NCBI GenBank assembly: GCA_025351785.1
Contig: JANXVF010000139.1
Location: 1-64,000 of the forward strand
Direction: 5' to 3'
DNA length: 64,000 nt
From: Flavobacterium sp.
GTDB lineage: Bacteria > Bacteroidota > Bacteroidia > Flavobacteriales > Flavobacteriaceae
A program made the position numbers and the translations under genes. Under the pieces are notes generated by a model that searched no databases, was not told where the DNA came from, and saw only the letters and a list, made by a program, of their open reading frames with translations. This document shows positions 1-64,000 of the stretch, in pieces (position 1 is the stretch's first letter; the number at the start of each line of letters is the position of its first letter).

Positions 1-1310
1 CATTACACATCGATGTTTATTCGCCAGATTTTACCGCTTTTAGAATTAAATTGGAAGCTGTAAATGGCTCTAACGTTGAATTGGATGTTCCTGGAGCACA
101 CACTCAAAATGCATGGAATTCGTATGATCTGGATTTGAGTACCTATGCAGGTGTTGATTTAGCACACTTAAAATGGATTGTTCCAGTAACCTACAATCCA
201 CCAGGAAGAACATTATATATTGATAATGTATATTTTTTCAGACCACCAACAGCTGGTCCGTCACCTACTTTTAACCCATGGTCAATACCAGATGCCTTAA
301 CAGGAGCGGCAGATTTCTCAATTCCACCTGCAACAAGTAATAGTAATGGAGCAATTACCTACTCAAGTTCAAATACTAGTGTAGCTACAATAATAGGAAA
401 TACAACAATACATGTTGTAGGACCTGGAGTTTCAGTTATTACTGCATCTCAGGCTGCATCTTCGCCTTATTTAGCAGGAAGTACTACAACTAATTTTACG
501 GTTTCAAATCCTATTCCCGCGGCACCAACTCCGCCAGCCAGACCTGCTGCAGATGTAAAATCAATTTTTAGTGATGCTTATACTCCAATAGCAAATTTGG
601 GTTATGCAGGTTCAGGAGATGATAATACTTATAACACATCTTGGTGTCCAGGAAACACAACCTTGGTACAATTGTTTGGGAATAATACAAATAAAGTTAC
701 TGATTTAGGATGTGAAGGTGTTGCTTTTCTATCAGCTCGATTTGACGCTACACAGTTTACTTATTTCCACATGGATATTTACACAGATACTCCAACACAG
801 GATAAATCGTTTGTTGTAAAATTTTCAAACTGGAATAATGGTAATGCAGAATCTAACGCAATATTATACAATTTTACAAATGCAAACTTCTTGACAAATC
901 CAAATCCTGGTTCGTGGATTTCTTTAGACATTCCATTGTCTAGTTTTTCAATCGCAGGTGGAGGAAATGCAGATAGAAACGATTTAGCTCAGTTTATAAT
1001 TTCGTCAGACTTAGGAACAGTTTATTATGATAATCTTTATTTACACAAAAATACTTTGTTAGGAAATTCTACCTTTGACCAAAGTAAAGTAAAAATGTTT
1101 CCAAACCCTACAAAAAATTTATTAAACATAGAAGCTGGTTCAAACATAGAAAAAGTTGTAATATATAACGTCTTAGGACAACAAGTATTAAATACTTCTC
1201 CTAGTTTACAATCAGTATCTTTAGATGTTTCTAATTTTGAAGTTGGTATTTATATTGTTAAAACAACTATTGGAGGTATTACCTCGTCATCAAAATTCAT
1301 AAAAGAATAA
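1..1310 (+). CDS. Secreted glycan-binding protein with T9SS sorting domain (5' end missing)
   Basis: The reading frame is open to the left edge (first full codon at base 3, reading LHIDVYSP), so this is only the 3' part of a gene; the TTG at 51 used by the ORF track is not a real start. The visible part holds the end of one beta-rich module, an Ig-like (Big_2-type) stretch around bases 290-510 (SSSNTSVATIIG), a second module starting VKSIFSDAYT at about 555 and a C-terminal type A T9SS signal (MFPNPTKNLLNIEAG ... KFIKE). The FSDAYT module also occurs twice in the lipoprotein encoded at 7592, so both proteins probably bind the same glucan. Inference: it is exported through T9SS and cleaved or anchored at the cell surface. 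A strong hairpin terminator follows. Confidence 0.85.
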   Translation, partial: LHIDVYSPDFTAFRIKLEAVNGSNVELDVPGAHTQNAWNSYDLDLSTYAGVDLAHLKWIVPVTYNPPGRTLYIDNVYFFRPPTAGPSPTFNPWSIPDALTGAADFSIPPATSNSNGAITYSSSNTSVATIIGNTTIHVVGPGVSVITASQAASSPYLAGSTTTNFTVSNPIPAAPTPPARPAADVKSIFSDAYTPIANLGYAGSGDDNTYNTSWCPGNTTLVQLFGNNTNKVTDLGCEGVAFLSARFDATQFTYFHMDIYTDTPTQDKSFVVKFSNWNNGNAESNAILYNFTNANFLTNPNPGSWISLDIPLSSFSIAGGGNADRNDLAQFIISSDLGTVYYDNLYLHKNTLLGNSTFDQSKVKMFPNPTKNLLNIEAGSNIEKVVIYNVLGQQVLNTSPSLQSVSLDVSNFEVGIYIVKTTIGGITSSSKFIKE

Positions 1311-1330
1311 CATTATCGAAATTTAAACTT

Positions 1331-1362
1331 AAAAACACGCTCAAACAGAGCGTGTTTTTTTT
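1331..1362 (+). terminator. Rho-independent terminator
   Basis: Perfect stem AAACACGCTC / GAGCGTGTTT with a 5-nt loop, followed by a run of eight Ts, 20 bases after the stop codon of the T9SS protein. It separates that gene from the regulator that follows. Confidence 0.9.
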
Positions 1363-1407
1363 CGATTACTGATTTATATTTTTATCTTTAACAAATTCAT
1401 AATTAGT

Positions 1408-4218
1408 TTGAAAGTGTCTAAATTTTTTTCATTCCTTTTTTTCTCATTTACTTTTTTTAGTTTTTCGCAAGAATTACCACCAATTGTTAAATATCCTTCG
1501 ACAGTTTACGGAGCTGGAAATCAAAATTGGATGATTTCTCAAGATAAAAATCATTTCTTATTTTTTGCTAATAATGATGGTTTACTAGAATATAATGGTT
1601 CTAATTGGACTTTATACCCATCACCCAACGAAACTATTTTGCGATCTGTAAAGGTTATTGACGATAAAATTTATACAGGTTGCTATATGGAATTTGGTTT
1701 TTGGAAGCGAGATCCAAATGGTAAATTAAAATACAAATCTTTATCACAGCTTATAAAAAATAAAATACAAGATGATGAGCAATTTTGGAATATTCTTAGT
1801 TATGAGCAGTGGGTAATTTTTCAATCGTTAGATAGAATTTATATTTATGATATCAAAACTGGAAAATTTAAAATAATAGTTTCAAAGTATAGCATATTTA
1901 GATCCTTTGGTACTCAAAATGCCCTATTTTTTCAAACTTTAAAAGAAGGACTTTTTGAGATAGAAAACGGTAAAAGTAAATTAGTATCTGATTCTCCAAT
2001 TCTAAAGTCTAATAAAATTGTAAATGTTTTTTCTACAGATGATGGGTTGTTGATACAAACGCAACTTAATGGTTTTTACAAATTAGAAAATTCAGTTATA
2101 TCAAAATTTGTTACAGAAGCCGATTCTCAATTATCTGAAAGCAGTATATATAGCAGTCAAATGTTAGCTGATGGAAGTTTTGCTCTAGGCACAATTTCTG
2201 ATGGAATTTTTATTATTTCTAATGATGGAAAAATTAAATATCATATCTCACAAAATAAGGGATTAAGCAATAATACTGCCTTGTCAATGTTTGAAGATTT
2301 CGATAAAAACCTTTGGGTAGGACTTGATAACGGAATAAATTGTATCAATTTACAATCGCCAGTTAAAAGTTTTTTTGATGATACTGGGGCTTTGGGAACT
2401 ATTTACACCTCAATATTAGACAATGGCAAGCTATATGTTGGGACAAATCAAGGTTTGTTTTATAAAAATTATTTTAGCAATGATCCATTTCAATTAATCT
2501 CAGGTACAAAAGGACAGGCTTGGTCATTATTTAAGTATCAAAATACCCTTTTTTGCGGTCATGATTCTGGCACATTTATAATTGAAAATAATGTTGCAAA
2601 AAATATTTTTAACCAATCTGGAACTTGGAAGTTTGCAACTATTCCTGGCAAAAAAACAATGTTGCTACAAGGAAATTATTCTGGAATATCAGTTTTAGAA
2701 TTTAAAAATAATCAATGGGTTTTTAATAATAAAATTGAAGGTTTTAATTCGTCATCTAAATATTTTGAGATTACAGATGCAAACGAAATAATTGTAAGTC
2801 ATGAGTATAAAGGAATTTTTAAATTACAAGCTGATCCCAATTTTTTAAAATTTATCTCAGTCTATAGATACAAATCGCCCTTGAAAGGAAAAAATGCTTG
2901 TTTGACTAAATTTAATAATTCAATTTACTATGCATACAAACAAGGCATTTTTAAGCTTGATAATAAAACTAAAATTTTCAAAAAAGATAATTTATTAAGT
3001 TCAGTTTTTGAAAAAGATGAATACACATCAGGTAAACTAATCGTTGATAATTCAAATAAAATATGGTTGTTTTCTAAAAATTATATTCATTATTTTACCC
3101 TAAGCAAACTAAGTTATCAGCTAAAACAAAATGTAATTCCTATTCCTGCATCGTTAACAAAATCTATGTTGGGATATGAAAATATAAGCCAAATTTCTAA
3201 TTCAAGTTATTTAATAGGTTCTACAGACGGTTATTATACAGTAAATATTAAAGACTTAAGTTTTAAAAATTATAGTGTATCTATTTCAAATATTTCTACA
3301 AATAAAATAAACAATCAAACTGTAAGTAAATCTATATATGAAAAAGGAAATTTTAATTATGACGATAACAACATAATAATAGATTACACCGTTCCTGAAT
3401 ATAATAAATATATTAATGCAGAATATCAATATTTGTTACAAGGAGTGCAAGAAGAATGGAGTGAATGGAGTGCAAAATCGTCGGCAAATTTTAAAAATCT
3501 ACCAGCAGGCGAATATGTTTTTAAAGTTAGAGCTCGAATTGCAAACTCTACACCCGAAAATACAGCAACTTACTCTTTTAAAATTTTAAAACCTTGGTAT
3601 ACTACTAATATTGCCTTGTTTATATATCTAATTTTAATGTTGATTAGTGCTTTTTATGTAAACAAAGCCTATAAAAATTTTTATAAAAAACAAGAACAAA
3701 AACTTATAGAAGAAAATAATTTGTTGCTTGAGATTAAAGAATTAGAAAACAATCAACAATTAATGAAAGTTACAAACGAGCAATTATCGCAAGATGTTGA
3801 TTCAAAAAATAGAGAATTGGCTGTATCAACAATGAGTTTGATTAAAAAAAATGAATTATTAGCATTGATTAAAGAAGATTTAAAAAAATCATCTGATGAA
3901 ACATCTTCAAAGAGTATAAAATCGGTAATACTAACTATTACAAAAAACATTTCTGATGAGGATACTTGGAATGTATTTAAAGAAGCTTTTGATAATGCGG
4001 ATAAAGATTTTCTGAAAAAAGTTAAGCTAGCACATGCTTCGCTTACCCCAAATGATTTAAGGCTCTGTGCTTATCTGAGATTAAACCTTTCGTCGAAAGA
4101 AATTGCCCCATTATTAAACATTTCTGTAAGAAGTATAGAAATAAAGCGATATCGTTTGCGTAAAAAGATGGAATTACCTCATGAACAAGGTTTGGTAGAA
4201 TATATTTTATCTATATAA
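1408..4218 (+). CDS. SusR-like membrane-spanning transcriptional regulator (beta-propeller, Y_Y_Y, LuxR-type HTH)
   Basis: A 936-residue one-component sensor. A signal peptide (KFFSFLFFSFTFFSFSQ) precedes a long periplasmic region of propeller-type repeats, a Y_Y_Y-like Ig fold at about residues 648-728, one membrane helix at about 734-754, a coiled coil (residues 760-830) and a C-terminal LuxR-type helix-turn-helix at about 879-923 (LSSKEIAPLLNISVRSIEIKR). There is no histidine kinase or receiver domain, so sensing and DNA binding are in one chain. Such proteins typically bind a glycan breakdown product in the periplasm and control the neighbouring glycan locus. The start is TTG at 1408; no in-frame ATG lies close by, and this start places the signal peptide at the N-terminus. 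It sits between two parts of the beta-glucan locus and probably regulates it. Confidence 0.85.
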   Translation: MKVSKFFSFLFFSFTFFSFSQELPPIVKYPSTVYGAGNQNWMISQDKNHFLFFANNDGLLEYNGSNWTLYPSPNETILRSVKVIDDKIYTGCYMEFGFWKRDPNGKLKYKSLSQLIKNKIQDDEQFWNILSYEQWVIFQSLDRIYIYDIKTGKFKIIVSKYSIFRSFGTQNALFFQTLKEGLFEIENGKSKLVSDSPILKSNKIVNVFSTDDGLLIQTQLNGFYKLENSVISKFVTEADSQLSESSIYSSQMLADGSFALGTISDGIFIISNDGKIKYHISQNKGLSNNTALSMFEDFDKNLWVGLDNGINCINLQSPVKSFFDDTGALGTIYTSILDNGKLYVGTNQGLFYKNYFSNDPFQLISGTKGQAWSLFKYQNTLFCGHDSGTFIIENNVAKNIFNQSGTWKFATIPGKKTMLLQGNYSGISVLEFKNNQWVFNNKIEGFNSSSKYFEITDANEIIVSHEYKGIFKLQADPNFLKFISVYRYKSPLKGKNACLTKFNNSIYYAYKQGIFKLDNKTKIFKKDNLLSSVFEKDEYTSGKLIVDNSNKIWLFSKNYIHYFTLSKLSYQLKQNVIPIPASLTKSMLGYENISQISNSSYLIGSTDGYYTVNIKDLSFKNYSVSISNISTNKINNQTVSKSIYEKGNFNYDDNNIIIDYTVPEYNKYINAEYQYLLQGVQEEWSEWSAKSSANFKNLPAGEYVFKVRARIANSTPENTATYSFKILKPWYTTNIALFIYLILMLISAFYVNKAYKNFYKKQEQKLIEENNLLLEIKELENNQQLMKVTNEQLSQDVDSKNRELAVSTMSLIKKNELLALIKEDLKKSSDETSSKSIKSVILTITKNISDEDTWNVFKEAFDNADKDFLKKVKLAHASLTPNDLRLCAYLRLNLSSKEIAPLLNISVRSIEIKRYRLRKKMELPHEQGLVEYILSI

Positions 4219-4458
4219 TAGTAAAAATAACTATACATTGACTCAACAAATTTTAATTAGAAAATATATTTTGTTAGTTAATAAATTGATAAACAATTTT
4301 ATACAGAAAAATTAATATAAAATTATGATGTATATATTTTGTATTATAAAAATCAAATTTTGATAAACATATTTTTATAAATTTATAATGTTAGTTTATA
4401 ATTAAATCCATAATTCCTTTCAAAACAAATATATCAACCAAAAACTAAACACTAAATT
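4219..4458 (+). promoter_or_regulatory. AT-rich upstream region of the glucanase operon
   Basis: This 240-base non-coding stretch between the regulator and the first glucanase gene is very AT-rich and must hold the promoter and regulator site of the operon starting at 4459. I saw no exact TAnnTTTG box; the nearest is TATATTTTG around 4333, one base too long. No inverted repeat stands out. Confidence 0.4.
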
Positions 4459-7400
4459 ATGAATAAAAAATTTATTTTATTTTTTTTGCTCAACAGCTTA
4501 AACTTCTTGAATGCGCAATCTCAGAGCGTCACAATTCAAAAAAATTCAGACGGTTCTAAACTTATCGTTAACGGAAAAGACTTTATGATTAACGGGATGA
4601 ACTGGGACTATTTTCCTATAGGAACTAATTATAATTATAGTCTTTGGAAACAATCAGATGAGGTAATAAAAGCTGCGCTTGATAATGAAATGTCACTGTT
4701 AAAAAATATGGGTGTAAATACAATTAGACAATACACGGGTATACAACCTAAATGGATTCAATACATATATGAAAAATATGGAATTTATACTATGTTGAAT
4801 CACACCTTTGGACGGTATGGATTAACTCTAAATGGTGCATGGGTTCCAAATACCGAATATTCAAATAAGCTAACTCATGATTTACTTATTAAGGAATCTA
4901 AAGAAATGGTCGAAACTTATAAAAATACACCGGGATTACTTTTATTTTTATTGGGTAATGAAAATAATTACGGTCTGTTTTGGGACGGTGCTGAAACAGA
5001 AAACGTTCCTATGCAAGATAGAAAGTCTACAAAAAGAGCTGCAGATTTATACAAGCTTTTTAATGAAGCAGTTTTAGCAATGAAAACTGTAGACAAATCT
5101 CATCCTATTGCTATTTGTAATGGAGATTTATTGTTTTTAGACATTATAGCAAAAGATTGTAAGGACATTGACGTTTTAGGAGTAAATGCTTACAGAGGTT
5201 CATCTTTCGGTGACGTTTTTGATAAAGTAAAACAATCTCTTGATAAACCGATGCTTTTTAGCGAATTTGGTTCAGATTCATATAATAACATCGATAGTAA
5301 AGAAGACCAAAAATCGCAAGCCAATTATTTAGTTAGTAATTGGAAAGAAATTTATGAAAATGCTGCAGGTTTAGGAAAAGCTGGAAACTCATTAGGCGGA
5401 TTTACGTTTCAGTTTAGCGATGGTTGGTGGAAATTTGGACAAACAAAGAATTTAGATATTCATGATACAAACGCTTCTTGGTCAAATGGTGGATATCAGT
5501 TTGATTACATACAGGGACAAAATAATATGAACGAAGAGTGGTTTGGTATTTGTGCAAAAGGAGTAACTAGCGATCGAGGATTATATGATTTATATCCTCG
5601 CGCGGCATATTATAGTTTGAAAGAAGTTCACAATGTAGATCCTTATTCTAAAGGTGCAACTCTAAGTTATGTAGACAATGCGTTTGCAAACATAAATGTG
5701 ATGGATGGTGTTTTAAGAGCTCGTGGCGATAAAGCATCATCTGGAACTGCTAGTAGCGAAATGATTAAATTAAGTAATTTGAGAGCAGAATTTACAACCT
5801 TTAATACAGGAGGAACTTTGCTAACAACGCCAACAACAGCTGATCCTGCAAACCCAGTTTATCCAAATAAACTTGGATTTGATCATATGCAATCTTATTT
5901 TATTGGTGTTGAGGGACATCCATCATCAAACATGCGTGCAAATATAAATTTTAATATTCTTGGTCATGTTGCCGAAAATCCAATTGACGAAATATTTTAT
6001 GAAAATAGAGGACGTCCATTAATTGTTAATTCTGGTTCTGGTACAACAACATTGACTGATAATAACAGAGTTCAAATTTATAATTCAAAATACGAATGGA
6101 ATGCAAAAGATTTTGACTTGCGAGGATTTTATAGAACAGGTCATTATCATTGGGGTTACGAAGGCGATTTTTTTGGTTTGTATCCTGAAGCAAATTACGG
6201 TCCTAATTTAGATATTTATAATGGTGAAATTTTAGGTTTTGAAATCGACGGAAAAAGAAGCATTCAAGGTTTAAAAGCTGCTTTTGGTCCTCAATTATGG
6301 TGGGGAGCGAATCCAGCTGTATTATTTAAATATAGCCGTACTTTTAGTAAATTTGATTTCACTGCTGTTTATCATGAAGATATCGCCGATGCAGGAAAAG
6401 CAAACACTTCTATTGCTATACCACTACCAAAAACTAGAAGAGTAACATTGCACGTTAAAAGAAAATTTGGTTCTCTAGGTATTGAAGCTGGTGGAATTTG
6501 GGGAGGACAACCTTTAAATGGTAGAGATTTCCAATATACAACTGGTGATGCTGGCAATTATGTTGTTTATAATGATAAAATCAAATCAAGCGACAACTGG
6601 GGCGGAAAAGGTAAAATTACCTTTTCTAAAGGTGCATTTAATTTTTATGCGCAATCGGCAGTGATGGGGTTGGTTGCAAATGGCGGAGCAGATAACACTA
6701 AAACTTTCACAGGTTGGCGATTAAAAGATTCTGGAAGCGGTAATCAAACAAATTTTCTTTCTGGTTTTACTTATTTGATAGGTAATTTTCAAATTGCACC
6801 AAACTTTTTATGGCAAAAACCACTTGTAGGCCCGATGCCAAATGATGTTCAAACACCAGGAAGGTTAAGAAATATTCAAGATGATCCTTTTGCAGTAAGA
6901 GTTAATAGAGAAACTATTGCAGGTGAACTTTTATTGACTTACGACCCAACGCCAGGGACATGGTTTTACGAATGGGATAATGATATGTCAGAAGATGCAA
7001 AATTTGCGATGAATACCGATATAGTTATTCGACACCAACCAACAGCCCAAGATGCTGCAATAGGATTTTTAAGTAATCGAACAGCTTTTGCATTTCCAAA
7101 TTCTGTTCCAGCACACGATTTGTGGGAATCAAATACTAGAATAGTTTCAAAATTGACTCCTGATTTTGGTTTGATAACAAATTTTTACTTTGGAAATGCA
7201 CAATCAAATGGAAGCAATGCCAGATTGATAGAACGAATTGGAGGTGATTTAAGAATAATTTACAAGAAAGTAAAAGTTGTGAGTTCTGCAAAAATTAACG
7301 ATTGGGGTCCGTTTGATTATCATCGAGATTTTAATTTGACCTATCCTTTACAATTAATGCTAGATTTATCTACATCAATAGGAAAACAAGATTGGTTTAT

Positions 7401-7584
7401 ATTACCAAATACAAAAATCGGAATTAGAGGAACCTACCGAACGCTAAATCAATATTCTGCGCGATACAGTCCTAACCAAACTTCGGGAGTTTTTGTTACT
7501 GACCCAACAATTAGTCCAGTTGGTTTTCCGAATGGTACCGAATGGGAAATTAGAACCTATGTTCACATAAATATTGGAAAATAA
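4459..7584 (+). CDS. Clan GH-A glycoside hydrolase fused to a predicted outer-membrane beta-barrel
   Basis: A 1041-residue protein with a signal peptide (MNKKFILFFLLNSLNFLNAQ). Residues 25-400 form a (beta/alpha)8-type glycosidase: LLGNENN carries the likely acid/base Glu168 and LFSEFGSDSY the likely nucleophile Glu269, as expected for clan GH-A (GH2/GH5-like). The remaining ~560 residues are unlike any catalytic domain: they consist of repeated short amphipathic beta-strands rich in aromatic residues and Gly/Asn turns, ending in WEIRTYVHINIGK, as in outer-membrane barrels. Inference: the enzyme is anchored by, or works with, its own barrel. It is first in the glucanase operon and its stop lies 7 bases before the next gene's ATG. 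Exact GH family and substrate are not settled; a beta-1,3- or beta-1,6-glucan linkage fits the context. Confidence 0.75.
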   Translation: MNKKFILFFLLNSLNFLNAQSQSVTIQKNSDGSKLIVNGKDFMINGMNWDYFPIGTNYNYSLWKQSDEVIKAALDNEMSLLKNMGVNTIRQYTGIQPKWIQYIYEKYGIYTMLNHTFGRYGLTLNGAWVPNTEYSNKLTHDLLIKESKEMVETYKNTPGLLLFLLGNENNYGLFWDGAETENVPMQDRKSTKRAADLYKLFNEAVLAMKTVDKSHPIAICNGDLLFLDIIAKDCKDIDVLGVNAYRGSSFGDVFDKVKQSLDKPMLFSEFGSDSYNNIDSKEDQKSQANYLVSNWKEIYENAAGLGKAGNSLGGFTFQFSDGWWKFGQTKNLDIHDTNASWSNGGYQFDYIQGQNNMNEEWFGICAKGVTSDRGLYDLYPRAAYYSLKEVHNVDPYSKGATLSYVDNAFANINVMDGVLRARGDKASSGTASSEMIKLSNLRAEFTTFNTGGTLLTTPTTADPANPVYPNKLGFDHMQSYFIGVEGHPSSNMRANINFNILGHVAENPIDEIFYENRGRPLIVNSGSGTTTLTDNNRVQIYNSKYEWNAKDFDLRGFYRTGHYHWGYEGDFFGLYPEANYGPNLDIYNGEILGFEIDGKRSIQGLKAAFGPQLWWGANPAVLFKYSRTFSKFDFTAVYHEDIADAGKANTSIAIPLPKTRRVTLHVKRKFGSLGIEAGGIWGGQPLNGRDFQYTTGDAGNYVVYNDKIKSSDNWGGKGKITFSKGAFNFYAQSAVMGLVANGGADNTKTFTGWRLKDSGSGNQTNFLSGFTYLIGNFQIAPNFLWQKPLVGPMPNDVQTPGRLRNIQDDPFAVRVNRETIAGELLLTYDPTPGTWFYEWDNDMSEDAKFAMNTDIVIRHQPTAQDAAIGFLSNRTAFAFPNSVPAHDLWESNTRIVSKLTPDFGLITNFYFGNAQSNGSNARLIERIGGDLRIIYKKVKVVSSAKINDWGPFDYHRDFNLTYPLQLMLDLSTSIGKQDWFILPNTKIGIRGTYRTLNQYSARYSPNQTSGVFVTDPTISPVGFPNGTEWEIRTYVHINIGK

Positions 7585-7591
7585 TAAAAAA

Positions 7592-9463
7592 ATGAAAATG
7601 AAAAATAGAAAATTTGATTATTTAAAAATCACATTAATGTCGATGTTGATTTTTGGTCTAAATGTATCTTGCAACAGAAATTTATCAGAAGATGCACAAT
7701 TAGCAACTTATCCTAAAACTGCTGAAGTATTTATTGACGGATTTAGTGCTGGGTTAGGTTACGGCGCTTTTGGCAACACTTTATTAACAGGTTTTAATGT
7801 TGATATGGATGTAAAATATAAAGGTACAGCATCTATGAGATTTGATGTTCCAAACGTAGGTGATCCTGCAGGTGCTTATGTTGGTGGAGTTTTTATTGAT
7901 GCAGGCGGTCGCGATCTTACCGGTTATGATGCCTTAACTTTTTGGGCAAAAGGTTCTCAATCTGCAACAATTAATGAATTAGGTTTAGGAAACGATTTTA
8001 ATCAGAACAAATATTTAGTTTCTATGACAAATGTTCCTTTAGCAACTTATTGGAGAAAATATATTATTCCAATTCCTGATGCTTCAAAGTTAAAAATCGA
8101 AAAGGGAATGTTTTGGTATTCAGAAGGACCCGAAAATGGTCATGGTTATACTTTCTGGATTGATGAATTAAAATTTGAAAAATTAGGAACACTAGCTTAT
8201 CCTACACCAAAGATTTATGATGGAGTAAACAAAACAGAATCAAGTTTTATTGGTTCAAATTCTACTGTAACTGGATTGACTCAAACTTTTAATTTGGCTA
8301 ATGGTATAAATCAAACAGTAAATGTTGCACCCTCTTACTTTAAATTTAAATCGTCAAACGAAAGTGTAGCTACAGTTAGTGAACTAGGAGTTATATCAAT
8401 AATAAGTTCAGGTACTGCTGTTATCACAGCAAAATTAGCCGATGTTGACGCAATTGGGTCATTAACAATTAATTCTTTAGGTACATTTACCCCAGCACCC
8501 ACGCCAACTCGAGATCCATCAAATGTAATTTCCATTTTTAGTAACGCTTATACAAATGTTCCTGTTGAATATTATAATGGATATTATGCTCCCTATCAAA
8601 CTACACTTGGCGCAGATGACATTCATATAAATGGTGATGATATTATTAGATACACGCAACTTAATTTTGTAGGAACACAGTTTTCTCAACCTACTGTAAA
8701 TGCGTCACAAATGACCTATTTTCATGTTGATATACAAGTTCAAGAGGCGATGACTGCCGGTGATCATATTAAAATTCAATTAGGCGATTTTGGTGCAAAT
8801 GCTGTTTATGGCGGTGGTGACGATTCTAACGGAACCATAAATTATACAAACACAAGTCTCTCAAGCAATAGCTGGGTAAGTTTTGATATACCATTGTCTA
8901 GCTTTTCTGGCTTAACAAGTAAAAGTCATTTAGCTCAAATACTATTTATTTCAGATGCTACTATTTCAAATATTTTAGTGGATAATATGTATTTTTATGC
9001 ACTACCAAATGCCCCAACAGTTGCCGCTCCAACACCTACAGTGCCTGCCACAAATGTAATTTCAGTTTTTAGTAACGCTTATACTAATATTGCTGGCACA
9101 GACTTAAACCCAAATTGGGGACAATCAACTGTAGTTACACAACCTCTTATTGCAGGAAATACAACTTTAAAATATGCAGGATTAAATTATCAAGGGATAC
9201 AACTAGGAAGTAGTCAAAATCTTACCGGAATGACATTTTTACATATCGATTATTGGACCTCAAATTCTTCTTTATTAAAAACCTATTTGATAAGTACAGG
9301 TCCTGTAGAGAAAGCAAAAGCTTTAACAGTTCCTACTTCGGGTTGGCAAAGTGTAGAGATTCCTATAAGTAATTTTTTACCCGTTAATTTAGCTGATGTA
9401 ATACAAATGAAGTTTGACGGTAATGGTGATATATATTTGGATAATATATATTTTCATAATTAA
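7592..9463 (+). CDS. Surface glycan-binding lipoprotein (multi-module)
   Basis: Predicted lipoprotein of 623 residues with a hydrophobic leader ending LMSMLIFGLNVSC. The ORF track starts at TTG 7574 inside the previous gene; ATG 7592 (or 7598) gives a normal leader. Modules in order: an N-terminal jelly-roll-like domain of about 170 residues ending in FWIDELKFEK; an Ig-like Big_2-type domain (SSNESVATVSELGVISI); and two homologous modules that each start VISxFSNAYTN and end with LDNMYFY or LDNIYFHN. No catalytic motif was seen. The two last modules match the repeat in the partial protein at the left edge. Inference: it captures beta-glucan at the cell surface (an SGBP). It lies 35 bases upstream of the GH16 lipoprotein in the same operon. 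Confidence 0.75.
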   Translation: MKMKNRKFDYLKITLMSMLIFGLNVSCNRNLSEDAQLATYPKTAEVFIDGFSAGLGYGAFGNTLLTGFNVDMDVKYKGTASMRFDVPNVGDPAGAYVGGVFIDAGGRDLTGYDALTFWAKGSQSATINELGLGNDFNQNKYLVSMTNVPLATYWRKYIIPIPDASKLKIEKGMFWYSEGPENGHGYTFWIDELKFEKLGTLAYPTPKIYDGVNKTESSFIGSNSTVTGLTQTFNLANGINQTVNVAPSYFKFKSSNESVATVSELGVISIISSGTAVITAKLADVDAIGSLTINSLGTFTPAPTPTRDPSNVISIFSNAYTNVPVEYYNGYYAPYQTTLGADDIHINGDDIIRYTQLNFVGTQFSQPTVNASQMTYFHVDIQVQEAMTAGDHIKIQLGDFGANAVYGGGDDSNGTINYTNTSLSSNSWVSFDIPLSSFSGLTSKSHLAQILFISDATISNILVDNMYFYALPNAPTVAAPTPTVPATNVISVFSNAYTNIAGTDLNPNWGQSTVVTQPLIAGNTTLKYAGLNYQGIQLGSSQNLTGMTFLHIDYWTSNSSLLKTYLISTGPVEKAKALTVPTSGWQSVEIPISNFLPVNLADVIQMKFDGNGDIYLDNIYFHN

Positions 9464-9498
9464 AACTTGATTTTACAATAATTATTAAATAAAAATTT

Positions 9499-10314
9499 AT
9501 GAAAAAAACAATTTTATTCGCTACAATAAAACTTTTAATGTTATGTTTATTCATAACAATATTAGGTTGTTCAAAAGATGAGAAACAGACTGTGACTACT
9601 TTAAACAATTTAGTTATGCAAGATGAATTTGAAATTGATGGCACTCCCAATAGTACAATTTGGGGATATGATATAGGATCAGGATCAAATGGATGGGGAA
9701 ATAACGAGTTAGAATATTACACATCTCGACCAGAAAATGTGAAAGTCGAAAATGGAATGTTAAAAATAACCGCAAGAAAAGAATCTTACATGGGTTCAAG
9801 TTATACTTCTGCTAGGATATTGACCAAAGGAAAATTTTCACAAAGCCATGGTCGTTTTGAAGCACGTATTAAAATGCCTTTTGGACAGGGAATGTGGCCT
9901 GCGTTTTGGTTACTTGGTGATGATATTCCTAATACTTCTTGGCCTCAAATTGGGGAAATTGACATAATGGAATATAAAGGACAAGAACCTACAGTAACTC
10001 ACGGCACTGTTCACGGACCAGGTTATTCAGGATCAAATGCTGTAACAAAAGCATTTAGTTTGTCAAACAGTCGTTTTGATACCGATTTCCATATTTTTGG
10101 TGTAGAGTGGGGCGATAATTTTATCAATTTTTATGTAGATGATGTTTTGTACAATCAAATTACTCCCGAAAAAGTAAGTGGACAATGGGTTTTTGATCAC
10201 CCTTTTTATATCATTCTTAATCTAGCCGTAGGAGGAAATTATGTTGGTTCACCTAGTAGCGAAACAACTTTTCCACAAACTATGTATGTTGATTATGTAA
10301 GAGTTTACAATTAA
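9499..10314 (+). CDS. GH16 endo-beta-1,3-glucanase (laminarinase), lipoprotein
   Basis: A 271-residue protein consisting of a lipoprotein leader (ILGC, Cys24) and one GH16 domain. The GH16 signature EIDIME is at residues 153-158 (nucleophile Glu153, Asp155, acid/base Glu158), preceded by the usual GRFEARIKMP and GMWPAFWLLG strands and followed by HGTVHGPGYSG. This pattern is typical of bacterial laminarinases, which cut internal beta-1,3-glucan bonds. It probably sits on the outer membrane and makes the first cuts in the polymer. It is the third gene of the operon. A long hairpin follows it before the phosphorylase gene. Confidence 0.9.
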   Translation: MKKTILFATIKLLMLCLFITILGCSKDEKQTVTTLNNLVMQDEFEIDGTPNSTIWGYDIGSGSNGWGNNELEYYTSRPENVKVENGMLKITARKESYMGSSYTSARILTKGKFSQSHGRFEARIKMPFGQGMWPAFWLLGDDIPNTSWPQIGEIDIMEYKGQEPTVTHGTVHGPGYSGSNAVTKAFSLSNSRFDTDFHIFGVEWGDNFINFYVDDVLYNQITPEKVSGQWVFDHPFYIILNLAVGGNYVGSPSSETTFPQTMYVDYVRVYN

Positions 10315-10341
10315 TTTTCATATTGAAATATAAAACAAACT

Positions 10342-10387
10342 AAATAACATGAAGTGACTTTACCCTCAAAGTCTCTTCGTGTTATTT
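10342..10387 (+). terminator. Long hairpin between the GH16 and phosphorylase genes
   Basis: A 20-bp stem with two mismatches (AACATGAAGTGACTTT against AAAGTCTCTTCGTGTT) and a six-base loop. No T-run follows, so it may be a leaky terminator, an mRNA-end stabiliser or a processing site rather than a full stop. It lies 37 bases before the next ATG. Confidence 0.6.
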
Positions 10388-10424
10388 ATATAATAAAATT
10401 AAAACAAATCTTACTAATTACAAA

Positions 10425-13400
10425 ATGAGTAACAGTCAAGACCTATTTACTAAAAGCGAAATAAAAACCAAATCAGTTGATATGAAAATTATCTCAATTA
10501 ATGGAGAAAATTTTTATCAAATTACAAACAACGATTTACTTCGCCCTTTTTTTATGAGCATTGTGAGCGATTCAAATCATTGGATGTTTATATCAAGTAA
10601 TGGCGGATTAACTGCTGGTAGAAAAAATTCAGAATTTGCACTTTTTCCTTATTATACAGACGATAAGATTACAGAATCATTCGATATTACTGGAAGTAAA
10701 TCTATTTTTCAAATTTATTTAAATAATCAAATTCAAATCTGGGAACCTTTTTCTGAACGATTTTCTCATAATATGTTTAACGTTTCTAGAAATTTGTATA
10801 AAAATCTGTATGGAAATAAAGTCATTTTTGAAGAGGTAAATCACGATTTAAAAATTACGTATCGATACGAGTGGAGCTCAAGTAATAAATATGGTTTCGT
10901 TCGCAAATCAGAATTAATCAATCATTCTGATACTAATTATCAAATAAATTTAATCGATGGTATTCAAAATATCTTGCCTTATGGAGTTGCTAGTGATTTA
11001 CAAAATTCAGCCAGCAACCTAGTAGATGCTTACAAAAGAAGTGAATTACATCTACAAAGTGGCTTAGGGATATTTGCTTTAAGCGCAATTATAGTTGATA
11101 AAGCCGAACCTAGCGAAGCTTTAAAATGCAATATAGTGTGGTCGTTAAAAATGAAAAATCCATCCTATTTAGTTTCATCACTTCAACTTTCAAAATTTAG
11201 AAACAAACAAAATGTAATTTTAGAAGAAGATATTAAAGGCGAAAAAGGAGCTTATTTTTTAAATTCAGAAATTACCTTAAAAGAAAATTCAAAACAAGAA
11301 TGGACAATTGTTGCCAATGTAAATCAAGATCATTCAGATATTGCTCAAATTATTCACACCATTCAAAATGAAAAAAATCTTGAAGAATTAATAAACCAAG
11401 ATATTGAAATAGGCACAAAAAAATTAATACAACTTAACGCTTCGACAGATGCCTTGCAAGCAACCAATGATAATTTAAGAGATACGCGTCATTTTGCAAA
11501 CACACTTTTTAATATTATGCGTGGTGGAATTTTCGATTTCAATTATCAAATTGAAAAACAAGATTTCCTAAAATATAGCAATAAAGCCAATAAAATAGTT
11601 TTTCAAAAATTAGAAAAAAATCTAAATCAATTACCCGAATTATTTTCAATAGAAACATTAAAAGAATTTGCATCTAAACAAAATGATGCCGATTTTGAGC
11701 GATTAAGTTATGAATATTTACCATTAAAATTTAGCAGAAGACACGGTGATCCTAGCCGACCTTGGAACAAGTTTTCAATAAATACCCAAAGTGAAATAGA
11801 TGGGACAAAAATTTTAGATTATCAGGGAAATTGGCGCGATATTTTTCAAAATTGGGAAGCTTTAGCCCATTCTTTTCCCGAGTTTATAGAAAATATGATT
11901 CATAAATTTCTAAATGCAACTACATTCGACGGTTACAACCCATATCGAGTAACCAAAGATGGATTTGATTGGGAAATTATCGAGGAAGATAATCCTTGGT
12001 CATACATAGGATATTGGGGTGATCATCAAATTATTTATTTATTAAAATTTCTTGAATTTATTGAAAATCATAAACCTAAAAAGCTAGAAAACTATTTTAA
12101 CACCGATATTTTTGTGTATGCCAATGTACCTTACATTATCAAATCGTACCATGATATTTTAAAAAATTCAAAAGATACAATCGAATTTGATTATGAATTA
12201 GATGAAAAAATTAGAGAAGAAAGGACAAAAATTGGTGCTGATGGAACTTTATTAAAAGATGCAAATGGCGAGATATATAAAGTCAATTTTATTGAAAAAA
12301 TATTAGCAACAGTTCTAGCCAAAATGTCAAATTTTATTCCCGAAGGAGGAATTTGGATGAACACGCAACGCCCAGAATGGAATGATGCAAATAACGCATT
12401 AGTGGGAAATGGCGTTTCAATGGTTACATTATATTATCTGAGAAGGTTTTTAAATTTCTTTCAAAAAATAGTAACTAATTCAGATGTTGAAACTATAAAA
12501 ATATCTAATGAAATTGTAGAATTTTATCATTCAATAAGAGAAACTTTGATACAATTTGAATCTTCATTAAACGGAAGATTTAATGATGCTGAGCGAAAAA
12601 AAATTTTAGATTCACTCGGTCAATCAGCTTCAGATTACCGTAATCATGTATATCAAAATGGTTTTTGGGGCAAAAAAAGAACTGTTACAACCAATGGCTT
12701 AAAACGATTTATTGAGGTGAGTTTAAAATTTATTGACCATTCAATAGATGCCAATAAAAGAGAAGATAATTTATATCACGCTTATAATTTAATGACTGTT
12801 GCTAATGAAAAAGAAGTTTCAATATCACATTTAAGCGAAATGCTCGAAGGTCAAGTTGCCGTTTTGAGTTCTGGTTATTTGTCTTCAAAAGAAGCTTTAA
12901 AAGTTTTAGATAATTTGAAAAAGAGCAAACTTTTTAGACAAGATCAATACAGTTATATTTTATATCCAAATAAAAATTTGCCCAAATTTCTTGATAAAAA
13001 TAATATTTCGACAGAAATTGTCTCAAAATCAGAATTGTTGACTAATTTAATAAAAGCAAATAACACACAAATAATAAAAAAAGATTGCAACGGGAATTAT
13101 CATTTTAATGGAAATTTTAAAAATGCTAGTGATTTAGAAGTTGAATTACAATTACTTTTAAAAACTTCTTTTGCAACACAAGTTGAAAAAGAAAAGAAAT
13201 CAATACTTCAAGCTTTTGAAGATGTTTACAATCACAAATCGTTTACAGGTCGTTCTGGGACTTTTTATGGATACGAAGGTCTGGGCTCAATTTATTGGCA
13301 CATGGTTTCAAAACTGCAATTGGTTGTTCAAGAATGTTGCATAAAAGCAGTTGAAGAAAATGAATCTGATGAGTTAATCGGCAAATTACTTGAACATTAT

Positions 13401-13895
13401 TATGAAATTAATGAAGGAATTGGCGTACATAAATCACCCGAATTATACGGAGCTTTTCCAACCGATCCTTACTCACATACACCTGCAGGAAAAGGGGCGC
13501 AGCAACCAGGAATGACAGGTCAAGTTAAAGAAGATATTTTATCACGATTTGGCGAATTGGGAGTTTTTGTAAAAAATGGAAATCTATATTTTAATCCTTG
13601 TTTATTGCGCAAAAATGAATTTCTGACACAAGAAAAAACGTTTAATTATGTTGATGTAAATTTTAGCAGCAAAACTATTCAATTGCATCCTAACTCACTA
13701 TGTTTTACCTATTGTCAAATACCTATTATTTATACAATTTCAAATCATAAAGAAATCGAAATTATTTACAACGATGGTGCAAATTTGAAAATCGAAGAAT
13801 TGGTGTTAGAAAATACCATTAGCGACCAAATTTTTAAAAGAACAAATAAAATCAATCATATTATTGTGAGTATTTTAGAAAAAGATTTGAAATAA
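10425..13895 (+). CDS. Putative beta-1,3-glucan phosphorylase (GH149-like, related to GH94)
   Basis: A 1156-residue protein with no signal peptide, so cytoplasmic. It starts with a large beta-sandwich-type region (NGGLTAGRKNSEFALFPYY), has a conserved stretch RRHGDPSRPWNKFSI at about residue 437, a helical (alpha/alpha)6-like middle, and a C-terminal glycine-rich segment (AGKGAQQPGMTGQVKEDI) resembling the phosphate-loop region of GH94-type phosphorylases. Length, architecture and company of GH16/GH17/GH30 agree with GH149, whose members phosphorolyse beta-1,3-gluco-oligosaccharides to glucose-1-phosphate. The family call is from memory; GH94 or GH161 are alternatives. The stop is 4 bases before the GH17 start, so the genes are co-transcribed. 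It would conserve energy from imported laminari-oligosaccharides. Confidence 0.6.
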   Translation: MSNSQDLFTKSEIKTKSVDMKIISINGENFYQITNNDLLRPFFMSIVSDSNHWMFISSNGGLTAGRKNSEFALFPYYTDDKITESFDITGSKSIFQIYLNNQIQIWEPFSERFSHNMFNVSRNLYKNLYGNKVIFEEVNHDLKITYRYEWSSSNKYGFVRKSELINHSDTNYQINLIDGIQNILPYGVASDLQNSASNLVDAYKRSELHLQSGLGIFALSAIIVDKAEPSEALKCNIVWSLKMKNPSYLVSSLQLSKFRNKQNVILEEDIKGEKGAYFLNSEITLKENSKQEWTIVANVNQDHSDIAQIIHTIQNEKNLEELINQDIEIGTKKLIQLNASTDALQATNDNLRDTRHFANTLFNIMRGGIFDFNYQIEKQDFLKYSNKANKIVFQKLEKNLNQLPELFSIETLKEFASKQNDADFERLSYEYLPLKFSRRHGDPSRPWNKFSINTQSEIDGTKILDYQGNWRDIFQNWEALAHSFPEFIENMIHKFLNATTFDGYNPYRVTKDGFDWEIIEEDNPWSYIGYWGDHQIIYLLKFLEFIENHKPKKLENYFNTDIFVYANVPYIIKSYHDILKNSKDTIEFDYELDEKIREERTKIGADGTLLKDANGEIYKVNFIEKILATVLAKMSNFIPEGGIWMNTQRPEWNDANNALVGNGVSMVTLYYLRRFLNFFQKIVTNSDVETIKISNEIVEFYHSIRETLIQFESSLNGRFNDAERKKILDSLGQSASDYRNHVYQNGFWGKKRTVTTNGLKRFIEVSLKFIDHSIDANKREDNLYHAYNLMTVANEKEVSISHLSEMLEGQVAVLSSGYLSSKEALKVLDNLKKSKLFRQDQYSYILYPNKNLPKFLDKNNISTEIVSKSELLTNLIKANNTQIIKKDCNGNYHFNGNFKNASDLEVELQLLLKTSFATQVEKEKKSILQAFEDVYNHKSFTGRSGTFYGYEGLGSIYWHMVSKLQLVVQECCIKAVEENESDELIGKLLEHYYEINEGIGVHKSPELYGAFPTDPYSHTPAGKGAQQPGMTGQVKEDILSRFGELGVFVKNGNLYFNPCLLRKNEFLTQEKTFNYVDVNFSSKTIQLHPNSLCFTYCQIPIIYTISNHKEIEIIYNDGANLKIEELVLENTISDQIFKRTNKINHIIVSILEKDLK

Positions 13896-13899
13896 TAAA

Positions 13900-15186
13900 A
13901 TGAAAAGAAAAAGTCTATTTTGTTCAGAATTTATATTAAAATCTATTGCATTTTTTGTGTTGATTTTAATTATTTCTTCTTTCAAAATAGCATCCAAAAA
14001 ATATAAACATATTGTTAAAGTAAAGGTGACTGCAAAAGATATCTTAGGAAATCCAAATTATTTAGCAATTTCTTATGGTGGCTATAGAAAAAATACTAGG
14101 GATATTCAACCTACTATTGAAGAAGTTAAACAAGATTTAAAAATTTTAGCATCGCTCAAAATCAAAATAATAAGAACATACAATGTGCATTTTGAAGAGG
14201 TCAATACGGTTTTAAAAGCTATTGAAATTTTAAAAAAAGACAACAAAAATTTCGAAATGTATGTCATGCTAGGCACCTGGATAGATTGTAAAAATGCGTG
14301 GACAAACCTTGAGCCAAATCATAATGAGGAAAGTGAGCGTAATGAAGACGAAATTAATGAAGCAGTTAGATTAGCAAATAAGTATCCTGATATTATTAAA
14401 ATTATTGCAGTAGGAAACGAAGCTATGGTAAAATGGGCAACTAGCTATTATGTTCAACCCAAAGTGATTTTAAAATGGGTTAATTATTTACAAAATTTAA
14501 AGAAAAACAAAAAACTTTCAAAAGATTTATGGATAACTTCATCTGATGATTTTGCTTCTTGGGGTGGAGGAGATGAAAGTTACAAAACAAAAGATTTAGA
14601 GAATTTGATTAATGCTGTAGATTATGTTTCTATGCATACCTATCCTTATCATAATTCCCATTATCACCCAGATTTTTGGATGGTACCTCAGGAAGATAAC
14701 TCACTTCCAGAAGTTGATAAAGTCATTTCGTCAATGAATAGGTCAATAGAATTTGCAAAAATGCAATACAATGCCGTTAAGAATTATGTAAATAGTATCA
14801 ATCCTAAAAAATCTGTTCATATTGGCGAAACGGGTTGGGCTTCAAGTTCGGATGGATTGTATGGAAATGAAGGTTCTAAAGCATCTGACGAATACAAGCA
14901 AGCGCTTTTTTATGATGCAATGAGAACTTGGACAAACAAAGATAGAATTTCATGTTTTTTCTTTGAGGCGTTTGATGAAATCTGGAAAGACAACAAAAAT
15001 CCATCGGGTTCTGAAAATCATTTCGGATTATTTACAATAAATGGAAAAGCAAAATATACATTATGGAAAAATGTGGATAAAAAAGTTTTTCAAGGTTTAA
15101 AACGAAATGAAAATACTATAATAAAAACATATAACGGAAATTCTGTCGAACTCATGAAAACTGTTTTAAGTCCGCCTAGTAAATAA
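13900..15186 (+). CDS. GH17 beta-1,3-glucanase or transglycosylase
   Basis: A 428-residue protein with an N-terminal hydrophobic segment (SIAFFVLILIISSFKIA) that is either a signal peptide or a membrane anchor. The GH17 fold shows its two catalytic glutamates: VGNEAMVKW (acid/base Glu174) and HIGETGWAS (nucleophile Glu310), and the family hallmark FFFEAFDEIWK towards the end. GH17 enzymes hydrolyse or rearrange beta-1,3-glucans. Together with GH30 next door it probably works in the periplasm on fragments released by GH16. A decayed second GH17 is found at 18241. It is spaced 4 bases from both neighbours, so translation is probably coupled. Confidence 0.9.
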   Translation: MKRKSLFCSEFILKSIAFFVLILIISSFKIASKKYKHIVKVKVTAKDILGNPNYLAISYGGYRKNTRDIQPTIEEVKQDLKILASLKIKIIRTYNVHFEEVNTVLKAIEILKKDNKNFEMYVMLGTWIDCKNAWTNLEPNHNEESERNEDEINEAVRLANKYPDIIKIIAVGNEAMVKWATSYYVQPKVILKWVNYLQNLKKNKKLSKDLWITSSDDFASWGGGDESYKTKDLENLINAVDYVSMHTYPYHNSHYHPDFWMVPQEDNSLPEVDKVISSMNRSIEFAKMQYNAVKNYVNSINPKKSVHIGETGWASSSDGLYGNEGSKASDEYKQALFYDAMRTWTNKDRISCFFFEAFDEIWKDNKNPSGSENHFGLFTINGKAKYTLWKNVDKKVFQGLKRNENTIIKTYNGNSVELMKTVLSPPSK

Positions 15187-15190
15187 TATT

Positions 15191-16687
15191 ATGAAGATTT
15201 CAAAAAAAATATTTTTTATACTATTAATTTTAACCATGTTTGAAACAGTAGCACAAAAAAATGCGTTAAAAATTGAAGTATTTGAAACCTCGGCTTCTGG
15301 TAATGCCTTAACTAAAATAAATGAATTTTCAACAGATATTAATTTAGTAAAAGTAAAAATTAATCCTGATGAGAAATTTCAAACTATTACAGGTTTTGGA
15401 GGTGCTTTTACCGAATCTTCGGCTTATTTACTCAATCGATTGAGTAAAAAAAATCAAAAAAAAATTATGCAAGCCTATTTTAGTAAAGCTGGTGCAAATT
15501 ATTCTTTAACGAGAACACATATTAATTCATGCGATTTTTCGCTAAAGCATTATGCTTACGATATGGTTGATGGGGATAAAAATTTAGATAATTTTTCAAT
15601 TGAAGAAGACAAGAAAAATAATTTAATTCCGATGATTTTACAAGCCAAATCTATTTCAAAAGATGGGTTTAAAATTATAGCTTCACCTTGGACTGCACCA
15701 CCTTGGATGAAAGATAATAAAGCATGGATTGGAGGAAAGCTTTTGCCAGATTATAATGATACATGGGCTTTATATTTTTCAAAATATATTGATGCTTACA
15801 AAAAAGAAGGTGTTGATATTTGGGGTGTTACTGTCGAAAATGAGCCACACGGTAACGGGAATAACTGGGAAAGTATGTTGTTTTCTCCAAAAGAAATGAC
15901 AGATTTTGTTCAAAATTATTTAGGACCAAAACTCGAAAATGATGGCAAAGCAAATGTAAAGATTTTAGGTTACGATCAAAATAGAGCTGGATTAAAAGAA
16001 TGGGTAGATGAAATGTTTAGAGACGAGAAATCGTCAAAATATTTTGCGGGAACAGCCATTCATTGGTATGAAAGCACCTATGATTATTTTCCTGATGCTC
16101 TTCGATATGCTCACAATAAAGCACCAGACAAATATTTAATTCAGACCGAAGGTTGCGTAGATTCTGAAATTCCAAAATGGAACGACGATGCTTGGTATTG
16201 GAAGAAAGAAGCTACAGATTGGGGTTGGGATTGGGCAAGTGAACAAGACAAACATTTACATCCAAAATATGCTCCTGTAAATCGTTATGCCACTGATATT
16301 ATTGGTTGTTTGAATAATTGGGTAGACGGATGGATAGATTGGAATATGATTTTAGACAAACAAGGTGGCCCAAATTGGTTTAAAAATTGGTGCGTTGCGC
16401 CAATTATTGTAGATGATAAAAATGATGAGGTTTATCTCACACCATTATATTATACAATGGCTCATTTTAGCAAATTTATGCGTCCAGGAGCTGTAAAAAT
16501 TGGGTGTAAAATTGATAACAATGATTTAATGGCAACAGCTGTAAAAAATTTAGACGGAAAAATAGTATTGGTAGTTTTTAATCCTACTGAACAATCACAA
16601 TCATTAGAAATAGATATTAATAACCAAACTAAAATGATTTCCATTGATGGCAAAGCCTTGCTAACAGCTGTAATCAAAATTAAATAA
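15191..16687 (+). CDS. GH30 glucosidase/glucanase (likely beta-1,6-linked side chains)
   Basis: A 498-residue secreted protein with a signal peptide (MKISKKIFFILLILTMFETVAQ). GH30 features are clear: the N-terminal ITGFGGAFTES loop, TVENEPHGNG with acid/base Glu218, LIQTEGCVDSE with nucleophile Glu320, and a small C-terminal beta-sandwich. GH30 enzymes in laminarin loci usually remove beta-1,6-linked glucose branches or cut beta-1,6-glucan; the subfamily (GH30_1 versus GH30_3) cannot be fixed by eye. It follows GH17 by 4 bases and precedes the sugar transporter by 8 bases, so it belongs to the same transcript. Confidence 0.9.
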   Translation: MKISKKIFFILLILTMFETVAQKNALKIEVFETSASGNALTKINEFSTDINLVKVKINPDEKFQTITGFGGAFTESSAYLLNRLSKKNQKKIMQAYFSKAGANYSLTRTHINSCDFSLKHYAYDMVDGDKNLDNFSIEEDKKNNLIPMILQAKSISKDGFKIIASPWTAPPWMKDNKAWIGGKLLPDYNDTWALYFSKYIDAYKKEGVDIWGVTVENEPHGNGNNWESMLFSPKEMTDFVQNYLGPKLENDGKANVKILGYDQNRAGLKEWVDEMFRDEKSSKYFAGTAIHWYESTYDYFPDALRYAHNKAPDKYLIQTEGCVDSEIPKWNDDAWYWKKEATDWGWDWASEQDKHLHPKYAPVNRYATDIIGCLNNWVDGWIDWNMILDKQGGPNWFKNWCVAPIIVDDKNDEVYLTPLYYTMAHFSKFMRPGAVKIGCKIDNNDLMATAVKNLDGKIVLVVFNPTEQSQSLEIDINNQTKMISIDGKALLTAVIKIK

Positions 16688-16695
16688 ACCCAATT

Positions 16696-18141
16696 ATGAT
16701 GGATTTGCAAACAAATAAAACACCAATAATTATAAAAAATGATAAAGTTCCTTTCGGACAAAAAGCTGCTTTTGGTGCCGGACATTTAGTAAATAATTTA
16801 TTCCCTGGAGCCTTAGGAGTTTTTTCTTTTTTTCTATTAACTGCTTTTGGTATGGATCCTATCTATGCAGGAATTTTGGGCGGTTTACCTCGAATTTATG
16901 ATGCTATAATTGATCCTATTATTGGACATCTATCTGATAACTCAAATTCTAAATGGGGAAGAAGAAGACCCTTTATTTTTGTCGGAGCCATATTAAGCGG
17001 TCTGTTTTTTATTGTTTTGTGGCAATTAGACCCAAAAGATTCTCAAACATATAATTTTTGGTATTTTTTAATTTTTTCGTTAGTTTTTCTAACCGGTAAT
17101 GCCATGTTTGCGACACCATTAATAGGTTTAGGATATGAAATGACCTCAGATTATAAGGAAAGAACTAGGCTCATGGGTTTTTCTCAAACTATTGGCCAAG
17201 TTGCCTGGATGATTGTTCCATGGTTTTGGGTAATTATTGCAGACCCAACAATATTTAAAACTCAAGCAGAAGGTGTAAATAAATTGTCAGTCATAGTAGG
17301 TATCGTTTGTATGTTACTCGGAGTTTTACCAGCATTATTTTGCAAAGAAATGAATCAAACTAATTTAGAAAATAAAACTCACAAAAAAGGAAATATTTTC
17401 AGTGAATTAACAAGTTTATTTAAAAGTATAAGATTAATTTCTAAAAATAAATCTTTTATGAAATTGTGTGCCGCCACATTTTTAGTTTTCAACGGTTTCC
17501 AGATGGTTGCTTCATTTAGTTATTTTATTATAGTTTTTTACATGTTTAAAGGCGATTATAGTTTAGCAGGATCATGGCCAGCATGGTTTTCTACAATTAC
17601 TGCTGTCGTTACTGCATTTTTAATTATTCCAATTGTAACTGTAATTTCAAATAAATTTGGTAAAAAAAATGCCTTTATAATTACTACATTTCTATCAATA
17701 ATAGGATATTCTTTAAAATGGTGGGGTTTTAGCCCAGGAAATCCGTGGTTAATGTTCATTCCGGTACCTTTAATTGCTTTTGGTCTAGGCGGATTGTTTA
17801 CTTTAATGATGAGTATGACCGCAGATGTTTGTGATTTAGATGAACTTGAAAACGGAATGCCTAGAAAAGAAGGAACATTTGGCGCAATTTATTGGTGGAT
17901 GGTAAAGTTAGGTCAAGGAATTGCGTTGTTACTTGCAGGTTGGGTTCTCAAAGTAATCGGTTTTGATGCAGGTAAAGCTACACAAAGTGTTCATACAATG
18001 ACAAGTTTAAGACTTTTTGACATCTTTGTACCAGTAATAACTGCAGCAATTGCAATTTGGGTAATGAGAGATTACAATCTTTCTGAAGATAAAGCTAAGG
18101 CAATTAAAGCAGAGTTAGTGGCTCGAAGAGGGGAACTATAA
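16696..18141 (+). CDS. GPH/MFS-type sugar:cation symporter
   Basis: A 481-residue inner-membrane protein with about 12 predicted helices. The motif GHLSDNSNSKWGRRRPFIF after helix 2 and the charged DVCDLDELENGMPRKEG loop late in the protein are typical of the glycoside-pentoside-hexuronide (melibiose carrier-like) family. It is the last gene of the glucanase operon and most likely imports glucose or short beta-gluco-oligosaccharides from the periplasm to the cytoplasmic phosphorylase. Two ATGs overlap at 16696 and 16699; either could be used. Confidence 0.85.
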   Translation: MMDLQTNKTPIIIKNDKVPFGQKAAFGAGHLVNNLFPGALGVFSFFLLTAFGMDPIYAGILGGLPRIYDAIIDPIIGHLSDNSNSKWGRRRPFIFVGAILSGLFFIVLWQLDPKDSQTYNFWYFLIFSLVFLTGNAMFATPLIGLGYEMTSDYKERTRLMGFSQTIGQVAWMIVPWFWVIIADPTIFKTQAEGVNKLSVIVGIVCMLLGVLPALFCKEMNQTNLENKTHKKGNIFSELTSLFKSIRLISKNKSFMKLCAATFLVFNGFQMVASFSYFIIVFYMFKGDYSLAGSWPAWFSTITAVVTAFLIIPIVTVISNKFGKKNAFIITTFLSIIGYSLKWWGFSPGNPWLMFIPVPLIAFGLGGLFTLMMSMTADVCDLDELENGMPRKEGTFGAIYWWMVKLGQGIALLLAGWVLKVIGFDAGKATQSVHTMTSLRLFDIFVPVITAAIAIWVMRDYNLSEDKAKAIKAELVARRGEL

Positions 18142-18240
18142 AATTAATATTCCTAAAATACCTCATCAAAATGCATTGAAAACTTTATCGGGAAGGTTAC
18201 CTAATAAATATTTATTAAATCATATGAGTATTAGGTTTAA

Positions 18241-18515
18241 TATTTAGCAAAAGGAAAACGAGTAATCATTACAGAAACACGTTGGCCAACCGAAGATGGA
18301 ACTTTGAAAGGAGTAATTGCATCAAATGAAAATGACAAGATATATTTATTGAAACTATATCTTGGTGTGAACAAAATGAAATTGAATTTTTTTTCTTCAT
18401 CGTTTGATGAATTTTGAAAAATTTGGACTCGTGTGAGAAGTTCGTGCATCTTGAGGATTTTGGGATAAAAATAAAAAGGTAAAATTTATAAAAAATATGT
18501 TTCAGTAAATAACTT
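18241..18515 (+). pseudogene. Decayed GH17 glucanase fragment
   Basis: The 404-base gap between the transporter and the GH16 gene is not empty. One frame from 18244 reads LAKGKRVIITETRWPTEDG, matching the GH17 nucleophile region (ITETGWP), then about 40 residues later FFSSSFDEF, matching the GH17 hallmark FEAFDE, then an in-frame stop and more GH17-like sequence broken by further stops (GKIYKKYV). The catalytic-loop Gly is changed to Arg and there is no start region, so it cannot encode an enzyme. It is the 3' third of a GH17 gene lost by decay. The minus-strand ORFs drawn here are shadows. Confidence 0.75.
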
Positions 18516-18545
18516 GGAGCAAAGTAATTTAAAACAATTTCAATC

Positions 18546-20243
18546 ATGAAAAATTTTAAAATAGTTCAGATATTTTTGTTGCTTTTTTTTGTTTTTGAAT
18601 ATGCAAATTCTCAAGTCGATGTTACCTATACTGATTTGGTTTGGTCAGATGAATTTAATACAGATGGTGCACTAAATACAAACAATTGGTTTCATCAAAC
18701 TCAATTACCTGCTGGAGGAAGCTGGTTTAGTGGCGAATTACAACATTATACTAACCGAATTGAAAATTCATATATAAATTCTGGAATTTTGAATATTGTT
18801 GCAAAAAGTGAAGTATTTACAGATCAAGGCGTAACAAAAAATTATACATCAGCAAGATTAAATTCAAAATTTTCTTTTAAATATGGGAGGGTAGATGTAA
18901 GAGCAAAAGTACCCATAGATTCAGGGACATGGCCAGCAATTTGGATGTTAGGAAAAAATATTAACGAAAATGGTGCCTATTTTGACACAGCTTTTGGGAC
19001 ATTAAATTGGCCTGCTTGTGGTGAAATTGATATAATGGAACACGGAATTTTCCCATCTCAAAATGTAAATTACATTCAAGGAACTTTACATACACCTTCA
19101 TCTTATGGAAACTCAATTAATAACGGTGGCATTTTAGCATCCGATTTGCAAAATAGTTATCATATTTATTCAATGAATTGGTCTCCGTTTCAAATATCTT
19201 TTTTGATAGATAACGTGGTTTATTACACCTATAATCCTGCGGTAAAAGATGCTACTACTTGGCCATTTGATAATGAGCAATATTTATTATTAAACATAGC
19301 AATGGGAGGAACTGCGGGTTCAATTCCTTCTGGTTTTACTCAAGCTTCAATGCAAGTTGACTATGTGAGAGTATACCAAAATAACATGATTGATATCCAA
19401 AGCCCAACAAATTTTACAGCAAGCATTGGTGCTGTTACAAGTTCATCGGTAGAATTACTTTTAAATGCATATGATAACTCCGGTAATGTTGTATATTCAA
19501 TTTCAAATGGATCAACAAATCAAACAGTTACTAGTACTTCGGGCGTTCAAAAATCAGTTGTAATTTCAAATTTGAACTCAAATACTACTTATACTTTTAC
19601 TATATCAGCTACTGATTTGGCTGGAAATGCCTACACAAATAATCCTTTGATAAGGAGTGCAACAACAACTGAAACTACAGCTTGTTCAGGAACCGATAGT
19701 GTTGCGACTCAAGGTACCTTTACCACTGGATATAATTATACATTTGAAACTATCGGTACCGATGTTAAAATTACTTTCAACTTGTTAGATACAGATAAAG
19801 TTGGAGTTGTTGCTTATTTATGGAAACAAAATCCTTTTTCTGAGGCTCAAATGACAAATGTTTCTGGTAATACGTTTACAAAAACAATTTCTAACCAATC
19901 TATAGGTTCTATAATTAATTATGCAGTAAAATTTGCGTTTGCAGGAGGATTTTCTGTTACAAAATATGTTACCTATAATGTAGGCAATAATTGCGCATTG
20001 ATTACAGATAATTTTTTTGACGATAAACAATTTACTTTTAATAATCCAGCTAATGATTATATATTGATTAATTCAAAATCTGCCATTGATAAAGTAGAAA
20101 TTTATAATTTGCTCGGTAATTTAATTTTGACATCAACAGTTAATACTAACAAAGTTGATGTTAATAATCTTTCAAAAGAGTTGTATCTTCTTGTTATTTA
20201 TTCGGGTAAAAACCGAACTACTAAAAAATTAATTATTAACTAA
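18546..20243 (+). CDS. T9SS-secreted GH16 beta-glucanase with Fn3 domain
   Basis: A 565-residue protein: signal peptide (residues 1-22), GH16 domain (residues 25-280) with catalytic EIDIME at 160-165, a fibronectin type III domain (residues 285-375, TNFTASIGAVTSSSVELLLN), a beta-rich module of about 105 residues (CSGTDSVATQGTF to YNVGNNC) and a T9SS type A C-terminal domain (VEIYNLLGNLILTS ... KKLIIN). The GH16 domain is larger than that of the 9499 lipoprotein and has an insertion before the active site. Inference: this one is released or displayed outside by T9SS, while the other is a lipoprotein, so the two laminarinases probably act at different places. It is separated from the main operon by the GH17 remnant and may have its own promoter. 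Confidence 0.9.
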   Translation: MKNFKIVQIFLLLFFVFEYANSQVDVTYTDLVWSDEFNTDGALNTNNWFHQTQLPAGGSWFSGELQHYTNRIENSYINSGILNIVAKSEVFTDQGVTKNYTSARLNSKFSFKYGRVDVRAKVPIDSGTWPAIWMLGKNINENGAYFDTAFGTLNWPACGEIDIMEHGIFPSQNVNYIQGTLHTPSSYGNSINNGGILASDLQNSYHIYSMNWSPFQISFLIDNVVYYTYNPAVKDATTWPFDNEQYLLLNIAMGGTAGSIPSGFTQASMQVDYVRVYQNNMIDIQSPTNFTASIGAVTSSSVELLLNAYDNSGNVVYSISNGSTNQTVTSTSGVQKSVVISNLNSNTTYTFTISATDLAGNAYTNNPLIRSATTTETTACSGTDSVATQGTFTTGYNYTFETIGTDVKITFNLLDTDKVGVVAYLWKQNPFSEAQMTNVSGNTFTKTISNQSIGSIINYAVKFAFAGGFSVTKYVTYNVGNNCALITDNFFDDKQFTFNNPANDYILINSKSAIDKVEIYNLLGNLILTSTVNTNKVDVNNLSKELYLLVIYSGKNRTTKKLIIN

Positions 20244-20302
20244 AGTCAAAAAAAGTTACAATTTAAAATGTGAAAAATGTTAAACTTTCAATTTTTATTT
20301 GT

Positions 20303-20330
20303 TTGTTAAGAAAATTTTGTGTTACATTTG
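20303..20330 (+). promoter_or_regulatory. Promoter of the sigma factor gene
   Basis: TTG at 20303, a 17-base gap, then TACATTTG at 20323-20330, matching the Bacteroidota housekeeping consensus TTG / TAnnTTTG. It leaves a leader of about 85 bases before the start at 20423. Confidence 0.65.
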
Positions 20331-20422
20331 GCTAAGATTAATCTTAATTTAACAGTTGCCTATAAACAAAACTACTTTTTAGAAAAAAAATATAATTTTC
20401 AACCCAAACTAAAAAGTTTTAT

Positions 20423-21007
20423 ATGGCTACTACAAACCTTCCAGATTCTCTGTTAGTACATAATTATATTTCTGGCGATGAAAGTGCTTTATTAGATTTA
20501 ATAAATCGTCATCAATCAAAAATTTATGGATTCATCTATTCAAAATTAGATAATAGACAATTTGCAGACGATATTTTTCAAGAAACTTTTTTGAAAGTTA
20601 TTAGAACTTTAAAATCAAATTTGTATAATGAAGAAGGTAAATTTTTACCCTGGGTAATGCGGATTGCTCATAATTTGATAATGGACGAATACAGAAAAGT
20701 AAAAAAACAATCTTTATTATATGATACTGAAGATTTTTCAATATTTTCAATTTTAAAAGATAATTCTTTAAATGTTGAAGATAAAATGATTGAAGAAATG
20801 ATAAATCAAGATGTCAAGAATATAATTTTAAAACTACCTGAAGATCAAAAAGAAATTCTTATGATGAGGTATTATCAAAAACTAAACTACAACGAGATTG
20901 CAGAATTAACAGGGCTTGGAATCAATACTGCAATAGGAAAAATGAGATATGCTATTATAAATCTTAGAAAAATTATTAAAAAAAATAAAATTAGTTTGGT
21001 TGCTTAA
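20423..21007 (+). CDS. ECF-type RNA polymerase sigma factor
   Basis: A 194-residue sigma-70 family protein with only regions 2 and 4. Region 2 reads DDIFQETFLKVIRTLKS followed by LPWVMRIAHNLIMDEYRK; region 4 reads LPEDQKEILMMRYYQKLNYNEIAELTGLGINTAIGKMRYAI. No FecR/anti-sigma gene with membrane helices follows; instead there is a 47-codon ORF 51 bases downstream. It therefore looks like one of the stand-alone ECF factors of Flavobacteriia rather than a SusC-linked regulator. Its position next to the glucan locus may be chance. Confidence 0.9.
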   Translation: MATTNLPDSLLVHNYISGDESALLDLINRHQSKIYGFIYSKLDNRQFADDIFQETFLKVIRTLKSNLYNEEGKFLPWVMRIAHNLIMDEYRKVKKQSLLYDTEDFSIFSILKDNSLNVEDKMIEEMINQDVKNIILKLPEDQKEILMMRYYQKLNYNEIAELTGLGINTAIGKMRYAIINLRKIIKKNKISLVA

Positions 21008-21058
21008 GCAATATTTTTGAAATAGGTACGTTATAGATGTATAACTTTTTTTAAATCT

Positions 21059-21202
21059 ATGGCAAAACTTTACACTAAACAAAACTTAGCAATTTCAAAA
21101 ATGAATCCTTCAAAAGAAACGGTTAATTTTATTATTAATTTTTCAAAAGCATTTAAAATTATTAAAGTAGGAAATAAAAAATTTGAGTTTATTGCAAACT
21201 AA
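21059..21202 (+). CDS. Small protein downstream of the sigma factor (47 aa)
   Basis: Too short for the ORF track. ATG at 21059 opens a 47-codon frame, MAKLYTKQNLAISKMNPSKE and on to KKFEFIAN, ending in TAA at 21200-21202, directly in front of a strong terminator. Codon use resembles its neighbours. It is basic, has no membrane segment, and carries an NPSKETVNFIINFSKA stretch likely to be helical. Its position between a sigma factor and a terminator suggests a two-gene transcript. Function unknown; a small sigma-interacting protein is only a guess. Confidence 0.55.
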   Translation: MAKLYTKQNLAISKMNPSKETVNFIINFSKAFKIIKVGNKKFEFIAN

Positions 21203-21238
21203 AAAATCCTGTCAGCTAACTGTTGACAGGATTTTTTT
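21202..21238. terminator. Bidirectional terminator
   Basis: Stem AAAATCCTGTCA / TGACAGGATTTT with a 9-base loop. It is flanked by As on the left and Ts on the right, so it can end the sigma factor transcript on the plus strand and the convergent nth transcript on the minus strand. Confidence 0.9.
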
Positions 21239-21881
21239 TATAATAGTTGATTATAACTAATTTTCTACCAATACTTTTTGTAATTATATCATCTTCTAGA
21301 TTCCAACCTCGTGCAGGCGAATATTGGCGTCCGTACCATATTATTTGTAAATGTAAATCATTCCAAACCTGTTCTGGGAAAAGTCGTTTTGCGTCTTTTT
21401 CTGTCTGAATTACATTTTTACCATTTGTTAAATTCCATCTATACATAAGTCGATGAATATGAGTATCAACTGGAAATGCAGGAAACCCAAAGGCTTGACT
21501 CATAACCACACTTGCAGTTTTATGTCCCACAGCAGGCAACTGCTCTAATGCTTCAAAACTTTGAGGCACTTCGCCGTTATATTTATCGATTAAAATATGA
21601 GATAAGCCATGAATTCCTTTAGATTTCATTGGCGATAAACCACAAGGTCTAATAATTTCTTTAATTTCTTCTACCGACATTTTTATCATATCAAATGGGT
21701 TATCTGCTTTTGCAAAAAGTAAAGGTGTGATTTGATTTACGCGCACATCTGTACATTGTGCCGAAAGTAAAACGGCAATTAAAAGTGTATACGGATCTTT
21801 ATGATCTAGAGGAATTGGAATTGTAGGATATAATTTTTTTAACGTATTAATAACAAATGTTACGCGTTCTTTTTTAGTCAT
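21216..21881 (-). CDS. nth: Endonuclease III-like DNA glycosylase/AP lyase without Fe-S cysteines
   Basis: A 221-residue base-excision repair enzyme. It shows the helix-hairpin-helix LPAVGHKTASVV with the catalytic Lys and the following FPVDTHIHRLMYR with the catalytic Asp, and the N-terminal LLSAQCTDVRVNQ. Typical Nth proteins end with four cysteines holding a [4Fe-4S] cluster. Here the equivalent C-terminus is GRQYSPARGWNLEDDIITKSIGR with no cysteine, so the cluster is absent. The protein is otherwise full length. Its 3' end overlaps a bidirectional terminator. Confidence 0.9.
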   Translation of the reverse strand: MTKKERVTFVINTLKKLYPTIPIPLDHKDPYTLLIAVLLSAQCTDVRVNQITPLLFAKADNPFDMIKMSVEEIKEIIRPCGLSPMKSKGIHGLSHILIDKYNGEVPQSFEALEQLPAVGHKTASVVMSQAFGFPAFPVDTHIHRLMYRWNLTNGKNVIQTEKDAKRLFPEQVWNDLHLQIIWYGRQYSPARGWNLEDDIITKSIGRKLVIINYYKKNPVNS

Positions 21882-21888
21882 TTTTGGT

Positions 21889-21896
21889 TAAATTTG
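21889..21896 (+). promoter_or_regulatory. -7 box upstream of bcp
   Basis: TAAATTTG matches TAnnTTTG, 60 bases before the bcp start. No TTG is seen at the right distance upstream, so the call rests on the -7 box alone. Confidence 0.4.
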
Positions 21897-21956
21897 AATG
21901 TAAATATAATAACTTTAAATAAAAAACAAACGTTAAACTAACTCAAACAATTTAAA

Positions 21957-22409
21957 ATGACAACATTAAAAAAAGGAGATAAAGCACCAAATTTTTCTGG
22001 TGTAGATCAAGACAACAAATCGCATAAACTTTCAGATTATGAAGGTAAAAAACTTGTTGTTTTCTTTTACCCAAAAGCAAATACTCCAGGTTGTACTGCC
22101 GAAGCTTGTGACTTGAGAGATAATTTTGAAAAATTTCAAATAAATAATTATGCTTTATTAGGAGTCAGTGCAGATAGCGCAACAGCACAAGCCAAGTTTA
22201 AAAATAAATTTAATTTCCCTTTTCCTTTGTTGGCAGACGAAGACAAATCGGTTATCAATGCATTTGGAGTTTGGGGTCAAAAAAAATTTATGGGAAAAGA
22301 ATATCAAGGAATCCACCGGACAACTTTTGTTATTGATGAAAATGGCTTCATAGATGAAGTAATTTCAGATGTAAAAACTAAAATACATGCTAGTCAAATT
22401 TTGGGCTAA
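21957..22409 (+). CDS. bcp: Thioredoxin-dependent thiol peroxidase (BCP/AhpC-TSA family)
   Basis: A 150-residue cytoplasmic peroxiredoxin. The peroxidatic cysteine lies in the classic PKANTPGCTAEACDLRD motif, with a second Cys five residues later that is the resolving cysteine in many bacterioferritin comigratory proteins. It reduces hydrogen and organic peroxides using thioredoxin. Full length for the family; a divergent gene pair with nth, whose start is 75 bases away. Confidence 0.95.
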   Translation: MTTLKKGDKAPNFSGVDQDNKSHKLSDYEGKKLVVFFYPKANTPGCTAEACDLRDNFEKFQINNYALLGVSADSATAQAKFKNKFNFPFPLLADEDKSVINAFGVWGQKKFMGKEYQGIHRTTFVIDENGFIDEVISDVKTKIHASQILG

Positions 22410-22438
22410 AAATTTTGAATAATTATAAAGTATTTATT

Positions 22439-23209
22439 TTAAGATATATATCGCTTTCTTATGGCTATTATAACAAATAGTAAAAAAGTGTAGATTATAA
22501 AAAACGGGATAATATATTCAATTAATCCTAGAGGTAACATTATGGCTATTATCAGTAACTGAAATCCTAAACCATAAACCGAAAGTAAAGTCATAAACCA
22601 GTTTGGAAACGTTTTTACTTTGTATGCATTTTTGTCTAAATAGTGGATTATTTTATCAAAAATTCCATATACAACGGTATAAATTCCAAATAAAATAGAA
22701 ACTGTTTTTTGACTTTCCCCTGGTAACGCTTTTGGAGTTTTGTATTCAAAGATTTTGCTTGTGCTATCACCACCAACAGATTTTGTTCTTAATATAACAT
22801 AATAATAATTATACAAAGTTCCCTGAAGCTGAATTCCAATGAAGGCAAGGATTGTAAACCATATTGTGCTTTTAGAAACAAAACAAATGGTCATGAAAAA
22901 CATAAAATTTAGAAAAATGTCAAAAACGCTATCAAGGTATCGTCCAGAATACGAAGGGGTTTTTTTTAATCGCGCTAATTCTCCATCAGCAGCATCGATT
23001 ATCGATTTTAAAACTATAAAAAAAGAGGCGAAAATATAGTGGTTTACTAAAATACAATAAATCGCAATTAGACCTGAGATTCCAAAAAGTAATGTTACAT
23101 GAATTGGAGTAAATTTTGTATTTTTTAATTGGTGAGCAAAAATTCGACCAAGCGATCTTCCATAATCTGATAAATCTAAAAATTTATCTTGTGCAGCAAG
23201 TTTAGACAT
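22439..23209 (-). CDS. CDP-alcohol phosphatidyltransferase family membrane protein
   Basis: The family signature DG-x2-AR-x8-G-x3-D-x3-D is present as DGELARLKKTPSYSGRYLDSVFD, and several hydrophobic helices follow. Enzymes of this family transfer a phosphoalcohol from a CDP carrier, as in phospholipid or phospho-inositol synthesis; the acceptor here cannot be told. The ORF track begins at a TTG at 23254, but that codon lies inside a -7 promoter box, so I use ATG 23209 (MSKLAAQDKFLDLSDYG), giving 256 residues. Single gene between bcp and a hypothetical gene. Confidence 0.8.
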   Translation of the reverse strand: MSKLAAQDKFLDLSDYGRSLGRIFAHQLKNTKFTPIHVTLLFGISGLIAIYCILVNHYIFASFFIVLKSIIDAADGELARLKKTPSYSGRYLDSVFDIFLNFMFFMTICFVSKSTIWFTILAFIGIQLQGTLYNYYYVILRTKSVGGDSTSKIFEYKTPKALPGESQKTVSILFGIYTVVYGIFDKIIHYLDKNAYKVKTFPNWFMTLLSVYGLGFQLLIIAIMLPLGLIEYIIPFFIIYTFLLFVIIAIRKRYIS

Positions 23210-23251
23210 TAAAACTAAAACCTTATAATATATGACAATATAGTCGGATTG

Positions 23252-23259
23252 CAAAAATA
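23252..23259 (-). promoter_or_regulatory. -7 box of the CDP-alcohol phosphatidyltransferase gene
   Basis: On the minus strand TATTTTTG is followed by CAATCCGACTAT. The whole 20-base string is identical to the one upstream of pdhA at 41934. It leaves a leader of roughly 40 bases before ATG 23209 and helps to fix that start. Confidence 0.6.
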
Positions 23260-23406
23260 GTATTTATTTACAATTTCACAAATATGTAGTCACAATAAAT
23301 TTACATTTAAAGGGATAAACAGAAGTTAAATTTATTTGATTTGGTTTTAATTAGTTTCAAATTTTTTAATTTTACATTTAAAAAAAATAATTTAAATTAA
23401 GATAAT

Positions 23407-23883
23407 ATGGCTATTCCAAGTTTAAAAATTATAGATGCTTTGCGCAAAACGGCTCGTCAATTAGAAAATGGTCACCGTTATGAGTGGGGAAATATGGGTA
23501 GTTGTAATTGCGGAAATTTAGCTCAAACAATTACTTCATTCTCTCGGGGCGAAATTCAAAGATATGCTATTGAGAAACGCGGAGACTGGAGTGAGCAACT
23601 GATGGAGTATTGTCCTAGTAGCGGTTATCCGATGGATTTAATTATCGAAAAAATGATTGATTTTGGATTTACAAAACAAGATTTACGCCATTTGGAATGG
23701 CTTTCTGATACTGAAATACTTTCTCAAATAGAAACTAAAAAGCACCTAAACAGAAATTTAAAATCAGATACTATTTTATATATAAAAACTTGGGCTACCA
23801 TTTTAGAAGATAAAATGTTACATGAAGTAAAGTTGCCAAAAAATATTTCAGAAATTGATTCTTATGCCATAGTTACCAATTAA
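23407..23883 (+). CDS. Conserved hypothetical protein
   Basis: A 158-residue soluble protein, start ATG 23407. The N-terminal half has a compact Cys/Gly motif (WGNMGSCNCGNLAQT) and a later Cys (EYCPSSGYPMDLI), which could bind metal or form a thiol site. No signal peptide or membrane helix. I recognise it only as a protein type seen in Bacteroidota genomes and cannot give a function. It is followed by a convergent YceI gene with a 2-base gap. Confidence 0.7.
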   Translation: MAIPSLKIIDALRKTARQLENGHRYEWGNMGSCNCGNLAQTITSFSRGEIQRYAIEKRGDWSEQLMEYCPSSGYPMDLIIEKMIDFGFTKQDLRHLEWLSDTEILSQIETKKHLNRNLKSDTILYIKTWATILEDKMLHEVKLPKNISEIDSYAIVTN

Positions 23884-23885
23884 TT

Positions 23886-24431
23886 TTATTGATCGATAGT
23901 ATTTACAACTATAAAATTCAATTTTACATTATCTGAAAGAACTAGGCTGTTACTACCAACCTTAAAATTTCTTCGGTTTATTTCTAAAGCTCCTTTTAAG
24001 GTAACTTTAGAATTATTGTTGGTTATAATACTTTCAAATTGTACTGATTTTGTAGTTCCTTTTATAGTTAAATTTCCAGTGATTTGATATTTATTCAATC
24101 CTTCTTTTTTTGTGATTTTTGTGCTCACAAACAAAATTTTAGGAAATTTTTCTACATCAAAGTAATCCTCTTTTTTTAAATGTTTATCCCGCTCTTTATT
24201 ATTTGTGTTTACACTTTCACTATTTAAAGAAAGAGATATTTCTGATTTTTCTACATTTTTAATATCATACAAAACGTTCCCTTTAACTCCAGAAAATGAG
24301 CCATCAACTGTTAATCCGAAGTTTTTTATTGTAAATTTAATTTTACTTTCAGTTTCTATAGGAACAAATTTTTGTGCAAATAAAGCGTTTGACATAAGTA
24401 TTGTAAATAAAATTAATCTAAATTTTTTCAT
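23886..24431 (-). CDS. YceI-like periplasmic lipid-binding protein
   Basis: A 181-residue protein with a signal peptide (MKKFRLILFTILMSNALFA) and a beta-barrel of the YceI lipocalin-like type: SKIKFTIKNFGLTVDGSFSGVKGN, DYFDVEKFPKILFVS and YQITGNLTIKGTTKSVQFE are the usual strand motifs. YceI proteins bind isoprenoid-type lipids in the periplasm. Its start overlaps the end of the upstream ctaA gene by 14 bases, so both are made from one transcript; an isoprenoid link to heme A or quinone is possible but not shown. Confidence 0.85.
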   Translation of the reverse strand: MKKFRLILFTILMSNALFAQKFVPIETESKIKFTIKNFGLTVDGSFSGVKGNVLYDIKNVEKSEISLSLNSESVNTNNKERDKHLKKEDYFDVEKFPKILFVSTKITKKEGLNKYQITGNLTIKGTTKSVQFESIITNNNSKVTLKGALEINRRNFKVGSNSLVLSDNVKLNFIVVNTIDQ

Positions 24432-25446
24432 TTTGAGTTTGATAGTTGTTTTCTAGAATTAAGTAAAACTGAACCCCAAAAAGAATCGAGGCTAAAGCTA
24501 AATGAATTGGTTGGGAAGCAAAAGGGAAATCTAAATAATACATTGCCATTCCTGTTAAAATCTCCAATACAAGAATAAAAATCACCCAATTTAGTTTATA
24601 AAACCCTAATTTTAGTTTTTTGTTTTGTGTAAATAAATAGATATTTAAACCTAGAATTATAAGAGATGATGATCTGTGAATGTAAAACAGAATAGTTGGA
24701 TTTTGTAACCACATAATACTAGCAGTAACTCCGTTTTGAACTTCGTTATCAATATATTGTCTTACTTGTGTTCCCATAATTATTTGAATTATAGTAAATA
24801 GTAGCACAATCCAAAGTAATTTTTTAAATTTTACATTGCTTTTTTGTTTAAAAACAGAAGTTGATGAACGACTAATAACATATAAAATCAATCCTACAAT
24901 AAGTAATGCTACAACCATATGGGTTGTTATTTTAAACGGATTTAAAACTGAATCTACAACAGTCTTACCAAGCCAAGCTTGAAATCCCATCATGAAAACT
25001 ACAATCCATGAAAAAAGGGTTATTTTTTTATTTAATTTCCAAAACCAAATTGAAAGTATTGCCATTGCAAGACAGGCTAACCCAGAAAGTGCTCCTATTA
25101 ATCTGTTTAAATATTCAATCCAAGTGTGGTAAACATTAAAAATAGCGTAATCATGTTTTGTATATTTTTCCCAAAATGAACCGTCAAATATTTTCCCAGT
25201 TTTAAAATTTTTAGTTGCAACAAATAAAGTTTCATCTTTAATAATTACCTGACCTTTTTCAAAATCATGATTTTGAGCCCAAGTTAATTCCGAAATCTCA
25301 GTAGGAGGAATGTAATATCCAAAACATTTTGGCCAGTCTGGACATCCCATTCCAGATCCTGTCATGCGTACTAAAGCACCTGCAACTATAACGAGATATA
25401 CTAAAATTAAGGCTGTTTTTGCTATTGGTGTAAAATATTTATTCAT
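24418..25446 (-). CDS. ctaA: Heme A synthase (COX15/CtaA family)
   Basis: A 342-residue inner-membrane protein with about eight helices. The N-terminal TGSGMGCPDWPKCFG motif with a Cys pair and the conserved His in the helices (HTWIEYLNRLIGA, THMVVALLIVG, HRSSSLIILG, HLALASILFG) match heme A synthase, which oxidises the C8 methyl of heme O for cytochrome c oxidase. A loop of about 50 residues after helix 1 (TEISELTWAQNHDFEKG) is longer than in classic CtaA proteins and is likely periplasmic. Overlaps the YceI gene. Confidence 0.9.
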   Translation of the reverse strand: MNKYFTPIAKTALILVYLVIVAGALVRMTGSGMGCPDWPKCFGYYIPPTEISELTWAQNHDFEKGQVIIKDETLFVATKNFKTGKIFDGSFWEKYTKHDYAIFNVYHTWIEYLNRLIGALSGLACLAMAILSIWFWKLNKKITLFSWIVVFMMGFQAWLGKTVVDSVLNPFKITTHMVVALLIVGLILYVISRSSTSVFKQKSNVKFKKLLWIVLLFTIIQIIMGTQVRQYIDNEVQNGVTASIMWLQNPTILFYIHRSSSLIILGLNIYLFTQNKKLKLGFYKLNWVIFILVLEILTGMAMYYLDFPFASQPIHLALASILFGVQFYLILENNYQTQNEKI

Positions 25447-25493
25447 TTTTTTAAAAGAAAATTCATTTAAGTTTTAATAGATCAATTGTTATT

Positions 25494-26306
25494 TTATTTT
25501 TTAAATTCATCAACTACTTTTCGTACACTTCCAAATTGTTTTAATAATCCAGAAGCATCATTATAAGTCACATTAATTTCGCTCATAATCATTTTTATAC
25601 CTCTATCTACGAGTTTGTCGTTACTCAACTGCATATCGACCATTTTGTTCCCTTTTACTTTTCCTAATTTTATCATTGTAGCAGTTGATATCATATTTAA
25701 AATTAGTTTTTGAGCAGTACCCGCTTTCATTCGAGAACTTCCTGTAATAAATTCAGGACCAACAACTACCACAATTGGAAATTTTGCTGTTAAAGCTAAC
25801 GGACTATTTTCATTACAAGTAATACAAGCTGTTGTGATATTATTTTCGTTACATTTTTTTAAGCCTTCAATTACGTAAGGAGTTGTTCCAGATGCTGCAA
25901 TACCAATTACAACATCTTTTGTGTTGATGTTTTGATTTTCTAAATCTAACCATGCTTGGGTAACACTGTCTTCGGCATTTTCTACAGCTTTTCGAATGGC
26001 TAAATCACCTCCAGCAATAATTCCGTTTACTAAATCAGATGGTACTCCAAAAGTGGGCGGACATTCTGAGGCATCAACTATCCCTAGTCTGCCAGAAGTT
26101 CCCGCGCCAATATAAAACAATCGACCACCCAGTTCTAGTTTTATGACTATCTCATTAATTAATGTTTCTATCTCATCAATTTTTTTTTCTATAGCAAGAG
26201 GAACAGTTTTATCTTCTTTATTAATATTTTTCAATAATTCATTGACTGACATTTTTTCTAAATGTTCATATTTTGATGATTGTTCAGTGGTTTTAACGAA
26301 ATTCAT
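25494..26306 (-). CDS. murQ: N-acetylmuramic acid 6-phosphate etherase
   Basis: A 270-residue SIS-domain enzyme with signature stretches LGGRLFYIGAGTSGRLGIVDASECPPTFG and GSSRMKAGTAQKLILNMIST. It cleaves the lactyl ether of MurNAc-6-phosphate to GlcNAc-6-phosphate in peptidoglycan recycling. Residues are in the normal order, and at 270 aa it is slightly shorter than the ~300 aa E. coli enzyme at the C-terminus. It lies 47 bases upstream of ctaA on the same strand. The 249-base gap upstream has no gene. Confidence 0.95.
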   Translation of the reverse strand: MNFVKTTEQSSKYEHLEKMSVNELLKNINKEDKTVPLAIEKKIDEIETLINEIVIKLELGGRLFYIGAGTSGRLGIVDASECPPTFGVPSDLVNGIIAGGDLAIRKAVENAEDSVTQAWLDLENQNINTKDVVIGIAASGTTPYVIEGLKKCNENNITTACITCNENSPLALTAKFPIVVVVGPEFITGSSRMKAGTAQKLILNMISTATMIKLGKVKGNKMVDMQLSNDKLVDRGIKMIMSEINVTYNDASGLLKQFGSVRKVVDEFKK

Positions 26307-26555
26307 TTTTTTGTAGTAATTGTGGTTTTGTATATATTGTGTTGCAAACTTCGAAACAAAATATCATTGAGTAAAGATAAAATTTCTTGCGGAAAATAAA
26401 GGTGAACATATTACAAAATTTACAGTTGGGAGAAACCGATGTTACAACAAATATTTTTCGTTCAAATTTATTTTGAATTTCTTGCAAAACTGAATTTCAA
26501 TTTCTGTTTGCATTTATTATAAATATAAAAATACCAATAATTTGATGTTTACTTT

Positions 26556-27224
26556 TTACAAAAAATAAGCTAAAACTATCCCAAAAACAATCATCGAAAT
26601 TTTTGCAATATTAAATTTATGACCCTCGCTACTTTCAAAAATTATAGTTGATGAAATATGAAATAAAATCCCAATAACAACAGCTGTAATTTCTGTATAA
26701 TAGTCATTAAAAATAGGTTGACTATTAGAAATTAAAGTGCCAAGTGGCGTCATTATTGCAAAGGTTATCATAAAAACAGACAAAGCCACTTTATTTAAAT
26801 TTGCATTTATAAAAAAAGTTGTCAAAATTATTGCTATCGGAAAGTGATGAATAGCAATTCCTAAAGCTAACTCGTTTTGATGACTTACAGGAAATCCTTC
26901 TAAAAATGCGTGTATGCAAAGACTAATAAACAACAACCAAGGAATTTGAGTAATTTTTTCATACCCATGAACATGTCCGTGCTCGGCTCCTTTTGAAAAA
27001 AATTCTAAAATAATTTGGAATAAAATTCCCAACATTATATAAAGTCCTATTTTTGTATTATGGCTTTTATAAACATCAGGTAATAAATGCATTACAGTTA
27101 ATGAAAGTAAAAATGAACCACTGAATGCTAATATTAGTTTAAGATTAGTTTTGTCTTTTGGTTTGAAAAATAAAGTCAAAATATATCCTAAAAGTACTGA
27201 TAGTAAGGGTAGTATATAATTCAT
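26556..27224 (-). CDS. ZIP family metal transporter
   Basis: A 222-residue membrane protein with about eight helices. Helix 4-like HAFLEGFPVS and helix 5-like AIAIHHFPIAIILT carry the His/Glu residues of the ZIP metal site, and the loop between helices 3 and 4 has the usual His-rich part (EHGHVHGYEK). ZIP proteins bring zinc or other divalent metals into the cytoplasm. The downstream methyltransferase gene is on the same strand 33 bases upstream of its start. Confidence 0.85.
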   Translation of the reverse strand: MNYILPLLSVLLGYILTLFFKPKDKTNLKLILAFSGSFLLSLTVMHLLPDVYKSHNTKIGLYIMLGILFQIILEFFSKGAEHGHVHGYEKITQIPWLLFISLCIHAFLEGFPVSHQNELALGIAIHHFPIAIILTTFFINANLNKVALSVFMITFAIMTPLGTLISNSQPIFNDYYTEITAVVIGILFHISSTIIFESSEGHKFNIAKISMIVFGIVLAYFL

Positions 27225-27257
27225 TTTGATATAAAAAATAATTATAAAATTTTATTT

Positions 27258-28022
27258 TTATTTGAAAATTAAAATCAATCGCTCACTATCTTTTTTCTGA
27301 AACTTTTTTAATTTATAATCTCCAAAAATATCTAGCAAAAAAATTCCGGTTTGTTCCATCATATTTTTAAAATCATCTAATGTAAAAGCTCTAACACGCT
27401 CGATAAATTTATGTTTTTCGCCTTTATCTTCAAATTCAATTTCTTTAAAAATATGCCCGTTTTCGTAATAACGTTTGATGTGAAATTCAATAGTGTCTAC
27501 AATTTTTGTTTCTTTAGCTATCAAATCTTCTAAAACACGATTAACATTCATAAAATCGATTACTGCAAAACCGTATTCTGAAAGACTTTCTTTAATAGAT
27601 TTTAAAGTGGTTATATTATCTTGATCGTTTTCGAAATATCCAAAACTTGTAAATAAATTAAAGATGGCATCAAATTTTTCATCAAAAGGAAATCGCATGT
27701 CATGAACATTAAAATGCAAGCTTTCATTTTCATTTTTCTTAGCTTCGATAATACTGTTTTCTGACAAATCTACGCCCGTTACTTCAAAACCAAGTTGATT
27801 TAAATAAATCGAATGTCTGCCTTTGCCACAAGCTAAGTCTAGCACCTTTGCTTTTTCGGGCAAATTTAAATATCGAGTTAAATTGTCCATAAATATTTGT
27901 GCCTCTCGATAGTTTCTATCTTTATACAAAATATGATAATAGGGAGAATCAAACCACGATGCATACCAAGTTTTAGATTCGGTATTTTGGTTATCATTAT
28001 TTAGGAATTCAGGATTTGACAT
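27258..28022 (-). CDS. Class I SAM-dependent methyltransferase
   Basis: A 254-residue protein. Motif I is VLDLACGKGRHSIYLNQLG and motif II/III FDAIFNLFTSFGYF, a Rossmann-fold methyltransferase of the Methyltransf_25/11 type. Substrate unknown. It precedes the ZIP gene on the same strand, with a divergent RNA methyltransferase on the other side. Confidence 0.85.
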   Translation of the reverse strand: MSNPEFLNNDNQNTESKTWYASWFDSPYYHILYKDRNYREAQIFMDNLTRYLNLPEKAKVLDLACGKGRHSIYLNQLGFEVTGVDLSENSIIEAKKNENESLHFNVHDMRFPFDEKFDAIFNLFTSFGYFENDQDNITTLKSIKESLSEYGFAVIDFMNVNRVLEDLIAKETKIVDTIEFHIKRYYENGHIFKEIEFEDKGEKHKFIERVRAFTLDDFKNMMEQTGIFLLDIFGDYKLKKFQKKDSERLILIFK

Positions 28023-28050
28023 TTATAAACAATCAAAAATATTTATCCTG

Positions 28051-28058
28051 CAAATTTA
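28051..28058 (-). promoter_or_regulatory. -7 box of the class I methyltransferase gene
   Basis: TAAATTTG on the minus strand, 29 bases before the ATG at 28022. It lies next to the opposite-strand box at 28062, giving a compact divergent promoter. Confidence 0.4.
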
Positions 28059-28061
28059 GTG

Positions 28062-28069
28062 TATTTTTG
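28062..28069 (+). promoter_or_regulatory. -7 box of the THUMP RNA methyltransferase gene
   Basis: TATTTTTG on the plus strand matches TAnnTTTG, 71 bases before the start at 28140. No clear TTG at the -33 position. Confidence 0.4.
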
Positions 28070-28139
28070 TCAAGTAATTTAAATTTTGGAGTATACAGCC
28101 TAAATAATACATTACGTCAGATTATTAGATTGATATTAA

Positions 28140-29303
28140 ATGGAAAATTTTAAAATGATTGCCAAAACTTTTTTTGGTTTTGAAGAAATATTAGCAAGAG
28201 AACTTCAAATTCTTGGTGCGCAAGATGTAGAAATGGGAGTTAGAATGGTTAGTTTTAAAGGCGACAAAGGTTTTATGTATAAAGCTAACTTGTCTTTGAG
28301 AACGGCACTCAAAATTCTTAAACCTATTTATTATTTCCGTGCAAATAGTGAGATCAATTTATACAAAGGAATTCAGGGAATTAATTGGTCAAAATATCTT
28401 AATACAAATCAAACATTTGTTATAGATTCTACGGTACATTCTGATATTTTCAAGCATTCGCAATTTGTATCTCAAAAATGTAAAGATGCCATTGTAGACC
28501 AGTTTAGAGATAGAACCGGACAACGACCAAGTGTCGATAAAGATTTTCCAGATTTAAGAATAAACATCCATATTGATAAAGATCAGTGTTCGGTAGCGTT
28601 AGATACTTCTGGAAATTCATTGCATCAACGAGGATATAAAACAGCAACTAATATTGCACCCATCAACGAAGTTCTCGCTGCGGGAATGTTATTACTTTCG
28701 GGTTGGGAGGGAAAATCTGACTTTATAGATCCTATGTGTGGATCGGGAACAATTTTGGCAGAGGCTGCAATGATAGCTTGCAATATTCCTGCAAATATTA
28801 ATAGGAAAGAGTTTGCTTTTGAGAAATGGAACGACTGGGATAACGAGTTATTTGATCAAATAATTGAAGCACTTTTAAAAAAAACACGCGAATTTAGATA
28901 CACAATTACAGGTTATGATAAAGCGCCAAGTGCGGTCGAAAAAGCTAAAATGAACATTAAAAATGCTAATTTAGATGAGTATATAAACATTAATCAAACT
29001 AACTTTTTTGATTCTAAAAAAGAAAACTCTGGTCCTTTGCACATGGTTTTTAATCCACCTTATGGCGAAAGATTAGATATAGAAATGGAACGTTTTTACC
29101 GTGAAATAGGCGATACCCTAAAAATAAATTATCCTAATACAAACGCTTGGTTTATAACTGCAAATTTAGAAGCGTTAAAATTTGTAGGATTAAAACCATC
29201 TAGAAAAATAAAATTATTTAACGGAAGCTTAGAGGCAAGATTTGTAAAATATGAGATGTATGAAGGAAGCAAGCGAACAAAATTTCAAACCCCACAAGAA
29301 TAA
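28140..29303 (+). CDS. THUMP-domain rRNA N2-guanine methyltransferase (RlmL N-terminal type)
   Basis: A 387-residue protein: N-terminal ferredoxin-like/THUMP region (residues 1-160), then a SAM-dependent methyltransferase domain with DPMCGSGTILAEAAMIA and the catalytic NPPY motif in VFNPPYGERLD. This matches the YcbY/RlmL N-terminal half that methylates a guanine of 23S rRNA. The second half found in E. coli RlmKL is not fused here. It ends 10 bases from the convergent trmD. Confidence 0.9.
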   Translation: MENFKMIAKTFFGFEEILARELQILGAQDVEMGVRMVSFKGDKGFMYKANLSLRTALKILKPIYYFRANSEINLYKGIQGINWSKYLNTNQTFVIDSTVHSDIFKHSQFVSQKCKDAIVDQFRDRTGQRPSVDKDFPDLRINIHIDKDQCSVALDTSGNSLHQRGYKTATNIAPINEVLAAGMLLLSGWEGKSDFIDPMCGSGTILAEAAMIACNIPANINRKEFAFEKWNDWDNELFDQIIEALLKKTREFRYTITGYDKAPSAVEKAKMNIKNANLDEYININQTNFFDSKKENSGPLHMVFNPPYGERLDIEMERFYREIGDTLKINYPNTNAWFITANLEALKFVGLKPSRKIKLFNGSLEARFVKYEMYEGSKRTKFQTPQE

Positions 29304-29313
29304 TTTCCTCTAT

Positions 29314-29991
29314 TTATTCTTCTAATAAGTCGGGTCTTCTATTTTTTGTATGTTGATATGCCATTTCGTCTCGCCATTTATCTATTTTTGCAAAATGACC
29401 ACTTGTTAAAACTTCGGGAACTTTCATTCCTTTATAATCGGCTGGTCTGGTGTAGATAGGTCCAGAAAGTAAATTGTCTTGAAAACTATCTGTTAAAGCC
29501 GATGTTTCGTCAGATAATACTCCTGGAATCAATCTTATCAAGGCATCGCTTAAAACTAAAGCACCAAGTTCCCCACCAGAAAGCACATAATCGCCAATTG
29601 AAATTTCTTTAGTAATAAATTGATCTCTAACACGTTGATCTACACCCTTGTAATGTCCGCATAAAATAATTATATTTTTAAGCATCGACATTTTATTTGC
29701 CATTTTTTGATTTAGTGTTTCACCGTCGGGTGTCATGTAAATTATTTCATCATACTCGCGTTCTGATTTTAATTTTGCGATACAATCGTCAATAGGTTGT
29801 ATCATCATAACCATTCCAGCTCCACCACCAAAGGGATAATCGTCAACACTTTTTTGTTTGTTTGTTGTATAATCTCGCAAATTATGAAAATATACTTCTA
29901 CTAATCCTTTATCAATAGCACGTTTTAATATTGAGGCTTGAAATGGACTTTTTAGCAAATCGGGTAAAAGTGTAACAATGTCGATTCTCAT
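29314..29991 (-). CDS. trmD: tRNA (guanine-37-N1)-methyltransferase
   Basis: A 225-residue SPOUT methyltransferase. The trefoil-knot SAM site is seen as [15 protein letters not shown] and [28 protein letters not shown], followed by [30 protein letters not shown]. It methylates G37 of tRNAs to hold the reading frame. It stands alone here rather than in the common rpsP-rimM-trmD-rplS operon. Confidence 0.95.
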
Positions 29992-30017
29992 CTATATTTT
30001 TTTTGATAATTTTGATA

Positions 30018-30854
30018 TTAATTTGATGATTTTTGGGTGTGATTTTGTATTCCAAACTCGGTCCAAGTTTTTTTCAATGCTTTGGTTTCTTTTCTGATTT
30101 GCAGATTTTTTTCAATCATTTCTGGCTTTACATATCCACGCGCATGGTCCAAATGAATACAAACTGTAGAATATCTAATTTGTTTTGCTTTGACACCATT
30201 ATTAACCAATCGCTCTCCAAATTCTCTATCCTCTCCACCATATTGCATGCGCTCATCAAAGCCATTTACAGCTAAAAAATCTGATTTCCAACCCGATGCA
30301 TTATGTCCGTTCCAGCTTGGTGTAGTTGGTGTAACTAAATTTAAAAACCAACTTTTTATGCCACTTGCAATAATTTTATTATTTTTGAAAGATATTTTTA
30401 TGCCGTTTTTTTTAAGCCAATTGAGTTCAAAACATTTCCCTGAATAAATATCGTTTTTATCAATTTTATTTGATAAATCCATCGGAAGTTTAAAATAACC
30501 ACCCGAAATAAAATGATTTTCTTCTCTAAATTTGATGTGTTGTTCGACAAAATCTTCTCTTGGAATACAATCACCATCTGTCATTAAAATATAATTTGTT
30601 TTTGAAGCTAAAATTGCTTTATTGAGAATTACCGTTTTTTGAAACCCATTATCTTCATGCCAAACGTGAATTATCGGAAAAAAAAGTTCTTTTCTAATTT
30701 TTTCTAGACAGTCTAAAGTTTGATTATCAGACCCATCATCGGCAATAATAACTTCAAAATTTCTAAATGTTTGAGTGTTGAATCCATATAAAACTTTTTC
30801 CAACCAATGTGGAGAATTGTAAGTGCTTATAATTATTGAAATATCTTTCTTCAT
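30018..30854 (-). CDS. Family 2 glycosyltransferase (with C-terminal galactosyltransferase-like domain)
   Basis: A GT-A fold enzyme: ISIIISTYNSPHWLEKVLYG at the N-terminus, FEVIIADDGSDNQT, and the metal-binding YILMTDGDCIPRED. A C-terminal part (SWNGHNASGWKSDFLAVNGFDERMQYGGEDREFGERL) resembles the Glyco_transf_7C domain with its ED acceptor-side motif. The ORF track starts at a TTG at 30896; ATG 30854 (MKKDISIIISTYN) fits the family better and gives 278 residues. A -7 box (30862-30869) lies only 7 bases upstream of that ATG, so the mRNA may be leaderless. First gene of the surface-glycan island. Confidence 0.85.
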   Translation of the reverse strand: MKKDISIIISTYNSPHWLEKVLYGFNTQTFRNFEVIIADDGSDNQTLDCLEKIRKELFFPIIHVWHEDNGFQKTVILNKAILASKTNYILMTDGDCIPREDFVEQHIKFREENHFISGGYFKLPMDLSNKIDKNDIYSGKCFELNWLKKNGIKISFKNNKIIASGIKSWFLNLVTPTTPSWNGHNASGWKSDFLAVNGFDERMQYGGEDREFGERLVNNGVKAKQIRYSTVCIHLDHARGYVKPEMIEKNLQIRKETKALKKTWTEFGIQNHTQKSSN

Positions 30855-30861
30855 TATATTG

Positions 30862-30869
30862 CAAAGATA
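30862..30869 (-). promoter_or_regulatory. -7 box almost touching the glycosyltransferase start
   Basis: TATCTTTG on the minus strand, 7 bases before ATG 30854. If used, transcription would begin at or within a few bases of the start codon. Confidence 0.45.
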
Positions 30870-30881
30870 AAATATTTTTTT

Positions 30882-30889
30882 TATGTTTG
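30882..30889 (+). promoter_or_regulatory. -7 box of the following glycosyltransferase gene
   Basis: TATGTTTG on the plus strand, 19 bases before ATG 30909. It lies 12 bases from the opposite-strand box, so the two promoters overlap. Confidence 0.45.
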
Positions 30890-30908
30890 ATTTCAATCTA
30901 ATTTATTG

Positions 30909-31646
30909 ATGCAAACACTTACTGTTATCATTCCTACTTTTAACGAAGAAAATTATATCGAAGATTGTCTCATTTCGGTTTCGTTTGCAAATCAAATTAT
31001 TATAGTCGACTCTTTTAGTACCGATTTCACAGTTAAAATTGCTGAAAAATACAACTGTAAAATTTTAGAGCGCAAGTTTGATAATTTTTCAAATCAAAAA
31101 AATTTTGCAATTAAAGATGCAACTAGTGATTGGATTTTATTTTTAGATGCTGATGAAAGGGTTACCGAAAAACTTAAATTAGAAATTTTAAAAAATATTA
31201 ATAAAGATAAATGTGAGGCATTCAAAATAAAATTTCCTCATTTTTATATGAATCGGTTTTTATACCACACAGAAAATAAAGTAATTCGACTTGTAAAAAA
31301 TAAAAATATTCATTTTGAAGGATTGGTTCATGAAAAATTAATTCATGAAGGAAATGTAGGACTTTTAAAAAATTTTATGTTGCATTATACCTACAAAGGA
31401 TTGTTTCATTACATAAAAAAGAAAGATTCTTACGCTTGGTTTCAAGCAAAAATGGCACGAGAGAAGAAAAAAAGAGCAAGCTATTTTCATTTAATTTTTA
31501 AGCCAACTTATAGATTTTTACATACTTATATAATTAGAAAAGGATTTTTAGACGGCGTTCCAGGACTAGCTGTGGCAGCAATTGATGCTTATGGAGTTTT
31601 TTCTAGATATGTTAAAATGATTCTAATTGAGCGCGATTTAAAATAA
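30909..31646 (+). CDS. Family 2 glycosyltransferase (KdtX/WaaE-like)
   Basis: A 245-residue GT2 enzyme starting at ATG 30909 (the TTG at 30906 in the ORF track is one codon too early). Motifs: LTVIIPTFNEENYIEDCLIS, IIIVDSFSTDFTVKIA, WILFLDADERVTEKLK and the C-terminal SYAWFQAKMAREKKKR ... GFLDGVPGL. The layout is that of the lipopolysaccharide-core glucosyltransferase KdtX/WaaE. A paralogue lies at 32437 with the same ending (FRPTYRF / KPTYRFLHTY), separated by one inverted gene. Its stop overlaps the convergent deacetylase gene by 9 bases. Confidence 0.85.
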   Translation: MQTLTVIIPTFNEENYIEDCLISVSFANQIIIVDSFSTDFTVKIAEKYNCKILERKFDNFSNQKNFAIKDATSDWILFLDADERVTEKLKLEILKNINKDKCEAFKIKFPHFYMNRFLYHTENKVIRLVKNKNIHFEGLVHEKLIHEGNVGLLKNFMLHYTYKGLFHYIKKKDSYAWFQAKMAREKKKRASYFHLIFKPTYRFLHTYIIRKGFLDGVPGLAVAAIDAYGVFSRYVKMILIERDLK

Positions 31647-32363
31647 TTTTAGCTTCCCAAACTTCAATTTTAGTTTAAATTTCAAAAGGCTTTCATGACC
31701 TTTTACATCTATTCGCTGAATTTCGTATTTGTTTTTTAAAGGAAATGTATTTATTTTATTTCCTATTCGAAATCCCATTTTTATTGAATTTTCTTCTAAA
31801 GTTTTAAAAAATTGGTTTTTTTTAGGATTTTTTTTCGGAAAATTTCCATAAGGATAAGCTAAAGAATTTGTAACTTTCAAATTACTTTCAGAAATTATTT
31901 TGAAACTAGCGTCAAAATCTTTTTTTATTTCTTCAGTAGTTAATGAATCATATTTTTTGTGCAAAAAAGAATGATGTCCTAACTCGATATAATTAGAATT
32001 TAAGGATTGAAGTTGTTGTATCGACATTATTTTATTTCCAGAATTTTCTGAAGAAACATTCCATAAATCTGTTTTATTGATATATCCAAAAGGGACAAAA
32101 AAAGTAGCTTTAAAATTATATTTTTCTAAAAGGGGAACAGCATAAACCAGTTGATTTTCTGTAACATCGTCAAAAGTTAAAACAACACTTTTTGTATTGA
32201 TATCCTTTAAATTTTCAAGTTCTGAAACAAAATAAGTTGAATATTGTTTATCATATAAATACTGTAACTGTTTTTCAAATTTAGCAACAGACAGTGTAAG
32301 TCCAAAACTTAAAACAGAGTCTTTACAAAAATTATGATACATTAAGATGGGTAATTTCGACAT
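31638..32363 (-). CDS. Polysaccharide deacetylase (NodB-like, CE4)
   Basis: The NodB core reads VVLTFDDVTENQLVYAVPLL with the Asp pair, KATFFVPFG, and ELGHHSFLHKKYDSL with the metal-binding His-x3-His. Such enzymes remove acetyl groups from polysaccharides or act on surface glycans. The ORF track begins at TTG 32432; I prefer ATG 32363 (MSKLPILMYHNFC), giving 241 residues, because the region upstream carries the promoter of the divergent glycosyltransferase. There is no signal peptide from this start. It lies between two KdtX-like genes. Confidence 0.8.
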   Translation of the reverse strand: MSKLPILMYHNFCKDSVLSFGLTLSVAKFEKQLQYLYDKQYSTYFVSELENLKDINTKSVVLTFDDVTENQLVYAVPLLEKYNFKATFFVPFGYINKTDLWNVSSENSGNKIMSIQQLQSLNSNYIELGHHSFLHKKYDSLTTEEIKKDFDASFKIISESNLKVTNSLAYPYGNFPKKNPKKNQFFKTLEENSIKMGFRIGNKINTFPLKNKYEIQRIDVKGHESLLKFKLKLKFGKLKLF

Positions 32364-32408
32364 CGTTTTATTGCTATTTTTTAAATCATAAACTAGCTGT
32401 AAAAATAC

Positions 32409-32416
32409 TACCTTTG
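32409..32416 (+). promoter_or_regulatory. -7 box of the second KdtX-like gene
   Basis: TACCTTTG matches TAnnTTTG, 20 bases before ATG 32437. It falls within the upstream extension of the deacetylase ORF and argues for the shorter deacetylase. Confidence 0.45.
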
Positions 32417-32436
32417 TATATAATTTCATCAATTAT

Positions 32437-33207
32437 ATGACTGAAAATAATAATATCCCAAAAATTACAGCCCTTGCAATTACTTATAATGAAGAAGAAA
32501 ACGTAAAACGATATGTTGAGGGTTTGAATTTTGCCGACGAAATTATTTTTGTAGATTCCTTTAGTACAGATAAAACAGTTGCATTAGCAAAAGAGATGAA
32601 TGTTTTAGTTTTAGAACGAAAATTTGATAATTTTTCTGATCAAAGGAATTTTGCTATTAGTAAAGCTCAAAACGATTGGATATTATTTTTTGATTTGGAC
32701 GAAATAATATCGGCTGATTTAGAGTCAGAAATCAAGAATGTTTTAAAAAATCCTTTAAATAATGTTGCCTATTTTGTTAAAAGGAACTTTTTTTTTATGG
32801 GCAAATACATAAAATTTGGAGGTTGGCAAAATGATAAAGCTGTAAGGCTTTTTAATAAAAATTACTGCAAGTATAATGGTAATTTAGTTCATGAAGAAGT
32901 TCAGTCTTCTGGAAAAATTGGAATTTTGAAAAATGGTGTTAACCATTATAGTTATAAAAGTTTCGACAATTATAATGACAAACTCAACCTGTATAGCAAA
33001 CTACAAGCCACAAATTTATATAATCAAAAAGTAAAACCAAACGGTTATCATTTGATTTTTAGACCCACTTATAGATTTGTATGGCAGTATTTATTTCGTT
33101 TTGGTATTTTAGATGGTAAAGAAGGATTTATTTTAGCTTATGTTCATTCTTTTTCTGTATTTAAACGCTATTTGCAACTTTGGATGATGTATAGAAAAAT
33201 AGAATAA
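32437..33207 (+). CDS. Family 2 glycosyltransferase (KdtX/WaaE-like), paralogue
   Basis: A 256-residue GT2 enzyme: ITALAITYNEEENVKRYVEG, IIFVDSFSTDKTVALA, DWILFFDLDEIISADLE, and the same C-terminal pattern as the gene at 30909 (FRPTYRFVWQYLFRFGILDGKEGF). The catalytic DxD is FDLDE here rather than LDADE. Probably adds a sugar to the lipopolysaccharide core or a related surface glycan. Convergent with the next gene, with 2 bases between the stops. Confidence 0.85.
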   Translation: MTENNNIPKITALAITYNEEENVKRYVEGLNFADEIIFVDSFSTDKTVALAKEMNVLVLERKFDNFSDQRNFAISKAQNDWILFFDLDEIISADLESEIKNVLKNPLNNVAYFVKRNFFFMGKYIKFGGWQNDKAVRLFNKNYCKYNGNLVHEEVQSSGKIGILKNGVNHYSYKSFDNYNDKLNLYSKLQATNLYNQKVKPNGYHLIFRPTYRFVWQYLFRFGILDGKEGFILAYVHSFSVFKRYLQLWMMYRKIE

Positions 33208-33209
33208 AC

Positions 33210-34070
33210 TTATTTTAAGATAAATTTAAACCACTGTCCTAAATTTTTAAAAACAATTTTAGTTTTCAAATTTTTCAAATTTGAATTATTTATGAGTTGT
33301 TTTATTTTGTTTAAATCTTGACTCGGGAAATAGGCTAATTTTTTCCATCTAGATGGTTCGATGTAATAAAAATTGCTATAATTCATATAATTATTTTCAT
33401 CAATCATTTTCCATTTTTCTAAAAATTCATTGTTTATTTCATCTTTATGTCCCCAATTATTTACTTTAAAAGCTAATTCTTTTTCATCTCTTGACAATGA
33501 TTCGTGCATAACAATATTATTTGTATAAATTACTCTCTCATCTGTTCGTCTAGCGCAAGTATAATTTGGATAATTTGTTGCAAAAATGGCTTTCATAGGT
33601 TTATCAACATATAAAATTCCTTCTGTAGTATATTTATATATGATAATCCAATAACAAGCAATTTGAATTTTATTTTTTTCTGGATTGTCTAAATAAGCAT
33701 CATATTTTCTAATGTCTGAAATAAATTTTTTAAAATCTATAAAATACTCATCACTATCAACTTGAATTAACCAGTTTCCAATTCCCATTTTTAAAGATAA
33801 AAGGTGACGCTCTCTGGTATCATTTTCAAGTGCCGTAAGTTCTGAAACATAAAAATCATCTTCATAAATTTCAATTTTAGTATCAGTATCAAACTCTTTC
33901 AGCCAGTTAAAAAAAGATTCATTTATAAGAAATTTTTGCCCAGACCATGTTCTGTTATTTATGTCTTTGGCTAGGAAAATCTTGTCAGAATTTTGATAAA
34001 CAGCTGGGATTGATAATTTTAATTTTTCATAATCATATGAAAGTAAGAAACCTACATGAATTTTTTTCAT
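33210..34070 (-). CDS. GT-A-like glycosyltransferase, family unclear
   Basis: A 286-residue protein without membrane helices. NWLIQVDSDEYFIDFKKFI has the DxD pattern of a nucleotide-sugar/metal site, and the preceding TRERHLLSLKMGIG and the later VNNWGHKDEINNEFLEKW look like a GT2-type enzyme acting on surface glycan. Not a textbook GT2 at the N-terminus (KIHVGFLLSYDYEKLKLSI), so the family is uncertain. Flanked by glycosyltransferases on both sides. Confidence 0.6.
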   Translation of the reverse strand: MKKIHVGFLLSYDYEKLKLSIPAVYQNSDKIFLAKDINNRTWSGQKFLINESFFNWLKEFDTDTKIEIYEDDFYVSELTALENDTRERHLLSLKMGIGNWLIQVDSDEYFIDFKKFISDIRKYDAYLDNPEKNKIQIACYWIIIYKYTTEGILYVDKPMKAIFATNYPNYTCARRTDERVIYTNNIVMHESLSRDEKELAFKVNNWGHKDEINNEFLEKWKMIDENNYMNYSNFYYIEPSRWKKLAYFPSQDLNKIKQLINNSNLKNLKTKIVFKNLGQWFKFILK

Positions 34071-34100
34071 TTCTCGAAAAATATGAATTTTTGATATTTA

Positions 34101-34108
34101 CAAATTTA
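34101..34108 (-). promoter_or_regulatory. -7 box of the GT-A-like gene
   Basis: TAAATTTG on the minus strand, 31 bases before ATG 34070, with a TTG 16 bases upstream. Confidence 0.5.
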
Positions 34109-34191
34109 CGAATAATAATTTGACCAAAAATTTATATAAATACTATGGTAATCATAGAATTTAAGGATTATGATAACAAAAAAAAAAAATC

Positions 34192-34199
34192 TACTTTTG
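34192..34199 (+). promoter_or_regulatory. -7 box of the 34221 gene
   Basis: TACTTTTG matches TAnnTTTG, 21 bases before ATG 34221. No -33 TTG seen. Confidence 0.4.
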
Positions 34200-34220
34200 T
34201 TTAGAGTTACTATTTGAGAT

Positions 34221-35180
34221 ATGAAAATTTGCATTATTAGTTTTGACCACTGGCATTATGACTCATATATAAATGAGGCCTTGCAGAAAAAAGGAATAAT
34301 TTCATACCATATAAACACTGGCAATTTTAAATATATTTACCCCAATTTTTTTTATAGGATTTTAAATTTTCTTCAAAAATTAATTTTTAAAAGAAACATA
34401 AAAAAAATAAAACAATACGAATTTATTTTAAAAAAACTAGATCAACTTGGTCATCAAGATAAAATTTTGGTAATAAATCCTGATTTGATTCCGCTCAAAA
34501 TACACCATCAAATAAAAAAATATACCCAGAGTTACATTGCTTATTTATATGATAGTTCAAAGAGGTACAAAATAGATCACTTATTAGAGAATGTTTTTGA
34601 TAACGTGTTTTCTTTTGATAACGATGATGTTCAAAAATTCGGTTTTAAACCTATTAGTAATTATATTTACAAGCAAAAAAGAGAATTAAAATCGAATGAA
34701 AATTTCAAATATTCTGTTTTTATTATTCTTTCGGTCGATGAGCGATTAGAATTATTAAATAAAATTTCGTTGCAATTAGATGCTTTGGAAATATCTTATA
34801 AATTTATTTTGGTAGGCTCTCATAAACCGTCAAATTTAAATCCAAAAATTAGTTTTCAAAAAAATAAAATAAATTTGGTAGAAATGGAAAATTACCTTGA
34901 TGAATCAGAGATTTTTTTAGATTTGGTTCGAGATCATCAGGTAGGATTGAGTTTTAGAGTTTTTGAATCGTTAGCCTATCAAAAAAAACTCATCACGAGT
35001 AATACATCAATTTTAGAATATGATTTTTATAATCCCAAAAATATTTTAGTTTTAGATTCTCAGAATTTAGAAATTAATCGAGAGTTTTTCAGTATAAATT
35101 ATGCGCCACTCTCTGATGAGGTTTATAATTTTTATACTATCGACAACTGGGTATCGAGAATTTTTGATTTAAAAAACTAA
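34221..35180 (+). CDS. GT-B-like glycosyltransferase or glycan-binding protein
   Basis: A 319-residue soluble protein. The C-terminal GLSFRVFESLAYQKKLITSN followed by YDFYNPKNILVLDS is the donor-site pattern of GT-B-type lipopolysaccharide and capsule glycosyltransferases; the N-terminal half has a Rossmann-like start (MKICIISFDHWHYDSYINEAL). Very AT-rich. Starts an array of four plus-strand genes to 38103. Substrate unknown. Confidence 0.55.
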   Translation: MKICIISFDHWHYDSYINEALQKKGIISYHINTGNFKYIYPNFFYRILNFLQKLIFKRNIKKIKQYEFILKKLDQLGHQDKILVINPDLIPLKIHHQIKKYTQSYIAYLYDSSKRYKIDHLLENVFDNVFSFDNDDVQKFGFKPISNYIYKQKRELKSNENFKYSVFIILSVDERLELLNKISLQLDALEISYKFILVGSHKPSNLNPKISFQKNKINLVEMENYLDESEIFLDLVRDHQVGLSFRVFESLAYQKKLITSNTSILEYDFYNPKNILVLDSQNLEINREFFSINYAPLSDEVYNFYTIDNWVSRIFDLKN

Positions 35181-35198
35181 TTTCAAATTATTTATCAA

Positions 35199-36173
35199 AT
35201 GAAAATTTCGGTAGCAATGTGCACTTACAATGGTGAAAAGTATTTGAAAGAACAATTAGATTCAATTATAAATCAAACGCACCAAGTTCATGAAATTATT
35301 ATTTGTGATGATTTATCAAACGATAGAACATTGGCAATTTTGAATAATTATCAACAAAAATTTCCAACAATTATTAAAATTTATAAAAATGAAATCACCC
35401 TAAAAAGTGTTAAAAATTTTGAAAAAGCCATTTCATTGACAACAGGCGATATTGTTTTTCTTGCCGATCAAGATGATATTTGGGTTTTAAATAAAGTTGA
35501 AGATTATAAAAATTATTTTCAAGAAAATCCAAGAATCCAAGTTATTGCTTCAAATGGATATTGTATTGATGACAAATCAAAAGTACACGAAAAGCACTCG
35601 TTATGGGATATTCCTCAATTTTTAAGAGAAATTGGGGTCGAAATAGATTATTTAAAACTCATAACCTACAGCTCAAATATTGCGACAGGCGCAACAATGG
35701 CTTTTAAAAGAACTATAATTCCCGAAATAATTCCGTTTCCTGAAATTGATGGTTTTCATCACGACGAATGGATTGCTATAATTGCATCTTACAAAAAAAG
35801 TTTTGAATTAATAAACGGGAAGTATTTATATTATAGAATTCACGATAAACAACAAGTAGGTGGTGTTTTTTTTGAAAAAAATTCAAAACAAAAAGCTAAG
35901 TTGATTAAAAATTATAATTTAATTGATAATTCCTTAAAAAATTTTAACTACCTAAAAAAAAAATTAAAAATTTTAATTGAGATTTATGATAAGAATACCA
36001 AGTTTCTCTTTTTCAATACAAATCACAACGAATTATTTAAAAAAAATTTGAAGGATATCAAAAAACAATATTTTGAAACCGCTATATTATTAGAGAAAAA
36101 GTATCCTTTTCATTATTTTATTTTAAAAAAAATAGATAAACTTAGGAACAAGCGAAAGCCAAATTTCAATTAA
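35199..36173 (+). CDS. Family 2 glycosyltransferase (rhamnosyltransferase-like)
   Basis: A 324-residue GT2 enzyme: SVAMCTYNGEKYLKEQLDSI, IIICDDLSNDRT and DIVFLADQDDIWVLNKVE form the nucleotide-sugar site, and HHDEWIAIIASYK is the likely catalytic-base region. DQDD variants of the DxD motif are common in rhamnosyltransferases. A basic, lysine-rich C-terminal tail of about 70 residues may touch the membrane. Next in the surface-glycan island. Confidence 0.85.
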   Translation: MKISVAMCTYNGEKYLKEQLDSIINQTHQVHEIIICDDLSNDRTLAILNNYQQKFPTIIKIYKNEITLKSVKNFEKAISLTTGDIVFLADQDDIWVLNKVEDYKNYFQENPRIQVIASNGYCIDDKSKVHEKHSLWDIPQFLREIGVEIDYLKLITYSSNIATGATMAFKRTIIPEIIPFPEIDGFHHDEWIAIIASYKKSFELINGKYLYYRIHDKQQVGGVFFEKNSKQKAKLIKNYNLIDNSLKNFNYLKKKLKILIEIYDKNTKFLFFNTNHNELFKKNLKDIKKQYFETAILLEKKYPFHYFILKKIDKLRNKRKPNFN

Positions 36174-36191
36174 CATTAAAATTATTTTACC

Positions 36192-36950
36192 ATGCTCAAA
36201 AAATTAGTTCTATTTAAATTATTGAAAAACCATTTCGGTTTTAAAGACGCACTTGTAATCACACGGGCTTTACTTTCTAAAAAAAGTGTTATTAAATTAC
36301 CATCAAAAAAAATTGAAATTTGTTTGAGACCTAATACCAAAGATTTAGAAACTTTTGAAGAAGTCTTTATATCAAATATATATGATATTAATTTACCTTT
36401 TAACCCAGTAAATATTGTTGATGCTGGGGCAAATGTAGGGTTAGCGTCTTTGTTTTTTAAATTAAAATATCCAAATTCTAAAATAGTTGCCATAGAAATA
36501 GAGTCTAAAAATATTGAAATGATTTTAAAAAATACAAAATCGTTTAACGATATCACAGTTTTAGAAAGAGGTTTGTATAATAAAAATACTTTTTTTAAAA
36601 TAACCGATCCTTACAATGCAACTAATAGTTTTCAAATTGAAGAAGTATCTGGTAATCAAGATTATGATATTCAATCAATAACTTTAGATGAAATTTTAGT
36701 TACTAATGATTGGAAAACAATTGATATATTAAAAATTGATATTGAAGGCGCTGAAAAACAACTTTTTGAAGAAAATTACCAAAATTGGTTGCCAAAGGTT
36801 AAAGTATTAATGATTGAAACTCACGATCGCATGATTTCAAAATGTTCTTACACCGTGATGAAAACTATAAACGAGTATAATTTCATTTTATACACCACAA
36901 CCGAGGGTACTTTAATTTACTTTAATTTATCTTTAATTTCAATAAATTAA
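36192..36950 (+). CDS. FkbM family methyltransferase
   Basis: A 252-residue SAM-dependent methyltransferase. VDAGANVGLASLFFKLKY is the SAM-binding loop, and TIDILKIDIEGAEKQLFEE and VLMIETHDRM are the later FkbM motifs. FkbM enzymes O-methylate sugars and other hydroxyls; here probably a surface glycan residue. It lies 7 bases before an acyltransferase gene. Confidence 0.85.
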   Translation: MLKKLVLFKLLKNHFGFKDALVITRALLSKKSVIKLPSKKIEICLRPNTKDLETFEEVFISNIYDINLPFNPVNIVDAGANVGLASLFFKLKYPNSKIVAIEIESKNIEMILKNTKSFNDITVLERGLYNKNTFFKITDPYNATNSFQIEEVSGNQDYDIQSITLDEILVTNDWKTIDILKIDIEGAEKQLFEENYQNWLPKVKVLMIETHDRMISKCSYTVMKTINEYNFILYTTTEGTLIYFNLSLISIN

Positions 36951-36957
36951 TATTTTA

Positions 36958-38103
36958 ATGTTTTCAACTTTTTATTATTGTTTATTGCCAATTTTTGTTG
37001 TCTTATTTATTTCTTTAGTTTTAATAAATAAAATTGTAAAAATTGAAAATGTTACTATAAAATATCCCGAAATTGACGGAATAAGAGGTTATTTAGCTTT
37101 TTTTGTTTTTTTACATCATAGTTATATTTGGTACTTTTTTTTGAGAACAAATAAATGGGAAGAGCCAAAATCTAATTTATATAATTTGTTTGGTCAGGCT
37201 AGTGTAGCTTTATTTTTTATGATTACAGCATTTTTGTTTACAAATAAATTGATACAATCAAAAGAGAAAATTTTAGATTGGAATAAATATTTGATTTCAA
37301 GAGTTTACAGATTACTTCCAGCTTATGTTTTTTCAATAATTTTTGTATTCAGTATTGTTTTAATACTCTCAAATTTTAATATATATAATTCTATTACAAC
37401 TATTTTTTATGAGGTATTAAATTGGATATTTTTTACTTTTGCAGGGCCATTAGAAATTAATTCTATAAAAAACACATATTTAATCGATGCTGGAGTTACT
37501 TGGTCATTGCCATACGAATGGATGTTTTATTTAGTTTTACCATTAATTGGTTTGTTTTTTAAAATTAAAATTGGTCTTAAAAATTTTTTTATTTTTATTG
37601 TATTATTCATGTTGATTGCATTTTTAAATCATGCTTCTTTAAAACTTTTTATACCATTTTTTGGGGGAATCATGACTGCATTTTGTGTTGAAAATAAATT
37701 TCTAAATTTTAATTTCAAAAAATACCATTTCTCATTATTATTAATTGGTTTGGTTATATTAATCATAACTTTCTTTCATTCTGGACGTGAGTTATTGCCG
37801 TTACTCTTTATTATGTCTATATTTTTTATAATAGCTAGTGGCAATTCTGTTTTTGGATTATTATCAAACTCCTTATCTAGAAAATTTGGGCAAATAACGT
37901 ATAGTTTATATTTGTTGCATGGTATTGTCTTATTTATAGTTTTTAAATTTTTAATCGGATTTGAAAAAGCTTCAAAATTAACAATTACACAGCATTGGGC
38001 AATTATTACATGTTGTATATTTCCGATAATTCTTATTAGTCAGCTAAGTTATAAATATATAGAATTACCATTTTTAAATAAACAAAAACAAAAAAACAAG
38101 TGA
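36958..38103 (+). CDS. Acyltransferase family 3 membrane protein (OafA-like)
   Basis: A 381-residue protein with about ten helices. EIDGIRGYLAFFVFLHHSYIW carries the conserved R and H of acyltransferase-3 enzymes, SRVYRLLPAYVFSIIF the second motif and LSRKFGQITYSLYLLHG the last. Such enzymes add O-acetyl or similar groups to lipopolysaccharide, O-antigen or peptidoglycan. The last four bases overlap the next gene, so this gene and tsaC are translationally linked. Confidence 0.9.
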   Translation: MFSTFYYCLLPIFVVLFISLVLINKIVKIENVTIKYPEIDGIRGYLAFFVFLHHSYIWYFFLRTNKWEEPKSNLYNLFGQASVALFFMITAFLFTNKLIQSKEKILDWNKYLISRVYRLLPAYVFSIIFVFSIVLILSNFNIYNSITTIFYEVLNWIFFTFAGPLEINSIKNTYLIDAGVTWSLPYEWMFYLVLPLIGLFFKIKIGLKNFFIFIVLFMLIAFLNHASLKLFIPFFGGIMTAFCVENKFLNFNFKKYHFSLLLIGLVILIITFFHSGRELLPLLFIMSIFFIIASGNSVFGLLSNSLSRKFGQITYSLYLLHGIVLFIVFKFLIGFEKASKLTITQHWAIITCCIFPIILISQLSYKYIELPFLNKQKQKNK

Positions 38104-38660
38104 ATACTGAAATCCAAAATGCCTTTGAGGTTATTCAAAACGGAGGGATAATTCTTTATCCAACAGATACCGTTTGGGGAATAGGGTGTGACGCTACAAA
38201 CCCTGAAGCTGTCGCTAAAATTTATGAATTAAAAAAACGTGCCGAAACTCAAAGCATGATTGTGCTCATGAATGGTGAAAAAATGTTGTATAATGTTTTT
38301 AAGGATATCCCAGAAGTTGCCTGGCAAATTATGGATTTATCTGAAAATCCCACTACAATAATTCTTGATAATCCTAGAAATGTAGCTACAAATTTAATTG
38401 CATCAGATAAATCACTCGGAGTTAGAGTAGTTAAAGACCCTTTTTGTTTTAAACTTTTAGAACGAATGAAAAAACCTTTAGTTTCTACTTCGGCAAATAT
38501 TTCGGGACAACCTACACCAATTGCTTTTAAAGATATTAACCCAGAAATTATTAAAGGTGTAGACTATGTTGTAAATTTGCATCAAGATAGAATTGCAGGA
38601 AAACCATCAACAATAATTAAGCTGACCAATGATAGTCAGGTTAAAGTTTTAAGAAAATAA
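38100..38660 (+). CDS. tsaC: L-threonylcarbamoyladenylate synthase (YrdC/Sua5 type)
   Basis: A 186-residue protein starting at GTG 38100, overlapping the previous stop (GTGA). It shows the YrdC nucleotide/threonine pocket: GGIILYPTDTVWGIGCDATN, LKKRAETQSMIVLMN, SDKSLGVRVVKDPFC and KPLVSTSANISGQPT. It makes threonylcarbamoyl-AMP for the t6A37 modification of tRNA. It has no Sua5 C-terminal domain. It and cca share a transcript (0 bases apart). Confidence 0.95.
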   Translation: MNTEIQNAFEVIQNGGIILYPTDTVWGIGCDATNPEAVAKIYELKKRAETQSMIVLMNGEKMLYNVFKDIPEVAWQIMDLSENPTTIILDNPRNVATNLIASDKSLGVRVVKDPFCFKLLERMKKPLVSTSANISGQPTPIAFKDINPEIIKGVDYVVNLHQDRIAGKPSTIIKLTNDSQVKVLRK

Positions 38661-40079
38661 ATGAATTATAAAAAAGCATTAGAAAATCCAATATTTCAAA
38701 TAATTGCAAAAGCTAGTAATGAACTTACTATCGAAAGCTACGTTATTGGGGGTTTTGTGCGCGATTATATATTAGAAAGAGACTCTAAAAAAGATATCGA
38801 TATTGTTGCAATTGGTTCTGGGATTGAACTGGCTTTGCAAGTTTCAAATTTATTGCCAAATAAACCAAAGGTTCAGGTTTTTAAAAATTATGGCACAGCA
38901 ATGTTGCGCTACAAAGATATTGATATTGAGTTTGTTGGAGCCCGAAAAGAATCTTATAAAACCGAAAGCAGAAATCCAATTGTGGAAAATGGTACTCTCG
39001 AGGATGATCAAAATCGTAGAGATTTTACAATAAATGCTTTAGCTTTTTCGTTAAATCAAAATAATTATGGGGATTTAATTGATCCATTTAACGGTATTAA
39101 TGACCTTAACAATAAAATTATAAAAACACCATTAGATCCAGATATTACTTTTTCTGATGATCCTTTACGAATGATGAGAGCCATCAGATTTGCAACACAA
39201 TTGGGGTTTGAAATTGAACAAAGTTCATTAAATTCAATCAAAAATAATTGTGATCGAATTAAAATAATTTCTGGCGAACGTATTGTAGAGGAACTCAATA
39301 AAATTTTAGAAACTAATAAACCTTCTGTGGGTTTATTACTTTTGTACAAAACTGGTTTATTAAATTTGATTTTGCCCGAATTAACCACGTTAAATACTGT
39401 TGAAGAAATAGAAGGGCAAACGCATAAAAATAATTTTTATCATACGCTAGAAGTGGTTGATAATATTTGCAAAAACACAAACGACCTATGGTTGCGTTGG
39501 GCCGCATTATTGCACGATATAGGAAAAGCACCAACAAAAAAATTTACAAAAAAACAAGGCTGGACTTTTCATGGTCACGAATTTTTAGGAGGGAAAATGA
39601 CTAAAAAAATATTTGAGAGATTACACATGCCTATGAACCAAAAAATGAAATTTGTTCAGAAAATGGTTGTCATGAGTTCTCGCCCCATTATTTTGTCAGA
39701 AGATATTGTTACAGATGCTGCAGTAAGAAGATTAGTTTTTGATGCTGGTGCAGATGTCGAAAACCTGATGACACTTTGTGAAGCCGACATTACAACTAAA
39801 AATCCAACAAAATTTAAAAAATATCATAATAATTTTGACTTAGTGCGCAAAAAAATTGTTGAAGTTGAAGAAAAAGATTCTATCAGAAATTTTCAACCTC
39901 CTATCACTGGCGAAGAAATAATGAAGTTATTTAACTTAAAGCCTTCAAAAGAAATCGGAGTATTAAAAGAAGCCGTAAAAGAAGCAATTTTAGAAGGGGA
40001 AATTCCAAATGATTATCAGGCCGCTTATAATTTTGTTTTAAATCGTGCTACCAAGCTAGGTCTCAAAAAAGCAAATTAA
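38661..40079 (+). CDS. cca: CCA tRNA nucleotidyltransferase with HD domain
   Basis: A 472-residue protein with the class II nucleotidyltransferase motifs VIGGFVRDYILERDSKKDIDIVAIG, RRDFTINALAFSLN and DPLRMMRAIRFATQLGF, and an HD domain (LRWAALLHDIGKAPTKKFTK, TFHGHEFLGGKMT). It adds the 3'-terminal CCA to tRNAs; the HD part may add phosphohydrolase activity. Follows tsaC directly, giving a tRNA-maturation pair after the surface-glycan island. Confidence 0.95.
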   Translation: MNYKKALENPIFQIIAKASNELTIESYVIGGFVRDYILERDSKKDIDIVAIGSGIELALQVSNLLPNKPKVQVFKNYGTAMLRYKDIDIEFVGARKESYKTESRNPIVENGTLEDDQNRRDFTINALAFSLNQNNYGDLIDPFNGINDLNNKIIKTPLDPDITFSDDPLRMMRAIRFATQLGFEIEQSSLNSIKNNCDRIKIISGERIVEELNKILETNKPSVGLLLLYKTGLLNLILPELTTLNTVEEIEGQTHKNNFYHTLEVVDNICKNTNDLWLRWAALLHDIGKAPTKKFTKKQGWTFHGHEFLGGKMTKKIFERLHMPMNQKMKFVQKMVVMSSRPIILSEDIVTDAAVRRLVFDAGADVENLMTLCEADITTKNPTKFKKYHNNFDLVRKKIVEVEEKDSIRNFQPPITGEEIMKLFNLKPSKEIGVLKEAVKEAILEGEIPNDYQAAYNFVLNRATKLGLKKAN

Positions 40080-40097
40080 TTTGTAAATACATCAAAA

Positions 40098-40325
40098 ATG
40101 CCAGTAAATCAGAATTTTATTAATAAAGGAATAAAGTATTTATTTATAGCTTTACCACAAATGTTTATAGGACCTGCAGTGATGTATAACGCATTTATGA
40201 ATAAACAAACCAATTGGCATTATTTAGTATTAATTATAGGAATTGGGCTTTGTTTAGGAGGAGTATATTTTGCTTTTCAGGGAATTAATACCATTGTAAA
40301 AGGACTTTTTAACGATCAAAAATAA
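40098..40325 (+). CDS. Small two-helix membrane protein (DUF6095-like)
   Basis: A 75-residue protein with two hydrophobic segments (YLFIALPQMFIGPAVMYNAF and YLVLIIGIGLCLGGVYFAFQ). I match it only loosely to the short membrane DUF6095 family seen in Flavobacteriia. Function unknown. Starts 18 bases after cca and is followed by a small lipoprotein gene 11 bases on. Confidence 0.65.
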   Translation: MPVNQNFINKGIKYLFIALPQMFIGPAVMYNAFMNKQTNWHYLVLIIGIGLCLGGVYFAFQGINTIVKGLFNDQK

Positions 40326-40336
40326 TTTTTTAATAA

Positions 40337-40714
40337 ATGAAAAAGCAAATACTATTTTTAGGTTTCATATTTTTTATGTTAATATCGTGTTATAAACAAG
40401 AACGAAATTGTAGCGATTTTAAAACAGGAAAATTTGAATTTTCTCAAGTTATTGATGGTAAAAAGCAAACAACAATCTTTCAAAGAACAGATAAATTTCA
40501 AATAGAAACCTACAATGGGAAAACAGACACTGCATCGGTCAGATGGGTAAGTGATTGTGAGTTTGTTCTCGAAAAATTGCACCCAAAATCAATGCAAGAT
40601 AAAAAGCAAATTTCGATGAAGATACTCTCTACGAAAGATAAAACTTATACTTTTGAATACTCTTTTGTAAATGATGAAAAAAAGCAAACTGGAGTTGCAA
40701 CAAAAACAAATTAA
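40337..40714 (+). CDS. Small lipoprotein, unknown function
   Basis: A 125-residue lipoprotein with a leader ending GFIFFMLISC and a beta-rich mature part (CSDFKTGKFEFSQVIDGK, FQRTDKFQIETYNGK). No catalytic motif was seen. I could not identify its family. Confidence 0.6.
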   Translation: MKKQILFLGFIFFMLISCYKQERNCSDFKTGKFEFSQVIDGKKQTTIFQRTDKFQIETYNGKTDTASVRWVSDCEFVLEKLHPKSMQDKKQISMKILSTKDKTYTFEYSFVNDEKKQTGVATKTN

Positions 40715-40747
40715 TTCGTGTTTAAAATTATAAATTAAATAACCTAA

Positions 40748-41605
40748 ATGGAAATTTTAACAAACCCAAATGCCTGGATAGCCTTATTAACATTAACTTT
40801 TTTAGAAATAATTTTAGGAATTGATAACATCGTTTTCTTATCTATTGTTTCAGGAAAACTAGATCAAGGGCAACAGCCAAAAGCACGCAGAATAGGATTG
40901 TTGCTGGCAATGGCATTTAGAATAATTTTACTTTTTGGTATTAGTTGGGTTTTAAGTCTTCAAGAAAGTATTATTGATATTAAATTGAATTTTTTTGAAG
41001 CTCACATTACAGGACAAAGTTTAATAATTTTTGGTGGTGGATTGTTTTTACTATACAAATCAGTATCTGAAATCCATCATAAAATGGAAGGAGCTGAGGA
41101 AGGAACAAAGGGAAAATCTACATCTAGTTTAGCAAACGCAATTATTCAAATTGCAGTTTTAAATTTAGTTTTTTCGTTTGATAGTATTTTAACAGCAATT
41201 GGAATGATTAGTATGAAAAGCACAACCGAAGGAGGTTTTGGACCAGTTGGAGCAATCGAAATTATGATAGCAGCAGTAGTAATATCTATTTTAATCATGA
41301 TGGTTTTTGCAGGACCAGTTTCAAAATTTGTAAATAATCATCCAACAATTCAAATTTTAGGTTTATCATTTTTGATATTAATTGGTGTCATGCTACTTGC
41401 CGAAGGGTCGCATTTAGCTCACTTTAGGTTTGGAAATGATACCGAGGTAACAAGTATTCCAAAAGGATATTTATATTTTTCAATCTTCTTTTCACTTTTT
41501 GTAGAATTCCTAAACATCAGAATGCGCAAAAAAAGCAAATCTGTGCATTTGAAGAATAATAAAATTATAGATAAAAATTTAGAAGATAATGATCCCATAA
41601 ATTGA
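40748..41605 (+). CDS. TerC family integral membrane protein
   Basis: A 285-residue membrane protein with seven to nine helices. LEIILGIDNIVFLSIVSGKL and LVFSFDSILTAIGMI are the two acidic TerC motifs, and the central loop is MEGAEEGTKGKSTS. TerC proteins are linked to tellurite resistance and, more recently, to metal loading of exported proteins (manganese). Ends with a charged cytoplasmic tail (KSVHLKNNKIIDKN). The 431-base gap downstream holds only a transposase remnant and the pdhA promoter. Confidence 0.85.
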   Translation: MEILTNPNAWIALLTLTFLEIILGIDNIVFLSIVSGKLDQGQQPKARRIGLLLAMAFRIILLFGISWVLSLQESIIDIKLNFFEAHITGQSLIIFGGGLFLLYKSVSEIHHKMEGAEEGTKGKSTSSLANAIIQIAVLNLVFSFDSILTAIGMISMKSTTEGGFGPVGAIEIMIAAVVISILIMMVFAGPVSKFVNNHPTIQILGLSFLILIGVMLLAEGSHLAHFRFGNDTEVTSIPKGYLYFSIFFSLFVEFLNIRMRKKSKSVHLKNNKIIDKNLEDNDPIN

Positions 41606-41664
41606 TTTGTAAGGTTTTAGTCTAATAAATATATTTAAACATATAGAAACATTGAAAATAGAAC

Positions 41665-41805
41665 TTACAAAAGAGCTTCTCTTGATAAAGATTGGTTAGT
41701 TATGTGAAAAATTAAATTTCTAAAAACTTCCTTTTCAGTAGCATAATCTAAGGCTCTATGTGGTTTAAAAAATAAATTTACATTTAGGACTAAAGCCATT
41801 TGTAA
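41665..41805 (-). pseudogene. Remnant of a transposase C-terminus
   Basis: The minus strand holds a 46-codon frame with FFKPHRALDYATEKEVF, the pattern that closes the integrase/DDE core of many transposases (R/KPHRAL-Y-TP-EV). A TAG stop precedes it and no conserved region lies further upstream, so only the tail is left. IS family not assignable; no terminal inverted repeats were found. Confidence 0.45.
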
Positions 41806-41933
41806 CTATTCAAAAACTTTTATTTTTAGATTATTTTAAGTAGAAAATCAAGCTAATTTTTATGTGAAAGCTAAACAAGAATTAAAAAAAATAAATTACA
41901 TCAATAATATTTTTACATCTACTATCAATATCT

Positions 41934-41941
41934 TATTTTTG
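41934..41941 (+). promoter_or_regulatory. -7 box of pdhA
   Basis: TATTTTTG followed by CAATCCGACTAT, 95 bases before the start at 42037. The 20-base string is identical to that upstream of the CDP-alcohol phosphatidyltransferase gene on the opposite strand. No clear TTG at -33. Confidence 0.55.
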
Positions 41942-42036
41942 CAATCCGACTATTGGGAACGCAAACTTGTGTGAGTAAACAATTTTGTAAATTTATTACA
42001 ATAATTAAATAGTAACACATTAGCAATCAAGAAACA

Positions 42037-43035
42037 ATGAAAGAAATTACTAAAGAAGTTTACCTAAACTGGTATGAATGTATGCAGTTTTGGAGAAAAT
42101 TTGAAGACAAGTTAGCTGCAGTATATATTCAGCAAAAAGTTAGAGGATTTTTACACTTATATAACGGTCAAGAAGCTGTGTTAGCTGGTGCACTCCACGC
42201 AATGGATTTATCAAAAGATAAAATGATTACAGCATACAGAAATCATGTACAACCAATAGGAATGGGGGTAGATCCTAAAAAAGTAATGGCCGAACTTTAT
42301 GGGAAAGTCACCGGAACCTCGAAAGGAATGGGAGGATCAATGCACATTTTTTCTAAAGAACATGGCTTTTTTGGCGGACACGGAATTGTAGGTGCTCAAA
42401 TACCAGTTGGAGCAGGAATGGCTTTTGCCGATAAATATTTTAACACAGGTGGAGTAACATTAACCTATTTTGGCGATGGTGCTGCTCGTCAAGGTTCTCT
42501 TCACGAAGCTTTTAATATGGCTATGTTATGGAAGTTACCAGTAGTATTTATTTGTGAAAACAATGGGTATGCCATGGGAACTTCTGTTGAGCGAACAGCA
42601 AACCATACAGATATTTGGAAACTTGGTTTAGGCTATGAAATGCCTTGTGGTCCTGTAGATGGAATGAATCCTGTAAAAGTTGCAGAAGCAATGACAGAAG
42701 CAATTGACCGAGCTAGACGTGGCGATGGACCTACTTTTTTAGAAATGAAAACGTATCGATACAGAGGACATTCAATGTCCGATGCTCAACTTTATAGAAC
42801 AAAAGATGAGGTAGAAGAATATCGAAAAATTGATCCAATAACACAAGTTTTAGATGTTATTAAAGAAAAAAAATATGCTACAGCTGATGATATTCAAGCC
42901 ATTGATGAGAAAGTAAAAGCTCTTGTTGACGAATGTGAAAAATTTGCAGAAGAATCTCCGTTTCCCGAGCCACAACAACTTTATGATGTAGTTTACGAAC
43001 AAGAAAATTATCCATTTATTTCTCACAAAATATAA
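42037..43035 (+). CDS. pdhA: Pyruvate dehydrogenase E1 component, alpha subunit
   Basis: A 332-residue thiamine-diphosphate enzyme subunit. The ThDP motif GDGAARQGSLHEAFNMAMLWKLPVVFICENN and the phospho-loop YRYRGHSMSDAQLYR are present. It pairs with a beta subunit not seen in this window, as often in Bacteroidota. E1 decarboxylates pyruvate and passes the acetyl group to E2. The E2 gene starts 2 bases after the stop. Confidence 0.95.
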   Translation: MKEITKEVYLNWYECMQFWRKFEDKLAAVYIQQKVRGFLHLYNGQEAVLAGALHAMDLSKDKMITAYRNHVQPIGMGVDPKKVMAELYGKVTGTSKGMGGSMHIFSKEHGFFGGHGIVGAQIPVGAGMAFADKYFNTGGVTLTYFGDGAARQGSLHEAFNMAMLWKLPVVFICENNGYAMGTSVERTANHTDIWKLGLGYEMPCGPVDGMNPVKVAEAMTEAIDRARRGDGPTFLEMKTYRYRGHSMSDAQLYRTKDEVEEYRKIDPITQVLDVIKEKKYATADDIQAIDEKVKALVDECEKFAEESPFPEPQQLYDVVYEQENYPFISHKI

Positions 43036-43037
43036 CC

Positions 43038-44726
43038 ATGGCAACAGTAATAAACATGCCTCGTTTAAGCGATACCATGACCGAAGGAACGGTTGCAACT
43101 TGGCTTAAAAAAGTAGGTGACGTCATAAAAGAAGGCGATATTTTAGCAGAAATTGAAACAGATAAAGCTACTATGGAGTTTGAATCATTCAATTCTGGAG
43201 TGCTATTATATATTGGGATTCAAGAGGGTAATACCGCTCCTGTAGATTCTCTTTTAGCAATCATCGGTTCAGAAGGCGAAGATATTACAGCATTAATATC
43301 TGGTGTAACTTCAGCAAAAGAACCTCAAAAAGAAAATGCTGAACAAGAAAAAATTAGTTCTAAACCTGTTTCAGAATCTGCAAGTCCAGTTTCTGAGTCT
43401 GCTGGTTCAGAAAAACCAAAACAAACAGCTACAAAGTCTTTACCGGCTGGGGTAGTAGTTGTAACCATGCCGAGATTGAGCGATACCATGACAACTGGAA
43501 CAGTCGCTACTTGGTTGAAAAAAGTTGGAGATATAATCAAAGAAGGCGATATTTTAGCAGAAATAGAGACAGACAAAGCTACAATGGAATTTGAATCCTT
43601 CAATGCAGGTACCTTATTATTCATTGGAATAAACGAAGGCGAATCGGCTTCTGTTGATAGCGTGTTAGCTATTATTGGTCCAGCAGGAACTGATGTTTCT
43701 GGCATTGCAGAAAACTTTTCAAAAGATGAAAGTACAACAGTTTCAGACTCAAATGTAACTCAAAGTAAACCTAGTACTACTGAAACTACTGCTATAAAAA
43801 CAGAAGATAATTCTATTTTAAATAATGCTGATTCAAGAATTTTTGCATCTCCTTTAGCTAAACAAATTGCTAAAGATAAAGGCATAAACATAGCGCAAGT
43901 TAAAGGTTCGGGAGAAAATGGTAGAATTGTAAAAAGTGATGTTGAAAATTATACTTTACCATCACAAAATGTTGTAAACCAAAGCGCAGTCGAGGAAATC
44001 AAATTAGCTTCCATACCCGTTACTCCTTTTGTTCCAGCCGGAGAGCAGTTTTCTGAGCAAATTAAGAATTCTCAAATGCGAAAAATAATTGCAAAACGAT
44101 TATCAGAATCTGTTTTTACTGCGCCGCATTTTTATTTAACAATTGAAGTCGCAATGGACGAGGCAATCAAATCTAGAACAACTATAAATACTATACCAAA
44201 CACCAAAGTTTCTTATAACGATATGGTGATAAAGGCCTGTGCGATGGCATTAAAAAAACATCCACAAGTAAATTCGCAGTGGAGCGAAGATGCAATTACG
44301 ATAAATCATCATGTAAATATCGGAGTTGCTGTAGCTGTCGAAGATGGTCTTGTTGTACCCGTTTTAAAATTTACAGATCAAATGAGCTTGTCTCAAATAG
44401 GAGCGAGTGTAAAAGATCTTGCAGGACGTAGCCGAAATAAAAAGTTACAACCTAGTGAAATGGAAGGCAGTACGTTTACAGTTTCAAACCTAGGAATGTT
44501 TGGTATTACAGAGTTTACTTCAATTATTAATCAACCTAATGCAGCAATTTTATCGGTAGGTGCAATTGTAGAAAAACCAGTGGTTAGAAATTCTGAAATT
44601 GTTGTAGGAAACACTATGAAAGTTACTCTAGCCTGCGATCATCGATCAATTGATGGAGCAACGGGTGCTCAATTTTTACAAACTTTGAGAACTTTTCTTG
44701 AAAATCCAGTAACTATGTTAGCCTAA
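43038..44726 (+). CDS. pdhC: Pyruvate dehydrogenase E2 component (dihydrolipoamide acetyltransferase), two lipoyl domains
   Basis: A 562-residue protein: lipoyl domains at about 1-80 and 135-215, each with the lipoylated Lys in EIETDKATMEFESFN; acidic/Ala-Pro linkers between; a peripheral-subunit-binding domain (IFASPLAKQIAKDKGINIAQVKGSG); and the catalytic acetyltransferase domain (residues 330-562) with ACDHRSIDGATGAQF. It transfers the acetyl group to CoA. A terminator follows. The two lipoyl domains are almost identical, pointing to a recent internal duplication. Confidence 0.95.
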   Translation: MATVINMPRLSDTMTEGTVATWLKKVGDVIKEGDILAEIETDKATMEFESFNSGVLLYIGIQEGNTAPVDSLLAIIGSEGEDITALISGVTSAKEPQKENAEQEKISSKPVSESASPVSESAGSEKPKQTATKSLPAGVVVVTMPRLSDTMTTGTVATWLKKVGDIIKEGDILAEIETDKATMEFESFNAGTLLFIGINEGESASVDSVLAIIGPAGTDVSGIAENFSKDESTTVSDSNVTQSKPSTTETTAIKTEDNSILNNADSRIFASPLAKQIAKDKGINIAQVKGSGENGRIVKSDVENYTLPSQNVVNQSAVEEIKLASIPVTPFVPAGEQFSEQIKNSQMRKIIAKRLSESVFTAPHFYLTIEVAMDEAIKSRTTINTIPNTKVSYNDMVIKACAMALKKHPQVNSQWSEDAITINHHVNIGVAVAVEDGLVVPVLKFTDQMSLSQIGASVKDLAGRSRNKKLQPSEMEGSTFTVSNLGMFGITEFTSIINQPNAAILSVGAIVEKPVVRNSEIVVGNTMKVTLACDHRSIDGATGAQFLQTLRTFLENPVTMLA

Positions 44727-44748
44727 AATTTCACCATACTAGATAAAA

Positions 44749-44789
44749 AAACTACAAATTCATTTCATAGAATGTGTAGTTTTTTTTTT
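44749..44789 (+). terminator. Rho-independent terminator after E2
   Basis: Stem AAACTACAAATTC / GAATGTGTAGTTT with one mismatch and an 8-base loop, then ten Ts. Ends the pdhA-pdhC transcript. Confidence 0.85.
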
Positions 44790-44831
44790 GGTAATGTGGT
44801 CAAAACATTCTTGGTTATTTTTTTGTGCAAT

Positions 44832-45956
44832 TTAATCTTCCGACTTATTTTTCAATTTCATTAATAAAGTATAAGCACCTTTTGTGACAATTTTGCTTTT
44901 TTCAAAATAAGATTCATTACTTATTTCAATATAACCCTTTTCATGATTTCCAGTTTTTACCTCGCTCATCAAAAAATTATTTTTATCTTTTGCAATAAAT
45001 AAATAACTTTTACCTTCAAAATCTACAACAGATTCCTCTGGCAAGGCATATGAGTTGTTTTTTTCAATTTCAATTTCTGCATTCATATACATTCCGGGCA
45101 ATAAATTTTTATCATATTTTTCAAAATGACAATGTACATTAGCCGTATGATCTTCGGTTAAATCTTTGCTAATCAACAATATTTTACAGTCATATTTTTT
45201 TTTAAAATCATTATTAGTATAAGCTAATAATTTCTGACCTATAAAAAGATTAGTAACATCTTTCTCAAAAATTTTTAAGTTCAAATGGATATCAGACGGG
45301 TTGATTAATTCAAATAAAACATCCGATGGGTTAACATATTTTCCAATATTTACATTTACTCTAGACACAAATCCGTTTATCGGAGCATAAATATTGACAC
45401 TTTTAGATATTGATTTTTCTGTTAATCGATCCGGATTCACATTTATCAACCGAAGTTTTTCTGCAAGCGAAACTAATGTAATTCTCAAAGTTTTATAATC
45501 AGCTTCGGCAAGTTGAAATACTTTATCGCTACTGGCTTGGCTCGAGTTTAATTCTTTTTGACGCACAAATTCTTTTTCAGCAAAATTCAGTTTCGATTTA
45601 GTAATTAAATAATCTTGTTGCAACTGTATGTACTGTTGGTCTTCCATAACAGCAATAATTTCACCCTTAGAAAAATGCAAGCCGGGTAATAATTTTGTTG
45701 ATTTTAAATAGCCACCTAGTGGCATGGAAACAGAAACCATGTTTTGAGGCGGTACATCAATTTTCCCATTTACTTTTAATAGTGATGACATACTTCTTTT
45801 TTCTAAATATCCAATTTTGATTGTGGTATTTTTAAGCTGTTCGTTTGTTAAAACAATTGTATTTTCATTTTTAGAAACAGCTTTTTCAGGTTCATTATTT
45901 TTAGTATTGCATGAAGCAATTACTAGCATCAGCATTAATTTATATATATTTTTCAT
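44832..45956 (-). CDS. RND efflux periplasmic adaptor (CusB/CzcB-like), lipoprotein
   Basis: A 374-residue membrane-fusion protein. The leader YKLMLMLVIASC ends in a likely lipoprotein Cys. A beta-barrel and lipoyl-like half (VNGKIDVPPQNMVSVSMPLGGYLKS, LLPGLHFSKGEIIAVMEDQQ), a helical hairpin (residues 110-170) and a second lipoyl half (IYAPINGFVSRVNVNIGKYVNPS) are in the usual order. It bridges the pump and the outer-membrane factor. It overlaps the upstream pump gene by 4 bases and is made from the same transcript. Confidence 0.9.
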   Translation of the reverse strand: MKNIYKLMLMLVIASCNTKNNEPEKAVSKNENTIVLTNEQLKNTTIKIGYLEKRSMSSLLKVNGKIDVPPQNMVSVSMPLGGYLKSTKLLPGLHFSKGEIIAVMEDQQYIQLQQDYLITKSKLNFAEKEFVRQKELNSSQASSDKVFQLAEADYKTLRITLVSLAEKLRLINVNPDRLTEKSISKSVNIYAPINGFVSRVNVNIGKYVNPSDVLFELINPSDIHLNLKIFEKDVTNLFIGQKLLAYTNNDFKKKYDCKILLISKDLTEDHTANVHCHFEKYDKNLLPGMYMNAEIEIEKNNSYALPEESVVDFEGKSYLFIAKDKNNFLMSEVKTGNHEKGYIEISNESYFEKSKIVTKGAYTLLMKLKNKSED

Positions 45957-48900
45957 TTTGTTTGCAAATAATTTAATTCGATTATTGTTTGATTATATGC
46001 CGTTACAGCTTCAATATAGTTGCTTTTAATAGCAATATTTTGATTGATTAAAAGTGTCCATTCTAAATAGTTAATAGCTCCATTCAAAAATTGTTTGTTT
46101 GCTGTATCTTCAATTATTTTTGAATTTATCAACCCTGTCTTTTCAAAATAATTTACTTTTTCTTTATTTGTCTGATATTGAATTAGCAAAGATTTATAAA
46201 GATTTTTTAGTACTTTTTTTTGATTTTCATAGTCATTATTAGCTATCGATTCTCCTATTTTCGATGCATTAATTTTAGCTTTTTGCGAGCCTCCAAACAA
46301 CGGAATCCCAAGTCCGAGCTGTGCCGAGTGAAACCTATTTGAAGCACCATAAACCTTATTGTCAGCTCCCGTCCCTACAAATGAATTGTTATTATATCCA
46401 ATTGTAATACTGGGCAAAAGTTTTGTCTTTTCAAGTTTTGTATTGGCCTCAGATATCTTTTTATATTGGGCAAATAATTTCACAGTCGGATGTTCATCAA
46501 ACCAGCTTGTGTCTATAGTTTTTGTATATTTTATCTTCAAAGGATTTGAATTTACTTCAACATTTTCATCTTCGTTTAGAAGCAATTTAAACCTACTTTT
46601 AGCAATCTCTAAGTCTTCTTTCAGTTGCAACAGTTGTATTTGAATGTTTCCCTTTTGGGTTTGTGCCGTTGTGTTTTCCAAAATATTACTTTCTCCTTTT
46701 TTATAACGGAGTTCTGATTTATTCAAAAATTCCGTAAAAATCGAGTCGCTTCTTGTCAATAATTTTTGCTTCTCATTCAAATAAACTAATAAATAAAAAT
46801 TTTGTGAAACAGCTTTTTTAAGCTCATTTTCCTTCATCGAAACGTTCAAAACAGCTCCTTTCCAAACCTCTGTAAATAGTTTTTTTTGATTAGAATATAC
46901 CATCGGAAAATTCAATAATTGAGAAACTCCAAGTTTAGAATCGTTATTATAACTATTAATTTGTCCGTAGTCGCCAGAAATTTGAGTAGGCACAATAGTC
47001 AAAGACGACTTTATAAGTTGTTTTTGATAATCAGATTTTAAACGTTCACTTTTCAAATCCACATTGTTTTTAAGTGCTAGTTCTATTGCTTTTTCTACTG
47101 TAATTTTAGATTGCGCACCAGCATTATTAAATACTATGCAAAACAAAATCACAATTGCAGAAATAGGTAGCTTAGGTACTTTTATTTTCAACCCTTTCTC
47201 AAATTGAATATACAAAATGGGCAATACATAAAGCGTCAATAAAGTGGCTATCAATAATCCTCCTATAACAACTGTTGCTAGTGGGCGTTGCACTTCAGCA
47301 CCGGCACCATTGCTCAATGCCATGGGCAAAAATCCTAGCGATGCTACAAAAGCTGTCATCAATACAGGACGTAATCGTAACTTGGTTCCCGTCATAACTA
47401 TTTTTTTTAAATCGGTTAAACCCTCATTTTTCAATCTATTAAATTCCGAAATCAACACAATTCCATTCAAAACAGCAACTCCAAACAAGGCTATAAATCC
47501 TACTCCAGCACTTATGCTAAATGGCATTCCTCTAAGGGCTAAAAAGAAAATCCCTCCAATTGCCGAAAGCGGAATGGCAGTATAAATAAGTAATCCATGT
47601 TTTACCGATTTAAACGCAAAAAATAACAAAACAAATATCAAAAATAAAGAAACTGGAACTGCTATAAACAACCGTTGCTTTGCTTTATTCAAATTTTCAA
47701 AAGCACCGCCATAAGTTGCATAATACCCCGCCGGAAACTTAATTTTTTCAGCTACTTTTTGTTGCAGTTCCGTCACAATGCTTTGTACATCTCTATTTTT
47801 AACGTTAAATCCTACTATAATTCTACGTTTTGCATCTTCTCGTTGTATCTGGTTTGGACCATCTTTAATACTTACTTTTGCCAATTGCGACAGCGGAATT
47901 TGAATTCCTTGAGGCGACGGAATCAATAAATTTTGAACATCTTCTATATCCTTTCGTTGCAAAGTATCTAGTCTAACAACCAAATCAAATCGCTTTTCAC
48001 CTTCAAACACCAATCCTGTACTTTGCCCTGCAAAAGCAGCGTTAATAACCTTGTTTATATCCATAATAGACAAATTATACTGGGCAATAGTAGCTCGGTT
48101 AAATTCTATAATTACCTGTGGCATTCCTGTTACGGGTTCAATAAATAAATTTTGCGATCCTTCGACTTTCGAGATTATTTTCCCCATTTTATTAGCATAC
48201 AAAGCTAATGTATCGAGGTTTTCTCCAAAAATTTTACAGACCACATCTTGCCTTGCACCAGTCATCAATTCGTTAAACCGCATCTGAACAGGATATTGAA
48301 ATCCAGCAGTTATCCCAGGCACATCTTCCAGAGCCACACTCATCTTCTCAGACAATTCGTTAAAAGTCCTTGCCGATGTCCACTCAGATTTGTCTTTCAA
48401 AATCACCATCATATCGCTAGCATCCATAGGCATAGGATCGGTAGGAACCTCGCCACTTCCTATTTTTGTTACAACCATTTTAACTTCAGGAAATTTTGTT
48501 TTCAATATATGCGCTGCTTTTTGTGTACTTTCAATAGTTGTTTTCAAATTGCTCCCGGTCAAAACTCTCGTGTCAACGGCAAAATCGCCTTCTTCAAGCG
48601 CAGGAATAAATTCGCCTCCCAAAAACGAAAGAATCACAACTGCCAATACAAACATCCCGATTACTGCACTTATCACAACTTTAGGAATCGCCAATATTCT
48701 ATTCAAACTCTTTTGATATCGCTCTTCGATTTTCGACATCAATCGGTCAGAAAAATTGGGTTTATGTACCATCTTTTTACTCAAAAACACAGCACTCATC
48801 ATCGGGATATAGGTCAACGACAAGATAAAAGCACCCAGCAAAGCAAAAGCAACTGTCTGAGCCATCGGTCTAAACATTTTTCCTTCAATACCTTGCAAAG

Positions 48901-50338
48901 TAAAAATAGGTAAATAAACAATCAAGATAATTATCTGACCAAAAACGGCACTATTCATCATTTTTGATGCCGATTTTTGCACCTCCTCATCCATTTCTAC
49001 AACTGTCAGTCGTGTCCCGTTCATAGTTGTTGTATCGCCACTAGCTTGTACAGTTTGCAAACTCAATTGCTTACTACGATTCGCCAAACTATGCATCACG
49101 GCTTCCACAATTATCACAGCTCCATCTACAATCAACCCAAAATCCAACGCTCCCAGACTCATCAAGTTGCCGCTTACGCCAAATGTATTCATCAATATAA
49201 TTGCAAACAGCATCGCCAACGGGATTACTGATGCCACAAGCAAACCAGCTCTAAAATTTCCCAAAAACAAAACCAATACAAAAATCACAATCAAAGCACC
49301 TTCCATAAGGTTTTTTTCTACCGTCCCGATAGCGTTATTCACCATTTTCGATCGATCTAAAAACGGTTCTATCACAACCCCTTCGGGCAGTGTTTTCTGA
49401 ATTTGAGCCACTCTATCTTTCACATTTTTTATCACATCGCTACTGTTTGCTCCCTTCAGCATCATCACCACAGCGCCAGAAACTTCCCCTTTATCATTAT
49501 AACACATCGCTCCATACCTCGTCGCATAACCCGTTTTTACCTCGGCTATATCTCTTATAAATAGCGGATTCCCCTTCTCTCGTAACGATATGTTTTCAAT
49601 ATCCGCAACACTTCCTATCAAGCCCTCACTTCTTATAAAAAGCGCGGTTGCTCCCTTTTCAATATATGCCCCACCCGTATTCTGATTATTTTTTTCAACC
49701 GCATTAAAAACATCATTTATAGATATTCCATACGATTGTAGTTTATTCATATTTATCGAAATTTCATATTGCTTCAATTTCCCGCCAAAACTACTCACCT
49801 CAGCAACACCCTTCACTCCCAGCAATTGCCGTCTCACGATCCAATCCTCAATAGTACGCAAATCTGTCTCGTTATATTTTGTTTCATAACCCTCCTTAGC
49901 ACGCACAACATACTGATATATTTCTCCAAGTCCTGTCGATACGGGTCCTAATTCTGGTGTGCCAATGCCTTGCGGAATCTGAGTTTGCACTTTCTGTAAT
50001 CGTTCAGAAACCTGTTGCCTTGCCCAATAAATATCCGTATCATCGTCAAAAACAATCGTCACTAGCGATAAACCAAAACGCGAAAAACTCCTAATTTCCT
50101 TTATCCCAGAGATATTAGTATTCGCCTGCTCAACAGGAAAAGTCACCAATCGCTCAATATCGGTAGCCCCAAACGATGGCGCTATAGTAATTACCTGAAC
50201 CTGATTATTTGTAATATCCGGTACAGCATCAATAGGCAACTGCGTAGTTTCATAAACCCCATAACCTAACAAACCAAAAGTAAACAATGCAATGAGAAGC
50301 TTATTCTGAATAGAAAAAGCTATTATTTTATTTAGCAT
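45953..50338 (-). CDS. Heavy-metal RND efflux pump (CusA/CzcA type) fused to a TolC-like outer-membrane factor
   Basis: A 1461-residue fusion. Residues 1-1050 are an RND pump of the heavy-metal group with the motif GALDFGLIVDGAVIIVEA (Asp399) in the helix 4 region, of the type seen in Zn/Co/Cd exporters of the CzcA group. At 1059-1076 a hydrophobic stretch ISAIVILFCIVFNNAGAQ looks just like a signal peptide with an AxA-type end. Residues 1077-1461 are a TolC/OEP protein (ITVEKAIELALKNNVDLKSERL, FPMVYSNQKKLF, LGLGIPLFGGSQKAKI). The extra segment would bring the TolC part to the periplasmic side. Whether the chain is cleaved is unknown. Together with the adaptor it forms a complete tripartite exporter in two genes. 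Confidence 0.9.
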   Translation of the reverse strand: MLNKIIAFSIQNKLLIALFTFGLLGYGVYETTQLPIDAVPDITNNQVQVITIAPSFGATDIERLVTFPVEQANTNISGIKEIRSFSRFGLSLVTIVFDDDTDIYWARQQVSERLQKVQTQIPQGIGTPELGPVSTGLGEIYQYVVRAKEGYETKYNETDLRTIEDWIVRRQLLGVKGVAEVSSFGGKLKQYEISINMNKLQSYGISINDVFNAVEKNNQNTGGAYIEKGATALFIRSEGLIGSVADIENISLREKGNPLFIRDIAEVKTGYATRYGAMCYNDKGEVSGAVVMMLKGANSSDVIKNVKDRVAQIQKTLPEGVVIEPFLDRSKMVNNAIGTVEKNLMEGALIVIFVLVLFLGNFRAGLLVASVIPLAMLFAIILMNTFGVSGNLMSLGALDFGLIVDGAVIIVEAVMHSLANRSKQLSLQTVQASGDTTTMNGTRLTVVEMDEEVQKSASKMMNSAVFGQIIILIVYLPIFTLQGIEGKMFRPMAQTVAFALLGAFILSLTYIPMMSAVFLSKKMVHKPNFSDRLMSKIEERYQKSLNRILAIPKVVISAVIGMFVLAVVILSFLGGEFIPALEEGDFAVDTRVLTGSNLKTTIESTQKAAHILKTKFPEVKMVVTKIGSGEVPTDPMPMDASDMMVILKDKSEWTSARTFNELSEKMSVALEDVPGITAGFQYPVQMRFNELMTGARQDVVCKIFGENLDTLALYANKMGKIISKVEGSQNLFIEPVTGMPQVIIEFNRATIAQYNLSIMDINKVINAAFAGQSTGLVFEGEKRFDLVVRLDTLQRKDIEDVQNLLIPSPQGIQIPLSQLAKVSIKDGPNQIQREDAKRRIIVGFNVKNRDVQSIVTELQQKVAEKIKFPAGYYATYGGAFENLNKAKQRLFIAVPVSLFLIFVLLFFAFKSVKHGLLIYTAIPLSAIGGIFFLALRGMPFSISAGVGFIALFGVAVLNGIVLISEFNRLKNEGLTDLKKIVMTGTKLRLRPVLMTAFVASLGFLPMALSNGAGAEVQRPLATVVIGGLLIATLLTLYVLPILYIQFEKGLKIKVPKLPISAIVILFCIVFNNAGAQSKITVEKAIELALKNNVDLKSERLKSDYQKQLIKSSLTIVPTQISGDYGQINSYNNDSKLGVSQLLNFPMVYSNQKKLFTEVWKGAVLNVSMKENELKKAVSQNFYLLVYLNEKQKLLTRSDSIFTEFLNKSELRYKKGESNILENTTAQTQKGNIQIQLLQLKEDLEIAKSRFKLLLNEDENVEVNSNPLKIKYTKTIDTSWFDEHPTVKLFAQYKKISEANTKLEKTKLLPSITIGYNNNSFVGTGADNKVYGASNRFHSAQLGLGIPLFGGSQKAKINASKIGESIANNDYENQKKVLKNLYKSLLIQYQTNKEKVNYFEKTGLINSKIIEDTANKQFLNGAINYLEWTLLINQNIAIKSNYIEAVTAYNQTIIELNYLQTK

Positions 50339-50649
50339 ATTAAAATGTATTAATTCAAATGTTTATATAAATCAATGTTGGTAAACATTGTTGTCCGACA
50401 AAAATCCAATACTATATTTTAAGTTTTGATAATGACAAATTTTCACAATTTAATTATAGAGATTACCCTGTTTTAAATTATAAAAAATCGAACACTTTTT
50501 TTACAGATAAAATAGATTTCCAAAGATAAAACCCTTAAAATCTGTGTTAATCTATGGCAAAAAATATCACAATGTGAATAATTAATATTTTTATCAGACA
50601 TGAATATTTTCTAAACAATTATTTAGAAAAAAAAGATAAAACAATCAAA
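50339..50649. other. Gap upstream of the efflux operon (311 bp)
   Basis: No gene. A TATCTTTG box lies on the minus strand at 50522-50529 and could serve the efflux operon with a leader of about 180 bases. A stretch AAAATCTGTGTTAATCTATG near 50540 looks like a dispersed intergenic repeat seen in Bacteroidota, but it occurs once here, so this is unproven. Confidence 0.35.
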
Positions 50650-51036
50650 TTAACAAATTTTGGGCGGTTGCCAAATAGATTTTAAAGGACTAGGAGTAAT
50701 TAAAAACGAATAATAATTAGCTTCTTTTTTAATCGATTCAAAAAAAGCCGTACTATAAAATAAATACAAATCTGGCAAAGTCACCAGCACAGGATTCGAG
50801 CTAAAACAAAGCGAGTGCGATTTAAAAGGAAGCTTCATATCTTTATCCTTATCGCCATCATGATCATCATATTGAGCATAATGCATACACAAAAACTCAA
50901 AAAAAGAAAGACTAACATTCAAAATTTTATGCTCTTTATAATGCTCTATCAAAACAGGCAACTTCAAAAACTCCTTAAGTTCAGTAGTGCTCATCAAGTA
51001 CATCAGGACAATCGCAATAATAAAATATCTTCTCAC
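50650..51036 (-). CDS. Small secreted or membrane-anchored protein with acidic/His segment, upstream of the efflux operon
   Basis: A protein of about 128 residues if it starts at GTG 51036 (VRRYFIIAIVLMYLMS is then a leader); the ORF track start (51102) adds 22 residues. The mature part holds MHYAQYDDHDGDKDKDMKLPFKSHSLC, a dense Asp/His/Cys run suited to metal binding. It lies in the same direction as the RND operon 311 bases downstream, which suggests a periplasmic metal-handling role, but I do not recognise the family. A -7 box TATTTTTG ends 4 bases upstream of GTG 51036, so the leader would be very short. Confidence 0.6.
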   Translation of the reverse strand: MRRYFIIAIVLMYLMSTTELKEFLKLPVLIEHYKEHKILNVSLSFFEFLCMHYAQYDDHDGDKDKDMKLPFKSHSLCFSSNPVLVTLPDLYLFYSTAFFESIKKEANYYSFLITPSPLKSIWQPPKIC

Positions 51037-51102
51037 CCCACAAAAATAATCAAAATGCCAACAATTTTGTTTTTTTAACTTTAATTTAGAATCGATATAC
51101 AT

Positions 51103-51666
51103 TCAATTTCAAACTACTGCTACCTCTCTATCCCTCAATTTAGAAACCTAAGCAATATAAAACTCAACTAAATGCAATAAAGAAATTTAAACATGCTACC
51201 CAAACATATATCTAACAACTTACTTTGTATTTTTAATATAATTATTTAGATTTATGATTTAATTATTTAGTTTTATAATAGAGCATTTTAGTTTTTTAAT
51301 ATAGTTATTTAGTTTTATGATAAAGTATTTTAGTTTTTAAATATAGTTATTTAGTTTTTAAATATAGTTATTTAGTTTTTAAATATAGTTATTTAGTTTT
51401 ATGATAGAGTATTTTAGTTTTATGATAGAGTATTTTAGTTTTTTAATATAATTATTTAGTTTTTTAACATAATTATTTAGTTTTTTGATATAATATTCTT
51501 GTTTAATAATATAGTATTTTTGTTTAATAATATAGTATTTTAGTTTAATGACAAAACAATTTTGTTTAATAATGCAGTAACTTTGTTTTATTAAATAATA
51601 TTTTAATTTTATTGAATGACAATTTTATTTTATCAAATAATAATTTAATTTTTTTAAACCATAACA
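51103..51666. other. Non-coding region with the 21-bp repeat array (564 bp)
   Basis: The first 120 bases are plain AT-rich sequence; the rest is the repeat array described below, which reaches to 5 bases from the start of the HTH gene. All frames across the array carry frequent stops. Confidence 0.7.
51226..51662 (+). repeat. About 20 degenerate 21-bp direct repeats upstream of the HTH gene
   Basis: Direct, contiguous units of 21 bases (a few 20-22) with the core TTTAGTTTTTAAATATAGTT. Three exact copies stand together at about 51341-51400, and units become more diverged on both sides. The last unit ends 4 bases before the ATG at 51667. The period equals two turns of B-DNA, so the T-runs and G positions are on one helix face; strong curvature is expected. 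No spacers occur between units, so it is not a CRISPR array, and there is no open frame through it. Confidence 0.85.
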
Positions 51667-52017
51667 ATGCTAACACTCAATCCAACTCCCATTTTCAATG
51701 CCCGAGGAATCACAAAGCCCTATACATTTTTAGTAAAATCGGGATTCACTCCACATGCCGCAAATATAATTATCAACAGCAACACTCGAGTTTTTAGGCT
51801 AGATCACATCGAGTTATTATGCACAGTCCTAAATTGCGAACCAAATGATCTACTTAGATTCACACCCAACAAAGGTCAAAATTATCCCGAAAATCATCCG
51901 CTAGCAAAGCTAAAACAAGATGATATCAACCACGACTTGCAAGATACTCTAGCAAATATGTCCTACAAACAGTTAAAAGAATTCTCAAACAACTTCATAA
52001 AATCCAAAATCGAGTAG
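51667..52017 (+). CDS. Small HTH (Cro/C1-like) DNA-binding regulator
   Basis: A 116-residue protein. The HTH core is YTFLVKSGFTPHAANIIINSNTRVFRLDHIELLCTVLNCEPNDLLRFTPN, matching the Xre/Cro type with its DLL-x-F end, followed by a short helical tail (LAKLKQDDINHDLQDTLANMS). It starts directly at the end of the 21-bp repeat array. Inference: the array may contain its own operators. No toxin or partner gene lies next to it. Confidence 0.8.
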   Translation: MLTLNPTPIFNARGITKPYTFLVKSGFTPHAANIIINSNTRVFRLDHIELLCTVLNCEPNDLLRFTPNKGQNYPENHPLAKLKQDDINHDLQDTLANMSYKQLKEFSNNFIKSKIE

Positions 52018-52052
52018 AACAATAATGTATACCTATATATATTAAACAATAA

Positions 52053-52099
52053 ACACCAAAAAAAATCGAGAATTATGAAATTTTCATAACTCTCGATTT
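52053..52099 (-). terminator. Terminator of cphA
   Basis: Stem AAATCGAGA-TTATGAAA / TTTCATAA-TCTCGATTT with one bulge. Read on the minus strand it is followed by a run of eight Ts, so it serves cphA. It lies in the gap between cphA and the convergent HTH gene. Confidence 0.8.
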
Positions 52100-52147
52100 C
52101 CCATTTTCAGATAAAAGATTTGAAAATACTATTTTAACACATCAATA

Positions 52148-54772
52148 TTAAGCAACGCCACCCTCATTTTCTTTATCCAAATATTCTTGAACAATGTTAA
52201 TAGCATTGGTCACAACATCGCTCAGCGCAGTAATAAAAGTACCTTCTTGAGCGTTATTTATAGCATGTTTTATAGCCTCAACTTCTTTAGAAATTATTTC
52301 GTGAGTCACGTTTCTGCCACTCTCTGCAATACCTTCCAAAATTAAATTTATAATTTCATCTTCGGTCCGACCACGCAAATACTTTTCTTGTCTTATAATA
52401 ATGTGGTCAAACATCCGACCTGCAATTTTAGCACATTCCTTTATATCTTCGTCTCTACGATCGCCTACTCCAGCAATAATTCCTATTTTTTTTGATGCCT
52501 CTACGCTTTGCAGATATTCTTCCACACCGCGATATCCCGATGCGTTATGAGCAAAATCGATTAATACCTTAAATTTTTTAAATTCAAATATGTTCATTCG
52601 TCCAGGTGTTTGTGCTGCACTAGGAATAAATGTTTGAAGTGATAAACTTATATCTTCTGTTTTAAAACCCCATAAATAGCTTGCTAAAGTTGCTGCTAAA
52701 ACATTGGCAATCATAAATTTTGCTTTTCCGCCAAGTGTAAGTGGCACATGTACTGCGCGTTCTACGCGAATTTTCCATTCACCTTTTTTTATGGTAATAA
52801 ATCCGTTTTCATAAACTGCAACAATTTTTCCTTCTTTTGCAAACTTTTGAACCATCGGGTTATTTTCGTCCAAACTAAAATAGGCAATATTGCAACTTAA
52901 ATCGTTTGCGATTTTTAAACAGTGTTCGTCTTCTGCATTCAAAATCGCCCAACCATCTTTTTTAATACTTTTTACAACAGTACTTTTAACTCGAGCCAAA
53001 TCCTCAAGCGTATGAATATCATTCAAGCCCAAATGATCCTCCTGAATATTTGTAATTATTCCAATATCACATCTACTAAATCCCAATCCCGATCTAAGTA
53101 TTCCGCCTCGAGCAGTCTCTAAAACAGCAAATTCTACTGTTGGATCTTTCAATATATATTCAGCAGAAACAGGTCCAGTTGTATCTCCTTTTTCCATCAT
53201 ATGGTTTTGAACATATATTCCGTCCGAAGTTGTAAATCCTACTTTAAAGCCATTATTTTTTACAATATGAGCTAAAAGTCTAGTAGTAGTTGTTTTTCCG
53301 TTGGTTCCTGTAACTGCAATTATCGGAATTCTACTTGGTTTTCCAGGTGGATAAAGCATGTCTATAACAGGTGCAGCAACATTTCTTGGCAAACCTTCAG
53401 AAGGAGCAAGGTGCATTCTAAATCCTGGAGCCGCATTAACCTCGAGAATGCAACCTCCGTTTTCTTTCAAAGGTTGCGTTAAGTTTTGAGCCATAATATC
53501 TACACCACAAATATCTAAACCTATAACTCGAGAAATTCGCTCGCATAGAAAAATATTTTCGGGATGCATCATATCGGTAACATCTACAGATGTACCACCC
53601 GTACTTAAGTTTGCAGTTGATTTTAAATAAACCGTTTCTCCTGCTTTTGGAATTGAGGTTAGCGTATAATTTAATTTTTCTAACAAATCGGTAGTGTCTC
53701 TATCTACATCTATTTGTGTCAAAACATTTTCGTGGCCATAACCTCTTTTTGGGTCAAGATTTGTAATGTCTATAAGCTCTTGAATTGTATTTTTTCCATC
53801 GCCAACTATATGTGCTGGCTCACGTTTTGCTGCGGCCACAAGTTTGTTATCGATTATCAAAACTCTAAAATCATAACCTGTAATAAATTTCTCGACTATT
53901 ACCCGATTGCTGTATGTTTTAGCATAAATAAGTCCTGCTCGTGCATCGTCAATATTTTTTACATTGATCGAAGCACCTTTTCCATGGTTTCCATCCAATG
54001 GTTTAATCACTATTGGATAACCAATTTTGGCAATAACGCTATCTAAATCTTCGTTGTCAACACAAATACCTCCATTTGCCACAGGTATAGATGCTAAATC
54101 TAACATGCGTTTAGTTTGCTCTTTGTTGCAAGCTATATCAACTGCTATACTACTGGTTTTGCAAGTTATTGTGGCTTGAAAACGCATTTGATTTACGCCA
54201 TAACCAAGTTGAACCAACGAGTTTGTTCCTAACCGAATCCAAGGAATATCTCTAGCAACGGCTTCTTCTACAATGCTTCCAGTGCTTGGACCAAGTCGAA
54301 CGCGTTCTCTTATTTCACGCATTTTTTGAATATCAGCATCTAAATCGTAGCTCTTATTTGCAATTAAAGATGCCGCAATATTAACTGCAGATGTTGCTGC
54401 AAACATCCCAACATTCTCTTCGGTATAGCTAAAAACTACATTGTAAACTCCAGGTGTTTTGGTTTCTCTCGTGCGTCCAAATCCAGTTTCCATCCCTGCC
54501 AATGTTTGTATTTCTAGAGCAATATGTTCTATCACATGACCCATCCAAGTACCACGTTCTATTCGCGAAAAAAATCCGCCACGTACTCCTTCAGAACAAC
54601 GATGTTCTATCATCGATGGAAACATCTGTTCTATTCGTTCTCGAAAACCTTCTATTAAATTTGTCGGAAATTGTTCCATTTCCTGTAAGTCTAATCTCAT
54701 TTGGATTAGCTTTTTGCGTTGAACACTCCATATATTTGGTCCTCGTAATGCTTGTATTTTTAAAATTTCCAT
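52148..54772 (-). CDS. cphA: Cyanophycin synthetase
   Basis: A 874-residue enzyme of the length of cyanobacterial CphA. The N-terminal region (residues 1-200) is followed by an ATP-grasp domain (IGYPIVIKPLDGNHGKGASINVKN, CILEVNAAPGFRMH) and a Mur-ligase-like domain with VTGTNGKTTTTRLLAH at about residue 487 and the later FKVLIDFAHNASGY. These are the two active sites that add Asp to the backbone and Arg to its side chains. It makes the nitrogen-storage polymer cyanophycin without a ribosome. The breakdown genes iaaA and cphB lie 6-7 kb away on the same strand, separated by unrelated translation genes. Confidence 0.9.
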   Translation of the reverse strand: MEILKIQALRGPNIWSVQRKKLIQMRLDLQEMEQFPTNLIEGFRERIEQMFPSMIEHRCSEGVRGGFFSRIERGTWMGHVIEHIALEIQTLAGMETGFGRTRETKTPGVYNVVFSYTEENVGMFAATSAVNIAASLIANKSYDLDADIQKMREIRERVRLGPSTGSIVEEAVARDIPWIRLGTNSLVQLGYGVNQMRFQATITCKTSSIAVDIACNKEQTKRMLDLASIPVANGGICVDNEDLDSVIAKIGYPIVIKPLDGNHGKGASINVKNIDDARAGLIYAKTYSNRVIVEKFITGYDFRVLIIDNKLVAAAKREPAHIVGDGKNTIQELIDITNLDPKRGYGHENVLTQIDVDRDTTDLLEKLNYTLTSIPKAGETVYLKSTANLSTGGTSVDVTDMMHPENIFLCERISRVIGLDICGVDIMAQNLTQPLKENGGCILEVNAAPGFRMHLAPSEGLPRNVAAPVIDMLYPPGKPSRIPIIAVTGTNGKTTTTRLLAHIVKNNGFKVGFTTSDGIYVQNHMMEKGDTTGPVSAEYILKDPTVEFAVLETARGGILRSGLGFSRCDIGIITNIQEDHLGLNDIHTLEDLARVKSTVVKSIKKDGWAILNAEDEHCLKIANDLSCNIAYFSLDENNPMVQKFAKEGKIVAVYENGFITIKKGEWKIRVERAVHVPLTLGGKAKFMIANVLAATLASYLWGFKTEDISLSLQTFIPSAAQTPGRMNIFEFKKFKVLIDFAHNASGYRGVEEYLQSVEASKKIGIIAGVGDRRDEDIKECAKIAGRMFDHIIIRQEKYLRGRTEDEIINLILEGIAESGRNVTHEIISKEVEAIKHAINNAQEGTFITALSDVVTNAINIVQEYLDKENEGGVA

Positions 54773-54985
54773 GTAAGTATAAGGTTGAATTTTGTATGAT
54801 TATGAATGTAATTGTTAAAAATAATAAAAATATATTATGATTTTACTTTTTTTTAAGAAGATTTGATTTTAATCGATTCATAAATAAAATAAAAAAATGA
54901 TATAGTTTGATTTTCAGATAAATAAAATGTAAACGGTCGAAAATTAATTTAATCTATCGCATAAAATTATAATTTAGTTCAAGTG

Positions 54986-55016
54986 TTGTAACTGTTTTGT
55001 TAAAGCCTTATATTTG
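54986..55016 (+). promoter_or_regulatory. Promoter of thrS
   Basis: TTG at 54986, 20-base gap, then TATATTTG at 55009-55016, followed by CAATCC. Matches the TTG / TAnnTTTG consensus and shares TTTGCAATCC with the promoters at 23252 and 41934. The leader is about 20 bases. Confidence 0.65.
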
Positions 55017-55036
55017 CAATCCATAAATTTTCAGGA

Positions 55037-56983
55037 ATGATAAATATTACGTTACCAGATGGTTCGGTTAAGGAGTTTGTTTCAGGTGCAACTCCATTAG
55101 ATATTGCAAAAAGCATAAGCGAAGGATTGGCTAGAAATGTAATTTCGGCTTCTTTTAATGGCACTACTATCGAAACTGCAACAAAATTAACTAGCGATGG
55201 TGCTTTAGTTTTATTTACCTGGAACGATAAAGATGGTAAAAAAGCGTTTTGGCATTCGACTTCTCATGTTATGGCGCAAGTCTTAGAAGAACTATTTCCT
55301 GGAATCAAATTAACACTTGGTCCTGCTATTGATAACGGTTTTTATTATGATGTAGATTTTGGTGAAAATAAAATTACAGATACCGATTTTAAACGAATTG
55401 AGGATAGAGTATTAGAAATAGCAAGAGAAAAATTTGAGTTCAAAATGCGACCAGTTTCAAAAGCTGAGGCATTAGATATATATAAAGATAACGAATATAA
55501 AACCGAATTAATTTCAAACCTCGCCGACGGAACGATTACCTTTTGCGATCATGCAAACTTTTTTGATTTGTGTCGTGGCGGTCATATTCCAAATACTGGA
55601 ATAATAAAAGCTATGAAAATTATGAGTGTTGCTGGAGCTTACTGGCGTGGTGATGAGAAAAACAAACAACTTACTCGTGTTTATGGAATCTCGTTTCCGA
55701 AGCAAAAAGATTTGACAGATTATTTAGAATTACTAGAAGAAGCCAAACGTCGTGACCACAGAAAGTTGGGCAAAGAATTAGAATTGTTTGCATTTTCATC
55801 TAAAGTAGGAGCAGGATTACCTTTATGGTTGCCAAAAGGCGCAGCATTAAGAGACAGACTTGAACAATTTTTGAAAAAAGCACAAAAAAAAGGCGGTTAC
55901 GAACAAGTTGTAACACCACATATAGGTCAAAAAGAGTTATATGTTACTTCGGGACACTACGCAAAATATGGTGCTGACAGTTTTCAGCCAATTCACACTC
56001 CAGCAGAAGGTGAAGAGTTTTTGCTAAAACCTATGAATTGTCCACACCATTGTGAAATTTTTAATGTACGACCATGGAGTTATAAAGATTTACCAAAAAG
56101 ATATGCTGAATTTGGAACAGTTTACAGATATGAACAGTCTGGAGAGTTACACGGATTAACTAGAGTTCGAGGATTTACTCAAGATGATGCCCATATTTTT
56201 TGTACACCAGATCAATTAGATCAAGAGTTCAAAAATGTTATTGATTTAGTTTTATATGTTTTTGGTTCGTTAGGATTTGAAAATTTTACAGCTCAAATTT
56301 CATTAAGAGATCAAGAAAATAGAGACAAATATATTGGTAGCGACGAAAACTGGGAAAAAGCAGAAAATGCAATTATTAATGCAGCCAAAGATAAAGGTTT
56401 AAATACTGTTGTTGCTTACGGCGAAGCTGCTTTCTATGGTCCAAAATTAGATTTTATGGTAAAAGATGCTCTGGGCAGAAGTTGGCAACTTGGCACGATT
56501 CAGGTAGATTATAATTTGCCAGAGCGTTTCGAATTGACTTATAAAGGATCTGATAATGAGTTGCATACACCAGTAATGATACATAGAGCTCCTTTTGGAA
56601 GTATGGAACGATTTATAGCAATTTTGATAGAGCATACCGCTGGAAATTTCCCCCTTTGGTTAATGCCAGAGCAAGGATTAATTTTATGTTTAAGCGATAA
56701 ATATGAAAATTATGCTAAAAAAGTTTTAAATCTGCTAGAAAATCACGACATTCGCGCCCAAATTGATAATAGAAATGAAACAATTGGTAGAAAAATTAGA
56801 GATGCTGAAATGCAAAAAACACCATTTATGTTAATAGTTGGTGAAGAAGAACAAAAAAATAATACAATTTCCATTCGCCGTCACGGACAAGAAGGTAAAG
56901 GAAATATAACAGTTACAATTGAAGATTTTGTAAAAATTGTAAATGATGAAGTTGCAAAATCATTAAAAACATTTGAAGTTTAA
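55037..56983 (+). CDS. thrS: Threonyl-tRNA synthetase
   Basis: A 648-residue class II synthetase of normal length: TGS domain ([26 protein letters not shown]), editing domain with [16 protein letters not shown] and [14 protein letters not shown], catalytic core with [12 protein letters not shown] and [32 protein letters not shown], and the anticodon-binding domain to the end. The start has an AGGA ribosome-binding signal, and the gene heads the operon thrS-infC-rpmI-rplT. Confidence 0.95.
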
Positions 56984-56999
56984 TTAAAATAATATAGCC

Positions 57000-57554
57000 A
57001 TAGCAATTAGAAACAACAGAGGTTATCAACCTCGAGTAGAAAAAAAAGATGAACATAGAATAAATAATTTTATTCGTGTGCCCGAAGTTCGCCTTGTTGG
57101 AGATAACATTGAACCCGGAATTTTTAAAACTGCAGATGCTATGCGTCTTGCCGATCAGTTCGAGTTAGATTTAGTTGAAATTTCACCAAATGCTGAACCA
57201 CCTGTTTGTAAAATAATGGACTATAAAAAGTTTGTTTACATGCAGAAAAAGCGTGATAAAGAATTAAAAGCTAAATCGACGCAAATCGTGGTAAAAGAAA
57301 TTCGTTTCGGGCCACAAACAGATGAACATGATTATGATTTTAAACGTAAAAATGCAGAAAAATTTTTAAAAGAAGGTGCAAAATTAAAAGCGTTTGTATT
57401 TTTTAAAGGTCGTTCAATTATTTATAAAGAACAAGGGCAAATTTTATTATTGCGTTTAGCTCAAGATTTAGAAGACCACGGAAAAGTAGAAGCATTGCCA
57501 GTACTCGAGGGTAAAAGAATGATAATGTATATTGCACCTAAAAAGAAGAAATAA
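57000..57554 (+). CDS. infC: Translation initiation factor IF-3, start at AUA
   Basis: The ORF track starts at GTG 57078, but the same frame is open back to 57000 and reads [21 protein letters not shown], the standard IF-3 N-terminus, preceded by an ATA codon at 57000-57002 with a stop (TAA) 15 bases further upstream. The full protein is then 184 residues. Rare start codons (AUU in E. coli) are known for infC, where they allow IF-3 to limit its own synthesis. Later motifs are typical: [46 protein letters not shown] with the divergence [12 protein letters not shown], and [12 protein letters not shown]. Confidence 0.9.
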
Positions 57555-57671
57555 GTCATAAAGAATAAGTTTATAAAGTGAAAAAAGTAAAAACTTTTCA
57601 ACTTTAAAACATTAAAAACTTTAGACTAAAAGATAGTAAGTAAGTTAAATATAAATTAAATTAGGGAAATT

Positions 57672-57869
57672 ATGCCTAAAATGAAAACAAAATCTAGTGC
57701 CAAGAAACGTTTTAAAGTTACTGGTTCTGGAAAAATTAAAAGAAAGCACGCTTTCAAAAGCCACATCTTGACAAAAAAGTCTAAGAAGCGTAAATTAGCT
57801 TTAACTCATTCTGCTTTAGTTCATAAAACAGATATGAAAAGCATCAAACAACAATTAAGAATTATTTAA
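57672..57869 (+). CDS. rpmI: 50S ribosomal protein L35
   Basis: A 65-residue basic protein of normal length: [25 protein letters not shown] at the N-terminus followed by [14 protein letters not shown]. It lies between infC and rplT as in most bacteria. The leader before it and the spacer after it share AAACTTTAGACTAAA repeats. Confidence 0.95.
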
Positions 57870-58046
57870 TAGTCGAAAGTTAGAAAGTCCAAAAGTTAGA
57901 AAGTCCTAGACTTTTGACATTCGACTTTAAAAAACTTTAGACTAAAGAGTTCTTTAGGTTAAAACAATTTAAAATAACCTTGGAGTATGGCTTTAAAGTT
58001 TCCTTGATTAAATTCGGAACGCCTGCTACAAAAAAACAGAAAAATT
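57870..58046 (+). promoter_or_regulatory. rpmI-rplT spacer, possible L20 leader
   Basis: A 177-base spacer with direct repeats of AAAGTT(A)GAAAGTCC and an inverted AGTCGAAAGT / GACTTTTGACATTCGACTTT arrangement, then a G/C-richer patch (TTGGAGTATGGC, GGAACGCCTGCTAC) close to the start of rplT. In other bacteria L20 represses its own operon by binding a leader in this position. Whether this spacer folds that way cannot be settled by eye. Confidence 0.35.
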
Positions 58047-58391
58047 ATGCCAAGATCGGTAAATTCAGTTGCTAAAAGAGCACGAAGAAAAAAAATAATG
58101 AAGCAAGCCAAAGGTTTCTTTGGTCGTCGTAAAAACGTTTGGACAGTTGCAAAAAATGCAGTAGAAAAAGCGATGGTTTATGCTTATCGCGACAGAAAGC
58201 AAAACAAGAGAAATTTCCGTGCCTTATGGATTCAACGTATTAATGCTGGAGCTAGACTGGAAGGAATGAGTTATTCTCAGTTTATGGGAAAAGTTAAAAA
58301 ACACGGTATCGAATTAAACCGTAAAGTATTAGCTGATTTAGCAATGAATCACCCAGAAGCTTTTAAAGCTGTATTTAACAAAGTAAAATAA
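58047..58391 (+). CDS. rplT: 50S ribosomal protein L20
   Basis: A 114-residue basic protein with the family pattern [30 protein letters not shown] and [20 protein letters not shown]. Normal length. It closes the operon and is followed by a strong terminator. Confidence 0.95.
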
Positions 58392-58425
58392 ACGTTTTAT
58401 CAACACTTTTTAACTTACTTACAAA

Positions 58426-58458
58426 TAAAAAATCCCAATCGAAAGGTTGGGATTTTTT
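58426..58458 (+). terminator. Terminator after rplT
   Basis: Stem AATCCCAATC / GGTTGGGATT closed by a GAAA tetraloop, then seven Ts. The same hairpin with its loop is used after the RCC1 gene at 60274. Confidence 0.9.
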
Positions 58459-58836
58459 TGCGTTTTTTTTTACAATTATATTTTTGAGTTATATGTAAGA
58501 TAAATCATTAATAATCAGATAATCTTTTAAACCCTATGAATATTTTTTATTTTTTTTTGAATCTAAATTTTATTTTTATGATTGATGTAAATTTTGAAAC
58601 CCAATAAAATCAATCAATATTTTGTAAACAATCACTAAAATTTAATATGTGTTATTTTATAAATTAAATGGATAAATAAATAATTGTGGAATTCTTATAT
58701 AATTTTTAATACTAAAACAGTAACTTTAAAATGTTTATAATCAAGGTTTTATTTTAAATTTATTAAAAACAGGGCATCATAGGGTAACAAAACTCAAATC
58801 TACTTGATATGTTATAAATCTTTAAATATATAAATC
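58459..58836. other. Gap between rplT and the RCC1 gene
   Basis: About 380 bases of AT-rich sequence with no gene that I can support and no clear TAnnTTTG box. It must contain the promoter of the RCC1-repeat gene. Confidence 0.5.
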
Positions 58837-60255
58837 ATGAAAAAATTAGTACAATTATCAGTTTTTATTTTGTTATTTACAACAGTATCTTTTGGGCAAG
58901 TAGGTTCTGTACCTTGTTGGCGAGAAATTTCTGCTGGCCAAAATTTTACTTTAGCAATAAAAGGCGATGGCACTCTTTGGGGCTGGGGATTAAACGGAAA
59001 CCAATTAGGATTAGGATTTTCTGGAAATCAAAATCTTCCAATACAAATAGGTGTTGCAAACGATTGGGCAACAGTTTCTGCTGGTGATAATCACTCGCTT
59101 GCTGTCAAAACTAACGGAACTCTGTGGGCTTGGGGAAGTGGACTTTTTGGTCAACTTGGAAACGGATCTTTTAATAATGCTACCTGGACAGTAACTCAAG
59201 TTGGTACTGCTACAGATTGGTTTAAAGTTTCATCTGGAACTCAATTTAGCCTGGCAATAAAAACAAACGGAACGTTATGGTCGTGGGGATTAAACAATTT
59301 AGGACAACTTGGTAATGGGACTATAATAAATACAAATCTTCCCAATCAAGTTGGTACGGCAACAAATTGGTCAAAAATAGATGCAGGAAATCAACATTCT
59401 TTAGCAATTGATAGTAGTGGCGTTTTATATGGTTGGGGTGACAATACTTTTGGGCAACTTGGTAACGGAACAAATATCAGTAGTTTATCACCTATAATAC
59501 TTTCGACTTTAAATAATTGGATGGAAATTTCTGCAGGATATGATCACAGCATGATTTTAAACACCAATGGTTTTCTATTTACAGCTGGAAATAATGCGAA
59601 TGGGCAATTGTGTTATGGAAATAATACATCTTCAAACACTTTTTTACCGGGAACTTTTGGTGGTGTTCAATATTTTTACATAAAAATATCAGCTGGAAAC
59701 GGACATTCTATGGCTGTAAAAAATGATAATACGCTCTGGACTTCGGGTCTTAATAATTATGGTCAACTTGGATTGGGAATAGTTTCAAATACTAATATAC
59801 TAACACAAGTAGGAACTAGTAATACTTGGTTTTTAATTTCAGCTGGATATATACATTCTCAAGCTTTAGAATTTACATCAAATTTATGGTCGGCTGGAAG
59901 AGGATTAGAAGGACAATTAGCAGTAGGTAGTTATACAAACTCAAATACTATTGTACTGGTAAATTGTCCCACAACACTAAGTAAATCTAATTTTTCTGCT
60001 AATAATTTAGAATTAAGTTTAGCTCCAAATCCGACATCTGGAATGGTAAATATTAATTATAATTTGCAGAATTTTGAAAAGATAAATTTTAGAATAACAA
60101 ATATTCAAGGTCAATTAATTTATGAAATGAAAGTAGAGGCTTCGATAGGATTTCAAACTCAAAATTTGGATTTATCTTTTCAAACGAATGGATTATATTT
60201 TTTGACAATGAGTTCTGATAGTGGATCGGTTGTTTTAAAAATTTTAAAAAATTAA
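58837..60255 (+). CDS. Secreted RCC1-repeat protein with T9SS sorting domain
   Basis: A 472-residue protein: signal peptide (residues 1-20), seven tandem RCC1 repeats of about 50 residues (the core AGDNHSLAVKTNGTLWAWG ... GQLGNG repeated with variations), then a T9SS type A C-terminal domain (LAPNPTSGMVNINYNLQNFEK ... VVLKILKN). Seven repeats close one seven-bladed propeller. RCC1 propellers usually bind proteins; this one is presumably displayed on the cell surface. Repeat 5 is the most diverged (FLFTAGNNANGQLCYG). It has no enzyme motif. Function unknown. Confidence 0.9.
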   Translation: MKKLVQLSVFILLFTTVSFGQVGSVPCWREISAGQNFTLAIKGDGTLWGWGLNGNQLGLGFSGNQNLPIQIGVANDWATVSAGDNHSLAVKTNGTLWAWGSGLFGQLGNGSFNNATWTVTQVGTATDWFKVSSGTQFSLAIKTNGTLWSWGLNNLGQLGNGTIINTNLPNQVGTATNWSKIDAGNQHSLAIDSSGVLYGWGDNTFGQLGNGTNISSLSPIILSTLNNWMEISAGYDHSMILNTNGFLFTAGNNANGQLCYGNNTSSNTFLPGTFGGVQYFYIKISAGNGHSMAVKNDNTLWTSGLNNYGQLGLGIVSNTNILTQVGTSNTWFLISAGYIHSQALEFTSNLWSAGRGLEGQLAVGSYTNSNTIVLVNCPTTLSKSNFSANNLELSLAPNPTSGMVNINYNLQNFEKINFRITNIQGQLIYEMKVEASIGFQTQNLDLSFQTNGLYFLTMSSDSGSVVLKILKN

Positions 60256-60273
60256 AAACAATTAAATTAGTTT

Positions 60274-60307
60274 TAAATCCCAATCGAAAGGTTGGGATTT
60301 TAGTTTT
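60274..60307 (+). terminator. Terminator after the RCC1 gene
   Basis: Same hairpin as after rplT: CCCAATC-GAAA-GGTTGGG with A/T flanks, then TTTTAGTTTTT. Its stem can act on both strands, so it could also end the convergent minus-strand genes. Confidence 0.85.
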
Positions 60308-60318
60308 TAAAATAATTA

Positions 60319-61161
60319 TTACTCAAAAACTCCTTGATTTTCCCCGTCAAACCAGGCAAAAACCATACGAGGATGTGAATCTTGATGAAAAATAGTTCCG
60401 AATTTGTCAATTCCTATAGCTCCAGCAAACCCGTCAAAAGGTTTTAACTCATCAAATGTTTTTTCAAATGCTTTTTGTATCGAAAAGCCATCAGTTACTC
60501 GGGTCACAATTTTTGAGGCCACGGCACCGCTAACTATATCTTCGCCAACACCTGTTAAGCTTACGCCACAAAATTTATTTGCATAATTTCCAGCTACGGT
60601 TGCAGAGTCTGAAATGCGTCCAGGAATTTCAAAACCTTTTCCTCCAGTAGATGTTGCGACTGCAAGATTTCCATTTGCATCTAAAGCTACACAACCTACG
60701 GTTCCTGTTCTGAGTGATTTTACTTTTGCTTCATATTCGGCTCGGCGTTGAGGAATTTCTGTAGAATATTTCTCAAAACCATGTTGCCTTGCAAAATTAG
60801 TTGCACCACTGCCACCTAGAACTTTATCGTCTTGATTTAATAAAATCTGAGCAACTTGAATTGGATTTTTCACTTCTTCAATATTGATAACACCACTAAA
60901 TTTTTGGGTTGTACCATCCATCAAAGAAGCACTCATTCGTATTTTTCCATCACTTTGAATTTGAGAACCGATACCTGCATTAAATAATTTGTCGTTTTCC
61001 AATTGTGAAACTGCATAAACTACAGTTTCTAATGCAGAATGATTTTTTAAAAAAGTATATGAATCTTTTACAATTTGTTGTAATGCCTCTTGTTTTGCTA
61101 CTTTTGTTTCATGATTTGTAGCCGATTCTGAAAAAAAACCACCGTGAATTATTATTTTCAT
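60319..61161 (-). CDS. iaaA: Isoaspartyl peptidase / L-asparaginase (Ntn hydrolase)
   Basis: A 280-residue Ntn hydrolase that self-cleaves before the catalytic Thr. The Thr is Thr154 in RTGTVGCVALDANGNLAVATSTGG; GRISDSATVAGNYA and SLTGVGEDIV are the substrate-side motifs. In cyanophycin metabolism this enzyme splits the beta-Asp-Arg dipeptide left by cyanophycinase. Its partner cphB starts 19 bases upstream on the same strand, giving a two-gene breakdown unit. The propeptide is short compared with plant-type asparaginases. Confidence 0.95.
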   Translation of the reverse strand: MKIIIHGGFFSESATNHETKVAKQEALQQIVKDSYTFLKNHSALETVVYAVSQLENDKLFNAGIGSQIQSDGKIRMSASLMDGTTQKFSGVINIEEVKNPIQVAQILLNQDDKVLGGSGATNFARQHGFEKYSTEIPQRRAEYEAKVKSLRTGTVGCVALDANGNLAVATSTGGKGFEIPGRISDSATVAGNYANKFCGVSLTGVGEDIVSGAVASKIVTRVTDGFSIQKAFEKTFDELKPFDGFAGAIGIDKFGTIFHQDSHPRMVFAWFDGENQGVFE

Positions 61162-61179
61162 TTAAAATAGTACTTAAAT

Positions 61180-62052
61180 TTAAATATATTGTGAACTTTT
61201 AATAGTCATTTTAAAAGTTTGTAAATTAAAAGTATCGTGCATACTTAAAACATGGGTAACCAGATGGTTAATTGAAATTGGCTGTCCTAACTCTACCTGA
61301 GTTAAATTGGTATCTTTGATTTCTCTTCCGTCCACCAATATTACAAGCCCAGAACCGATAGCTTCCATTTCATTATTGTTTTTTATCAATAATCCAGTAT
61401 CTTCTCCTAGACCTATGCCAAGAACTTTTGGATTGCCAACTACAGATTGAAATAATCTGCCAATTCGCCCGCGTTGAACAAAATGGGTGTCGATTATAAC
61501 TCCGTCAATTAGTCCTAAACCACTTGTAATTTTAACTTCGCCTTTCAGCAAAGCTTCGCTACTACTGCCTTGATAAATCATATTATTACTAGCAGCTGCG
61601 GCACCAGCACTTGTTCCTGCATAAATAAATTCTTCATTATGATACTTGTCTAATAATATATCATGAAAAGGTGTTCCACCAAGAATTGAAGTTAGTCTAA
61701 GTTGATCGCCACCAGTAAACATGACAACATCAGCCGCTTTTAACCGCGTTAAAATCTCGTTATCCATGGCTTGTTCTCGGCTTATAATATCTAAAATAGC
61801 AACATTTTCTGCTCCTAAATAGTGTAAGGCTTTGACATATTCTGGACCTATTTCTTTTGGAATTTTTGAGGCTGTGGTAACAACTTCAATTCTTGAATTT
61901 TGTTTGTGTTTTGCTTCACCAATTATTCTTTTTAAAATTCCTGTTTCAAAAAAATTTAAATTTTTTGTTGCATTTTTATCTAAATCGGTTTCACTAAAAC
62001 TGCCTTTATCAACAGCTCCGCCTATAATTATTAGTTTTCCGTGTATTTTCAT
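61180..62052 (-). CDS. cphB: Cyanophycinase (peptidase S51)
   Basis: A 290-residue S51 serine peptidase. The nucleophile is the Ser of FIYAGTSAGAAAASNN; the first part KLIIIGGAVDKG and VVMFTGGDQLRLTSILGG are typical of the Class-I-glutaminase-like fold of cyanophycinases. It cuts cyanophycin to beta-Asp-Arg dipeptides. It is the first gene of the cphB-iaaA unit. No signal peptide, so it acts in the cytoplasm on the cell's own polymer. Confidence 0.95.
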   Translation of the reverse strand: MKIHGKLIIIGGAVDKGSFSETDLDKNATKNLNFFETGILKRIIGEAKHKQNSRIEVVTTASKIPKEIGPEYVKALHYLGAENVAILDIISREQAMDNEILTRLKAADVVMFTGGDQLRLTSILGGTPFHDILLDKYHNEEFIYAGTSAGAAAASNNMIYQGSSSEALLKGEVKITSGLGLIDGVIIDTHFVQRGRIGRLFQSVVGNPKVLGIGLGEDTGLLIKNNNEMEAIGSGLVILVDGREIKDTNLTQVELGQPISINHLVTHVLSMHDTFNLQTFKMTIKSSQYI

Positions 62053-62145
62053 TTTGTAAAAATAAAAAAAAGTATAGCTAAACCAAGTTTAAATGAATTT
62101 GTTTTTAAAAAAATAGTCTTATTTTGATATTGTCGTTTCAGTAAA

Positions 62146-62179
62146 TTGGTAGTAGATTTAAAAAAATAAACTAAATTTG
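62146..62179 (+). promoter_or_regulatory. Promoter of carA
   Basis: TTG at 62146, 23-base gap, TAAATTTG at 62172-62179, followed by CAACAC. Leader of about 35 bases to the ATG at 62217. Confidence 0.5.
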
Positions 62180-62216
62180 CAACACAACAACAACTTACTT
62201 CTTTTACTAACTAAAA

Positions 62217-63329
62217 ATGAATTACACTACGCGACCTCAAGCCATTTTATTATTAGCTGACGGAACAATTTTTTATGGAAAATCTATTGGAATTTCTGGA
62301 ACAACTTTTGGAGAAGTATGCTTTAATACAGGAATGACGGGTTATCAGGAAATTTTTACAGATCCTTCCTATTTCGGTCAAATCATGGTTACAACAAATC
62401 CTCACATTGGAAACTACGGGGTAAATGTTGAAGAAGTTGAGTCAGACATAATAATGATTTCGGGTTTAGTCTGTAAAAATTTTAGTTTTAATCATTCACG
62501 TCCAGACTCTGAAAGTAATTTATTTGATTATTTTCAAAAACAAAATCTTATATGTATTTCAGATGTTGATACAAGAGCTCTGGTAAGTTATATTAGAGAT
62601 AATGGAGCACAAAATGCAGTTATTTGTACTGATGAAACTTCAATTGATGATTTAAAAAATCAATTATCAAGAATCCCAAATATGAAAGGATTGGAACTGG
62701 CATCAAAAGTTTCGACTTCTGAGCCCTATTTTTTTGGTGATGAAAACGCAACCTATAAAATTGCGGCTGTCGATTTAGGTATCAAAAAAAATATTCTTCG
62801 TAATCTTTCAAAAAGAGATTGTTACATAAAAATATTTCCTTTTGACGCTACTTTTGAAGAATTAAAATCGTTTAATCCTGATGGATATTTTTTGTCAAAT
62901 GGACCTGGCGATCCTGAACCATTAGTAGAAACAATTGAAGTTGCAAAAAAAATAATTGAAAATAATTTACCACTTTTTGGAATTTGTCTCGGACATCAAA
63001 TTATTGCATTAGCAAATGGAATAGCAACTTATAAAATGTTCAACGGTCACCGTGGAATAAATCATCCAATAAAAAATTTAATAACAGGAAAAGGAGAAAT
63101 AACTTCTCAAAATCATGGTTTTGCGGTAGATAGAGTTGCCTTAGAAAATAATTCTGATTTTATAATAACTCATGTACATTTAAACGATAACACAATTGCT
63201 GGGATGAAGATGAAATCTAAAAACTGCTTTTCGGTACAATATCATCCCGAAGCAAGTCCAGGTCCACATGATTCATCTTACCTTTTTGATGATTTTATTA
63301 AAAACATTAAATCTTCTAGTAAACTCTAA
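62217..63329 (+). CDS. carA: Carbamoyl-phosphate synthase small subunit
   Basis: A 370-residue glutamine amidotransferase of normal length. The N-terminal domain starts AILLLADGTIFYGKSIG and has FNTGMTGYQEIFTDPSYFGQI; the class I amidotransferase domain has the nucleophilic Cys in LFGICLGHQIIALA and the His/Glu pair in VQYHPEASPGPHD. It supplies ammonia to carbamoyl phosphate for pyrimidines and arginine. The large subunit carB is not in the window. Arginine supply ties in with cyanophycin made by the neighbouring cphA. The stop overlaps the convergent unknown gene by 4 bases. Confidence 0.95.
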   Translation: MNYTTRPQAILLLADGTIFYGKSIGISGTTFGEVCFNTGMTGYQEIFTDPSYFGQIMVTTNPHIGNYGVNVEEVESDIIMISGLVCKNFSFNHSRPDSESNLFDYFQKQNLICISDVDTRALVSYIRDNGAQNAVICTDETSIDDLKNQLSRIPNMKGLELASKVSTSEPYFFGDENATYKIAAVDLGIKKNILRNLSKRDCYIKIFPFDATFEELKSFNPDGYFLSNGPGDPEPLVETIEVAKKIIENNLPLFGICLGHQIIALANGIATYKMFNGHRGINHPIKNLITGKGEITSQNHGFAVDRVALENNSDFIITHVHLNDNTIAGMKMKSKNCFSVQYHPEASPGPHDSSYLFDDFIKNIKSSSKL

Positions 63330-64000
63330 TCAGTGTTTGCAAATCGTTCGTACAGGTTTTCAAATTCGATGTTGTGTTTTAGAAAGTCACTATTTGTAAT
63401 ATACCAACGATTTATTAAGTCTTTTTTCTTGATTTGATTTGCATAAACAGTATCGAAAAATGTGTTTTTAGATTTATTGAATTTTTTTACTTCCATGTTA
63501 TACTCATCAACAGAAACCAACTCATTATTTTCGACAAATTTTGATTTTATCTTTTGAAAATCGGCAGTAACTTTTAAATAGTCTTCAAACAAAGGTATAA
63601 TTTCTTGCTTTTGTTTAAGCATGAAATTTATAAATTCAATATTAGCATCGTTCAACGAAGTATCGGTAAAATCATTTTTGTATAAACTTGTTTTTAAAAA
63701 ACCATCCTGACCTTGACTTACAATATAGTTCATACATTCATTAGCTTTTGTTATGTCAGTGCCTTTAAGTAAATCGGTCAATTTATCATCAAGAACATTG
63801 AGTTTATAAAAAATTAAATTTTCGTATGCATTGTATTCAAAAACATTTTTTTTGTTATATGCTCTTATCAGAACATTATATTTCAATCCAAACTCACGTT
63901 TAGAATTTTCATAAGCTAAAATTTCTGAATAATAATTTGAAATTTGAAGCTCCTTATAACTAAAATTTTTGAAAATCTCTTGATAATCTAATGCACTTTG
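63326..64000 (-). CDS. Unknown protein, 5' end beyond the right edge
   Basis: The minus-strand frame is open from 63326 to the right edge; the start used in the ORF track (63886) is an internal TTG, and the 38 codons before it (QSALDYQEIFKNFSYKELQI) are also open. At least 224 residues, mostly charged and helical, with no signal peptide or motif that I recognise. DUF6090-like proteins of Flavobacteriia have similar composition but I cannot confirm this. The gene overlaps carA by 4 bases at its 3' end. Confidence 0.6.
   Translation of the reverse strand, partial: QSALDYQEIFKNFSYKELQISNYYSEILAYENSKREFGLKYNVLIRAYNKKNVFEYNAYENLIFYKLNVLDDKLTDLLKGTDITKANECMNYIVSQGQDGFLKTSLYKNDFTDTSLNDANIEFINFMLKQKQEIIPLFEDYLKVTADFQKIKSKFVENNELVSVDEYNMEVKKFNKSKNTFFDTVYANQIKKKDLINRWYITNSDFLKHNIEFENLYERFANTD

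Follow-up and report, generated by a model that had tools for sequence, protein, structure and literature searches.

The rrn P1 and tRNA promoters of Escherichia coli have a G+C-rich discriminator linked to stringent control. At the rrn P1 promoters, a C/G-rich stretch between the box and the start gives a short-lived open complex that is sensitive to the initiating NTP and to ppGpp/DksA. In the Bacteroidetes, the 16S expression signals of B. thetaiotaomicron are reportedly the subject of an earlier paper. The promoter of the primary sigma factor of this phylum (sigma-ABfr or sigma-A) is given as TAnnTTTG at −12 to −5 in the main text of PMC9723704, PMC6847099, and PMC7366714, and the first of these places the box of F. 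psychrophilum at −12 to −5. In F. johnsoniae, many starts lie 4–5 nt past the box (PMC6847099). The main text of PMC9723704 also describes the motifs SM1–3 of F. psychrophilum as "variations around the TAnnTTTG consensus" and SM5 as TAnnTTGY. No stable-RNA-specific element after the box is given in the main text of the three papers. No description of a stable-RNA-specific discriminator or an rRNA promoter of Bacteroidetes was found in the freely readable papers, including the main text of PMC9723704. The box and the discriminator concept are already known, and the details of SM1–3 may already describe part of the stable-RNA element.

The window, a 64,000-nucleotide stretch, was taken from a 2.86 Mb draft genome of 176 contigs with Flavobacterium-like promoter profiles. 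The 20-mer TATTTTTGCAATCCGACTAT occurred exactly at 41934–41953 (+) and 23240–23259 (−), and no third match with up to 3 mismatches was found in the window. The first-pass annotation had reported this identity upstream of pdhA and a CDP-alcohol phosphatidyltransferase gene; the two copies and both positions were confirmed. Its gene assignments, including thrS, also agreed with PF00676, PF01066, and threonyl-tRNA synthetase. Bases 1–8 of the 20-mer matched the sigma-A box, which had a normal spacing to the start codon; the distance from the end of the 20-mer to the ATG was 84 nt at pdhA and about 30 nt at the CDP-alcohol gene. In the source genome, a sense-strand TAnnTTTG box was located upstream of pdhA, thrS, and the CDP-alcohol gene, and it was conserved in 28/30, 30/30, and 3/23 orthologs, respectively. 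The features are listed in Table 1.

Table 1. Positions of promoter elements and genes in the window.
Feature	Position	Strand	Remark
CDP-alcohol phosphatidyltransferase gene (PF01066)	22439..23209	−	
GACTATATTGTC, with SM5-like TAnnTTGY box TATATTGT inside	23234..23245	−	in 23/23 genus orthologs
CAATCCG, stable-RNA-type discriminator of the CDP-alcohol gene	23245..23251	−	source genome
TAnnTTTG-type box TATTTTTG of the CDP-alcohol gene	23252..23259	−	in 3/23 orthologs only
Sigma-A type −7 box TATTTTTG of pdhA	41934..41941	+	TAHHTTTGC in 28/30 genus orthologs
CAATCCG, stable-RNA-type discriminator of pdhA	41942..41948	+	spans about −4 to +3 with +1 predicted near 41946; numbered after the TSS data of F. 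psychrophilum (PMC9723704, main text)
ACTAT tail	41949..41953	+	not conserved in pdhA orthologs (most: CAAAT...)
pdhA, pyruvate dehydrogenase E1 alpha type (PF00676)	42037..43035	+	
E2 gene	43038–44726		after pdhA
−7 box TATATTTG of thrS	55009..55016	+	
TTTGCAATCC upstream of thrS	55013–55022	+	
CAATCC, stable-RNA-type discriminator of thrS	55017..55022	+	
thrS, threonyl-tRNA synthetase	55037..56983	+	
infC (as called)	57141–57554	+	downstream of thrS
rplT	58047–58391	+	downstream of thrS

The element after the box at stable-RNA promoters

Since the box lies at −12 to −5 in F. psychrophilum and many starts in F. johnsoniae follow 4–5 nt after it, CAATCC covers about −4 to +2. CAATCC(G), which reaches from about −4 to +3, fits the pattern C-N-N-Y-C-S. 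The pattern TTTGCNNYC was counted at rRNA sites, which were defined as boxes of promoter-like form preceding 16S rRNA genes. No 16S gene was found in the draft assembly of the source genome, and the rRNA promoters of relatives were used instead. The pattern was present in 10/10 distinct cases from the genus and 39/40 from other genera of the class, with a total of 49/50.

The stretches sampled for promoters of tRNA and mRNA genes came from the genomes G000 (about 0.83 Mb), G010 (0.8 Mb), and G089 (0.4 Mb). In the source genome, TTTGCNNYC was found at 16/20 tRNA promoters vs. 8/188 mRNA promoters (Fisher p = 9e-15). The relative G010 gave 21/23 vs. 9/151 (p = 5e-18), and the two genomes pooled gave 37/43 tRNA and 17/339 (~5%) mRNA promoters; the class-level comparison in G089 included a single tRNA promoter, too few to be informative. 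The tRNA promoters of the source genome had TATATTTG followed by CAACCGC, CACCCGC, CAATCCG, CAGTCCG, and similar sequences. The G+C content was raised at −4 and from −2 to +3 only, and not farther downstream. Near-universal at rRNA, frequent at tRNA, and rare at mRNA promoters, the element looks like a stable-RNA discriminator. The suggestion that conservation extends past the −7 box was supported, the additional positions being C at −4, a pyrimidine at −1, and C at +1.

Growth-linked genes with the element

The promoter-like form TANNTTTGCAATCC had nine sites in the genome vs. 1.4 expected, and TAnnTTTGCAATCC likewise occurred at nine places vs. 1.4 expected, each upstream of a gene. The TANNTTTGCAATCC sites lay in the sense direction before tRNA-Pro, tRNA-Ser, tRNA-Cys, thrS(-infC-rplT), rpsA (an S1-domain protein of 588 aa, taken as ribosomal protein S1), prfC, pdhA, the CDP-alcohol gene, and a glycosyltransferase gene. 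TTTGCAATCC had 42 matches genome-wide; a first-order model predicted about 15, and the reversed control had 3. Many of the 42 fell within an inverted repeat (...GCGCGGATTTGCAATCCGTGCC...) that is dispersed in the genome and unrelated to promoters; TTTGCAATCC by itself was rejected as a marker.

The dispersed repeat was intergenic at L002, L007, L018, and L027 (contigs C18, C46, C61, and C88), and the similar paired spacing of TTTGCAATCC matches indicates probable further copies on C148. Its arms (...GATAGCGCGGATTTGCAATCCGTGCCC...) were about 100 bp apart, with an inner hairpin AACTACAAC...GTTGTAGTT. The repeat loci had no Rfam match except a tRNA. It is possibly a REP/MITE-like element.

The mRNA promoters were scored with a matrix derived from tRNA promoters, and 27 promoters of the two genomes scored at least 2. 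Those annotated included an HU/IHF-type protein, tig, prs, thrS (both genomes), prfC, rpsH, GAPDH, pdhA, rpsO, typA, rimP, rpiB, and YceD. Growth-linked carriers of the element were thrS-infC-rplT, rpsA, prfC, rpsO, typA, rimP, prs, and tig; toward the end of this list, the form was full or near-full. Core translation genes accounted for 7/27 high-scoring vs. 0/30 random low-scoring promoters (p = 0.003; p = 0.02 if one DbpA-like RNA helicase is counted), and a broad definition of translation gave 9/27 vs. 3/30 (p = 0.05); this enrichment is small, the category was picked after the list had been seen, gene calls were crude, and several controls were classed partly from sequence. The discriminator score showed no significant correlation between orthologs of the two genomes (23 pairs, rho 0.27, p = 0.21). 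The G+C content of −4 to +3 was correlated between orthologs (rho 0.44, p = 0.03), with a rho of 0.04 for the control region.

At thrS, TATATTTGCAATCC preceded the ATG by about 15 nt. Among the thrS orthologs, TAHHTTTGC and C at −4 were present in 30/30, A at −3 in 28/30, and a pyrimidine in 29/30 at −1 and 30/30 at +1. The 28 of 30 pdhA orthologs that could be aligned on TAHHTTTGC all had C at −4 and pyrimidines at −1, +1, and +2, followed by G in 24/28, and their common sequence was TTTGCNNTTCGCAAA. By this alignment, pdhA keeps the discriminator across the genus in a looser, pyrimidine form.

Further features were observed around these promoters. Compared with the −33 element of Bacteroidetes sigma-A promoters (TTTG/TTG), thrS orthologs kept TTG at about −35 to −33, pdhA had TTTT, and the promoter profile of the source genome had no −33 signal. 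From about −40 to −16 before thrS, nearly all species (L217–L246) had a strongly conserved block, TATATATTGTATGTnTTTTnnnAAT, which was less clear in the source genome; it is a candidate −33 element or binding site. Most pdhA relatives (e.g., L173 and L182) had an inverted repeat, TTTGC-NNTTC-GCAAA-TTTGTG, across the −7 box and the start site. In the source genome, an insertion-like ACTATTGGGAAC parted the arms of this repeat (window 41938–41965), and a CCCGAC...CGGG hairpin took its place in G006, G007, and G015.

The results suggested that a stable-RNA-type discriminator is shared by some growth genes, and we assign this reading a probability of roughly 0.62. The short sequence after the box probably ties the genes that carry it to growth rate. 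In Bacteroidia, C(−4) N N Y(−1) C(+1) S(+2), directly after the sigma-A −7 box TAHHTTTG, is typical of stable-RNA promoters and is shared by a minority of growth-linked mRNA promoters, among them those of thrS-infC-rplT, rpsA, and pdhA. By analogy with E. coli rrn P1, it would set open-complex stability and start-site choice. Such promoters would depend on the initiating NTP as well as on ppGpp acting together with a DksA-like factor, and this dependence would couple them to growth rate. The genome encodes a 126-aa protein of the TraR/DksA family. The small translation-gene enrichment, the non-significant correlation of scores between orthologs, and a different discriminator at some r-protein-like genes speak against this reading.

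The main rival is that the discriminator only gives strong promoters, through start-site choice or promoter escape, and has no regulatory role, its sharing among rRNA, tRNA, and some housekeeping genes reflecting their common need for high output. Every member is expected to be highly expressed, and pdhA, GAPDH, and HU do not belong to the classical targets of stringent control, as plain strength would have it. However, some promoters of r-protein-like genes had another discriminator, e.g., L093:6453–6941 (rplQ-like by sequence), and in E. coli, G+C-rich discriminators make basal open complexes weaker rather than stronger. This alternative is considered unlikely.

The 20-base identity and the CDP-alcohol gene

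The stable-RNA-type discriminator accounts for one part of the 20-mer. The identity between the pdhA and CDP-alcohol promoters ended at exactly 20 bases on both sides. Dinucleotide shuffles of the window gave a mean of 0.02 matches to TATTTTTGCAATCCGACTAT. A column model of the genome's own TAHHTTTG promoters predicted about 0.013 identical 20-mer pairs in the sampled 826 kb; for the whole genome, the expectation lay between about 0.09 (CA class) and 0.16 (all promoters, scaled). The pair is unusual within one window and unremarkable in a genome scan. The identity is mostly a chance overlay. The 20-mer is made up of the −7 box, CAATCC(G), and ACTAT.

The last part differs in origin between the two genes. 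The GACTAT of pdhA in the source genome was missing from the same place in most relatives. The final bases of the copy at the CDP-alcohol gene are part of a separate element, GACTATATTGTC, and the full identity of the two promoters is therefore coincidental. This element started 35–41 nt before the ATG, and its 12-base core was invariant in 23/23 orthologs (L188–L210). On this comparison of orthologs, the ACTAT part of the 20-mer is taken as coincidental.

That the two ordinary promoters merely coincide over 20 bases, CAATCC being meaningless, is improbable as a complete explanation. It agrees with the 0.1–0.16 identical pairs per genome obtained from column frequencies and with an ACTAT tail that is unrelated between the two genes. 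Chance best explains the identity over all 20 bases but fails for the CAATCC part, since CNNYC was strongly non-random across species at rRNA, tRNA, thrS, and pdhA promoters. The first-pass annotation had also suggested that the string may mark growth-linked genes; this was supported for the CNNYC part, which occurred at rRNA, tRNA, and translation genes, and was not upheld for the 20-mer as a shared unit, given the GACTATATTGTC tail, the rare sigma-A box at CDP-alcohol orthologs, and the absence of ACTAT at most pdhA orthologs. A 20-mer operator for a specific regulator common to pdhA and the CDP-alcohol gene is hardly credible despite the exact identity across the −7 box and beyond, as TANNTTTGCAATCCGAC had just two copies in the genome and one similar site among 39 relatives, and the 20-mer form was not kept at orthologs of either gene; a 20-mer regulon was rejected on the same two copies and unconserved unit.

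The sole TANNTTTGCAATCCGAC site in the 39 relatives was L062 (G003:C212:4814). No tRNA or Rfam RNA was found after it, and the first ATG of an ORF of >60 aa was 155 nt downstream. A possible unannotated small RNA may lie at this site.

GACTATATTGTC occurred once in the genome. It was rejected as a regulon motif, with one exact copy and 1-mismatch matches not above the reversed control. An extended form, GACTATATTGTC(R)CA, and a near-palindrome, GACnATATnGTC, were observed before the CDP-alcohol gene. GACTATATTGTC may be either an SM5-like TAnnTTGY box or a gene-specific operator. Compared with SM5 as given in the main text of PMC9723704, TATATTGT within GACTATATTGTC fits TAnnTTGY at promoter distance; the CDP-alcohol element also keeps GAC and a second C.

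Comparison with known discriminators

Bacteroidetes have an unusual sigma factor and unusual promoters, and how their ribosome synthesis is matched to growth is apparently little described. The six-base element would offer a direct, mutable target for this question. It would also predict more growth-linked genes from sequence alone and serve as a handle for growth-coupled expression in laboratory strains of Flavobacterium and Bacteroides. We propose tentatively, at a little under even odds, that a class-wide extended promoter, TAHHTTTG-C-NN-Y-C-S, is a cis code of Bacteroidia for growth-rate or stringent control via a divergent sigma factor. If true, this code would be common to rRNA and tRNA genes and to a defined group of genes for translation and central carbon metabolism.

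The Bacteroidia element resembles the E. coli rrn P1/tRNA discriminator in being G+C-rich between the −10/−7 box and +1, with A+T-rich surroundings. Both are found at stable-RNA promoters and at some translation genes. Unlike the E. coli discriminator, the element, known from sequence, follows the box of another sigma factor and has the form C-NN-Y-C-S with C at −4.
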